Part shown: one piece after another, positions 1 to 64,000 of the stretch
How positions within the stretch are numbered: the first letter of the stretch is position 1
Layout of the letters: each line of letters begins with the position of its first letter
DNA from: Deuterostichococcus epilithicus
Lineage: Eukaryota; Chlorophyta; Trebouxiophyceae; Prasiolales; Stichococcaceae
Direction of reading: 5' to 3'
Length of the DNA stretch: 64,000 nucleotides
Assembly (NCBI GenBank): GCA_033439295.1
Contig: JAVTLE010000021.1
Location: 2,108,009-2,172,008 of the forward strand
Program-made: the position numbers and the translations under genes
Notes under the pieces: model-generated
The model's database searches: none
The model's input: the letters and a program-made list of their open reading frames with translations, nothing else
What the model was told of the DNA's origin: nothing

Positions 1-939
1 GATGGGCGCCTGGCCATGGGAATGTCGAGGGGAGGGTGGGCCAGCACGGGGACCAGAAATGCGGCCGAAGCCATGACCCTTGGGCGCTTGGCAAGAGCGT
101 CCGGAAGTGCGCGTGAACTTGAGCCGGTGCGGCGATGCGGCGCCCACTGCTGCGCCGGCATGCAGATCTCGGCACTGCTAGGCTTCGATGGGATGCCACA
201 AGATGGGGTGTCTATCGGGTGGTCCGGTATGAGAGAGCACCCTTCCGAGGATGCACGAGAGCCTGCTGCATCGTTGAACCCTTTGGACCATGCGCATCTG
301 GCAAGCGCACAGAGGTTGCAACAGGCAGGCGTGTGCACGCACCAACTGCAAAGCTCGTTGGCAGCGCGGCGGGCGACGACACCAGGCGCAAGTTTGTCCG
401 CTGCTTCGCCGGCTCTGCCGTAGCGTCCACATTGGGTCCCGTGTGTGACAGCGGCACGTCCAGCTGCAGCCGGCCTGCGCCCGGCTTCATTTGCACCTGC
501 GCAGCCGGAGCCAAGTTGGTGCTGGGATCGGACTGCTTGACTTTCCGATGGGGGGGCCGGCACAGGTGGCGATGATCGAGCGGACGAGAGCGGTGAGAAT
601 TGAGGACAAGTAGGTGCCGAGGCGCACGGTATGAGCGTTATCGAGGTCATATGGCCGCCACGGCGGCCGCAATGGGCTCTGCAGCAGGTACATCTGCATT
701 GCACGAGTGCTGTTAATTTTCCAGTGACAGAAGAGTCACAAGACCTTGCGAACCTGTTTGACCTGTAAAGTGCAGCTGTGCGGTCAACATGCAGCCGCAT
801 GCATGTCATGGCGGCCGCCTGGGACGCCACCTGTCCAGCTCACCTTGGAGCCTTCCGGAAGCGTGCCTTTGCAGAGGTACACATCTAGCTCTTTGACGAC
901 CTCGTCGTCAGACTCAGATGCGTCAGCGTGTTCCTGCAT
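1..939 (-). CDS. RPC5: RNA polymerase III subunit RPC5 (POLR3E/Sin-like), N-terminal part, cut by the window edge
   Basis: This is a subunit of nuclear RNA polymerase III, in the TFIIF-like RPC4/RPC5 pair, which acts in transcription of tRNA and 5S rRNA. Exon 1 (939-844) starts MQEHADASESDDE, continues VVKELDVYLCKG and ends at AAG|GTGAGC. Exon 2 (from 693) reads MYLLQSPLRPPWRPYDLDN, the plant RPC5 hallmark 'LQYPLRPxWRPYDLDE'. Exon 3 (from about 496) reads VQMKPGAGRLQLDVPLS and then HTGPNVDA, matching the family segment 'VRVKPxxxxxEVDLxxDxxxxNYD'. Exons 1 to 3 join in phase 0. Below about 380 I could not place the remaining exons, and the gene should continue left of the window. The start was chosen as the first in-frame ATG before the conserved acidic segment. 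It is divergent from the antiporter gene. Family identity is fairly sure; exon limits are inference. Confidence 0.75.
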
Positions 940-1427
940 CCCCGGGGCAACCCAGCTCTGCTGCCGCTGCGCGCTTGCACGGCGACAGCTTGGTTCATTC
1001 CCCAGGTCGAACCGCTCCGCCCCTCACCGAGTCCGCCGGATTACCGATTCGCAAGCGCACAGTCAGTACATGGAGGTGCTTCGGACGTGAGAGAAAATGG
1101 CCAACTTCGATTTCTCGCCCCAGAGGTCGGGATCCTAGTACATAGTGCAATTCTCGGAGGCAGTAAAGTCAGGCCAGGAACACCATATTCTCAGCGCGCG
1201 ACAGACACTTGGCGTCACACAGCGACTCAACTGCACAGCAACCTGCAAATGGGAACTGAGTTTGATATGCCACCGCTGTGAGGTGGCCTCATCACCGTGC
1301 GGATCAGTTCCTTTTCTGTGTGGTCGGTGAAACAACCCACACACCATGGCTTCGTGCGAATTGGCAAGTGTCAGGCACTCGTAGCTGCTCAGAGACAGCA
1401 CCTGCCTGTGCGGGGCGGCTCGGCAGC
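940..1427. promoter_or_regulatory. Intergenic region between divergent RPC5 and KEA genes
   Basis: About 490 bp separate the two start codons. Several short open frames cross it, but none shows family resemblance or splice logic. No convincing TATA box was seen. It is inferred to hold both promoters and 5' UTRs. Confidence 0.4.
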
Positions 1428-4400
1428 ATGCGGGGCTGCCCTTCGCTGTTGAATCTTGCAATTTTGAGCCTACTCGCCTTGAGCTCATTGCCAGCAACAG
1501 CAGCCCGGCGCCGGGGCTTGGCCAAGGAGGACATCTCCGGTCCCATCGTGATCGGCGACAGGATAGCCGAGGCTCCAGGCCCGCTGACGGAGGTCCTGGC
1601 CAAGGCCAACCTCACAGAGAAGAAGACAATCGCACAGATCATCGACGAGGCGCTGGAGCAGGAGTTCCCGGAGGAGAAGCAGGAGGGCATTGGAAAGAAT
1701 TACAACGAGACGGCGAAAGATGCGGATGTAAGTGGGTCAATATGGCTGCATCCAGTTGAGACTCTCGCGCGATGGTGACGTCGCCCTAGCTTTGCACTTC
1801 ATGTGGTACAGGCACGGGTGGAGACGGTGATCAAGGTCAGCCAGAACCGCAAGGACGAGGACGACGAGGAGCAGCGGCCTAGCACCGAGGAGGCAGCCGC
1901 AGCGGGCGGCACAGCAGACGCCGCCGCGCGGCGGCGGCGGCCCCGTTGTGGCAGGGGATGCAAAGCCCAAGGAGGAGAAGGAAAAGAAGAAGAAGGAGCA
2001 CAAGCACCGGCACCACCACTCGGGCGAGGCGGAGGTCGATCGCATCATCGATGCGCAGGACAATGAGTACATCTTGTCAAAGCCCAAGTGAGTTCTATGC
2101 GGCATCCTACTGGCATGCGTCACACTGCGCCAGGCATGCGCAGGCGTCAGGCACTTGCAATCTGCAGGCTGCATCGCACGAGAAGTCATCCCAGACATAC
2201 TGCCAGGCTGCTGCAGTCGAAACTGCAACAGAAACTGAAAGACAGACGACGCTGTGTGCGACGTGCGCAGGGACGGCACCTTGGGTTTGACGTTGGACCC
2301 GCAGCTTATCCGAGACCTGACAGTGCTGATCACATCATCCACGGTGCGCATAGCACGAACTGCGTCACACTTTGGATGCTGAGTGCGTGCCCGCACGCGC
2401 CCTTAGAAGGGGCCCTGCTGGTGCAGCACACTTTGCGCCCGCTTCTGGAATTGCTCTTGGGTCTGCAGGGCATGGGCATGGTGCTGGAGTCGCTGCGGCA
2501 GCCTGTGATCAACGGGTACCTGATTGCCGGCTCAATCGTGGGACCGGGGGGTCTTCAACTCGTGAAGGTGCCGGCCCTGCCATGCCTCGTTGTGATCGCT
2601 GCTACGCCGTGGCAAAGCCCTGCAATGCTGCGCTGCTTCGCCGGCAGAGCCTGCTGGGTAGCCGAAGAGTGCACAGGCTCTCGCAGAGGGGCGGGCTTCT
2701 CAGCGGCGCTCGATACGCACGTGATGCGACCGCCTGTGCCGGGCACATGCGTGAGCACTCGGGAACGCACACGCGGCCGGCCAATGCGTGCAGCTGGGTG
2801 CTCACGCTTCCCGAAGCCTTCGACCTGGACCCTGAACTCTCCGCCTTGTGATTCCCTGCAGGAGCTGGTGCAGGTGGAGTCGCTGGCGCAGGTGGGCGTG
2901 CAGCTGCTGCTGTTCACGCTGGGCCTGGAGTTCAGCATGAGCAAGCTGCGGGCGGTGCGCGGCGTCGCGCTCATTGGCGGCGTACTGCAGATGCTGCTGA
3001 CCATGCTGCTGTCAGGCGGCGTTGCCTCCGCCATCGGCGCATCCATCCACGAGGGCGTCTTCATCGGCGCCCTGGTGCGTGTGTCCGCCCCCAGATGCAC
3101 TGGCACCCTCTCCTGACCGCGCTGCGGCCGCCGCAGGGGCAGGCCTGCCCGCTACTGTCGTTCAGCTTGCCACTGTACGCTGTCTGAAGGAGCGCTGCCC
3201 AGCCTGCCTGACGGCGCTCTCAGATGTGTACGGCAGTTTGTTAATTGGACACTCTACAGTCTGTCATCCATGCGCTTGTCATGCCGCTCATCGTGTCATC
3301 TTCTGTTTCAAAAATCACTCAGATCAATATCGGTTCTAAATCGGCTCTGGCGCATCACGCGCAGGTGTCCATGTCCAGCACATCGATCGTCATCAAGTGC
3401 TTGGCGGACGCGCGGCAGAACAGCGCGCTGCACGGGCAGATCACCATCGGCACCCTCATCCTGCAGGTGGGTTTCCAAGCCTGTGCCAAGAGCAGTGCTG
3501 CTGCATTCCGGCTCGATCGGATGTGCGTGTTTGTGATCAGACATCAGCCCATCAAGGTGGCTCATGTCACACCGCGTCACCCTGTGCGTGTCACGTCCAC
3601 AGGACTGCATGGTCGGGCTGCTGTTTGCGTTCATGCCGGTCCTGGCGCAAAAGCCGGGCGAGGAGATGGAGGGCAACCTCGTCGCCAAGCTGGTCTTCAG
3701 CGTGGTGATGTCGCTGGGCGTGTCGCTGGCAGTGGCAGTGACCTTTGCGCGCACGGTGCTGCCTCGCGCTGTGCGGCTGCTGGCGCAGCACGCGACCGAC
3801 GAGCTGTACCAGCTGACCATCATCGCCTTCTGCCTCGTCGGTTCCTGGATCAGCGGCCGCCTGGTGCGCCCCCCGCCCCGCTGCGCCGCACCAGCACCGT
3901 CCCTTCTCCCCCAGCGGCCTCCTGCGCTGCGCTTCCGCAGGGCGCAGCAGGATTCGTGTGCGGGTGCCATGCCGGCCTGACGGGGCCTCTGCGGCATGTG
4001 GGACGGGTGCTGCGCCTGCACCAGACGCGCTAGGTTGCTGACGTGTCATGACCCGGCATCTGGCGTGCAGGGGCTGTCCACGGAGCTGGGCGCCTTCGTG
4101 GCGGGTGTGATGCTTAGTACAACAGACCAGCAGGAGCATGCGCTGCACCAGCTGGAGCAGGTGCATCGTCAGCTCCTGGCTGCAAGCTCTGTGCTGCCTC
4201 GCAGTCTGTGTGGTGCCTCGCAAACTGTCTGATGTTGGAACACGAGCCATCTGCACCACGGCCAAGTCAGCCGCTGTAGGGCACTCGTCAAGCTGTGCAG
4301 CCCGGTGGCATCCTCCTGCCGCCTGCACACATCAGGCAAGGGACACCGGATTGCTGCGGCGCCATTGGGGAGGGAAGATGCAGCATTCCGTGCGTGGCGC

Positions 4401-5753
4401 AGCACACCGGCACTTGGAGGTTCTCGTCGACGGAAATGTAGTCAGCCAAGAGTGCAATCCCTCGGGCGCTTGCAGGTGAAGGGCTTCTTCATGAGCCTGT
4501 TCATAGCCAGCACGGGATTGGTCATGAGCCCGCGCTTCATGGCGGCGCACCTGCCCGTGCTCGCCGCCGGCGTGTTCCTCGTCATCCTCGGCAAGGGGCT
4601 GCTGGTGCAGTCGCCCGCCCTGCGCCATCCACCGTCCGCTCTGAGAAGCGGGCCTTCCCTCTGCAATCTTGGCCAAGTGTCGTTTGTGATGCCCTTCCCC
4701 CGTACGCAGTCATGGCGCCACGACCTGCCTGCTATGCTCCTCACCAAGAGCCATGGCCAGACGTGGACAAGGGTGCCGCCTTAAGCGGTTGTTCGAGCCG
4801 CACGCTGCCAGACGCCGTGATTGTTCAGCTTCGCCGCCTGCTGCGCGCAGATCGCGCTGGTGGTGTGGATGTTCCAGTACCCGGTGCGGACCGCCGCCGC
4901 TGTGGGGCTGTGCATGGCGCAGATCGGCGAGTTCGCGTTCGTGCTGCTGTCAGCGGCCAGCCAACACGGCCTGCTGCCCTACCAGGTCTACATGCTGCTC
5001 ATGGGTGAGGGTTTTTCTACATCCCTTAGCTCCCCCAAGGTCGCAGCGTATACGGGCCCATGTCCGAACATGTGGCTCGTGGCGAGTTTTTGTGCCCCAA
5101 AACATGCGCCTCAATGTGCAGGGCTGTGTGAGAGCTGCAGGACGAGCATGTGCTCGTGCCGCCATTTCACATACACGATCCGCAGCGAACTGAACCCGTG
5201 TTGGGAGGCGGTTGCCTGCACAGGTGTGACGGGGCTGTCGTTGCTCATCACGCCTTTCATCATACAGCTCAGCACGCGGTACCTGCAGCTGGACACCGAT
5301 GACGGCAAGGTGCACATCTGTCCTTCACTGCAATGTGTTATAGTGTCGCATGTCGCAGGCAGCAATGCAGCAGGAAGGCTGTGCATGAAGGTTGCTCCTT
5401 GTTGCTGCTGTCAGCACAAATGCAGCCCACTCGCGGTTTGCAGGACGCTGCCATGTCGATACCCTGAGGGCTGCAACTTGAGGGACTGCGTCAGGGCAGC
5501 CCCAGCCTCCGCGTGACCGCACACTTCTGGCCGGACCACCTCATTGTGCCGCTGCCCGCAGCTGTTCCGGGCCGTGCGGCAGTCGCAGCGGCACGGCGGC
5601 AGCAGCGGCGGCAGCAGCCCCCCGGAGCTGGACCTGGCGGGCAGCCTCGCCAATGGCACGCTGGAGGACGGCCACGGCAGCAGCGGGCCGCCCAGCCCCG
5701 GCGGCAGCGGCCAAGAGCATGCTCGCCACCGTGCCGGGCCGAAAGGTGGGTAG
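1428..5753 (+). CDS. KEA: Cation/proton antiporter-2 family K+ efflux antiporter, plant KEA4/5/6 (TMCO3-like) type
   Basis: This is a membrane K+(Na+)/H+ exchanger; plant KEA4-6 act in Golgi, TGN and prevacuolar compartments. The protein opens with a hydrophobic signal-like segment (LNLAILSLLALSSLPATAA) and then IIDEALEQEFPE and ARVETVIKVS, the KEA5/6 N-terminal signature. Transmembrane exons follow: QPVINGYLIAGSIVGPGGLQ; LLLFTLGLEFSMSKLR; SMSSTSIVIKCLAD; GTLILQ|DCMVGLLFAFMPVL; GLSTELGAFVAGVMLSTTDQ; and AQIGEFAFVLLSAASQHGLL. No RCK/TrkA-N domain follows, as expected for this subgroup. Exon 1 is 1428-1727 (GAT|GTAAGT). The last exon joins DDGK to LFRAVRQSQ and ends in a Ser/Gly-rich tail. The reading frame shifts inside a CGG-rich run near 1925-1955, just before KPKEEKEKKKK. 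A small intron or a one-base sequence error would explain this. A C-terminal continuation beyond 5753 is not excluded. Confidence 0.88.
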
Positions 5754-7306
5754 CAGGCGGATCCGTTCGATGCAAGCACGGCTTTCGAGTAAAGGCGTCG
5801 CGCCCCCCTGATGTCGCCCCAGTGGCAGCGGTCTATCCCTTGTCGAGCCCAGCACTCGGAGCCCAGGCGCAGGCCTGTTGCATCAGCCAGGCCCTTGCCA
5901 CCGGGCGCAGCCGTGGCCACTGGCCGACCACAGAAGGCCCACCGAACAGAGTACGCTAAACTTTCTTGACTTCATGCATCTCTTCAGCTGGGTGTCTATC
6001 TGCAGCTAGGTCTGCAGCCACGGGTGAATGCCAGGAGCAGGACAGCAGCCCTATGGGCTGCCAAGGTACCAAGTACAGAATCGCCCAAGCACAGGCTGCT
6101 CATGCTGCATTGCTTTGCTTGACCAGCAAGCGCCGAGGGCATAGCCACGCTTTGCGATTGCGCAGGGCGAGCAGCGGCAGGGGAGATTGGCATGCAGCGA
6201 CTTCCTTTTTTATGAGAGGGCGGCAGAAGGTCCGTGCGCCGCCGCCGGCGCCGCCTGGCCAGAGCTCCCGGCAGGCCTCGCCGGGGGCGATGCCNCTCCG
6301 CCGGTCCGGCTGAGCCGGCAGGCCCTGGCGGCAGCGGCCACCGGCACGACCCACGGCGCTGGCGCGGCACCGTCTGCCGGCAGACCTGACTGGGCGCTGC
6401 TGGCGGTGCGTCCGGAGATGACCAGTCATGCGGCCGCGGCTCGGCCGGAGCTGCACAGCCAAGCTGCAACGGCGCGCCGACACGCGTGGACCAAGTTCTT
6501 CCAGCGCGCGTTTGGCGGGCCTTCTGCCGCGCCCTCCCGCGATTGATGGGCACACACATTGGTGCCCTGCTTTTCAGTTCTCACTCTGCGCATTTTTAAC
6601 TATGTCAGGGGTGTCTCGCAGGTCTGCGACTTGGCCGAGCACTTGTCGGTCTATGATGTACATTGAGATCGATGTACATTGAGATTGTTTGAAACTTATT
6701 CCGAGAGAAGGATGCGGGTCTACTGGTTATTGACAATCAAACCTGGCGCTGCACATTGTGCGAGGACAACGCGTCCCGATACCAGGTCGGGCTATTACGG
6801 TCAGGGCAATGCCACATGCTGGCGGAGGCATCATTCATGCACGCACGTCGACGGCTGCCGAGGCTATCAAACACAGCTGTCGGCAACAGTAGTGTGCTCT
6901 GTGATGACCTACACTGCCAACCCAGTTGCTCATGCCCTTGGCTACGGTCCCAGCATCAGGTGGAGGGAAGGAGGTGGCCGCTGTGAGTGACTTCATCAGT
7001 AATGGGACTGCAGCAATTTGCAGACGAGCTGTATCAAATCTCAGACCATGTTGCGGACGCACTTGGTTTCAAGGGCCTGTTCAGTTCGAAGCACTCTGGT
7101 TCAACCTCTGTCAGGTGCAAACACAGCAGACGACCAGCATCATGAAGGCGCTGAGGCTGTGGCTGACCAAGAGCTGATCGGCAAGCCCGCGTCGTGACGT
7201 ACACCTGCTGTTTGCTCTGGTGCGGCAGGCGCTGCAGGGTGCAGGCAGGACCCTTTCCAAAGCTCTTTTCGTGCGGCTTTCATCGGAAACCGGCCATGCT
7301 GCAGGG
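5754..7306. other. Convergent intergenic stretch, with one weak coding candidate
   Basis: This lies between the 3' ends of the antiporter (+) and TFIP11 (-). A GC-rich frame at 6187-6546 (+) ends AWTKFFQRAFGG and could be an extra 3' exon of the antiporter, but nothing ties it to a family. The only undetermined base of the window (n) is at 6295 inside this frame. From about 6550 to 7300 I see nothing beyond probable 3' UTR. Confidence 0.3.
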
Positions 7307-10300
7307 CTATGCAGCGGCGCGGCGCCGCTGTTCCGCCAGCAGGCCGTCGAGCGACATGGGCGCCCAGCGGTCGCCCACGTGCGCCCGTATGAGCTGCGTC
7401 GTTGCGTCCATGATGATGCTGACGCCGCCAAAGCCCCACACCTGTGTGCGGGGCCCGACCGCCCGAATCAGGCCTTGCCCGGGTGTGCACCCGACACGAG
7501 GTGGCTGCCACACGTTGAGTTTCACACATTGGGTCAATGGCAGTGGAGGCAAACCGCCGCCCGGAGCGCACGGTCATGCTCCCGCCGGCACCCAGGCATG
7601 GACAGTACACCCTCGAGGGCGGACCGGGCTTCGAGCTGTCGCTCCCAGCCGCCAGCGAGACAGGGGATCCTCTCACCTGCAGGCCGCGCTCGGTGCGGCC
7701 GGGCTTGGGCAGGAAGGCGACGCCATGCTCCGCCGCATAGTTTTCCACCAGCTGCCGCAGCGTGAAATCCTCCTCCTCCGCCCACCGCCCGCCTGCAACA
7801 TGGTCACCAAGGAACACAAACCCTAAAGCGGCCCTGTCACGCGCACCGCCTTTCTGGTTCCAGTTCCAGTGCCTGCATCGGTGGGTGTGTCCTCGCTGGG
7901 CCCGCCGCCCTCTGCTGCCACCTCAAAATAGGATGCATTAGTGTGTTGGCTGTGCGACCAAGGTGGGGGCATCATAGGGCAGCAGCTGACACCCCAAAAC
8001 TGCCGCTGGCATGGGTGCCACAAGTGATATGCAGTCTTGCAGCGCAAAAAGCTGCCGTCCTGTGCAGCAGCAAGGGCATCACCCGCTGCTGCGCCGCTGG
8101 CCGCGACATCGGGTTCCGGTGGAGCAGCACCCGCGGCGGCACCGTAGCCCGCCTGCGGCGGCGGCTGTGCTGCGGCCGCCGACGGCCCGGCGCCGTGCAT
8201 GGCGTTGAGCGCCGCGTTAAGCTGCGCACGCACCCTCTCATCGTCCCGTAGGTCCTGCACGACGAGACGGAAGAGTTATTTAAAAGAACCCTGTTCCAGG
8301 TTTTGCCACGGTCTGACTGTTGCAAAGCTCTGATTGTTGCAAAAAAAAAACTGAGCAGTTACAGCGCGTCGCCCTCTGACGATGGGGAGTTGTCGTGGAG
8401 GTCCGTTCGTCCCCATGGCAGACGGCGCCATTACAGCTGGAGACGGCTCATCAATGCTCAGCCCAACGGGTCAAGGGCAGCCACATCGGCTGAGGGGTGG
8501 GGCAGGGGCCTGCACGTGCGGCAGCAGCGCCTTTCAGCCGAGCATCAGTCACATCGGCCGGGAGCGGTGCCGGCAGTGGGCAACGGGGCTGAGAGATCTG
8601 CCTGCGGCAGCAGCGCCTTCCAGCCAGAGAACCAGGCGACGACCTGGTCCATGTCCGGCCCGTTGGCCAGCCAGTGCCCCAGCACGCCGTGCCACTGCGG
8701 CCAGAACGCCGCATCCAGCAGCCCCGCCGCCTGCGCGGCGCGCATGAGAGCGTTGGCGGGTTTGATATTAGTTTGCAGGGGTGCAGGTAACCGTTCGCGG
8801 GGCTTTCAGGGCAATTGCCGGGCTCTGGTCGGACTGGCTCCCGGCTCCCCCGAGCAGCACCAGCCAAACTGCAGTATAGCCCCGCCGGTCAACCTGACAC
8901 GAGATGCATTCCACAAGGGTATCACCTGGCCAGGCCCCAGGAACGGCGCCCAGGCCATGGCGTCGCGCCAGGGTGCAAGGGACTCCGGCGGCTGGTGCGC
9001 CGGGTTGATCTGCAGCGTCGCGAGCCCCGCGCCCAGCTTCGGCAATATGCTGCGGGTCATCAGCGCGCCCCACGACTTGGCGTCAAACACCTGCGGTTCA
9101 CAGCGTCGAATCAGTGCGGTCTCTGCGCAGCACGTCAGCTTTGACGTCTCGCAGGTCAGCAAGGGCACCACCGACGGGTGCCGTAGCTGGCATTAACTGT
9201 GCAGCAATCTCTGGGCAGACCGGCCAGTCAACATCGACGAGTCCAGCAGCAGGCAGGCAGCCGCTGAAAGTCGGTGCATTGACGGGGATTCCTGACTGGC
9301 GGAATCCGTGCCGTGGCGGGGCGCACCCGGTGCCAGGGCGACAGCAGCGCGAGCGCCGAGCGATCGGATGGGTGCCATGCGGTGAGCGCAGAGGCCAGCT
9401 TGTGGCGCACGCCGGCGTACAGCTGCTGCAGCTGCCCACCCATTGCCGGCAGCCAGGGGTGCAGCCAAGCGTGCAGCGGCACACGCTCCCGTCGCGGCTC
9501 CCACTCCTCCACCGCCGCCGCCAGCTGTGCGCGCACATCGGCAGTCCGGCGGTCAGGTCCCCTGGCTTGGCGACTGAGTAGGGGAAGAGCCCTTGGCCCA
9601 CGTGCAACATGTCGAAGCTGATCGGCCTCACCCTGAGAATGTAAGCCAAATGATGGTGCGCTGTTGCTGCTCACGCCAGGACTGGCGGAGGTAGCATACG
9701 GCAACAGAGCGGACCTCGCCGTAGAACTACAGTTGCACCCGGCAGGCATCAAGTCTCACGGATTTTCGACTGTACGGAATGTCTAGTTCTCGGGCATAAG
9801 GCAAGCGTTTCACAGTGATGCATTGCTCGCGTCATGAAGCCTTGTTTTGTGTCTGCGAGTGAGATCCACGGTGAGTTACGTGCCGCCGCCTGGCGTCATG
9901 CCGGGAGTTGATGTGTGATTACAGTCGTGCTCGCTCACCTTCGGAAAGACGAGTGCGTCAAGGATGTGGCGGTGCAGCGTGGGCGGCAGCAGCCCTTCCC
10001 ATGCGTCCAGCAGCGACAGCAGCGGCTCCGGCTCCCGTGCCTGCAGACGGCCGCAGCAGGTGGTGGGGTCAAGGCCTTGGGGCGCCACACCGTCAGCCTG
10101 ATGGCAGCGGTCCGCGCAGGGGTGGCGCCTGTGGTTTGCCACAGCCTCACTGGGCATGCAGGCTATTCTGCAGCGTCTGGAGGGACACCTGGCTAGAGGC
10201 AAGTGTCGATGAAGAATCTTCCGATGTGGAAGACGAAGCGAAAGCTTTGCTACGAGAAAACAAACCTGCCAGCCGGTGCTGATGGCCTGCTGCACACGCG

Positions 10301-13300
10301 GCAGCACCGTCGCCAACACGAGGGCATAGTATGCATCGCTGGCGGCGGCCGCGTCCTGGAAGATGGCGTCCCAGGTGCCGCTGCTCTCCAGCAGTGGCCG
10401 CCAGCCGGCAAACTCGCCGGCCCATGCGGCTGGCTGCTGCAGCGGCTGCCATGCTGCCATGGCCTGCCGCAGCCGCGGCAGCACCTGCGCACGTCCAGCT
10501 GGCAGGTTCACTGGATGTGCGGTTTTGCCCCAGCGGAGGCGAGCACGGCCCTTGGTTTCGTGTGCAACCACAAGGCGCAGCCGCTGCTGAACCCCATGTA
10601 CACATGCAGAGCTCGTCCTACCAGCTGAGGGCGTTAGCGAAACAGCATGAGAGTGCTTGACAGCAAGAATGGCGTCAGCCGCAAACAAAAACGGCACATT
10701 CTTGGCGCTGTTCTGCACCTGCGCGAGCGCGGCGGCGGGCAGGTTATACATCACATACTCCTCCGGGTAGCGCCGCTGCAGCTGCGTGTACGCCGCCAGC
10801 TGCTCGCCTGGCGGCACGTCGGACCCGCCGCAGTGCTCCACCGCGGCGGCTACCTCGCCCAGGGACCGGGCTGCGTCCGCGGCTTCCTCTGCAGCGTGGT
10901 CCAGCCGCTCTTTCTCCCGTGCCAGCACAACGGCTGTGTCCTGCAGGCGACGTGGACGGCACTTCCTCAGCCTGACAAGCCCTCAGGCGAAGAAGGTGTG
11001 TTTCCTGTGAAGCCTCTTCGAGACCTCAGGAACCTGTTATCGCACAGCAGTCGCAGATCACCAATGCTGTGCTTGGTCGTCGGCTGCACTGACAATGTCC
11101 TGAGCAACCAGGCTGGGGCCTTAGAGGCACGGGAAAAAGATTCCCCGCAAGGGGGGGCGGGGGTCCAGGGCTTCAGCCGGGAGCGGGGAGCGGGGCGCGC
11201 CTGCTGGTGGCGCAGGCGGGCGTCCAGCTTCTGGATGTCGGCCTCCGCCAGGTCCACCAGCAATCGCAGGTTGTGCTGCAGCTCCGGCATTGGCACCTCC
11301 GCCCCCGCCTCCGTCTCCTGTGCACATCCGCCATGCAGAGTGTGTGCCGAAGGTGCATGCACATGTTGGTCAGCATGGCGCTGTCAGTGACTGTTGTGCT
11401 GCAGCTCTGGCAATGGCACCTCCGCCCCGGCTTCCATACCTTGTGTGCACCCAGCACGCATGGTGTATTGATCTGTGTTTATAGGTCGCCCACGATGATG
11501 GCAGATCCCTGCTCGGCATGTAAAGGTACAAGCCAGCCCGGCGCAGATGCACATGCTGCGATGCGCCCTGCAATATGGCGGGATTTGCCCACCGCAAAGC
11601 AACAGCATCCCACAGGTGACATGCCCGCCTGGGGTGTCAGAACGTAGAAGGTCCTGAATGTGGGCTGGAAGATGGGTTGGAGAATTAGATGTCTGTGAGA
11701 GTATCCAGAAGCGGGAGTGCGCCTCACGTCCTGCTGGTTGAGGTGCTCCATGTTGGTGACGACCCGCGCCTGCGGCCCGCGCATGTCCAGGATGGTGGTC
11801 GCCGCCGGGGCTGCAGCGGAAGAGCCGTCCCTGGCACCCGCCTCCAGCACCTCGGCTGCCGTCTTGTACTCGCGCCGCACACGCTGGGCCGCGTGCCGCT
11901 TCTTCCACAGCTGCACAGGCGCGTCAGCCTCCACCTGCGCGCATGGACAGCCGCCGCTCGAGTGGGACCGCAGGCTTGGGTGCAGCCTTGAACCAGCAGC
12001 TTCATAACGTTGGCGCCTAAACAACTGTCTGACGGGAAACGATCACGGCTCTCGTCACTGCCGTCCCGCTGATGCAATGGCAGCTGCATGTTGTGCAATG
12101 AGCCGCAGTCTTGCCTGTGCGGCGGCGGCGGGCCGTGCGGCCGGCTCAGGCTCTGCCTTGGCGCGCTCGCCAAAGCCGAGGCCAACGCCCTTGCCGCGCA
12201 GCCGTGCCTCCACTGGCTTGGCGATACCCTGCTTGTCACGCCCCAGCCCCTGGCCTCGCACGTACCTGCAGTGGGGCAGGGTCACGTGGTCAACACAAGG
12301 GCAGCGGGCCCACGTGAAGCGCCCTGGGACGCTTGCAGGCCGAGCACTGAGCCGTTGCCGCTTGCGCCACTGGTCAGCAGAGTTCATTGGTCAGTTGACA
12401 CGGCTTGAGCGAGCCACAAGCACGTCAGATCTGTGGAGTGCCGGCTCTGCAATGGCATGCGCAGCCAAGGGAGCGCATTAACCACACCAGCCAAAGTGAT
12501 GCCCACATGTGCTCACCCCATCTTCTCCATCATCTTCGAGGCGATGCCCTTGGTGTGCGACTCGAACTCGCCGATGCCGTCCTTCACGACGGCGACCCGC
12601 TTCTTCTCAGCGACTACCTTCTGCTTCTGCTCCCGTTTGCGCCGCTCAGCCTCGTTCAGGATCCTGCACAGAGCGGCGCACTGAGGTGGTCGCCTGGAGA
12701 GCCGCCGCTCGACAACCAAATCAGCAGAGCTGACGCCAATGCAGATGGCCTTGCGCCCAGGGAACAAGAGGTTGTTAGTCGTGGAGGCACTCACTGGCGG
12801 CCGAAGGCCGACGGCAAGATGACCTCGCCATCGTCTTCGTCCATGGCTGCGGTGCCGCCGCTGCCGGCGCCTATGCCTGCTCTGCTGAAGCCACTCATCC
12901 CGCCGCCGCCACTGCCAGCGCCGATGCCTGAACGCCCATCCGAGCCCAGTCCGGCATTGACACTGCCTATGAAGCCGAGGCCACCGCCGCTGCCGCCGCC
13001 GCCACCGATGCCCGCCCGCCCTTCCGAGCCGAGCCTGGCGCCGCTGGCGCCTGTGAAGCCCAGGCCGCCAGCAGTGCTGCCGCCGCTGGTGAAACCCAGG
13101 CCGCCGCCGCCGCCGGCTCCGCCAAAGCCGAGGCCTCCGCCGTTCGTGGCGGCCGGCGTCGGCGCTGGTGCAGCTGTGTCGGTGGCAGTGGTTGGCGCTG
13201 GGTGTTCTGCAGACCCCATGCCGATGCCAGTCGAGACAAAGCTGACGGGCCGGGTGTAGTCAGCGGCCGGCCGCTTGCCCCGCCGGCGGCGCTCTTCCTC

Positions 13301-13639
13301 TTCGTCCGATGATCCCTCATTGAAGACGCCGTACAGCTGCTCATCCTTTGTCTGCCGCTTCCGCTGCCGCTTGGCCCTGAGCATATCCAGCGGATGTCAC
13401 AGTGTGCGTCATCCGCCACGGATGGAGAAATCAACCAGCTGCGCAACGTTGGGTGGCGGCGCCCTGACGGTCCTCATGGCACGTTGGTAGTGCCTTCATG
13501 CAGAGTTTCGCGGCGCAGCCGTGCCATAGCCACTGTATGAGGGTGCTCACGTGTAGAAGAATTCTCCGCCGATCTCGACGCCGCCCTCATAGTCATTGTC
13601 CATGTCCAACCGCTCGCGCTCTTCGTCATCGTGGTCCAT
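7307..13639 (-). CDS. TFIP11: Tuftelin-interacting protein 11 / STIP homologue (G-patch, GCFC domain), spliceosome disassembly factor
   Basis: TFIP11 (yeast Ntr1/Spp382) recruits and activates the Prp43/DHX15 helicase to release the intron lariat; it acts in the nucleus. The protein starts [20 protein letters not shown] at 13639. The next exon has [11 protein letters not shown] followed by an acidic stretch, then [12 protein letters not shown], the TFIP11 N-terminal signature, and a Gly-rich linker. The G-patch is split between [15 protein letters not shown] (around 12520) and [20 protein letters not shown] (around 12260). Further exons contain [38 protein letters not shown] and [19 protein letters not shown]. 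The C-terminal exons read [20 protein letters not shown] and [13 protein letters not shown], matching the conserved family end, and stop at 7307. At least 12 exons are visible. Start and stop are well supported; some internal junctions are not resolved. Confidence 0.9.
11271..11462 (-). repeat. Tandem copy of an exon start in a TFIP11 intron
   Basis: Bases 11271-11335 carry the start of the PMPELQHN exon with its acceptor side. Bases 11394-11462 are a diverged copy placed upstream on the coding strand; it reads VPLPELQHN and then runs into a stop. It is best read as a decayed duplicate of the splice junction. Confidence 0.7.
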
Positions 13640-13971
13640 GGTGTGAGTCGCTGGGAGGCAAGCCTACCAATCATTGAAAGCAGTACATGCGCAGCTGCAT
13701 GATGTGAAAACCAAGTTCGAAATGCGTGGAAGCTGATGCTTTACGAGCTAGGGGGCCAACTTCAGGCCACCTGCGAAGCGCACCAGCGACGCCTCAGTAA
13801 CGGCGTGCAGGCCTCCGAGTGGTGCTGCTGCAATTTGGCCCTGAATGCAGATTGGCGTTTGCAAGGAGCTGCTGTCGGGAAGCAAATGAAGCAGCACAGC
13901 ACGTGACCAGGAAGGTGTTACATCGATGGAGAGTGCCTCGTCAGTCTGCAGCACGTAAAACTCCAGCCACC
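13640..13971. promoter_or_regulatory. Shared promoter region of TFIP11 and METTL3
   Basis: Only 332 bp separate the divergent start codons. No TATA box was found. A bidirectional promoter serving two RNA-processing genes is inferred from the spacing alone. Confidence 0.5.
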
Positions 13972-16900
13972 ATGACGTCCGTGGAGGCGGGCTATGCAGT
14001 CGAGTTGCAGGCCGCCCGCACCCGGCTCACAGCCCTCAAAGACAGGGCCACGGCGCGGGCACGCGCGCGCGGAGACACTGTCATTTCCTCACAGCGGGAT
14101 GCGCTCGGCGATGCGCAGGGCGCATCTGCCGTCGCAGACAGAACTACAGATGCAAATGGCCTGGCCGACGGCGCCCCTGCCAGCGAGCTGCAAAAGCTGA
14201 TTGCGGTGTTCCTGTTGGATCCCGCCAACGGCGTGCCGCTGGATTCGCACAAGATCCATCGCGAGGTGCCTCATAAGATCCCGCGAAGGCATCGAGTACA
14301 ATCCCCCGTGAGGATGTTGTATGCGTGTTCCTGCGAAGATGTCAGCCATGCGATATCACAGCGCCGCCGCCATCGTCAGGCATGCCGAGCTTCAACTAGT
14401 ATGTTTAGTGGCACACTGCTACTTCAGTCCTTCCGACCGTATGATTGTTCCCTGCCGACGTGCGCATGTATATCGAGACAAGCAGCGACATGGCGATCCT
14501 CAGATAGACGCGCTGTACTACTCACAGGACAGCTGCCAATGTGTCAAAACAGTCTCACTTCACTCACCGCAGCTGTCAAAGCCAGAGACGGCGAAGAAGT
14601 ATGATGCAGCACTCGGCGGCGGTGGCGTGTCGGCACTGATGACAGCGCTGAAGGATCTGGGAGCTGGCGCATCGCCTGCGCTGGAGCTGGATGAGTTTGA
14701 GATGGCCGGCAAGCAGCGTGTCATGGTGCTGGACATCACCCGCGCCCGCCTCGTCAGGTGACGCGCTGGTGCTGCTGCTACTGCTGCTGCATGCACCCTC
14801 GTACCGCTGACAGCGCTGGTATGCAGAGGACACATGTCTGGGCATTGTCCCATGCAAGCTGGCTGTGGTGGGTTTATAGACATCTAAACACCAGCCTGCA
14901 ACGCTGCACAGCGTGCTGGGGCGGGACCCATCCGCGCCTGAGGCCCCCCTGCAGCTGCAGCCGCCGCCGCCAAACGGCCAGCCAGGCTTCCGCCCTTTCG
15001 ATGGGCCCGGCCCGGGCCTTGGCGGGCCATCCTTTGGCAGCGGTGCGCCCAATGGCGCAAGCGGCACGTTCCCACCGCAGCAGCAGCACATGCGGCCGCC
15101 CGGCAATGCCATGGGACCACCCGGCTTCCGGGCCCCCGGCGGCGGACCGCCCGGAGGCCCCATGCCGGGACACAATGGCCCGATACACAGCCTGCCGCCG
15201 CCGCCCGGCGGCGCTCTGCCCGGCCCGCCAGGCGGCGGCTCCAGCCTGCCCGGACCGCCCGGCAGCAGGCCACCCATGGGCGACGGCGGCGGCGGGCCGC
15301 CCGGCATGTTTGGCGGCATGCAGCCGACCGCTGTGGTGCCGCCGGCGCCGGCGCAGCAGCCGAAGAAGGACACCCTGGAGGAGCTGCTGGGCCGCAAGTC
15401 CATCAGGGACCGGCAAAAGACCGAAAAGTGAGCGGCTCATAACCTGAAACTGCCGCTCCGCTTCAACCACGTGAATCTTCACCAAGCCCAACGTCGTCGT
15501 ACCGGAGGTGGCACAGTCATGATTTGCATTCGCCTGCCAAGTCACAGCAAATGCTATGCCAATGCTCGAGCGCCCCAACTGGAGAAGGCAAATGAAAAGG
15601 CGTCTCCCGACAACCCCTTTGCAGGGGCGAGGAGCTGCTGGAACTGCTGCAGAAGCCGACGGCGAAGGAGAACGCGACAGTGGAGAAGTTCCGCACCGGC
15701 GGCGCCTCCGTCAAGGAGTACTGCCCCCAGCTCACCAAGGAGGACTGCTGCAGGTCGGCGGCATTTTCACATCCGAAACTGAAGACCTGACATTTGCGGC
15801 ACCTGGAGGTCGACGGTCTCGCTCACAGCCGCGGCTGTGGCATGTTCACCGCCGTGGTGGCCTACGTGGAAGGTGCTGTGCTATCACCAAGCGCAACATG
15901 GATCTGTCAGTCCAACATGCCACCGCGCAATTTTGAGTATGACACCATCCCATGGCATTTGTGCAGGGTAAACAACACGCCGTTTGCATGCGGCCGGCTG
16001 CACTTCCGGCGCCTGCTGTTCCCCTGGACGGACGTGGGCCTGGGCAACTGCTCCTACTTGGACACCTGCCGCCACATGCACAACTGCAAGTTCGTGCACT
16101 ACGAGCTGGACACTGTCCCGCAGGCCGGCGGCAGCGGCCGCGCCCGCCAGAACCGGCCACCTGTGCCCTCCTACCTGCAGGTGGGGCCTTCCTGACATCA
16201 AAAGGCTGTCAAAGTTCTGCTGCCTGTCCCTGGCTGCGCTTTTGAGATTGGCTGGGACCTCAACGAGTTTGCCTTCTTGCAGAACCGCACATGGTGTGCA
16301 ACTCAACCACGGCATTTCGAAAGACCGCGCTGGCGGCCATGCACCCATGCGGCTGCGCGCTTGGCGCATCATGGGGAATTCTGCGACATGCAGATCGGGG
16401 CGCTGCAGCGGCAGTGCACACGGTATCTCAGAACGTGCGAATGCTGACGCTGGCTGGATGCCGGCCGGTGGTTCCTGATGCAGGCACTGCAGGAGCCGCA
16501 GTGGATTAATTGCGACGTGCGCACATTCGACATGAGTGTGCTCGGCAAGTTCGGTGTCATCATGACAGACCCAGTGAGCTTCGTTCCCTGCCGATTGAAA
16601 TATGCGAGACCATCGCAATCGGCTTTCCTCCACCTTCAGCCGCTGCCGCCGTGCAGATCCAGCATGCCGCATCGCCATGTCCCGTCTGTCGACATGCGTG
16701 TGCACAAACGCATTGCCCTGCAAGGGCCTAGCTGTTGTCTTTGTTATCCTGCAAGTCGGTTGACATGTGTTGACTGCCTTAGCGCCGCGTAGCCATAGGA
16801 GCTCAACCAGGACCTGCCGTACAGCACCACGACCCTGCAAGTCAGTTGATCATCTAGGTATGTGTATGCCGCGCAGCCGTGGGAGATCCACCAGGACCTG

Positions 16901-17388
16901 CCATATGGCACCATGGCGGACGACGAGATGCGCAAGCTCAACATCGGCTGCCTGCAGGACGATGGCGTCATCTTCGTGTGGGTCACAGGTGCGCACGCCT
17001 CTGCCGCTTTGACTTGTGTGTGTCATTGTGGTGGCAGGTGCAACGCGTTCTATGTCAGCCATTTGGCCACCAGCATCAACCTGCTGTGATTGATCAACAG
17101 TTCACAAACGATCTGCTCGCCACCCTCGCACTCGTCGCTCCTCCCTTGTGTGCACATCGTAGCACAGAACCTATCTGTGCGCACGGCAGGGCGGGCAATG
17201 GAGCTGGGGCGGGAGTGCCTCGAGATATGGGGCTACAAGCGCGTGGACGAGCTCATCTGGGTCAAGACCAATCAGCTGCAGCGCCTCATCCGCACCGGCC
17301 GCACCGGCCACTGGCTCAATCAGTGCGACTGCGTGCCTCCATCCCTGTTGGCTGCTGTCCTGCTCGCAGCTGCTGTCCTGCTCGGTGC

Positions 17389-17446
<58 letters not shown>

Positions 17447-18273
17447 TGCGGGTAATGCAGCATTCTGAGACTGAGCTTGCATCACTCCTCGGTCATGCAT
17501 CTCGGTGATCTGATGGTCATGGTTGCATTGCAGCTCCAAGGAGCACTGCCTCGTGGGGTACAAGGGCAATCCGCAGATCAATCGCAATGTCGACTGTGAT
17601 GTCGTCGTCGCTGAGGTGCGCAGTAGCTCTGGTGTTGGGTCTGTCACGCAGCCTGGAAGCCACACAATCGGACAGCAGACTTCCTGTCTGCCAGACGCTT
17701 TGCCTTCGAACGAGCCGCACGAGGCAGCCGAGACAGCCGCGATAAAGCATGGCATCTTGAACGACGGCGGCAGCCAAGACTTTCATTGCAAGCGATCATT
17801 GCCGTTTCAATCGGTACGCTTTGGAATTTTACGTTTGCTGAATTGTGCAGGTGCGTGAGACGTCACGGAAGCCCGACGAACTGTACTCGCTGCTGGAGCG
17901 GCTGAGCCCGGGCACGCGCAAGCTGGAGATCTTCGCGCGGCAGCACAACTGCCAGCCCGGCTGGGTCGGCCTGGGCAACCAGCTCACCGGCAACAACATC
18001 CTGTGAGTTTACCCACCTGGCACCATACTTGTCGTTGGTGCTGGACTCTGCCAATGCCAGGGTCGTTGCAACATGCCAGGGTCGTTGCAATCTCCTACGT
18101 GGGGCTTGCCGGCTCAAGGGTTTCAAGGTCCTGCCAGGAGCATCACCTTGGCAAGTGAAGTTCAATTGTTGTTTCCGTGGCGGCGCAGCGACCCGGACAT
18201 GAAGGCGCGCTACGAGATGGTCTATGGCAAGGATGGCAAGGGCATCGATAAGGCGGAGGTCAAGGAGGAGTAA
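13972..18273 (+). CDS. METTL3: mRNA N6-adenosine methyltransferase catalytic subunit, METTL3/MTA (MT-A70)
   Basis: It transfers a methyl group from SAM to adenosine in mRNA, normally as a heterodimer with METTL14. The start [16 protein letters not shown] was chosen at the first ATG of the conserved N-terminus. A Pro/Gly-rich linker (14.9-15.4 kb) precedes [20 protein letters not shown]. The CCCH zinc-finger part follows ([20 protein letters not shown], then [14 protein letters not shown]-like residues near 16060). The catalytic domain contains [19 protein letters not shown]. The DPPW motif is split by an intron: DP ends at about 16572 and [13 protein letters not shown] starts at 16877. It continues [34 protein letters not shown] and [17 protein letters not shown], so the R/H/N and N/Q SAM-contacting residues known from the human enzyme are present. 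It ends [11 protein letters not shown]. It looks intact and active. Confidence 0.93.
16749..16917 (+). repeat. ~86-bp tandem duplication covering the acceptor and start of the METTL3 catalytic exon
   Basis: Unit 1 (16749-16834) and unit 2 (16835-16917) share the same order: CTGCAAGTC, then a GCCGCG..AGCC acceptor region, then an ACCAGGACCTGCC exon start. Unit 2 contains the real acceptor and the PW of DPPW. Unit 1 has lost the acceptor AG context and lies in the intron. Confidence 0.75.
17391..17444 (+). repeat. (CTG)18 trinucleotide microsatellite in a METTL3 intron
   Basis: Eighteen uninterrupted CTG units lie in the intron between the exon ending TGHWLN and the one starting SKEHC. The splice sites CA|GTGCGA and GCAG|CTCC restore the conserved 'NHSKEHC' reading, which places the run outside the protein. 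Confidence 0.9.
18054..18091 (+). repeat. 19-bp direct tandem repeat, two copies, in a METTL3 intron
   Basis: ATGCCAGGGTCGTTGCAA(C/T) occurs twice in a row in the last intron, differing only at the final base. Confidence 0.85.
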
Positions 18274-18584
18274 CATTTGGACTGCGGCAGTTATACACTC
18301 GTCGCATGTCAGCGATCTTGCTGTGACAGAGCAGCTTGCAGGCTGATGATGTGATGCTGTGCGTGCTGCAAGGGTGTCATGTGGGTCATGAGATGGCACA
18401 TTACACAATTACAACGGCAGTTTCCATGTTCTGATTTGATCTCGTGTCGAGCAGCGACAAAGACACGACATCTACTCAAATCAACGAACAACGCAGACAG
18501 CAGACAATTAATTCCAACTGCTCGCGTGCTCAGTGATATTGAGCTGCGTGATAGTGAGCTATCATAATGAGCTGCGCGCAACGC
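18274..18584. other. Convergent intergenic region
   Basis: About 310 bp lie between the METTL3 stop and the stop of the plastid-protein gene. It is less GC-rich than its surroundings, with no coding signal. Probable 3' UTRs and terminators. Confidence 0.4.
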
Positions 18585-20084
18585 TCACACAGTGATTATA
18601 TACCTCCTGGCCGCATCGTGCACCTTCTCCATGAACTCCGCCGGCTTCTCCTGGCCGCTGGCCTTTGCGGCGGCAATGTTTTGCTGCAGCAGGTCTAGCA
18701 GGGGCTGGTCGATCTCGTTGTTGCCTGCAACCAGGGGCGGTAGTGTGCACGATCAGCACCTGAGCGCTGCAAGTGCACATTGGAAGGCAAGACAGGTTCG
18801 ACAGCTCCCTTCTTGGGGGCCTCAGCACCCAGGCTGCACGAGATGCATGCCATGCAGGCCATGCATATGCCTCCCAGCGGCGATGACAATTTGCTGAGTC
18901 CGTGAAGAGCTGGTACGCTCCTCAGCAAGTGCACACCTGCCATTTTGAGGGGTGCAGGCGATGCACGCCATGCATGCAGCACATGCCACGCTGCGGCGCA
19001 AAAGGGCATGCGCTAACACCATCAGCCGACTTGTCAAAGCTGACACTCTGCTGCTGGCGCTCACCTGCCATCTCGAGCAGCATCGCCTTCTTGTCGGGCG
19101 CCTGCAGCAGCTTGCGCACGCGCTCCGCCGGCGCCGCCGCCTTGGCTGTCGCCTCGTCCAGTGCCGCCACTGCGGCGACCAAGAACTCCTGCAGCGACTC
19201 CAGCTCCGCCAGGCGGTCCATGTTGGAGACTTTCGCGAAGCGTTCCTCGGCTGCATTGGTGGAACCCCGATTTGGTGCAACCCCTTGTTGTCGTGGAACC
19301 CTGTAGACCCTCGTCGGCATGGAGAGGCGTGCACCGCACAGCAGCAGAGCGCGGGACGGACGATCATTGCATGTGGCGATGTGGTTTGATCAAAGGTGAA
19401 AGGCCTCACATATCTTGCTTTTCAGGTCGCTGAAAAAGTCGTCCGTCAGCAGCGGCCGGCAGCGCGCCACCTCGAAGTTCATTTCCTCGCCCTCGGTGTC
19501 CAGCATGTACTCGATGAGCTCTGCGCTATTCTGCGGCTGGACGCGTGCCTGCAGCGAGAAGCGGTTGAGGTCAGTGCGTCCTGGCTGGATCAGCCCCTGA
19601 AGGCGGCTTTGACAATCACAGTCACAAGGCACAGCGGTGTCGGCATGGCCTGCGAACTGGTCACCGACCTCGCGCTTTTCGGTGAGCTCCTTCCGGGCCT
19701 CCTCGCGAGCCTTGTCCATCTGCTCCTTCAGCTCGTCGTTCTCTGCCGCCTGCTTGTAGATCTGGCGACGCGCAATGTGGCCGGCCTTTGGCGCTGCCAG
19801 GATGCCCTCTGGGTCCTGGAGCGGGGGCACACGACGCTCGGCTCAAGAGCAATCCGCTGGACAGAGGCAAATGAACTGAACTTGAAACCAACAGACAGCG
19901 AAATCCATCAGAAAGCATGCCCAGTGCGCACCCAGCCGACGGCAACCACTTGCAAGCACCCCCTGCGGCCGGGCCGCGCAGGCAGCGGTCTAGTAACGAG
20001 GCCAATATGCCTCCTGCCAAATGACTGCGTACTGCAGGTGCAGCATGGCTGCGGTGCAACGTGCGTGGTTCCAAATGCAGTCAT
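18585..20084 (-). CDS. Conserved plastid-targeted protein of unknown function (GWDPEG family of plants and green algae)
   Basis: Exon 1 (20084-19932) encodes an Arg/Pro-rich, acid-poor leader starting MTAFGTTHVAPQPCC and ending CLQVVAVGW, typical of a chloroplast transit peptide. It splices in phase 0 to DPEGILAAPKAGHIARRQIY, giving the AVGWDPEG junction I recall from land-plant chloroplast proteins of unassigned role. Later exons read ENDELKEQMDKAREEARKEL (coiled-coil-like), NSAELIEYMLDTEGEEMNFE, LAELESLQEFLVAAVAALDE and LLQAPDKKAMLLEMAG, then NEIDQPLLDLLQQNI and a final KPAEFMEKVHDAARRYIITV. The protein is mostly helical and has no membrane segment. I do not recognise a biochemical activity. 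It diverges from the MATH gene across 295 bp. Confidence 0.8.
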
Positions 20085-20379
20085 ATCGGCCCAACCCGAA
20101 TGGTGTGTGGCCGCCGAGCAGTCAGCAGTGCGGGACTCAGTCCGCTTCAAGCAGCAATCTGTACAAGCCGACAGTTTGCAATGATTGCAAGTAGGAAACT
20201 GAAGTGTGAGCGCAAACATCTGATCGCCCCTCCGACATCCCATGTGCTGATCCAAGAGGGTGGCTGTGGGCCAGCTCATAACTCAGTTACCATCTTCACA
20301 GCGTTGCGTTCGATCCGTCCAGCTTCGACTATGGCTGAACCATGGTGCTGATCCCGCTGGGCGGATCAGCAACGTCGCT
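20085..20379. promoter_or_regulatory. Divergent promoter region between the plastid-protein and MATH genes
   Basis: 295 bp separate the two start codons. No TATA box is evident. A shared promoter is inferred from spacing. Confidence 0.4.
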
Positions 20380-23300
20380 ATGTCAGGCTCCAGCCATCAG
20401 TCCAGGCTCCGTGAGGCGCTTACGGCCGGCGGTCCCAGCAGCAGCAAGGATAAAGGACCCGCTGCTGTAGACGGAGTGCTGTCAGCAGAGACGGACTCAA
20501 CGGAACGGCGGTCTGGGCTTGTGGAACATGGATGCCTCCGATCCACATCCACCTACCTGGAGCCTGAGGACGGTGGGCTGCCGCAACGCCTGCCATTACA
20601 CAGGACATCTGTTCTGATCAGCGAGACTGTGCTCCAAGGTCGCTCCGGTGTACGCGCATGCAATCATCTGCCGCCCGTGCACTGCCCAAGCGGCAGCGGC
20701 TGCAGCAAACGCTGCGGCATTGATAGAGCCCTCAAGGCACTGTTGCTGAATTAACGCAGAAACAGATCATCTAGTGTCGCCAATGAGGCCACCAGCAGCA
20801 GATTCATGTGCCATGACGCCATTCCATGACGCCATTACGGTGCCTGATCACAGGGACCCAGCCGGCGGACCTGTACTGTAAGTACACATGGAAGATCGCC
20901 AACTTTTCGGACATGAACAAGCGGGAACTGCGCAGCAAGTCCTTCACTGTCGGCGCACACAATTGGTGAGCCAAGGAGCTGTCGCCACCAGATGGCCATG
21001 CCGCTCTGAATAGACCGGCACTTCGATAAGCTACCGCCGTGAAGCCGTCAGCAGCAAGAGGCTCCGTAAGCATGTTGCTCTGATGGAGCGGCCTTCTCAA
21101 AAAGTGGTTCATGCAATCGCCGGTGAGGGTGAGCCAAACCGCTATGTGCTGGCAGGTACATCCTGGTCTATCCACACGGCTCTGATGTGCACAACCACCT
21201 GTCACTCTTCCTCTGCGTGGCGGACTACGACAAGCTGCTGCCAGGTATACCATCCGCACCAACGCTTATGAGCTAAGATCGTTGTGTTCATTATCGCTGC
21301 TGCTGTTACCGGATGCCGATCACCAACTTCAGATGGCGTGCACTTGGAATGCGCAGGCTGGAACTTTCTGGGGCAGTTCACGATCGCAGTCGTCAACCCC
21401 AAGGAGCCGAAAAAGTCCAAGTACTCAGACACGCTGCACCGGTTCACGAAGAAGGAACACGACTGGTGACCACCTTGTTGGGGCATCAAATGAGAAAGCT
21501 GCAGACCTGCAAGCTGCTGCGCACGATTGCCACCCGGGGCTGACATGTCGAATCTGATGTGGTGTTTTGCATACACTCCTCTGAGCCCTTGCGCGGATTT
21601 CTCGTCAAACCAACACTTACCCTGAACAGGGGCTGGAAGCGGTTTATGGAGCTGTCGAAGGTGTACGAGAGCTTCACCACAGACGACACGCTGGTCATCA
21701 AGGCGCAGGTGCAGGTTATCCGGTGCGTCCTTTCTTCGGCGCCCCGTCGGACCTTTGCTGCTCTCACACTGCTGTGCGACACACAACGCTGGCAGGAGAC
21801 AGGGATGGAAAGACGCCAGCTGCATGCAGGGCGCAGGTGTAGCGCAAATCATGCACTTGCTCATGCTATGCTACCAAACCTCGACCGCATGTGCCCTCTG
21901 GGATGAGCCCCAGGCCGTCGCCCGCACCAGCGTTAGGCCTTGGTCTTTCACTGCCTAGGGCCTGCAAGCTGTGGGTGATAGGTTGCCGACGCTCTGCCAT
22001 CAATCGGTAATGACAAGGTAGAACGCCAGCGGTGCAGGGACCGGCCGAGCGCGCCATTCAGGTGCCTGGACCCGCAGTACCGGCGGGAGCTGGCGCGCGT
22101 GTATCTCACCAACGTGGAGGGCATCTGCCGCCGCTTCGTGGACGAGCGGTGCGCCCAGCTGCAGGCAAGTAGTTGGAAGGACGCGGATGGGGAATAGGCA
22201 GCGGCAGCACGCGGGCATAGCCGGGGTTGGGTTTTGGGACAGAATGTCGGCAAGCAACAGCACAGTCTGGGCTAGGATGGGCAACCTGCGCCCGGGGTAG
22301 GGGGAGGATGCGGAGGGAAACCGTCTCTTTGGGGGTTGGAAGCTCTCTTGGCGGGGGAAGGTGAAGCCGTTGGGCGACATGGCTTGCGCAGGTGCTGCTG
22401 GCGCAGCTGCCGGCGTTCGAGGCGTTCTGGGCAGGGCTGTCTGTCTCGCAGCGGCAGGCGCTCACCACCGAGCGCAGCGACCTCATCCTGAAGGTGGGCT
22501 CCGTGCCCTTTGCAAACGGCTGCTGCACCGTCCCAGGCATGGCTGCACTCTCTTGCATGGAGTTGAAATAGCTGAGAGCCGCGCCTTCAGCCTGCCATGC
22601 TGCCGGCGGCAGTGCTCGTCTGTGCAGAGGGCCGGCGATGGGCCGACAATGTTGTGCTGTGCGGTACTCGGCAGGGCATCGTCAAGCGCTTCTTCAACGA
22701 GAAGGAGGTGACATCAACGCTGGTTATGGATGCGCTATTTAGCGGCTGCAAGCAGATGGGGGACCCCGGAGCGGCCCCCGCGGTGGGCCTCCCACCCATG
22801 CGGCCATATACAGAAGATGCCCGCGAACCTACTGCCTGGACGAGTCTATGACTGGCCCACCGGATGTGCACGAGGACATGCACTCGTCATACACTCGTGC
22901 CCCATGCGCAGCAAGCTACATTTTGTCACAGCAAGCTCGAGTGCCTCCGATTGGTTGTAAATGTGAAGCGTCAATGTGTCTGCAGAGCAAGGAGCGCCCG
23001 CAGCCGGTGGTGGTGGACGCCGCGGCGCAGGCATTTTCGTTGCAGGGCGACCTGATGGCGCTGCTGCGCACCGCCACGGCCGAGAAGCTGACCCCGGCGC
23101 CGCCTGAGAAGGTGCGGCCGCTGCTGTGATGGTTGGGAGCCAACCTGCTCACATGCATGGACCCTTCATCCCAGCTTTCGGACTGCAGGCCACAGCTGTG
23201 TGTATACCACGTCCACCCAGGGGTGCCCGGAAGCTAACACCTGGTACAGATGTGAGCTCCCGTTCCAAGAGCTAGGACTGCGGATACGCCCGCCTTCTCG

Positions 23301-26300
23301 ATCTGCTGTAAATCTGCCTGCCGCAGGTGGAGCCGCTGGCGGCGAGGGCGGAGGCGGAGGAGCAGGCGGGCAGTGGCGGCGTGCAGCGCGACGAGCGCCG
23401 CCTCGCGGAGCTGGGCCGCCGTGCCGTGGAGATGCACGTTGTCTCCCACATCTTCCTGGACAAGCTGGCTGTGAGTTGCGAGGCGCTGTCCTGCCCCGGC
23501 ACTATCCCTGTCGCAGCGCTCTGGGCACCCTGCCAGCCGTGCTGTGCAACCCTCTGCTTGTGGAGCTGGCGCGGCCAGAGGTCCAGTAGGGGGGTGTTGT
23601 AGATAAGCCGGTGCTGCAAAGGGAGCTGTCCACTCGCCATTTGCGTACGAGCTGCTGCCAGGGCGGTGCGCTGGGCAGCCCAAGTGCCGCCCACGCATGG
23701 TTGCGTCCTGTAGGACCAGCCAGCAGGGTGGCAGCCCTCAAACGCGCTCACTGCCAGCCGGTGTGCGCTGGAGCGCAGGCGGCGTTCTGCGAGGCGGAGT
23801 CGATACGGCGGCAGGACGCGCTGATCCGGGAGGAGGAGCGGCAGGAGGCCGAGTCCGATGCCCGGGCGGCGCTCAAGGCCGCCCTGGACCGCGAGCGTCG
23901 CGCCCGCAAGAAGCAGCGCCGCAAGGTACGCCGCTCTTCCCCGAGAGCGCTTTTGGCTGGCGCGCCCGCGAGCATGAGCCCGCGCAGTGGGGACTGCCTG
24001 CCGAACGGCAGGTTCCGTGACCTCCGCAAACAGAACCCCACTGTTCGTGCTCGCGTTGTTCGGCATTGTGCTGCAGAGCGTGCATCGTGCTGCGTTCGCG
24101 GTGCGAGGGGGCAAGGAGGCAGAGAGTTTGCAATGGCAGACGCACAGGAGTGCAGGCAGGAGACCTTGTCGCTGTGTGCAGACGCAGCAGGAGGCGGAAC
24201 TTGCGCAGAGTCAGGCCGGCGAGGCGGGCAACGACGCGGCAGTGCCGCAGGCGCACACCGCAAGGGGGCAGCAGGCAGCGGGTGCGAACCCGAAAGCGGC
24301 CGCGGCTGCCGCCGAGGGTGAGCGCAGCGCGGCGCTGAAGTCTGCGGCGCACAAGGTCAGCGTCGAGTCGCGACTGGCACCAGCGGCAGTACGCGACCAG
24401 GCAGCAGCACAGGAGGCAGCGCAGCCCGCAGAGGCAGCCCAGCCCGCAGGCCTGCCGGCGACGGCAGCAGCGCAGGCCAACGGGCGGCCAGCAGCGGCTG
24501 AGTCCCATGGCAGCTCTGCGCACTTCGCGAACGACTCATTTCCCGCCAGCGCCAGCGGCGGCGGCGCGCAGCGCTCCGCCTTGTCAACAGGCTCAGCGTT
24601 GGCTGAAGGCGCAGCGTCCGGCAGGTGTGTCCGAGGCACCGAATGGCACCACATTTCGCATTGCTGTGTAGCCTCCTGTCCCACAGCTGCTTGACGAACC
24701 TAAAATGATGGTCTCACCCTCGCACACCAGTGTGGCTGCCGATCGCAGCGGGGCCGCCGAATCTCAACTACTGACTCGTCGAAATGCAGGAGTGATGCCC
24801 ATGGTGCAGCAGGCAGTTCTGCATCGCAAACAGGACCGTCCAGCTTGCAGCAGCAGCAGGGTGCCGACGGTGCAGAGGCCGATGATGCTGCTGGCGCCAA
24901 CAGTCAGCAGCGCTGCTTCAAGCAGGCCGCTGCTGAGGCGGAACTTGGCGAGGTAAACGCTGTGCTGTGTCTGCTGACTGTCCAGATGTCCGACCGAAAT
25001 GCCACTGTTGGCAGTCAAGGTTGCAGGCCGTCTCTCAGGTCTGATGTCTGAAATATGTTCGAGGCTGGCCTCTCGCCACAAAAGGCCCAGCGCTTCTGCT
25101 GCCATGCTCATCTAGGTCGCTGCTTCCAGGTCGCAATGCTGCGCATGCGGGTGGCAGCGCTGGAGGCGCAGCTCACCAAACGGGATGCAGAGATCGCCGC
25201 GCTGCGTGCGCGGCTGGCCGAGGCTGCAGAGCCGCCGGCGGCGCCAGCAACGCCGCCGCCGGGGGTGCCGCCGCAGCCCAAGCGGCCGGTTGCAGGCTCA
25301 GCCGCTTCTGCACCAAAGCTGGCCACCGCGCCGCCCGCCGACCTCAGCAGCAGCGGCAACAGTCTCGGGGAGCCAGCGGCACGGCGTAACGGCGTGAGCA
25401 GCACCGCTGGCAGCGGCAGCAGCGACACCAGCGCCGGCAGACGCAGCTGCAGCGACCACAGCGGCGGCGGCAGCGCGCACAGCAGCAGCCTGGGCTCGCA
25501 GCCGTCGAGTGCTGCCGGCAGCCGCGCAAGCAGCCTGGATGCGGCGGCTGACCCAGTGCTGGCCGCACAGCTGCGGGTGGGCGGGGCCTTGCCGCCAATC
25601 TCGCGGGCCTCCGCGAGTGACCTGTCGCTGACCGCCTCCGGCGGGGACAGCGCTGCCGTGCGGCTGCGGGAGCGCTCGGCCAGCGGGTCCTCGCTGAGCG
25701 TGGCGGCAGCGGCTGCAGCAGCAGCAGATTCCGCCCAGGCAGGGCAGGGCCGGACTGCGGTCCCGGCAGCGCTTCCCAGCGCAGCCACCAATGGCCACGC
25801 CGCACGCGCGGCCTCTGACGGCCTCGGCCAGAGCGGTGTGGCCAGCCGTTCGCAGCGCGGCGATGCGCCGCCCAGCTCAGCGAGCAGCAATGGTGTGGCA
25901 GCGGTGGCGGCCAAGCCCGGCCGCGCGCTCAACGGCAACGCCTCAGCCTTCGTGCCCAGGACGTCTGCTGCCGGCGCGACCGCAGCAGCTGGAGCCGCAG
26001 CCGGCAAGCCCGGCGGCCAGGCGCCGGCACGCAGCGGCCAGGCTCGCAGCCAGAGGGCCGCATCAGGAGAGGCGCCGCCGCAGCCAGTCACCTCCTACCT
26101 CAGCGCGGTGGCCTCCTCGCCGGGGGCGTGCGCGACCGCAGTGCTCCCGTCACAGCTGTTGACGCTGCCGCAGAACGGCGTCGCCCGCCTGAACGGCGCA
26201 GCCAACGGCACGACTGGCGCAGCCAACGGCTCGAACAGTGCAGCAGGTGACGACGGCGAGTTCCCATTCCTGACGAGCGGGGTCGCCGCACCAACTGCGC

Positions 26301-26669
26301 CGCAGCTGAAGAGCACCGCAGACAAGGCCAAGCGAGCGGGCACAGAGGCTGTGCACTCACCTTTGGCAGTCAAGGTGCGCGGCTTGTGCTTGTAACAATT
26401 GCGCACTTGCGTGGCCAGCGTCTCATCTACACTGCAGACAAATGCGCATTTGCTTGCTTGTGTCGCCTAAGGTTGCACACATGTACCCATATTTGGCAAC
26501 ACCAGTTCAGTTGCGGGGTTGCATGAGCAAGAGCCGATGTGTGTCTGTCTGAATGCAGCTGATCGTGTGTGTCCTTTGGCAACAGAAGTCTGGGCTGGCG
26601 GCGCCGCACGACAGTCCAGGCCTGGACGACTTTGCACACATGGGACTGATCACGGAGCTGCTGGAATGA
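20380..26669 (+). CDS. Large MATH/TRAF-like domain protein, homologue of plant TRAF1A/1B (MUSE13/14)
   Basis: In Arabidopsis MUSE13/14 are adaptors linking an SCF ubiquitin ligase to immune-receptor turnover, and they also act in autophagy. The MATH domain is spread over several exons: CKYTWKIANFSDMNKRELRS, KSFTVGAHNW|YILVYPHGSDVHN, HLSLFLCVADYDKLLPG, WNFLGQFTIAVVNPKEPKKS, DTLHRFTKKEHDWGWKRF and LVIKAQVQVIR. The plant-specific region follows: RPFRCLDPQYRRELARVYLT, NVEGICRRFVDERC and VKRFFNEKEVTSTLVMDALF. Then come a charged coiled coil (EAESIRRQDALIREEERQEA), long Ala/Ser-rich stretches, a second coiled coil (MRVAALEAQLTKRDAEIAAL), and a final exon ending GLDDFAHMGLITELLE. That end matches the plant C-terminal motif D(D/E)FPH(M/L)DIINDLL. 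The role in an alga without plant-type immune receptors is open. Confidence 0.88.
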
Positions 26670-27300
26670 AACTCGTCAGGTCTGGTCGATAAGCATTTCG
26701 TCAGGTCTCTCCTGTCTTGTTTTCTTCAGGTCTTGCCAAACACCGCATGCCATGCGGTGTGTCAGCTTTCTCATCATTGTTTCCAGCGGTGACGAATATT
26801 TCGAGAGTGTCAAGCGATCTTCCAACTGCGCAGCGCTGTCATGTGCGTGGTGACAGAATGCGGGTGGTGACAGAACCAGTCGAACTGCTCTGCCAAGAGT
26901 GCAAGGAGAGAGAGAAGTAGGCCGACTGCATGCACAGCGCACGACATTAAGTGGGACTGACATGCCCGACATGCAGATGCAGCAGCACTGGAAATGCAGG
27001 AGGTTTTGTGCCATCAGTGTTTACAGATGTCAGAATTCCACAGTCGATCTGCACCCTTCACTGGAGACGCAGCGTGCTGCCAGCACCGCGTTGGTGCTCA
27101 GGCTGCATTTTATGAAGTTCACTGACTGCTGCCGAGCACTGAGGCACATCCTCCGCTTCCTGCGTATGCTGACGACAGCGCGCCGCGGCGGGGCCCTTGC
27201 TGGAAACCCTCTGTCAACGGCCGCTCGCATGGTCAGCACCCGCCCGATCCTCCTCCAATGCCCGCGGGTGCGAGCGGTCTCCCCCTCCGTCACGCCCGCA
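26670..27300. other. Convergent intergenic region
   Basis: About 630 bp lie between the MATH gene and eL36 stops. An open frame (26899-27537, +) runs through it but is antisense to the eL36 end and has no family resemblance. Probably 3' UTR sequence only. Confidence 0.4.
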
Positions 27301-28017
27301 TCACTTCTTGGTCTTGCGGATGATGCCAGACAGCTCCTCCCTCTTGCGCTTGCCGCGCAGGTGGGTGCCCAGCTGCAGAGGCACAGCACGTCAACACTGT
27401 CAGGCGGTGTTTTGAGAGGCGGGGTGGCCTCGTCAAGGCACTCCGATCGGGAACGAATGACAGGGCATCAATTCTCAGCCTGGTATCACAGACCCTGCTG
27501 CTGTGGCAGCCCCTGCTGCTGCGGCAGACCCCGCTAGTAAACCCTGCGGCAAGAGCGACAGATGCACCGACCTTCTTCTTCGCGACCTTGAGGGCGCGCT
27601 TGTCCTTGCCGACCTTGAGCAGCTCGGTGATGCGGCGCTCGTAGGGCGCGAGGCCCGCGACCTCGCGCACGATGTCGCGCACAAACTTCACCCGCTTGCT
27701 GGCGCGCTGCGCGGCAGACGCATGGAAACGATCAGGCTCGCTTCTCAGGCCGAAGCAGCACAGGCCTCGGACGTGTGCGGCATTCCGCTGCGCATTGCCA
27801 GATGTTACCGGCGGCTCAGGCTGGCAGCTGCACGATGCCACGATGTCAAGCCGGGCGCGGCGGTGGCGCATTCCTCCGACTGGCATGCGAAGTGTGGCCT
27901 GCGGTGAACGCTCAGCGAGGAGCTCACCCCCTTGCGGTGTGCTGGCCGAGCGACCTTCTCCCGCTTGGTGGTGATGTGCCCCTTGTTCAGGCCCACGGCC
28001 AGACCAGAGGGAGCCAT
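27301..28017 (-). CDS. RPL36: Cytosolic large-subunit ribosomal protein eL36 (RPL36)
   Basis: This is a small basic protein of the 60S subunit. Three exons join in phase 0. Exon 1 (28017-27928) reads [19 protein letters not shown] and ends RPAHRKG at |GTGAGC. Exon 2 reads [40 protein letters not shown] and VAKKK. Exon 3 reads [20 protein letters not shown] and TKK, then stop at 27301. Residue order and length (about 100) match plant eL36 throughout. It is head-to-head with the ribose-5-phosphate isomerase gene, with 469 bp between. Confidence 0.96.
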
Positions 28018-28486
28018 TCTGCTACCTGCACAGCAGCAGCAGTGCAGACTGGACCGTGTGCTACTCAAACAGCAACGCAGGCGTCGAGCTTGATGCGCTG
28101 ACAGCTTTGCAGGCGCAGCTCTGCCACGGTTCACTGCTCAGTGTTGCGATGTGCAAGTTGCACAGGGCAGACATGCGCGGTGGGCTCCGAAAGGGGCAAC
28201 GGTGCGCCCGCGGCAACGGGCTGACAGCGCGCTTACCCTGGCGATGTCGCCGTCTGCTTCGCTTGCCTCGCCGAAAGAGGCCTCAAATTCTAGCAGAACG
28301 AGCGCCTAAAGCGGCTGCAAGAGTATATAAGGTGGCTGCCCTCCCTTCAGCATCCTTTCGCGACCCCCGGCTCATCCCGAGAGGAGATGGGAGCACAACA
28401 GCAACAAGCTGCGCAGCACGACCAGCGCCTTTGCAGTATCTGCGCCTGCTCGGAATCTAATTAGTGTCAGCGCCGCTGAACGCATC
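28018..28486. promoter_or_regulatory. Divergent promoter region of eL36 and RPI, with a TATA box
   Basis: A clear TATATAA lies at 28324-28330 on the + strand, about 155 bp before the isomerase ATG at 28487. That spacing would give a 5' UTR of roughly 130 nt. The eL36 side shows no equally clear element. Confidence 0.55.
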
Positions 28487-30374
<1,888 letters not shown>

Positions 30375-30676
30375 TGGAGTTCCTTATGGCGGGCCGCAAC
30401 CGCCGCACAAGGCTAGTCAGCCTTGTTTCTGGAGCAGTCTCTCGTCGAAAAGACGTAAAACTGGTTTGATGACGAGGATAAACACCTAGGTAGCCGGGCA
30501 GAAAACGGTGCAAGATCTGGAATCAACAAGCCTTAGGTTGTCACAGGTGCCCCCCTACCATGACCCTCACCCCTTTAATGTGCGCCATGACATGACCGGA
30601 CCACCTTGACAATTTGCCGAAAGTGCCTGTGTGCCACGCCATATGCTAGGCCGGCTCCTCAACAACGATCTGCTGC
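30375..30676. other. Convergent intergenic region
   Basis: About 300 bp lie between the isomerase stop and the U-box gene stop. I see no coding or structural feature. Confidence 0.4.
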
Positions 30677-33600
30677 TTACGAGCGGATGCACGCCCCACC
30701 ACCATGCTCCTCCTTCCACGATTGAATGGCCTCTCGGGCCAGTGTGTCGGGGCGCAGACACTTGCTGCCCAGCGTACAGCCCCGCATTGGCGATGTATCG
30801 TGAGCGGACAACCACTCCTCGATGGCCGCCCACTCGTAAGTCTCGTCATCATCAGCAAGGACCGGCTCCACCATCAGGTCCTGCATGCCGCCACGACAAT
30901 GATCATCAATGTGCGCATGTGCATCGTCAAATAAGTTCCGAGTGAGGCAGAGAAATAGCCAGGCGCCAGGACTCTTGGAGCGCAGAAGTTGCTTCAGATG
31001 CACTGGCAGGTCGTGTGCATCCTGGCGGTGGCAGACCGCAAAGTTTCGTGGCGTACCAGAGTGAGCGGGCAGCAGAGCTCGACTGGCGGCTCCACCTCGT
31101 CAGGAGCGGCTGCGAGCACCGGCAGCAGCGGAGACGCCGCATCCAGCACAGCTACTGCTGAGGTCGCCGGGCCTGGCGGCAACGATGGCGCATCCAACTC
31201 TCCAGGCTCTGCTACTGCTGCTGCGCCGGCTGCCGTCATGCTGTCTGGGCTGCACCGCCCTTCTGCGGAGGTTGCAGGCTCCTGCTGCTGTGCGGTGCCA
31301 GGCGGCCGGTACGGCTGACGGCCTCGCCGCCACGCCGGCCGCCCATGAGCTGGAGCGCTGGAAGCTGGCGGCAGTGCCGTGGATCCTGGCTGCAGCATCA
31401 AATGGCCCCAATCCGGAGCAATTTCCTCGTGCTCTGCTGGGGCATTCGCCACCAGTAGTGGCGGCTGGGGAGGCAGCGCCTGTTCCGAAGGGGCGGCAGC
31501 AGCGACAGGGGCGGGTGTCGCGAGCCTTAGAGCAGCCGCCGCCTGCCGCTTTGCCCGCTTACGCGCTGCCTTGGCGGCGGCCGTTGGGCTGCACTCAGGG
31601 CTGGGCGACGCCTGCTGCTGCAGCTGTGCCTCTGCCTCCAATTCCGCCTGTGCAATTGAAACATATGCGGGTCTCTCATATTACTGGGCGCCCTGTTGCT
31701 CGACTGATCAGGGCTGACATGCTATGACATCTGTAGACCGATGCAATGAGAACGACAGCCAGTTCTCTGCGATCTGCATGGGTGCAGAGCTTCGGTTGTA
31801 AGGTTGAAAAGACATCTTCTAATGCGCACCAGAAGTTTGTCCATGTTGGCATCAGCGAGCGCAGCAGCGGCAGCCTGCGCATCCTGCTGCTGACCGTCAT
31901 TGGCTTCGTCCCGCGCCCCACTTGTAGCGCAGCAGCCGGCTCCACCGCTGCGGGCGGCAGTATGGGCGCGCTCTGCTGTCAAAGCCCCTCGCGGGTGCTT
32001 CCTGGCCGTTTTTGGCAGAGCCGGCGGCAGGCACGAGAGCAAGCGCTGTAGCGTAGCAACAGTGACGGCCTCCCGCACATCGAATGAGCCGCCAAGCTCA
32101 CGACATGCAACAACAATGTGCTGTACAAAATCGGATTCCCTTTCGCTGCACGGGTTGACTGGCTGCCAGTGAAGCACGCCGGCTGCCAGTAGGTCGAATA
32201 GGCGCATGCCGCTGGCGAAGCTGACGGAAGCGCCGCCGCAGTTGCCGCCGCCGCCGCTGCCACCGCTGCCGCTGCCGCCACCATTTCGCAGCTGGAATGG
32301 GTAGCGCTGTACCGCCAGCAGCTCGCTGGTCGGCTGTTCGGCTGCTGAGAGGCATGACGCCACCAGCTGAGCGCCCATGTGCAGGTGCTGGCACATGACG
32401 CCACGCTTCCTTAGCTGGCCTGCGGCACCATCAGCATAGACGGCGCCTTCCTCGGCACCCAAATGCCAAGATTGCCGCCCCAGCTTTGGCGCCGTCGAGG
32501 ATGGTCGCAGCTGGCGGCACCTGCTGCTGTACCCCGCCTGCGGGCATGGCAAACATCCACCATGTCGGTATTTTGCTAAAGGGACCATCATGCGCATTGC
32601 AAAATGAAAAGCAATGCCACTGGCACACAAGCAGCTGGCTCTGATTGCTGCAAGCACGCCAAGACCCACACCAAGCTCATTGCATTGTAGTAGTGGCCTG
32701 GCCGGCACCTGTCGTAGCTTTTGCTGCCCAGTAGATGCCTTGAGCCATGGTGTACGCGGACGTGTCAATCAGCCAGACGCCAGAGTCTGCCCATCTGAGC
32801 TGAGCGTCCCACAGCAGGCGCCACAGCCGGTCCGACATTGCAGGCAGGATGCCGGTGCTAGTAAACAGCTTGGCATGCGCCGCGACCTTCGCTGCGATTC
32901 TCCGCCCGCCGCCAATTACTGCAGCGGCTGAGGCCAGGAGTATGGGTTCTGCCAGACTCGTCGCCTGGCTGCCGGCGCTGTACGCCACCGTCACATTGCG
33001 GAGCGGCCCAGCTGGCAGCTGCCGGATCTCGCAGTTCCGGCTGGTAGCACCGCGTTGCAGGCCAACCCCCATCGCAGTGATCGCCTGCAGTCGCGTGCTT
33101 TGCCCAGTGGGGCCCGCTTCGACGCCGGGCAGCTCTCCCTGCAGGACCTCTTCGCTCAAATGCAAGGCGCTTGTCAAGACCTCCAGCTGCTGCCTGGTTA
33201 CTGCCGCCGATGGGTCAAACTCGAAGAACCCTGGCTCTTTCGCATCAGGCTGCAGCATGGGCATGGCCGACAACAGCCTGTTGAGGCAGCGCAGGCGGTC
33301 GAACGGCGCTGTTTGCGTCGCGCTGCACACCCGCCATGCCGCGTTGCACGCCGGGGTGAAGCACGATCCCCCCCCCGCCGCCGCCGCCATCGGCAGCCTG
33401 CTGCGCCGCCCGCAGGAGGCTGCCGTGCTGCTGGCCCGGCACTGCCGAGCTCTGCAGCAGCAGCACCAGCGGGGCTGCGACCTTGCAGCTGATGTCCGGC
33501 TGCGCCGTCGCTGCGAGCGGCCGGCGCCCCAGGCCGCAGCAGGCTTCGGCGAGCGGACGCGGCATCGGCGGCGGCGGGAGCCGTGATGCATTGCGAACAA

Positions 33601-34495
33601 TGCCTCGCAGGACGGCCAGGTCTGCGGCGGCCGTTGCCGCCCTCCAGACCCTTCACGCATGCGTCCAGGTTGACCTGTGCAAACGCTATGGGCTGACCCG
33701 CATCAGCACAGCTGCTGTGCCACTCGAGGACTCCGGTCAGCAGATGTGATGCCAGGTCGACGGCGGCTCTTAGCAGCGTTGTTGCCTCGTGGCCGCATGG
33801 CCCTAGCCAATGCTGGCAGCCGTGGCGCCGCCGCCAGCAGAGTCGCGAGCATAAACGCGCTGTGTGCTGGCGTGCCAAGGCATGCGCGTGGCTGGGCAAT
33901 GAGCCACGCCACGGCATCCGCCACACACGGCAGGAGGCCGTCGCAAGCTTTCAGCACGTTGGCGGCGTGTTCTAGCTGCCCCGGCGGGCCGGTCGCCTTG
34001 ATGACGCTGTAGATTGCGTCCAGCAGCAGGAAGTGTGCATGCGGGTACAGCGCCGCCACAGCCGCCACGAAGCCTTGCCGCTTGAGGGCTGCCCCGACAC
34101 ACGGTAGCCGCTGCAGCAGCAGCGCCCGGAGCTGCCGGCTGTGGGCCTCAGAGCCGCGGCAAACGAGGCAGCTTTGGTCCAGCATCCCGGCAAAAGCAGC
34201 AGCCGCGCGAGGCAGCGGCGTTGCGGCTGCCGTCGCCAGCTCGAGCAGCGCATCGAACGGGCCCAGGGCCAGGCACCTCGCCGACTCAGGCGAGCATTGC
34301 CCCGCAAAGTTGCACATCCTGCGCATGCGCATGGATCTGGTGTGAAGAGATCTGCTTGATCATTGGCGGCACGTCATGGCCCTGTGAGAGATATCAGCAT
34401 GTGTTTCACCTGAAGTTGTGGGCTGTGAGAAGGTCCATCAGCTGGTCATCTCGCAGCTCGTCAACCAGCAGGGACTGCAGCTGTGGCCCAGGCAT
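30677..34495 (-). CDS. Protein with C-terminal U-box domain, probable E3 ubiquitin ligase; N-terminal part unrecognised
   Basis: The U-box is the RING-like fold that binds E2 enzymes. It is split by an intron: PPVELCCPLTL (around 31050) joins DLMVEPVLADDDETYEWAAI, then EEWLSAHDTSPMRGCTLGSK, and ends ACIRS at 30677. All core U-box positions (CPLT, D.MVEPV, YE..AIEEWL, SP) are present. Upstream exons on the same strand are leucine/alanine-rich and helical: LLQRLPCVGAALKRQGFVAA, HFLLLDAIYSVIKATGPPGQ, SADSGVWLIDTSAYTMAQG-like residues near 32750, and FDVREAVTVATLQRLLSCLP. They look like helical repeats but I could not match a family. The 5'-most exon I can support reads MPGPQLQSLLVDELRDDQLM from 34495, though it may be internal, so the true start could lie further right. 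A run of eight or more C at 33369 could hide a base error. Confidence 0.6.
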
Positions 34496-35409
34496 CTCGG
34501 CCAAGCTGTTTGAACACCTGTGAGTGCGCGACAACGCAATTTGTGGCGAGGTACGTACGTTCGGCAGATCGGTATTGCAGGCGATGTTTCTGAGATTTAT
34601 CGTGTATGATATATCACACTGCGCATGCGTGATAGGTGCACAAGGCCGAGCTCGTTGGCGATCACCTGTTCGGATGTCTCACATCAGCGGGGACGAATTT
34701 GCATTGCCGTTGTGCTGCGATACCCAATGCGTTTCGCCTAAAACATTCGATGCATCATCAGGGTGGCGTTCTTGGCGCTTTGCGGGGTCCAATCATCAGG
34801 CTCGCTTTGCCGATTCACCTGCCCGTCAAATTCAACAGGAACCAAGATTCCTCGGAAGCCACGACGCCGGCAAAACAGCACCACCTGGAAGTCCGGCCGG
34901 CCCGCAGGTGCCGGATCTATGTATGTCGTGTGAGGGCGGCCTGCCGCTCCACACCGCATCATGATGCAGCACCCGCTGCCTGGCTGACCGGACGGGCGCC
35001 AGGTGCGCAGAGGGCGGCGGCTGCAGGAGGGCACTGTCAACAGACAGGGTGCTCGCAGCGACGGAGAGTGTCTCCAATGCGTAGAATGCACTGGTAACAG
35101 GCGGGGCATACCTACAGCCAAATGAATTCAGCAAACCCTGCACATGTAGCACATGGGCTGCAGCAGTGCGCACCATTGACTTTGGCTTTGTGGCTTGCAT
35201 GTGCAGGGCCAGCAGTACGATGCTGCTCAAGCCCGCAGCGTGCAGCAGATCATGTACCCGGCGCCATCACCGAGTCGCCCACACGAGGCCCAGCTGAAGC
35301 ATGAATCATCACAGAAGAGCGCGCGCTCATGCTGCTGCATCGTCAGCCGCAGCGCACGGTCGCGGCCGCACCAGCTGCTGCTGCGGCTGTTGCAGTAGCA
35401 GCCAGAAGC
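34496..35409. other. Unassigned stretch with weak coding hints
   Basis: A + strand piece at 35195-35340 (YDAAQARSVQQIMYPAPSPS) and a - strand piece near 34950-34810 (RPDFQVVLFCRRRGFRGILV) have protein-like composition. Neither could be joined to a gene. The second might be a 5' exon of the U-box gene. Confidence 0.25.
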
Positions 35410-35765
35410 GCTTTTGCAAGCCTGCAGCGACAGCAGACTGCTGCTGTGCCAGCGGCAGGACCGGCAGCAGCGTGAGTGGCAGCGGCAGCTGCCGCCGCAT
35501 CAGGCAGTTGCGGCTGCTGCGGCGGCAGTTGGTTGCGGCGGGCAGCCCCTGCTGCAGCGACATGCAGTTGCAGCTGGCTGCTGCGAGGGCTGTGGCAAGC
35601 GGGTGTGGCGGCTATGGCTTCAGCGGCAGCCCTAGTTGCAGCTGCAGCAACAGGCAGCATCCAGCATATGCGTGTTGCAGCGCCGGGCAGCCCCCGCAGC
35701 CAGCAGCAGCAGTCGGCCTGCAACAAGAACGGCCAGCAAAATTTGTCGACTGTGGGATTTGAACC
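35410..35765 (-). repeat. tRNA-linked ~355-bp repeat, copy 1
   Basis: Read on the minus strand, it starts with a 29-nt fragment of a tRNA-Leu 3' end plus flank (35765-35737: GGTTCAAATCCCACAGTCG and on). It then runs through a GCA/GCC-rich interior to TTGCAAAAGC at 35410. The same unit, inverted, occurs at 42833-43186 with only a few mismatches and three-base indels by eye. It contains several short open frames but no recognisable protein. Confidence 0.85.
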
Positions 35766-35856
35766 GGTACATGAGTGGGTATCCCCGCTGCCCACTCGCA
35801 ATGATCGAGAGCAAGCTGTGACACCCGTTAGCCAGACATACGCGTGCAAAAGCGTT

Positions 35857-35972
35857 TGTCGACTGTGGGATTTGAACCCACGCCCTCTCGGACTGGATAA
35901 ATCTTTCAATCGATTCTGAATGAATCGAAAGCGACCTGATTCCAGCGCCTTAGACCGCTCGGCCAAATCGAC
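35857..35972 (-). tRNA. trnL-CAG: tRNA-Leu (CAG) with a 36-nt intron
   Basis: The acceptor stem GTCGATT pairs with AGTCGAC (one G-T), with discriminator A as usual for leucine. The anticodon stem CTGGA/TCCAG closes a loop A-T-CAG-G-A, which is interrupted after position 37 by a 36-nt intron (about 35934-35899). A long variable arm and T stem GTGGG/CCCAC with loop TTCAAAT are present. Boxes A (TGGCCGAGCGG) and B (GGTTCAAATCC) are intact. The 80 exon bases match the second copy exactly. Confidence 0.92.
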
Positions 35973-36229
35973 GAGTGTTGCGTGTTGCTGCTCCTCGATG
36001 TCACCCACTGAATTTTGCTGGTTTCATCTGCCAAACTGCCGCATTAGGATTTGTCCCTGTCTGCCATTTATATTTGTGAAAAAGCCTACCACTGTATGGT
36101 GTTGCGTCCTACACACTGCTCGTTTGTGGCTTTTGTGGTGCGCGCTCCCGCTGGCCCGCGGGCGCCCGACATGCACCTGCTGTGCGATTCAAGTGTCATC
36201 CCCCCTCATTATGTGGTCTTGGGGCCGCG

Positions 36230-36801
36230 GCTGCCGCCACCATGGGATGCGACATGTTCAGCGACACCAGCGCCGTGACGCAGGCCACTAGTGCCTGAGG
36301 TTCGGCTGCCTCAACCGCAGCGGCGAGGCCGGGCCGCAGGTGCAGCGCGGAAGAGAGCGCCGCGCAGACCTGCACACGAAGACGACTACACTATTTCCAC
36401 TGTGAGCAAACGCAAAATTCCTGGACGCAATTTCACCAATGCATATTGGAATGCCAACCGATAAAGTCTGAACTGCTCAGCCTTGGATCAGTGCAACTGC
36501 TCCAGTGCGGGCCATGTGAGTTTCTAGACCTTGGCAGCCGCGTGTGTGCACCTGCCTGCGCCACAAATGGGTCGTCCTGGAGGGACGCCCCCTTTGCTGG
36601 CGACAGCAGCACTCGCTTCAGATCGACGAGCGCCTCCAATAGGGCGGCAGGCGACAGATAATTGCCAGAGGTGTCATCCGGGGCGCACATCAGCCGTTCC
36701 GCCAGCCGGCGAAGCTCCGGCGCCTGCTGCTGCTGCTGCGGCGCCGCAGGCTCAGCTTGGTTGGCGGTGCGCCCATGATCTACGTTAGAGACTGTCTGCA
36801 C
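36230..36801 (-). CDS. Unassigned protein-coding exons
   Basis: One exon (about 36801-36552) reads APELRRLAERLMCAPDDTSG and then LLEALVDLKRVLLSPAKGAS, ending at a good donor (GCAG|GTGCAC). A second, from about 36369, follows an acceptor (GTGCAG|GTCTGC) and reads CAALSSALHLRPGLAAAVEA and LVACVTALVSLNMSHPM. The phases of the two do not fit each other directly, so an exon is missing or one call is off. They lie on the same strand as the U-box gene, with the tRNA gene in between. They may be its 5' exons or a separate gene. Confidence 0.4.
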
Positions 36802-37378
36802 AACGTTGTACGACAGGACATTATCCTGTTTACAATCAAGTCGGGTGCCATTTCACCAGCGCAGCAGAACACTACGTGCAGGGTGTGCCAGCAGGACCAT
36901 GATGCGCCCGGTGCATCGCTCTTAATCTTGCACCAACACACTACTGTGCCAATTTTACTGGAGATGGCCTTGCATCAGCACATCTGACTGGATGTGAGGC
37001 ACACCTCGGGCCTTCATCAGGCCGGCTTAATGATCATTCTCGAAGCCTCACTCGCAGATGGCACCAAATTGCCAGATCCGTCTGAGGCGAAAAACGTTCC
37101 TGACTGGCCGTGGCACAGTAATTCAGACCTGATTACATGCAGTGAGCCTGCTTCTGGCGAATGATGTTTCTGGAACTCCGAAAACTGTTGACCTCAAACA
37201 GAACCTTCCACCTTGATATCCAATTTGCTCTGCTGCAATGATCAGATATTATGCAAGCGGCCGCCAATAATCAATGAGCTACTATAGCAGTCGGTAGTCC
37301 ATGATAGAGGGCAGGGCTGCCAGGCCGCGCACCAATAGTTGCAAGGCCCCCCGCTCCACCCCCCCTAGTAATTCGACA

Positions 37379-37789
37379 TCACGAGTCATTTACGTCCACC
37401 ACCAGCAGGAGATAGGCACCGCCATTGCTGCTTCTGCTGCTTCTGCTGCTTCTGCTGCTGCTGCTCTGCCGCCATTGCCGCAAACACCGACTACTCAATA
37501 GGCTATGGAAAGTAGCTGGTGGCGCTGCTCCTGCGACGGCAGCTGCTCCGGCCGCTCGTAGCTCGACCTTGATGCCGGAGGAAACCGTCGGGCAATGGTC
37601 CACTGTCGGTGGTGGTCGTGCAAGCGGCCTGGGTTTCTCTAGCAGCCGCAAGCACATAGCGGACGCTCCGCTCTCCGTGGCATTACATGCAACTAGTAGG
37701 GATTTAGCAAAATGTGGAATAGCGAGGGGCTGAGGCGGCACGCAGCAGAAACTCTCTAGTATTGTCAAGCCGCTAGGCCGAGGGCACAA
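37379..37789 (-). CDS. Possible coding exon, unrecognised
   Basis: This 136-codon open frame has a protein-like front part (AKSLLVACNATESGASAMCL). It ends in an Arg/Ser run made by a CTT/CTG trinucleotide tract near 37425-37465. No family match and no clear partner exons. Confidence 0.2.
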   Translation of the reverse strand: MCPRPSGLTILESFCCVPPQPLAIPHFAKSLLVACNATESGASAMCLRLLEKPRPLARPPPTVDHCPTVSSGIKVELRAAGAAAVAGAAPPATFHSLLSSRCLRQWRQSSSSRSSRSSRSSNGGAYLLLVVDVNDS

Positions 37790-38018
37790 ACTGGGTCGCT
37801 GTGCGCGCAGGGGCTGGTATGCGGACCACCGACCATGCAGAAGCCATGTTAGGCGTCAAGGCCAGTGAGAGCGGCGAAACATCCATTAACATCGAGCGCC
37901 GCCGCTGCCACGAGGCGAGCGGCAGGCTGGGCCAGCGCTAAGCGTAGCCGGTCTGCTGCGCGGCGAAGCTATGTAGCACCTTGAGTCTGGGAGGAGGGGT
38001 GGCGCAGCTCGCCCCGGC

Positions 38019-39629
38019 TTGGTGTGCGGCAGCCCGCTGGGCGCTGGCATTGGATCTCGAGGCGATGCTGGCTGGCACCAGCGATGGCTGGTGGGTTGCG
38101 GCAGGTGGCGGGCGGCGGCGGGGACCCTGTGCGAGAGAGTTGTCGCCGCTTCCATGCTGATGCTGCAGCGGGCTTGCTCGAAGCCTGCTGAGGATGCTGA
38201 GTTGGCGGGACTGGCAGTGCGGCTAGCAATGCGACTGGATGCCTCACACTTAGAGACCTGAATCCGCTGCTCTATGTCCTGATCATGTCCTTAGCACAGT
38301 CATGACTACCCACATCTTGCAGCCGTGATGCCTCTGAGCATGCTTCCGTGCCCAGCTGGGCCACAGGGTCCGGGCCGGCATGCAGCTTGTACGCACCCTC
38401 CCTAGCAGGCGTGTCTGCATCGGGGTGAATATGAACGCCCTCTAGTGGAAGTGCCGCCAGTGCCACCTTGGTGGAGGCCACACTACCGTGCAAATTGCAA
38501 GGTGAACTACGCTGCGGCAAGAAACAGTTACTTCAGACAAGAATGGAATGTCCTGATTGTGGTTTTGTTCATCAGCCACTATTGACGAGGTTTGCTGCGT
38601 ACTCAACTTGATCCTCAATGTGATCAACGCGCAGGTGACGGACAGACGCCCACCCCCGTCGGCGGTAGCCGGCGTGAGGGGTTGAGCCCGTGTTCTTGTT
38701 CGCTGTTGCTGATAGGGGTAAGCTTGAGGGCATGGCGATGAACGGAATGGATTGCATATGTGATTGTTGGTCAGCCCGAGAATTACAGTTGGAAGGAAAG
38801 ATAGAATAAGAGCTCAGTCACGGCCACTTCCGCGGGACCTTCGTCCTGCGGGAAGCAGTGCCGGTGCCGACTCTCGACACTCTTGTTGAGAGGTTCTTGC
38901 TTGTTTGCTGAGCTACCAGCAAGATGGCAGGCCAGGATGGTCAGCCCCCTCCGGTCAGTGCAAACACAAATCCACTAGAAGCAGAATCATTGCCGAATAT
39001 TATGAAAATTGTGCTCTTCCTTGCACCAACAGTAGCCTATGACATTGCGTACAACATGATGGCCGTTCACAGCGCACGCGGCCTAAGTTCGCTGCACACA
39101 AGCAGCGTCGAGGGAGCGGCAAGCCTGCAGGGCTATGTCGTGGCAGACTTGCAGCCGCTGTCGTTGCTGGGGCCAGTCATGTATGACGGCTCTGACCTAG
39201 AACTGCAGCTGTTGCACGTTCTAACGTCCAGGGTATCTGCCCTGCACTAGAGGAAGGGCTTTTGACGGGGATACATATGTGTCTTACGTACGAAAAGTAC
39301 GGCAATGGATGTGCCTGGTGTGCTGCTAGGTGACCTTCAAAAAGGCCACGCACAATGACGTGCCGGGCAGCCACCAGACGCCGTTCTCCGCCGCTGCGGG
39401 CAATGCAGCATTGCGGAAGCGGGAGAGGGAGCTCCGCGATGCGCATGTGCCGGTGCTGAAGCTGCCGCCGTGGCACCGCAGCATACCCGACCTCCACCAG
39501 CTGTGCGCTCTCCACCCTTGCCGTAGTGTCACAGCCTTCTTCAATGCATGTGGCAAGCTGGAGCAGTCTGCACCCCCTTCCCCCTGGGGTTCTACGCACT
39601 TGCTTGCGGTCGTCGTCAGAAACTGGTAG
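38019..39629 (+). CDS. Tentative gene with a RAP-domain-like C-terminal end
   Basis: Three + strand pieces look coding: 38130-38261 (SMLMLQRACSKPAEDAELAG), 38924-39250 (LPNIMKIVLFLAPTVAYDIA, then VADLQPLSLLGPVMYDGSDL) and 39330-39629 (GNAALRKRERELRDAHVPVL, then KLPPWH). The last has the spacing of the RAP domain core (LLKRRxLxxxGWxVVxVPxxxW), common in algal octotricopeptide-repeat and FAST-like organelle RNA-binding proteins. The match is weak and OPR repeats were not seen. Exon joins are not established. Confidence 0.25.
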
Positions 39630-40286
39630 CGCTGCAATTTACTCTTGAGCGCATCCATGCTAGGAGACAAGTGGGCCCCAGGGGGGGGTCTGGCCCGCAG
39701 CCTGACGTTAGTCCGTCATGACGACCGCTCAGGGGCATTTTCGCTGCCACAAATTCTGCTTGCGATGACTGGCACAGGCAGCACGATGGTGCAGGCTACG
39801 GACAGATGGAGGCAAAGCCGGCGGATGCGCGGGACGCCGCAGATGACGCAGCTGCAGCACCGGAGCCAGCTCCTCCTCCGTCTGAGCCGACTGCAGCCGC
39901 GTCTCGGGAGGTGAACGAGGGCGCAAAATCCTCAGGTACACTTTGACCAGGGTATCCTGCGCTTTGGCAGCTGCTCTGTTCAAGTCCCAGCTGCGGCGGA
40001 GTCCGTGAGCGAGCAAGCAGCCATCGGGCATGCAGCGAGCTTTCTTTCTGGAAGACTCCCCGCACCATGTAGAGCATGCGTGGCTGGCCTGGGAAACCGC
40101 TTCAGTAGCAAGACCTTGCCCATCGAAGACCAGCTTGCACACAGAGTATGGCGTGCCAGTCGGCATCATGCGTTGAGGTCGAGTTTGAAGATTCACATTG
40201 GCATTGCAGATTCGGGGCCAAGCCATGCGATGCCCTCATCCCAGCGCCAGCTGTACAAGCCACAGCAAGCGATGAAGGAGCAGGTG

Positions 40287-40604
40287 CTCGACGAGGAGAG
40301 TAACGCCTCCATCGACAGCGCCGACGAGGCGCAGGAGGAGGCGGCTGCGGCGGATGCCGCTGAGGTGGCGGTCGACGCGCAGGCCTGGCCACCGTCGGCA
40401 CTGCCCAGCCGCCGTTCTACGGCTGCGCGCACGCGAACGGCGAGCCTCGACGAGGAGAGTAACGCCTCCATCGACAGCGCCGACGAGGCGCAGGAGGAGG
40501 CGGCTGCGGCGGATGCCGCTGAGGTGGCGGTCGACGCGCAGGCCTGGCCACCGTCGGCACTGCTCAGCCGCCGTTCTACGGCTGCGCGCACGCGAACGGC
40601 GAGC
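40287..40604 (+). repeat. 159-bp in-frame tandem duplication (53-residue unit, two copies)
   Basis: Units 40287-40445 and 40446-40604 appear to differ at a single base. On the + strand each encodes LDEESNASIDSADEAQEEAA followed by an Ala/Val-rich part and SRRSTAARTRTAS. The host frame is open from about 40005 to 40640. The opposite strand is also open, so the true coding strand is not certain; the acidic-then-basic + strand reading looks more protein-like. Confidence 0.8.
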
Positions 40605-40929
40605 CTACGGTCACCGAACCAGGAAGTTCCGCCGGCCTAGCAGCGGCGGCAGCAATAGTGACAGCAAGCCTGCCGTCATTGTGGGTGGTGCCGCCGCATG
40701 CTGCTGGATGGAGGGAGACAATCAATAATCTTGCCATGGCAGCGGCCTTTTGTCCTCCCATCATGAAAGACATGTTGTCGTCTAGGCGGAGTCGGCTCGG
40801 CTTCGACTAATGCTCCTGAATCGTGCAAAAATATGTACCCAGCTGCCACAGAGTACCACGCAGTTACAATTGGGATGAGGGGTGTCTGCTGCTCGCCTTG
40901 TAGCTGCCTGCAGCTATATGACTTTGCCA

Positions 40930-42126
40930 GGGTACAGTGCTCGTTTCTTTACTCGGGTCGCAAAAGGTCGCATGATGATCCAAGATTAGTGTCCGGCAGA
41001 TATATCACACCATGAGCAGCTCAAAGAGGGCGTCTTCACACATGCAAGACCGCCAGATGAGCCGGCGGTGAGAGCTTCATCATCCAAGAACAAATGCAAG
41101 TTTGCTCGAAAAGTCCAGAGCTCCACTGAGCTTCACACATGCAGTCGAGATAGCCTTGCCCCCGTCGTGTCTTTGCACTGAGAATCTGTATCACAAGCAA
41201 TTATCTTCGTCTTGGGTGGGGCGCCATGCAACACTACCTTGGGCAGATTTCCGCCACTGCTGGTGACGATGCAATCATTCGGCTTGACAGGCCGATCCTG
41301 GTGGCCTCGGGGCTGTGCCGCCTACACGCAGAGCTGGAAGCCACAGGCGCCAATTTGGCTGGGATTTTCCAGCCAATTGAGGTAGCTTCCAGCACTGCTA
41401 GCGCAGCTGTGGATGTTGAGCTGCTGCTGTCGGCCGACGGCCCCGATACAGTATGGGACGCTGTGGCAGCCTCGTGCGGCGATCCTGCTGCCGTGCATGG
41501 CCTGCGATACATGCTGGTGGGTGGGACCTCGGACTGCGCCAGCAATGCTGGAAGGTACCTCCAGATGCATGTTTACCGCCGCACGAGGCTGCCACAGCGT
41601 CCCACATCATATCAGGGCCGTCGGCTGACGCAGCAGCTTCACATCCACAGCTGCGCTAGCAATGCTGGAAGGTACCTCTAGTGGCTGGAAAACACCACCC
41701 AAACCGACGCCTGTAGCTTCTAGCTCTGCATGGAGGCGGCACCGATTTGAGGCCACTAGGACCGGCCTGTCGAGCTGAATGATTGCATCCTCACTTGCAG
41801 TGGTGGAAACCTCCCCGAGGGAGTGTTACATAGCGACCCACCCAAGACGAAGATAATTGCTTGTGATGCAGATTCACAGCGTAAAGACACGACGGGGGCA
41901 AGGCTATCTTGACTGCTTGTGTGAGGCTCGGTGGAGCTCTGGATTTTTCGAGCAAACTTGCATTCGTTCTTGGACGATGAAGCTCCCATGGGCGGCTCGT
42001 CTGGCGGTCTTGCATCTGTGAAGACGCCCTCTTTGAGTTGCTCATGGTGTGATTCATCTGCCGGACACTCTCATCAGGTTCATCATGCATTTTGGGACCT
42101 GAGTGAAGAAGGGCAAGCACTCTGGG
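40930..42126. repeat. Large imperfect inverted repeat (foldback), ~550-bp arms with ~93-bp loop
   Basis: The left arm (about 40930-41483) and right arm (about 41576-42126) are reverse complements at roughly 80-90 % by eye. Anchors include GTCCGGCAGAT (40991) with ATCTGCCGGAC (42056), GCTCAAAGAGGGCGTCTTCA with its complement near 42025, CAAGCAATTATCTTCGTCTT with its complement near 41850, and GACGCTGTGGCAGCCTCGTG with CACGAGGCTGCCACAGCGTC (41581). Both arms carry the same coding remnant (IIRLDRPILVASGLCRLHAE in the left arm). Confidence 0.88.
41226..41681 (+). CDS. Open frame inside the foldback, unrecognised protein fragment
   Basis: The first 110 codons read as plausible protein (MQHYLGQISATAGDDAIIRL, then VELLLSADGPDTVWDAVAAS). 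The rest crosses the hairpin loop into the right arm, so it is an artefact of reading a reversed copy. No family recognised. This may be a real gene fragment captured in the inverted duplication. Confidence 0.3.
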   Translation: MQHYLGQISATAGDDAIIRLDRPILVASGLCRLHAELEATGANLAGIFQPIEVASSTASAAVDVELLLSADGPDTVWDAVAASCGDPAAVHGLRYMLVGGTSDCASNAGRYLQMHVYRRTRLPQRPTSYQGRRLTQQLHIHSCASNAGRYL

Positions 42127-42738
42127 CGACGGTCCCAGCTCCCAGGGCGTCCTCCTCTACGTCAGCCCGCCGCATTTTCCTGGGATGGCTGTCGGAGGGT
42201 TGTTAATTTTGTCCGACAGGGGCCAAACTGGGATCAAAGAGCGCCGGTTTGCACGCTACACAAAGGCGCTTGATAAGATTGAAACCCCGCCGGGGCATGC
42301 AAGCACACACAAGTGCGACAATGAACGACGCCAGCCAGCGACACGTGGCCATTCCAACAACTTTGCGTTACACGGCATTACAGCCCCGCTGGCTCACGAA
42401 GCATGAGCAACTGATAGGGCGTTCAGCTGTAGAGCGGTAAGGCAGCGAAGACGAGCAAACGAACCGCAAACCATTGGGGCACGACAAAGCCCAGGGCAAC
42501 TGGGCAAGGGCAGGAGCGGTCATCCCGGGGCGGTCAGGCGGTCACACGATGCGTCTGGTCCGGCATGAGTGAAGGCCCTGCTGGGCGTCATATTCGGAAA
42601 ACATACCCACTCATAATCCAAACACCCGGAGAAGGCAGCTGTGTTGTATGGAACAACTCTCCGTGGATTACATATGCTGCGGCATTTTCGCAGATAGAGC
42701 CCGCAAAATTCGGCTGGTGACACCGAGCAGCAACACTC

Positions 42739-42854
42739 GTCGATTTGGCCGAGCGGTCTAAGGCGCTGGAATCAGGTCTCTTTCAATTCAATCAGAAATG
42801 ATCGGAGGATTTATCCAGTCCGAGAGGGCGTGGGTTCAAATCCCACAGTCGACA
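42739..42854 (+). tRNA. trnL-CAG: tRNA-Leu (CAG) with a 36-nt intron, second copy
   Basis: It has the same 80-nt mature sequence as the copy at 35857-35972, in opposite orientation. The intron (about 42777-42812) has the same length and site but differs at about 8 of 36 positions. At least 65 bp of 5' flank (TGCGGCA...AGCAACACTC) is also recognisably shared, so the genes arose by duplication of a larger segment. Boxes A and B are intact. Confidence 0.92.
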
Positions 42855-43213
42855 AATTTTGCTGGCCGTTCTTGTTGCAGGCCGACTGCTGCTGCTGGCT
42901 GCGGGGGCTGCCCGGCGCTGCAACACGCATATGCTGGCTGCTGCCTGTTGCTGCAGCTGCAACTAGGGCTGCTGCTGAAGCCATAGCCGCCACACCCGCT
43001 TGCCACAGCCCTCGCAGCAGCCAGCTGCAACTGCATATCGCTGCAGCAGGGGCTGCCCGCCGCAATCGCCTGCCGCCGCAGCAGCCGCAACTGCCCTGAT
43101 GCGGCGGCAGCTGCCGCTGCCACTCACGCTGCCGGTCCTGCCGCTGGCACAGCAGCAGTCTGCTGTCGCTGCAGGCTTGCAAAAGCTTCAAATCCCACAG
43201 TCGACAAATTTTG
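42833..43213 (+). repeat. tRNA-linked ~355-bp repeat, copy 2, flanked by tRNA-3'-end direct repeats
   Basis: The unit starts inside the T arm of the tRNA gene and is bounded by a direct repeat: TTCAAATCCCACAGTCGACA and seven more bases at 42835-42861, and again at 43187-43213. The interior (GCTGGCCGTTCTTGTTGCAG to GGCTTGCAAAAGC) is the inverted equivalent of copy 1. The right-hand direct repeat is a severed tRNA 3' end, not a gene. Confidence 0.88.
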
Positions 43214-43662
43214 TTGTGCACCCTGTCAAGCGGTCCTGCGCACCAGGCACGTTGCCATATTGGCGCGCAGCAGATTGCAGTTGGCTGGCGGACAAACTTC
43301 ACAACGATGCCGTCTCTGCAAGCTTGAAGACGTGCCGCTGATCGCTTGTTCTGCTCGAGGTTGCTGCCTGTTGCCAGATCCAGCCAAAGCCCTACACCAC
43401 TGGTAGGTAGCTGGACTGGGTCCGCCAGATGCTTTTATTCGGGATCAACTAGGTGAGGACCCGGAGTAGTTTGCTTTACAGTCAGCGTCTAACAAGCAAA
43501 ATGCACACGGGTTCAACACCACGTCATTGTTTATGTGCAGCTTAAAAGAGCCTGGCCACAAGTCTTTTGGCACATTCAAAACCAATCAGCTGCAGCCAGA
43601 CAGCCCGGCTTGCTGTTGGCAGCAGTACGCAGACACCAACAGCACATCGGCAACGGCGTCCA
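43214..43662. other. Intergenic region downstream of SF3B1
   Basis: About 450 bp with no coding signal. It includes the inferred SF3B1 3' UTR. Confidence 0.35.
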
Positions 43663-46600
43663 TCAGAGGAAGATGTCCAGCTCAGACCTCCGGTAGGAAT
43701 TGAGCCCTGCAGCATAAGCATCATGAACGTTTCCAGTCGCATAATCTTGCCAGTCTCGACAAGGTCAGCACCCATATGCAGATGGCTTGCGAGCCGACAC
43801 GCCATGCAGAACAGGGAATGCAGGGCTGCAGGGTAAGGACGAAGTCACCTTCTTCTTCCAGCTGCGGCATAAACGCCACAAGAGCGTCCGCCGCGCCGAC
43901 GTACAGCTCGTTGTAGAGGCGCCAGTACACTTCCCGTACCTGTTGCATGTACCACATGAGGTGAATTTGGGATGCACAGACTTGCTGCTCGACCCTGTTT
44001 TGAGTTTAGGATAAACCCCAGATTGTCAACAACGTTGAACATCATCGAATACGAAGCAGTGTTGATGTGGCAGACCGCATCTGGGACAGCACATTAAAAC
44101 CGCAGCACCCTGACCGAACCTCGCAGGACTGGACAGTCACTATCTGGGAGGAGATTAGGACGACTGGTCTGGGAAAGAGGCGCACTTTTCTTGCCGGATG
44201 CCATAGGCCCTGCGGCACGAACGAGATTGAATGTATCAGATTGAATGTATCAGGTGCATGTGCGGCAATTGCAACACGGCTCGCCTCAGGTAGCAGCAGC
44301 TGACAAATGCCATGCATGGAGCAGTGCAGAGCCAGTGTATTGTGCGACAGGCCACCAAACAGTGCAACGAAGATCAGCTCTGTGACATGGCCCTCAGGTA
44401 AGGCGCCGAAAGCAGCAGCGCAAAAGCACATGGTTGTGTGGCAACAGACAGGTTCGCACGCCACACCTGGAGGACGTAGCTGAGGATGATGCCGGGCCCG
44501 AGAGCCAGGCGGCAGCCGTTGATGGCACCAGTCACCGCCTGGACCACGTGCGGCGACGACTCGAAGATGTTGGGCCACACGTGGTTCAGCAGGTGCATCA
44601 GCGCGTCCTCGCAGCCCAGGCCTGCGCAACGGACCAGGCGCAGTCGTGTGACAATCAAAGCCTCCAGAAGTGACACGGTGTGGAAAGAGAGAGCTTCCTC
44701 AAGGCTTTGGGCAAAGCTGGCAGGCGACACGTGCCCACGTCGCACGATCTGGAGCGGTGCGGCGGCGGCGCTGCAGCGTCACACAAGAGAGATGCGCCAC
44801 GGCGGCAGCGCCCTGGCCCCTGTGGTGCATCATCAGAAGGGCGCAAGAGGGCGGGGCCTGGTGCAGCCGCGCACCCGCGACGCCCATGGCCATGTGCTGG
44901 ATGACGCTGGCGGCGGTCTGGCGGTGCACCAGGTCTCGGTCCATCAGCGCATCCTCCAGCAGGGGCGTCACCGCATAGATGTAGTCCTTCCCCATCTCGC
45001 CGATGTACTCGAACAGGAAGGACAGCGACTTGAGCACCCCGTTCTGCACGTTCAGCTCCGGCACCTGCGGCGCGGCGTGACTCACTGTCAGCATCTGGAG
45101 GACGAAAGATCCTGGTCTGATTTGGGGCCAAGAGGCGGCCAGTCGTGCAGGGTTCAGCATGCTGCAGCAGTGCAGATGAACGCAAGCAAGCTTGTGGACA
45201 TCCGGATGGTGAGCACTCAAAGCAAGAGGAAACAGAGAGCCGTGCTGACAGGATCAGTCTAAGACCCGGGACGCCTCACCTTGTACTCGTTCATCAGGGC
45301 TGGCAGCACGGTGAAGGGCGCGCACGTCTCCGCCACGATGGCGATGGCCACGGTGGTGCACACGCGGTTCTGCCGCTCCTGCACCTTGAGGTTGTTGAGC
45401 AGCGTGACCAGCACGTCCTGCGGCCCGATGGCCTTGGCGATGTAGCCAAAGGTGTTCACCGTCGCACGCCTGCAGAGGGCGCCACAGCCGTGCATCAGCC
45501 CTTCGACTGGGTGCACTGCTGCGACCAGATTCCGGTCCAAGCACCCGACGAGCTCTTAGGAATTGCATGCAGCACGAGGGGCATCAGATCGTTGCCACCA
45601 AGCAGCGGCAGGAAGGCCAAACAAAGCGCCTGTTCTGCAGGAGCACACCTGATGCCCTTCTTGTGCGCCTTGAGCATCTCCAGCAGCTCGAAGCAGATGC
45701 GCATCCACTCGCGGGCGGGCACGTACTCGGCGCCGCGGTCGGCGATGCGGCCCACCAGGTCGATGCAGTTCTCCTGCACCTGCAGGAGCAGGGGACGCCC
45801 ACTGTGTGAGAAACACAGTGCAACAAGCGCCAGAGCTATAAGCCTGCCTTTACAAGCAGGGGCGCTGCAGTATTTTGCAGTGCTCTGCACATGTGGTGAC
45901 ACATCCAGGTCGGTGCAGTCTCCTGCACCTTCTCGTGCCGGTTCTTCAGGATGGGCGTCAGCCGCGGCAGCAGGTCCTTGATCGGCGGCGTCATCTTCGT
46001 CATACCGATCACATTGACGATCGCCTGCGCGCAGCAGGTTACAGCACCATGCCATTGCATCAGAGGGCCATCTGGAAAGCACGGTGCGGTCCCTAACGAG
46101 ACACTCCCTCCTTCCTCAAGTCAGCTGAGGCGCAGAACACACACGAGCCATGGATGCTCGGATGCAGGGCTGCGGCGCCGTCGCGGCAGCAGCTGCAAGG
46201 GCCAGGCAGGTGACATCCAGGGAAAGGGGCAGGTCGGTTGCATTTGGAGGTAGGAGATGTCATAAAGCCCTGTTCCTGTATAGATCTCATACAGCACTGT
46301 TCCTGTACAGATCTCATACGGCAATGTTCCTGTACCTTGAGTGCGCCGAGGATGGAGCCAAGGACCTCCGGGTACTCCTCGCCCAGGTACTCGTACAGCA
46401 CCACGCCCAGGTGGCCCAGCAGCTTCTCCTCGTCGCACGCCTTCATCACCACCGCGATGCGTGCGATCAGGTCCGCCGCCTGCTGTCGGATCTTGGCGTT
46501 CTGCACGGGCACAGGGTGGGGGAGAGCAGAGTCAGCGGGCCGCTGGTCAGTTGCAGTGCGATGGAGGCAGCATTGCAGTGACGTGGCATGGCAGGCCAGA

Positions 46601-49600
46601 CCTTCCACTTCGATGTGGGGGCAGCGCCTGCACCCCTCACGCTGCATCGCTTGTCTGCCAGGCCGCAGCCGGCCTCGGAGGGGGCGCAACAAGAGGCTAG
46701 GCAGCACCCACAGCCGACGCCGCGCACCTTGTTGTTGAGGCGCCACTTGATGGTGCCACAGATTTGGGGCAGGTACGGCTTGGCGCGGCCCTTGAGGCTG
46801 TTGACCACCGTGCCGAAGCCGTTGAGCATCACCGCCGTGTCCTCCGTCATCTGGAGCGTTGTGCGCACACAGCGGTTCAGCTCTGCTATGCCTGCTGCAG
46901 CTTGTCATGCCAGGGTGTGACAGCACAGCAGCGTGACCCGGCGCAGCGGTTGTCTCGCATACACCCAGGTCTGCAGGTGCACGGACAAGGTGTCAGAGGC
47001 GCAGCGCACCTGCTCCTGAAAGGCGTAAAGGATGCCGTCGATGAGGAGCTCCTCCAGCCGCGCATCGATGTCCGCCGTGCCCAGATCCTGCACCACCTGC
47101 AGGGTTTGGCACACAGCCACCGTCAGCGGGACGGCACCATCTCGGAGGCTTCCTCTCTGGAGCAGGCAGGGCACCGGGATGCGGCTCGGGGCAGCTCAGG
47201 GCCAAGGGGGGGACGACGGACTGCAGCATGCACATCGAGAACGGAAAGCACAACTGCAAATGCCAGACATGCGGCAGCCTGGACGTCGCGGCATGCCGGA
47301 GGGCAGGAGGGGGCATGCAGGCGAGGAGGCGGCAGGAAGCAGGAAGCAGCAGGACAGCCACACCTTGTCGATGGTCTCCATGACCATGCGGCGGTAGGGC
47401 TCCGACTCGTCCTTGAGGTCCTCCACGATGCGGCCCACGATCTGGGAGCAGCCCACCTTCTGCGCCACCGTGACCGTGGTCTCCACCAGCTGCCGGTAGT
47501 TGCGCCGGTCCAGCGCCATGCGGCGCACCCAGAAGTTGCGGAAGAACTCTGGCAGGATCTCCTGTTGACACGGCAGCAAGACAGGGGTGCACGGTCTGGT
47601 GGGATGCGGACGCATCAAGGCTTGAAGCTGCAGCGTCAGGCATGCTGGCGACCTGTAAGCTGCCTGCAGGAAGTGCAGCTGAGGCGGAGAGCGCCATACT
47701 CAGTTTGGCAGCAGCGCACCAGCATTCAGGTGGTGGGGGCAGCCAAACGACATCAGCACAGGAGCCTGCAGGCGAGACAGCAGCACGCGCCGGAAGAAAG
47801 GCGGGCACCTGACGGATGTACTCGGGCTCGACGCCCTCGGTGCCGACGCACTGGGCGACCACCTTGAGCACGATCTTCTTCATCTCCTCGTCGGGCGTCT
47901 GGAACTCGCGGATCAGGATGATCATCACCTCGCGCGTGTAGTAGTTTGCGTACATCGCGTCCATGAGCGGGATGATGAAGCCGATGCACTGTGCGCGGCG
48001 GTTGGCACAGCTCGTCAGAGTTTCTCTGACAGAGCCCCAGCGGGAGAGACCACAGCACGACGAGGTGCGACCCCCAATTGCAAAAAAGCGCAAGCACATG
48101 ACCCTTGTGCAAGCAGGCAGAGCGTCTGGGGTTTCAGGCAGCCTCGGTCCAGTCTCAAGACGTGAAGCAGCCGCGAGTTCTGCCCAAAGCGCTCCCGCCA
48201 AGCGACGCTGGCACGGTCGGCCATTGCAGGCAGCAGAGCAGGAAGACGGAGAGGAGAAGCTGAGAGGTAGAGCCGCGTACCTTGAGGAAGGCGGCGAGGA
48301 CCTTGCCGCGCAGCAGCCGGATGCCCTTCCACAGCGGCTCCAGCACGTCATCAAAGGACTCGATGCCGTAGGGCGCGGCCGCCTCCGCCAGCGCCGCCAC
48401 CGTCAGCGCGGTGATGGTCTTCACCTGCGCAGGGACGGGGGATGATGCAGAGACTCAGCAGCAAGAATCGAAACCACTGCTTTCCGTGTACGAGGTGGCG
48501 TGCGCCTTGCCAGGAGCAGCAGGGCAGCTGCATTTGAGCCTGGATGTGAACAAGCTTGTGCTGAAGCAGGCGATTGAAGGGGGTGTGAAGCGCTAAGGCG
48601 GCAGGACTTGAGCACCTTTTGGTTCTCGTCAGTGAGGCCATGCTTGACGATGTCGACGAGGGCCTTGAGGTGGGGCAGCACCGCGCAGCCCAGCAGGATG
48701 GCGATCTGCTGCACGATTTTGATACCCGTGTGCCGCGCCTGCAGCGGTGGTCGACTGAAAGTCAGCACCGTTATCGATGCTAGCAGACATCATCTTCATC
48801 AGCTGCTTACAGATGCACCGCGCCTGCAGAGGGCAAATGCTTTGGGCCTCAGAAGTGAAACGAAGCTGGAGCCAGGCGAGCATGCTCCCTCTAACAGGAG
48901 GCACCAGGATGCGCCAGAAACAGCAGCGAAAGCGCAAACAATGGTCGCACCTGCCACGACTTCTTGGACTGGCAGACCGCCTTGAGGAAGGGCAGCAGCG
49001 CGGGGATGCCGAGGGCGGAGGCGACGACAGAAAAGGCGCGCGCGGTGGTGTTGCGTACGTACTCGTCGATGTTGTCAATGTCCGGCCGCATCGCCGCGAT
49101 CATGGTGGCCAGCCCCGCCGCCTTGGACAGGTTGGCGATGATCTCGCGGCCCTGTTGCGCCGGGCGCGACACGCAGCGGCTCAGCCGAAGCTTTCACAAG
49201 TGGGTGGGATGCTGCACCTCCGCTGACGTTGTCGGCTACGAGAGCGGCGTTCTGTTGCCGGTATGCTGGAGATATGCTCGCTCGCCCACGGCAAGCTCCC
49301 AAGAGGTCCGCCACAAGCATACTTCGTTCTGGCAGCGTTGAATGGCAGTACACTTGGGGCGGAAAGCCTCAGTGAGCGCACCTCCACACGGGCATAGTAG
49401 TCCTCATCGATGAGCAGCGGCTCGATGACGACCAGGATCTTGTGCACGAACGGCCGCACCAGCTCGTCCAGCTTGTACAGGATGCGGTCGATGACCTGCA
49501 TCGGGGGACAGCAGAGGTTGTGTCGGTGCCTCCTCGTTGTGCAGTGCACTGGAGGCAGCATATGAGACACTGCGCTGTTGCAGTGCCCTTGCCGTGCACG

Positions 49601-52600
49601 CAGATCAGACACACAACTCGTGGAGGCGGAACCAATCACAGCAGATGTCGCGCAGCAGCCGCATTTGGACGGAGCTGTGATGTGCGGATCCAACATGGTG
49701 TGCATGTTGACGGGTGCTTGCACAGCGTGTGGACAGGAGGCCGGCCGCACCTTGACGAGGAGGTGGCGCTCCTGGTCCTCCAGGGTGGGCGACATGAGCA
49801 GCGGCAGGATCTGGTTGAAGAGCGGCCCCGCGCCCAGGTCCCGCGCCTTGTCCGTCAGCTGCCGCAGCGCCGACTTGCGCTGCGGCGGCGTCCCGTTCTT
49901 CACCTTGAGCAGCAGCTTCATGATCTTGCGCTCCTTCTGCTCCTCCGCCGACAGCTCCTCGTCCTCAACATCCTGCGGCAGGGGGTTTGCGCAAGGCGAC
50001 GTCATCACGAGTTCGTTATTTCACAGAAACTCTGGAGAAAGCTGTGCACCCCACTTTCAGCTCTCAAGCCGACGGCGCCTCGTCCTCCACGACCTGAGGC
50101 ACAAACGTGGGCGGCCAAAGGTTGGCGTCAGCACCCGCGAGGCCAGCTGTCAAAAGCGCGCTGCGCTGCCAGAAGTGCACCAACAGCTTCACAAAGGACT
50201 TCTGCCGTCTGCAAGGGGGACTTCATGTCCGGTATTGCGCGAGACATCTGCTGCAGATGCAGAGTTATGACGCAGTCTCAGAACCCTGCTGCCCCGGGCG
50301 GCTGCAAAATTTGAAACACTGAAGACACCCAGAGACCTCGCACCTTCAGCAGGGCGCCAAAATACTGCTGGTCCTCCGGCTTCATGTCGGGCAGGCCCTC
50401 CATCTGCTGCGGCACGTCGAACGTCTGCTGCCGGTCCTCCAGCGGGATGCTGTACATGGGCGTGCCGCCAAACGGCGTCGGTGTCGCCATCAGCTTCCGC
50501 GCGGGCGTGCGGATGGGTGCATAACCCTGCCGCAGGAGGGCAAACTTCGAGCAATCGATGCGCAAATACTTGGCCAGCGTACGCATACACTTGGCCAACG
50601 TCAGATGGGGTGCAACAAGCGCCTGAATCCTTGAGACCTTAAGCCAGAGCAGTCCAGATGCATGCTGCAAGGCTGCCAGGCACGATCAGAGGGCTGAAGC
50701 TGGCTTGACAGCGGTAGCGTTGCAAGCCATAGCAGAGGAGACAGCAGCAAAGCAGTCTTTGCCGATGAACAGGACACAGGACGAAGATGCAATGGTCGAC
50801 AGGGCTGGTACGCGGCCTTACCGGCGGCTCCGGCATGATGCGGTAGCCTTCCGCCGGGATGATGGAGTCCAGCTCCTCGTCCGACAGCGGCCGGTTGCGC
50901 TCCTCGATCTCCCGCTCCCATCGCGCCATCTGGTACTGCTCCGCCGTGATGGGCACCTGCGCAAGGCATTCGCGCACAAGGCTTCAGGAAGCCTTACGCA
51001 CACAGTGATGTGCATCGGCGCAACCCACCGCAGCTCATTGCTTTTGACGTCGTTGTCGTGCTGATGTCGCCAGGAAAGTCATGCACAGCATGAAATGTCT
51101 CCCCTGAACTATCTCTCTATGTAACTCTACACGAAGGCAGGATCAAAGATACCTTTGGCAGCTGGCTGGGGTCGGGCGTCTCCATGCCGAGGCCGCCGAC
51201 AGGCGTGACGCCAAAGCCGGGCGTGGCGCCCCACCCCGGGGTGGCGCCCGGCGTGGCACCGGCCATTGGCGTCGCGCCCACGCCGCCTGCGCCGGCGGGC
51301 GTCTCGTCCCACCTCGAGCGCTGCTTCAGGGCCGGCGTCGCGCCTACCGCAGGCGTCTCGCCGGCGGCCCAGCCAGGCGTTGCTCCCCCATCCGCCTGCA
51401 GCAGGAACCCAGCATCAGTGGTACAGTCACCATACCCAAGCCAGGTTTCCTTCAGAGGCTGATGGTCCTGGCAAAATGCAACATCCTAGCACAGACCGTG
51501 AGGACATTCCTCAGACATGAGGGCTGCTGGATTGCCAGCAGCACATCAGCGTGTGCTCCAGACCCCAACAGGTCCCGGCTCGCCGGGCCAGAAGCACACG
51601 TTCCCCACTCACCCTGCCGGGCGTGGGGGTCTCGTCCCAGCGGTTTCGTCGCGAGGGCGTGGCGCCATCCGAGCGGCCGGGCGTCGCATCCCAGCGGCTG
51701 CCGGCGCCCGGGGTCGCATCCCACCGCCCCGGGGTGGCCTCCGTCGCCGCAGCCCCGGGCGTCGCGTCCCACCGGCTGACCGACGGCGTCGCCTCCACTG
51801 CGTCCCAGTCCGACACCTTTGCCTTCTTCCTGCAGCAACAATCAGACCGCCATACAGGATGAGCGTTGCTTTGCAGTAGCCAGGTTGGCAGAGCAAGAGG
51901 GAGGAGCAGGAGGTCAACACCATTGCAGCATTACTGCCCACCGCAGGGAGTGGACCACTATGCTGCTGCGGCTGCCGTTGCAAAGCGCAAGAGTGCCATG
52001 GCCCGAAACAGCAGCCCATCGTGGTGGAGGCCAGCAGCAGCGAACGCACTCGGCGGGATTGCTCTGGTCCCAGCGGTTGCGCCGCTTTTCACCGGCGGGG
52101 GCGGGCGCGGCCGGCTGCGGCACACCGGACGCCTTTGTGGGCTTGCCCACATCCAAAGCCTGCTGCGCCAGCTCCTCCTCCGCCTGCTTCTTCTGGTTCA
52201 CGATGTTCTGTGCATACCGGGGGACATTGAGTCAGCGATACCTGTGCAGGAAGCGGCCGGTTCCTGCCGTCATCCAGCTCTGCCTCCGCCTGCGTCTGGT
52301 TCACGATCTTCTGGTCGCAGATCGACATGCTTGGTCAGCAAGCAATGTGCAGGAAGCTGTCGGTTCCTCGGAATGTGCCAGGAGTGCGGCATGCTCCCCG
52401 GAAGATTGTAAGCTTCCCCAAAGTCCTCAGGTCCCGCCTGTTCCCCCGCCCCCATCTGTGCACGCACGCGCAGAGGGGGGCCGGAGGACTGCAAGCATGG
52501 AAGGAACGCGAAGGAACTGCGCAAACCTGCAGGGTGTTGTCGCGTTCCCGCGCAATCTGCGCCTCCCGCATACGGTCTGCGTAGGTACTGACGCGCGCGT

Positions 52601-53258
52601 CCGGCGTCTGGTCGCCCATTGCAAAGGCGTCATTTCGCGCCGGCGAGATCATGCGCGCCAGCCGCCGCTTGCGGTAGTCGTCCTCCCGGTCCGTGATGCG
52701 CGCTGCCCGCCCATACGAGCCATCCTGCGTGCGGCATATCAGGTTTGTTACCACGCAAAAGCTGCGCGTGAGCAAGATGAACCTGAGGACACTTGCACCG
52801 GTGTTCTGTTAGTACTTGTTGATTGTCAAGCGACAGTCTAGAGCTGAGACGCAAACGGCTCCACAGTTCACCAGGCAATGGCAAGCACCTGCTCGGCCGC
52901 GTCGCCCTCGACGGGCACATCCTCCATGACCTTCTTCGGGGCATTGTATTGCATCCGCCTGCGCTGACAGAAATCAGCATCATCATGAGGCGGAATTGCA
53001 CAGTCTGCACGCGTGTGAAAGCGCTAGCGCAGCAGGAACCTGCAGCTGCACTATTGACCGATGGTGCGTCGCGCGCGCGCACCTCGCCAACGCCTGCTCC
53101 CGCTCATCCTGCTCGTCGTCCTCGCCGACACCGATGGACTGGGTGTAGCCGGCGAAGCGGTCGGCGCCCCCGTCATACAGGTCCTTGTCGAAGGCGATGC
53201 CGGTGAGCGACACGCCCTGTTCCCGCTGCTCGTCCTGGGGCTGCTCGGCGCCCGCCAT
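43663..53258 (-). CDS. SF3B1: Splicing factor 3b subunit 1 (SF3b155), U2 snRNP
   Basis: This scaffold protein of the U2 snRNP clamps the branch-site helix. The start [20 protein letters not shown] is at 53258. An N-terminal disordered region contains [20 protein letters not shown]. It also holds a series of RWDxTP motifs ([26 protein letters not shown]), the U2AF-ligand/NIPP1-type motifs. Then come [20 protein letters not shown] and [20 protein letters not shown]. The HEAT-repeat body follows over many exons: [140 protein letters not shown] and [20 protein letters not shown]. The last exon gives [20 protein letters not shown] and stop at 43663. Positions equivalent to the human cancer hotspots K666 and K700 are conserved. 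Confidence 0.96.
46271..46335 (-). repeat. 27-bp minisatellite (2.4 units) starting at an SF3B1 5' splice site
   Basis: Units 46271-46297, 46298-46324 and partial 46325-46335 repeat GTACAGGAAC plus 17 bases on the coding strand. The exon ends CTCAAG at 46336, and the intron opens with the first repeat's GTACAGG. Each further unit carries another GTACAGG or its variant. Confidence 0.85.
52178..52373 (-). repeat. ~105-bp tandem duplication of an SF3B1 exon start and its upstream intron
   Basis: Bases 52178-52268 hold the acceptor and start of the exon reading [16 protein letters not shown]. Bases 52284-52373, upstream on the coding strand, hold a diverged copy reading [12 protein letters not shown] with the same following intron motif (AGGAACCG, CCTGCACA). 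Confidence 0.75.
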
Positions 53259-53657
53259 GCCTGCTGCAACGGCGCGCCGGCCTCAGCCGCTGCCCCGCAA
53301 CCCACCGGCAGGCCCCAGCAATGCGCCTCGCTGGTGCGAGCAGCACGTTTCAGCAATGCAGCAGTGCCACGCCTCCGGGGCAGCTCGAGACGCTGCTCAA
53401 CTTGGCAGAACTTTTGTCGTGACGATTCAAGTATCAGATGCTGGAATAGGGTCTTGCCTCTTGGTGGAGCTGCGTGCAAGCGGCTTAGCAAAGACGCCTT
53501 GCCTCATGGGGAGGAAGGCGTAGAAGGCGCGGAAGCACCATGATACACATCCCCCGTTGCCGAACTTCCTGCGCCGAGAAGGCTGTTGCAACTGAGACAG
53601 GCCCGCATTCCCCGCTGTACTCCCCAAATCCACGTCTTACGCGCCTATCACGCCACG
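53259..53657. promoter_or_regulatory. Divergent promoter region of SF3B1 and UMP kinase
   Basis: About 400 bp separate the start codons. No TATA box is evident. The + side includes the UMP kinase 5' UTR. Confidence 0.45.
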
Positions 53658-55350
<1,693 letters not shown>

Positions 55351-56047
55351 GAGCAGCGCAGTACCTGCCGCAGGGGACGCCCGCCATAGTAGCGGCGGCG
55401 GTTCATGCCGAACGGAGGCGGACGAAAGCCAGATGAGGTCACGTGCTCAGACCAGGACTAGGAGTGTGTATGTAGCCTAGCTGAACGCTCAAACTGTTGT
55501 CAGCCCAGAAAACCGTATTGACAGTGTAGTGCGTAGTAACTGCACTGAGACGCGCTTTGCCGCAGGCAGGACCTCTGGCTCTGTTGACGTCGGCGGTGCT
55601 CGGAAGTGTCTGTGCCATGCAGTTGTGACCTCAACGCCTTGGTCGTTGTGTGCACAGCTTGTATGGCGAACCATCACTGCTGCTTCCTCTGCTGCCCGCT
55701 GCTGCTCCGTCCTTACATGAGCGCCGTGTTTCGCGAGATCGCAAAAGCAATCGTCACCACCAGCATCACTCACCGGCAAAATCCAAGCTCCAAGCTCCGC
55801 CCGCTGCGGAAGGCTGGTGGCCGGTCGCAACCGGGCTCTGTTATTTCGAAATTTCGATTGAAGCTGACGACGGGTTCCGCGATGCCTTCCGAATGACGCA
55901 GCGAGTTCTGTCGATCTTCAATCGTCTCCTTGTTCAGCCCAGCTCGTCCACCTGGGGTTTTGACCAAGCGTGAGGGAACCAGCGTGGAGCTGTTGCCGCC
56001 TGACGGCGCACTGAGTCTGCCAGCAGTAAGCAGCCACACTCTGCAGA
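55351..56047. other. Intergenic region between UMP kinase and CTNNBL1
   Basis: About 700 bp. Several overlapping open frames exist on both strands but none resembles a family. It should contain the UMP kinase 3' UTR and the CTNNBL1 promoter; no specific motif was seen. Confidence 0.35.
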
Positions 56048-59000
56048 ATGGCAGGCCGAGAGGCGCCAACTGCAGTGCTGCAGGCCGCACTCAGCCGCTT
56101 CCATGAGACGGCAGCGGCGGTTGCGCCGCAGTCGGCAGCAGAGGTCCCTCCGTTCCTTGAAGCCGCTGCATTCCAGGGCAGCAAGCCCGGCTACTACTTT
56201 GCCAAGGGTGCCTCTGGCGTCGGGTCAGTGATATTCCTATGCTCCGGCATGCTTTGGCCCCAGTCTGTGATGCAGCACATTGCAATGCTCATCAATGGGT
56301 GCGCCTGCGATGGCGGCATGGCAACTGAGCGACCACGCCATCAGTGCCGAAACAGCACAACGACAGTAGGCGCTGCGCATGTGCAGATACTACCGGGATG
56401 CCAAGCAGCCAGCGCCGGTGCCGGAGGAGCTCGTGGAGGAGGCGGCTCCCGAGAAGGCGCAGCGGGCGCCGCTCGACCCCGAGGCGCTTCTGCGCGAGGC
56501 GGAGGAGGGCGTCGAGAACCTTGACGAGGTTGAGCGATCCAAACTCGGGCAGATGCACGTCAGGCCTGCCAATCGGCGCTCTGGGCATTGCGGACAGTCC
56601 GCTTGCTGCAGCGTGCGCCGCGCAGCTGCATGCCGAAATGCACACGCGATGGGGCGACAATTTCCCCTTACACACTGGGCGCATGCTGTCGTGCAGATCG
56701 GGCTGCTGGACCTGAAGGGCCTGCGGAGGCTCATCAACCTCTTCGAGCGGCGGGTAGGCCCGCATGCACACACTTCGGCATGCGCCCTGTCAATGACAAA
56801 CAACCCTGAGCCCACATTTGTGTCGCCTGCTGCGCACAGCCTTGGCACGGCGGTGGCCCCTCCTGTCTTGTCGCCGCTGACATGCCGCCAGCTGCGGAGG
56901 CTGCAGCTGCGCAGCTGGCTGACTCAAAACGTGTCCACAGCAACTGCTGCACAGAAACTGCTTTAGAACCCCGAAACATTCGAAACCTGCAGTTCAAGGA
57001 GAACATGGAGATGCGCATGAAGTACGCGGAGGAGCCGGCCAAGTTCATGGACAGCGAGGTGGACCTGGACGACGCGGTCAAGCGCCTCATGGTCGTCGCT
57101 GGCAGCCCGGAGCTGTACCCCGACTTTGCGCGCACCCAGGTGCCGCGCCCAAGCTGTTCACGCAGCAGCTGCACAGGATGCAGCTGCACAGGACGCGGCA
57201 GGGGCTGGAAGTCGGAGCCGCACTCGGTCTGCAGGTCTGTGCAGCAAATGTCCAGAACAGCAGTCCAGAGGCCCAGGAGCAGCTGGCAAAGCTTTTGCCC
57301 GCCCTCGTGCAGGCATTTCCGGACCTGCTGGGGCTGCTGAGCCACGAGAACGCGGACATCGCGACCGACGTGCTGGAGCTGTTCAAGGAGCTCACGGAGG
57401 AGGACGTGGTGCAGGACTCGGTGCGTGAACCGCTCTTTGGTTGCTCAATGTTATTTGCCGGCTGCAGGCGCTCAGCAATGCAGCAGGCAGGCACGCGCTG
57501 CAGAACACTGGGTGGGACGTGGTGCAGGACTCAGTGCGACGGGCGCCCGCCCAGCTAGTGTGTTGTGCTGCGACCCTTCGGGCTGTCAGCCGAGATGTGC
57601 ACTCCGCAAAGCAGCAGGCTAGCGTCGGCAGCACAATTTCTGGCAGTGGAGCTAGACCGGCTGGAAGTCGGACTTGGGACAAGCAGTGCTATGGGAGGAG
57701 CATCGTCTGTGCCTGCCCCTCGCACATGCTGCACCAAGCCGTGCGGGTGGCGGCCGCGGCACTCAGCGGCACTCAGCGGCAAAGGTGGCGGCGCCGCTCG
57801 GTCCGCCGGTTTGGCAGGCGGTGCTGCAGGCCGAGGCCGGTGTCCCGGCCGCCAGTGCCAGAACTTCTGTTCCTGATTGAAATCAGACTCCGGGATGCTG
57901 CCGGTCCTACACGGACGTCAGAGCTGCCCATGACATGCAAACTTGCTCGGCTGTTGCGCTTGCAGCAAAGCCAGTCCGAAAACATGTGCCTTTTGCAGAG
58001 AGGAGATGGTGGCGGCGCTGCTGGTGGAGGCGATCCCAAAGGGGAGCAGTTTAATAGCATGCCCACGAGCCACGACCGCTCGGCCTCAGGTCCAGTCTCA
58101 GCCTTTTAAGAGGAGGCGGCAGCGACGGAGGCGATGCACTGCTGGAAGCGCAAGGTCCAACTCAAAATGAGAACCTGTCACATTTGCTCGGCTGGAGGCT
58201 CCGTTCGTCGCATCCAAGTCGCAGCACCCTGGCATTCAGGAGGAGGAGGCGGCAGCGCTGGTGGAGGCGATGCTGGACGCCAACGCGCTGGAGTTGCTGG
58301 TGCAGCGGCTGAGCTCCCTGAACGAGGCGGCCGACGAGGAGGCGACGGCAGTGCACCACCTGCTCAGCATCTTTGAAAACATGGTGGAGGTCAAGCCCGA
58401 GGTCGCCGAGCTGGCCGTCGAGAAGACCAAGGCGAGTCGGGCCCTGCGTGTAGCCTCGTCGGGGCACTGCGCGGGCAGCCGCGCTGAGGGTCCACGAGGT
58501 GGTGTGAGAGGCATCGGCTGCATTGACGCGGCTGGCCAGCCAGTTGCGCCGGCTGTCTGGGTGATCTATCAAGACAGCCAGGTGCCAAATGCTCTTGTGC
58601 TTTCTTGCACGCCCACACCCCTGCCCACAGGCAGGGCCAGGGTGCGGCGCCAAGCCGGTGCGGTCACATGCCATCACCGTGTCGCTGACGCCCCCACCCC
58701 TCCGTGACGCGCAGCTGCTCAAATGGATCCTGGGCAAGATCAAGCAGCGCGGCGGCGAGGTGGACAGCAACAAGCAGTACACCAGCGAGCTGCTGGCCAT
58801 CCTCATGCAGCACTCGGAGAAGAACCAGACCAAGCTGGGCGAGATGGGCGGCATCGACACCATCCTGCAGGCCATCGCGCAGTACAAGAACAGGTGCGCA
58901 GCAGCTGGCCTGGCCAGGGTTTGCAGGGGCTGGCGGCATTCGGGTGTCTGCCGTTGAATTAGGTTATGGACCAGCCAGGAAGATGCAGGCGCGAGGCGCT

Positions 59001-62000
59001 TCCAAATGAGGCCTGCTCCTCCTTGTCAGATCACCCGCTGCGCCGCAGACCGGCCGCTGCACAGAAGCTTCCCCACACCAGCACGAAATATGGGGAGTCG
59101 AGGTGGTGGCATGGGCGCCCGCTTTGGCGTCAGTGTGCAGGGACCCCCAGACATGAGAGGAGGAGTATTATCTGGAGACCCTGAAGAGGGTTGAGCATGG
59201 AGTACGATAATGTAACACCCACCTGCGCCTCCCTGCGCCTCCCTGCCAATGTGCAGGGACCCCAAGACGTCGGAGGAGGAGGAGTACCTGGAGAACCTGT
59301 TCGACACGCTGTGCACCTGCCTCATGCAGCCTAGCACCCGCGCCCTCTTCTTCGAAGCCGAAGGTGCGGCGGCAGAATCAAGACGAACGCCCGACACGGG
59401 ATGCTGCAGCAGAAACGTGGGGTGCTGGCGCTGAAGCTCGCCAGCTTTCAACACTTTCGCCTCGATGCACCTCCACCGGGGCACCTGTGACGCCGCCCAC
59501 TGCCGGTCCATCTCGACCGTCCTACTGTGTCCGCCCCTGCGCCGCAGGCGTGGAGCTCATGGCGATCATCCTGAAGCAGAAGCGGCTGTCACGGCAGGGC
59601 GCTCTAAAGGCGCTGGACTTTGCGACCACCCGCTTCACGCCCGCCTGCGAGCGCCTCATCAACATGGCCGGCCTGAAGGTCGGGCTCCTGGACATGTTCA
59701 GCAGGCTTCGGAATAAGCTTCAACCCTTTTGCCCCTTTGCGCTCCTCCCTCTGCAGCGTCGCAGACCCACCGGCGCACCAATCAGGGTGCAGGACCGCGG
59801 CCGGGTGGGACACCTTCTGGCAGGGCCTGCCGATGCTCCGCAATAGTTGCCACCTGCATTGACGCCCTGTCCCTCCACGCCCGTGCGGCACCATGCCGCC
59901 GTGGCCTGCATTCTCGTGACGCTGCGCCGTGCTGACGTGCAGAGCCTGTTCGCCATCTTCATGGGTCGGTCGAAACTGAAGCACCGCAAGGCGGAGAGCA
60001 TGACGGTACAGGAGGAAGAGGAGCGCGTCGTCTCCGTCATATCCAACCTGCTCACGGTGCTGCCCCGGAAATCCTTTGTTGTCTGGCGTCGAGCCGGCTG
60101 GGTCTGTAGTTGAGTAGGCTTGTGTGTTGTCGCTTGTGTGGTGATCAGCGGGGCACTCGAGTGCACACACTTCTAGCAGCTCCGCGAGTGACGCAGTGCT
60201 TCGGTTGTTGCTGGTGCCGCTTCCAGACACAGGGAGGTTTCGTGACGACAGGGTCGCAGCAGGTTGACAGGCTGTCGTGCTGCGTGTGCAGAACCTGGGG
60301 CGGGGCTCGCGGCGCGACCGTGTGGCGGCCAAGTTTGTGGAGTCCGAGTTTGAGAAAATAGACCGCCTCATGGAGGTCTACACGGTGAGCACCATCACCG
60401 ATCCAGCCTGCACGTCTGCCATGCACTGGTCAACCCCACAGGCTGGCCAGCGCACTGCCTGCAAGCGGCGCCCTGATGCGTGCCTGGGAGGCCGCTGTCC
60501 CGCGCCTGGGCGGCGCCTCGCCACGAGCGCGGCAGACGGCCCTTCAAACCGCCTGAACCAGCCGCGCCTGGGGCGCAGGAGTACCAGGGGCGGGTGACGG
60601 CGGAGGAGCGGCGGCTGGCCACCAGCGGGGAGGAGTACACGGGGGACGACATGAGCCTGGCGCGCCTCGATGCAGGGCTGTACACCCTGCAGCAGGTGGG
60701 CTGTCGGCGGCAGTGTCCCGCGCCTGGCTGCCTCCCGTTGACCCTGAGTCCTCCGACCTCCCAATGGGGAGGTGGCCGGGTGAAGCACGGGCTTGCTCAT
60801 GCAGCAGCGCAGCGTCGTCGTGTACAGCGCTGCTCTGCAAGGCTACGCGGCTCTGCAGCCCGATGGGCAACGTTGGGAGCCCTGCTGGCGTCGCCTTGAT
60901 GACCGTCCGTCAATTCAAGTTTATCATCAGAGTTTCCTCCAGCTAGACTGACAATGCGTGGCTGCAGTGCGCGCTCATCATCGGCAACCTGTGGCTGGTG
61001 GGTGATGTGGGCATCCGCAAGCGCGTGCTGACGCTGCTGCACCAGCGCAGCCAAACGCTCGCCGACCTGCGCGCAGTGCTCAAGGAGCACCACGACAGCC
61101 TTGGCGATGAGGGTGCGCATGCTTTTGGTTACAGTTGCATCAGGCGGCCTCCGGCAGAGGAGAAGGTGCAGAGACTGCGCCATTTGCGCGGCATCATGTC
61201 CATGAGCGTCGGCCGCTGCGGCGGCTGTGTGTAGGTGTCAACACCAGTCGATGCAATAGCCCGCTGTATTGCTCAATTCACTGCCATCGTTCATTATCCA
61301 GCGCAGCATGCATGTCGTGCGGTTGCCGACTGCACTGTCTGGCCATGAGCCCCAACCCAGCCTACCGCTGCTCCGCAGGCAAGCTGGCGGAGGACGACAA
61401 GCAGAAGACCAAGGTGCAGCGGCTGCTGCTCGCCATGGGCGCGCAGGCCTCGGAGTTTGTGCCGCCGGAGGTGGCGCAAGCGACGGAGGCCGCGGCCACG
61501 GCGCCGAACGGCGCGGCCGAGGAGCCGACGTCGCCGCCGCTTCCGCCCGCCGACACCAATGTGGACATGGACGTCGACGAGGGTGCGTCTGGCGTGTTGA
61601 TGAAGTTGCGCTGCGGAGGCCTCGTTCTGTGGGCCTGGCAGCTGGTGCTGGTGCCAGGGGAGGCTTGAGCAAATCACGAAATGCGCACCGAGGTAAGCCT
61701 GGCAACCACGCATGTGCCGGTGGCTACCTGCACTGTGCACGCGCATGCGCTCATCCCATCCAGTGAAGCCTGCTGGACGTTCAGGTGGCGCAGCGGCGGC
61801 GCGGCCACCCGTGGAAGCGGGGGAGCTGGCGGCGGACGAGCCCGCTGCGCCGTCGGGCCGCGACGCCGAGCTGTCCGACCGGGAGCGGCGCAGGAAGCAG
61901 TCTGCAGACCCCGACGAGGAGGAGGAGCAGCAGCGGGAGCAGGGCAGGTCGAAGGAGCGGGGGCGCGATGCAAAGGAGCGGGAGCCTGGGGGCAGGGACA

Positions 62001-62337
62001 GGGAGAAGGACCGCGGCAGGGGCGACGGCGAGAGGTGTGTGCTGCTGCATTCCGTCAGGGATAGGTATGCTGCGTCCAGGGCATTTGCTCAAACGTAGGA
62101 TGCGTCAGATGAGAAGGGTCCTGCCGGAATGTTTCACAGAGTCTCGAAGTGAATGTTCGGATGTGCATGTGCGCCTGCAGGGATGAGCGGCGCAAGGACC
62201 GTAAGCGCAGTGACCGCCGGGACGACCGCCGCGAGGACAGGGACAAAGACAGAGACCGGCGGGAGAAGAAGAGCCACCGGGCCCACAAAGACTCCCGTGA
62301 TCGTGATGAGCACGAACACAAGCGGCACAAGCACTGA
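56048..62337 (+). CDS. CTNNBL1: Beta-catenin-like protein 1 (armadillo, CDC5L/Prp19-associated) with an Arg/Asp-rich tail
   Basis: CTNNBL1 is a nuclear armadillo-repeat protein that binds the NLS of CDC5L and PRP31 in the Prp19 complex. The start MAGREAPTAVLQAALSRFHE leads through GSKPGYYF and GYYRDAKQPAPVPEEL to LLDLKGLRRLINLFERR. Then come ENMEMRMKYAEEPAKFMDSE (human: ELRIKFPDNPEKFMESE), VDLDDAVKRLMVVAGSPELY and LGLLSHENADIATDVLELFK. Armadillo exons follow: ANALELLVQRLSSLNEAADE, LLAILMQHSEKNQTKLGEMG, EYLENLFDTLCTCLMQPSTR, LKQKRLSRQGALKALDFATT, RLDAGLYTLQQ|CALIIGNLW and LAEDDKQKTKVQRLLLAMGA. After an acidic DTNVDMDVDE linker, two more exons add a charged tail (DRERRRKQSADPDEEEEQQR; RKDRKRSDRRDDRREDRDKD) ending EHKRHKH. 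The AG|G junction of the tail exons fits exactly. The family end in human is near LLENF, so the tail is extra. Confidence 0.92.
57403..57539 (+). repeat. Copy of a CTNNBL1 exon end and donor within the following intron
   Basis: GACGTGGTGCAGGACTCGGTGCG (57403-57425) spans the end of the exon reading EEDVVQDS and its donor. It recurs with one mismatch at 57517-57539, 114 bp downstream in the intron. Confidence 0.75.
59134..59305 (+). repeat. Decayed copy of a CTNNBL1 exon start in the upstream intron
   Basis: The real exon start at 59251-59305 (GTGCAG|GGACCCCAAGACG, then GGAGTACCTGGAGAACCTG) is mirrored at 59134-59190 (GTGCAG|GGACCCCCAGACA, then GGAGTATTATCTGGAGACCC). The upstream copy keeps the acceptor but has substitutions and an in-frame stop. 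Confidence 0.75.
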
Positions 62338-62535
62338 CGCTGTCTGCATAATGACCGTCTGTGACATGCGACCAGAAGCACGCACTGGCATATACTGGGC
62401 ATCAACGGTCGAATGATCGACCCACCCAGTCTCTCTCACGCTCAACTTCACCTCATAACATCCAATGCTCATGACACACGCATGACAGCAAAGCACTGCT
62501 GCAGCTGATCCGGTCCGACTTTCGACAACCCTGCA
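62338..62535. other. Short convergent intergenic gap
   Basis: 198 bp lie between the CTNNBL1 stop and the stop of the last gene, with no feature seen. The two 3' UTRs probably abut or overlap. Confidence 0.4.
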
Positions 62536-63962
62536 TCAGGCCATGTGCAAGCAGTGGCGGATGCTCCTGTCGAAGCGGTCCATGTTGTCTCGTGTGGCCT
62601 GCATCCTGCCCTCGACCTTGCCGGTCGCTGCCTCGTCGCCGTCCAGAGCCGATTCCAGCGCCTCGTCGAGCAGGTTGAACGACCTGCGGCAGGCAGTCAG
62701 GCATTGGCTGGCGCATCATTAGCACATTGGCTCGTCATGCATGATGCTGCCAACATCTAGAAGAACGATTTGTTTGAGTTTAAATCAATTGCCACCGCCA
62801 GGACAGAAGTGACGCAATGTTGAATGGCAATGGCGGCAGCCGCTTCCTCTGCCCTCAGGCCACCAGAATGTCAGTGCACCTGAGCAGCGCCTCAAGGCTG
62901 GCATCGACTTCGTTCCTCCGGTCGGCCTCATTGTCCAGCACCAGCTTTGTGACATTCTTCGCTATCAACCTGCATCAGAGCACAGGGCATATGTATTCCG
63001 CATCTGCCAGCGAACTTCTCTGAGTTGAGCTCACACCGTGCCAGCACAAGCTGCTGTGCCAGCGCACCTATAGGTGCAGGGGTCGACCAGCTGTGGAAAG
63101 GACTCCTGTATGGACTGCTGAAGCAAAGATGCTTTTGCGTCCAGCGTGGATGCGCCCCGACTCTGCCAGCGCAATAAGAAGAGGTCATGGCAGGCTTTGT
63201 AGGTAAGCATCAGAGGAGTCTACAGTCTACAGTTATCGTTCAGTCAGGAAGCCTGTTGCCCTCATAAAAGAGCTCTTACCTCGTAGGAGTGGCAGTTGAA
63301 GGACGCTGCCCGGATGATGCTCAGCGCGGCGCGCCTGGACGTCTCGCCCTGTGCGCCGGCTAGGAGCTCTGCCGCCTCCTGCATTGCTGACATCAAGAGG
63401 TGCTCTGTCCACAATGGCTTCGACATGCGATTATCGCCCCAAGTAAGCGTCCATATTAGGATGTGGCGACAACGTGCAGACAGTTTGATGGGAACCGATG
63501 GCGAGTAAGGCAGTGAGGTTAACCTTCAATTTCCGCTGGCCGACGCCAATGGGTGCAATGGCATAAATCTCCTGACGGCTCTGCAGGAAGGTCCGCAGGT
63601 CTGCGGGACACCATATTTGGCCATCATGAATCGCTGATGACCATGGCTTGTGTCAAGCATGGCTTGAGGGATGCGTCTTGTGACGCATTGATCGGCCACA
63701 GATCGGGGGACCAGGCACCTGCATGTGCAGGCGCCACTGGGCTCGTCGATGCAGCCACCGCCGCCAGGCTCAGCAGCACGCCCCTCCTGGAACTTTCAGC
63801 GCTGCGGTGATTCGCTGCTTGTGCACTGATGTGCCGCACAGCGCAGTGCCGCTGCCATTGCCGGCTGCGCCGGAGCGGTGTCTGGAGCTGTGCTGCCGCA
63901 GGAGGGATATCAGACGGGAGTATCGAGCCACAAAGGCAGGAAATAGGTGTCATGGCCAGCAT
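62536..63962 (-). CDS. Probable thylakoid-lumen protein of unknown function
   Basis: The N-terminal exon (from 63962) starts MLAMTPISCLCGSILPSDIP, a Ser/Arg-rich transit-like segment. It continues SSRRGVLLSLAAVAASTSPV and APAHAG, an Arg-Arg pair before a hydrophobic stretch with an AHA-type cleavage site, as in Tat-imported lumen proteins. Later exons are helical: MSAMQEAAELLAGAQGETSR, LDAKASLLQQSIQESFPQLV, NVTKLVLDNEADRRNEVDAS and LEALLRCTDIL-like. The last exon reads SFNLLDEALESALDGDEAAT and ends DRSIRHCLHMA at 62536. A four-helix PsbQ-like shape is possible but I cannot show it. The frame stays open upstream to the window edge, so the start is uncertain. Confidence 0.6.
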
Positions 63963-64000
63963 GCCTATGCGTTGGATCCTTCGAGCTGTTGCCGAGTTGA
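63963..64000. other. Window edge, possible 5' part of the lumen-protein gene
   Basis: The minus-strand frame remains open to the edge. A longer N-terminus or a 5' UTR lies here. Confidence 0.2.

Follow-up and report, generated by a model that had tools for sequence, protein, structure and literature searches.

Genomic context

The analysed window is a 64,000-nucleotide stretch of the Deuterostichococcus epilithicus genome (C18:2108009-2172008), taken from an assembly of 46.8 Mb in 21 contigs. A long palindrome was identified in it, and the coordinates of its parts and of two open frames are given in Table 1. To the left, an open frame on the + strand (39915-40640) ends at the stop codon 40638-40640. 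From the stop codon of this possible upstream gene to the start of the hairpin the distance is 296 nt. Codon usage was scored with a model built from just 340 codons of five conserved exons. When left out in turn (n = 5), these exons score 0.06 to 0.94, with a third-position G+C of 0.85-0.95. Two 240-nt segments within 40180-40539 have the best codon-usage scores of the region from 38.5 to 44.5 kb (0.03 and 0.15). Taken as a whole, 40287-40637 scores -0.08 with a third-position G+C of 0.79, slightly under the lowest held-out exon (0.06 and 0.85), and 39915-40286 scores -0.75. Because of these low whole-stretch scores, the upstream + strand gene is regarded as possible only. The hairpin could be intergenic or could lie in the 3' UTR of this possible gene. 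Two tandem copies of 159 bp (40287-40604; 99% identical) add a 53-aa repeat to the upstream frame. TGTAA is the poly(A) signal of green algae. It is absent from the + strand between 40.5 and 44.1 kb, which is uninformative as the whole window contains 13.

On the right side, the palindrome is followed by a dispersed repeat (42361-42641), a tRNA gene (42739-42854), and then the splicing factor 3B subunit 1 gene on the - strand, for which three frames match PDB chains (best E values 2.5e-34, 4.8e-25, and 8.2e-25). Two tRNA genes were detected in the window by Rfam and none by ARAGORN. The tRNA gene at 42739-42854 appears to contain an intron. A 354-bp segment adjoins each of the two tRNA genes in opposite orientation (42833-43186 and 35410-35765; 97% identical). 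The tRNA 3' end occurs as a 30-bp copy on either side of the segment at 42833-43186 (42835-42864 and 43187-43216), as if a cassette had entered at the tRNA end or the tRNA end had been duplicated. The dispersed repeat, about 230-280 bp in length, has at least 16 further matches at 15 places on 11 contigs, the longer of which are 70-77% identical. Seven copies, including that of the window, were aligned, and the repeat is SINE- or MITE-like.

Table 1. Coordinates of the palindrome and of the open frames at the locus (positions in the window).
Feature	Position	Strand	Remarks
Possible coding 3' end of upstream gene	40180..40640	+	Open frame; stop codon 40638-40640
Left arm	40936..41481	+	546 nt; 87% identity to reverse complement of 41577-42121 (pairwise alignment)
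175-aa open frame (including stop)	41154..41681	+	Crosses left arm, spacer, and first 105 nt of right arm; judged most likely a chance opening
Spacer	41482..41576	.	95 nt; set by alignment limits
31-nt extra copy in spacer	41534..41564	+	29/31 identical to right-arm 41651-41681
Right arm	41577..42121	-	545 nt; pairwise alignment

Structure of the palindrome

In self-alignment, the left arm and the reverse complement of the right arm share 541 paired columns with 70 mismatches (87% identity), and the alignment contains six gaps amounting to nine gap columns. Five of these gaps are confined to the outer 52 nt of the left arm (40936-40987), and the arm core, inward from 40988, has a single one-base indel. 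The best local score of the arm pair is 696, against a maximum of 29 among 483 same-length pieces elsewhere in the window. The palindrome is real, and chance is excluded. A sequence-only reading of this DNA had described an inverted duplication forming a hairpin of about 1.2 kb with a short loop of about 93 nt. Self-alignment bears out both features, with arms of 546 and 545 nt and a measured spacer of 95 nt. Within the spacer, the 31-nt extra copy is followed by 12 nt of filler and then by the start of the right arm.

A survey for inverted repeats covered 260 kb from 21 sources, comprising the window and 20 other stretches of the same genome. No inverted repeat of comparable length was found in these 20 stretches (196 kb, 0.4% of the assembly). 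The only other short-range inverted repeat in the surveyed 260 kb, with a total length of 140 nt, is located in a stretch of contig C19.

Fold-back (template-complement) reads can create false palindromes, but the arms of these would be almost identical or would differ by errors rich in indels. The arms of the present palindrome differ by 13%, mainly through substitutions (70, against 6 indels), and the 45 transitions and 25 transversions among them form an evolutionary pattern. An assembly artefact of fold-back reads is therefore exceedingly improbable.

Divergence between the arms

Between the arm cores (40988-41481 and 41577-42069), 62 substitutions and one indel were counted. Two nearby repeats served as controls. 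Six comparisons of the window's dispersed repeat with its other copies gave 193 substitutions and 66 indels (Fisher P 3e-6 versus the core), the tRNA-flank pair gave 18 substitutions and 3 indels (P 0.047 versus the core), and the whole arms differ from the dispersed repeat with P 7e-4. All of these P values are too small, since ungapped extension set the limits of the core and thereby favours a low indel count, and since one sequence is common to the six comparisons. The shortage of indels hints at selection against them and speaks against free drift of the arms, which does not predict it.

Decay of the methylation type is not supported. CpG transitions are not significantly raised in the arms (16 of 45 transitions, compared with a permutation mean of 12.6; P 0.17), and the CpG-transition ratio of the arms (1.27) is similar to that of the control repeats (1.14).

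Coding potential of the arms

The arms had also been interpreted as fragments of a coding gene that carry the same protein-like frame. The two arms do resemble each other as peptides (54% over the 175-aa frame), but this follows from their 87% DNA identity and is not evidence of coding, and the right-arm copy carries three stops in the register of the frame. The arm frame has a codon-usage score of -0.57 and a third-position G+C of 0.62, which are at the non-coding level, and its score is no outlier among 755 random open windows (median -0.70). Neither Pfam nor PDB gave a match to the 175-aa frame at E ≤ 10. As a protein query against the own genome, the frame matches this locus only, plus one outside hit at E 0.23. 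Two right-arm frames were used in the same way, and only the arms match them at significant E values. One of these right-arm queries gave four outside hits at E 0.145 to 1.76, and the single hit at E 0.23 is for this reason regarded as noise. Among viral contigs, 17 stretches matched a pattern and no relative was confirmed, which is a weak test for a eukaryote gene.

The changes between the arms are distributed over the three codon positions as 15, 10, and 21, a mild excess at the third position. Synonymous changes number 14, compared with 10.5 expected, and the difference is not significant (P 0.11). The Ka/Ks of the 175-aa frame is 0.56. In the six-frame comparison two minus-strand frames have a Ka/Ks of 0.55, indicating that the value is not frame-specific. 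Based on the non-coding codon usage, the absence of a Pfam or PDB match, and the absence of significant frame-specific constraint, the 175-aa frame, lying in G+C-rich DNA, is most likely open by chance.

The gene-fragment interpretation could be kept if the palindrome came from a gene piece copied in inverted orientation, with a parent since lost or changed past recognition, or if it were a pair of head-to-head coding paralogues. The open frame across the left arm, the mild third-position excess, and the indel deficit between the arms would agree with it. The codon usage and third-position G+C, the negative Pfam and PDB searches, the absence of a parent from the own-genome searches, the similar Ka/Ks of other frames, the stops in the right-arm copy, and, as a weak test, the viral contigs all argue in the other direction, and we assign this interpretation little probability. 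A coding origin is thus not supported by the searches of Pfam and PDB, the three-frame protein searches of the own genome, or the analyses of codon usage, six-frame Ka/Ks, and codon-position counts.

Search for a parent gene and further copies

Neither a parent gene nor a second copy turned up in the 46.8-Mb assembly, whether DNA or the three translated frames served as query. A search of the own genome with the 2.7-kb query 40600-43300, which scores the best candidates only, returned 24 matches. Two self-matches alone touch 40600-42360, and the other 22 lie at 42361 or beyond. The dispersed repeat, 70-77% identical between copies, was recovered in the same search, and a parent or second copy of such identity should therefore have appeared. 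The expectation that an unrearranged parent would be present elsewhere in the genome was thus not supported, since the DNA and three-frame protein searches gave only self-matches at significant E values.

A foldback transposon had been named as the alternative to a duplicated gene piece. Foldback and MITE-type transposons resemble this locus in their long inverted arms, and here the spacer between the two arms is short and a dispersed repeat is located nearby (42361-42641). Unlike such elements, however, the locus has no second copy that we could find of either the arms or the ends, and its outer ends are ragged, since the match between the arms has no sharp outer boundary and is increasingly interrupted, five of the six gaps being within the last 52 nt. 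The surroundings of both ends were searched for shared exact words of 5 to 8 nt, and no in-register target-site duplication was found. The longest word shared around the ends has 6 nt and is out of register (40927 and 42142). A transposon is not supported by the own-genome DNA search or the target-site search, and a single-copy foldback or MITE-type element is very unlikely.

Predicted RNA structure and small-RNA machinery

Either strand of 40930-42126 is predicted to fold as RNA into one long hairpin, with free energies of -974.7 kcal/mol for the + strand and -965.4 kcal/mol for the - strand. The inner 679 nt have a folding z of -47.6 relative to 20 shuffles. These predictions agree with the earlier proposal that a transcript would form a long imperfect double-stranded RNA, since an imperfect duplex of about 545 bp is predicted for either strand. 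Between the arms there are six perfect runs of 20-31 bp, and 323 of the 530 21-column windows have three or fewer differences. Changes that keep a G-U pair account for 25 of the 70 substitutions in a + transcript and 20 of the 70 in a - transcript, showing no clear strand bias. The mismatch density is not uneven along the arms (P 0.35), and so no arm stretch is singled out as conserved. No Rfam family was detected in the arms at E ≤ 1.

The host genome probably encodes Piwi and RNase III domains, as judged by domain matches. The Piwi domain is matched in three pieces (exons) on contig C7, one of which exceeds the family cut-off. RNase III domain matches are just over the cut-off on contigs C19 and C3, and the scanned C19 frames fall below it. 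The C19 matches span about 5.5 kb, and a scan of 10 frames in this region showed neither a helicase nor a PAZ domain. With these domains in the genome, small RNAs could perhaps be made from a hairpin transcript, and small-RNA production from the hairpin is possible.

Such production may already take place at the locus, as a working hairpin-siRNA or proto-miRNA locus that is transcribed, folded, and cut by a Dicer-like protein. It would perhaps lie within the 3' UTR of the possible upstream + strand gene and would either make small RNAs or destabilise its host transcript. This reading is consistent with the long duplex predicted for both strands, the perfect runs and nearly matching windows between the arms, the Piwi exons and the RNase III matches in one C19 region, the position of the hairpin start 296 nt beyond the possible stop codon, the indel deficit, and the Chlamydomonas precedent for UTR and intron hairpins (PMC4817775). 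On the other side, no target locus was found, as the left arm and spacer have no match outside the locus at E ≤ 10 in an own-genome search that scored one candidate and that 21-nt targets would escape. The mismatch density is even, and the candidate processing region has RNase III matches near or below the cut-off and no helicase or PAZ domain in the scanned frames. We regard a working small-RNA locus as unlikely. A more speculative version, to which we give a still smaller chance, is a parentless hairpin-RNA gene that arose de novo from non-coding DNA beside the upstream gene, within whose 3' UTR it would lie. Selection against indels would keep its arms paired, and Dicer-like cutting would set the level of the host transcript or yield lineage-specific siRNAs.

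Comparison with known hairpin small-RNA loci

In the Allen model of plant miRNA birth by inverted duplication, as presented in the cited passages, the arms are expected to be similar to a parent gene (PMC1790633, PMC3237417). Plant MIRNA and siRNA loci such as MIR161 and MIR163 resemble the present locus in having long adjacent inverted arms with mismatch drift, a short spacer, and a self-pairing transcript. They differ in that their arms match a parent gene, whereas no parent was found here and codon usage is non-coding. A missing parent does not exclude a small-RNA locus, since the same passages report gene similarity for only 16 of 48 non-conserved MIRNA families in Arabidopsis (PMC1790633) and a proposed origin of miRNAs from chance fold-backs (PMC3237417). 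By this analogy, the locus could still work like a hairpin small-RNA locus. In Chlamydomonas, coding transcripts are the source of most miRNAs, through their introns and UTRs. The authors of that study suggest direct DCL3 action on mRNAs carrying UTR hairpins, and they consider it likely that no fewer than 43 mRNAs could be direct substrates of DCL3 (PMC4817775). The possible 3'-UTR position and a host with Piwi and RNase III domain matches are shared with these DCL3-processed hairpins.

Proposed origin by local inverted duplication

We put at roughly two in three the probability that the locus is a local inverted duplication of some age, now decaying, from which hairpin RNA could be made. No sign was found of descent from a known gene, of transposon nature, or of use. 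In the proposed sequence of events, an intergenic or 3'-UTR stretch of about 545 bp would have been copied once, in inverted orientation, beside itself. The occasion was most likely break repair or fork stalling, during which a 3' end folds back or switches template and copies the same segment. This would have left behind the 95-nt spacer with its short templated insertion, and the arms would since have drifted to a difference of 13%. One of the two arms may itself be the original, which removes the need for a parent gene outside the locus. The 31-nt extra arm copy in the spacer suggests local fold-back or template-switch synthesis, which is the most likely origin. Either arm could be the original, and that the duplication was local is inferred from a comparison of the two arms with each other. 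After 13% drift the original junction and any breakpoint microhomology are no longer readable.

Comparable events have been described in yeast, where short templated inverted insertions are formed by a fold-back mechanism at repaired breaks (PMC11724301), and another study deals with inverted duplications that originate from fold-back priming (PMC10622511). As far as the cited parts of these two studies show, their products share with the present locus an inverted local copy, a short spacer, and a short extra inverted copy with filler at the junction. Those fold-backs come from yeast experiments, most of the short ones being below 14 bp (range about 2-150 bp), whereas the arms here are 545 bp long and old.

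Transcription through the locus, for example by read-through from the possible upstream + strand gene, would produce a long imperfect RNA duplex, a possible substrate for small-RNA production by the RNase III and Argonaute-like proteins of the organism. If transcribed, the locus would be an example, without a detectable parent, of the starting material that hairpin small-RNA genes are thought to come from. It could then help to show whether such genes need a gene as their source or can be born from any inverted duplication. If untranscribed, it would be a clean example of an old local inverted duplication and a warning against inferring a gene from open frames in the two arms of a G+C-rich palindrome.

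Hairpin in the candidate Dicer-like region

The smaller inverted repeat of the survey, on contig C19 in stretch L026 (L026:1350-1515; C19:1139350-1139515), forms a strong short hairpin with a stem of about 60 bp and a 4-nt loop (z = -10.6; none of 200 shuffles as low). An RNase III-domain match of a candidate Dicer-like gene is located about 190 nt to its 5' side, and the hairpin is probably intronic. A parallel is the miRNA in an intron of Arabidopsis DCL1. A second copy of the C19 hairpin was not found in the genome, and an Rfam hit to MIR839 at this position is far under the gathering score (43.7 versus 200 bits). In the adjacent part of the same stretch (L026:780-1350), the RNase III region with the motif DIVESLTGA(V/I)FLDS seems to be tandemly doubled, possibly representing alternative exons.
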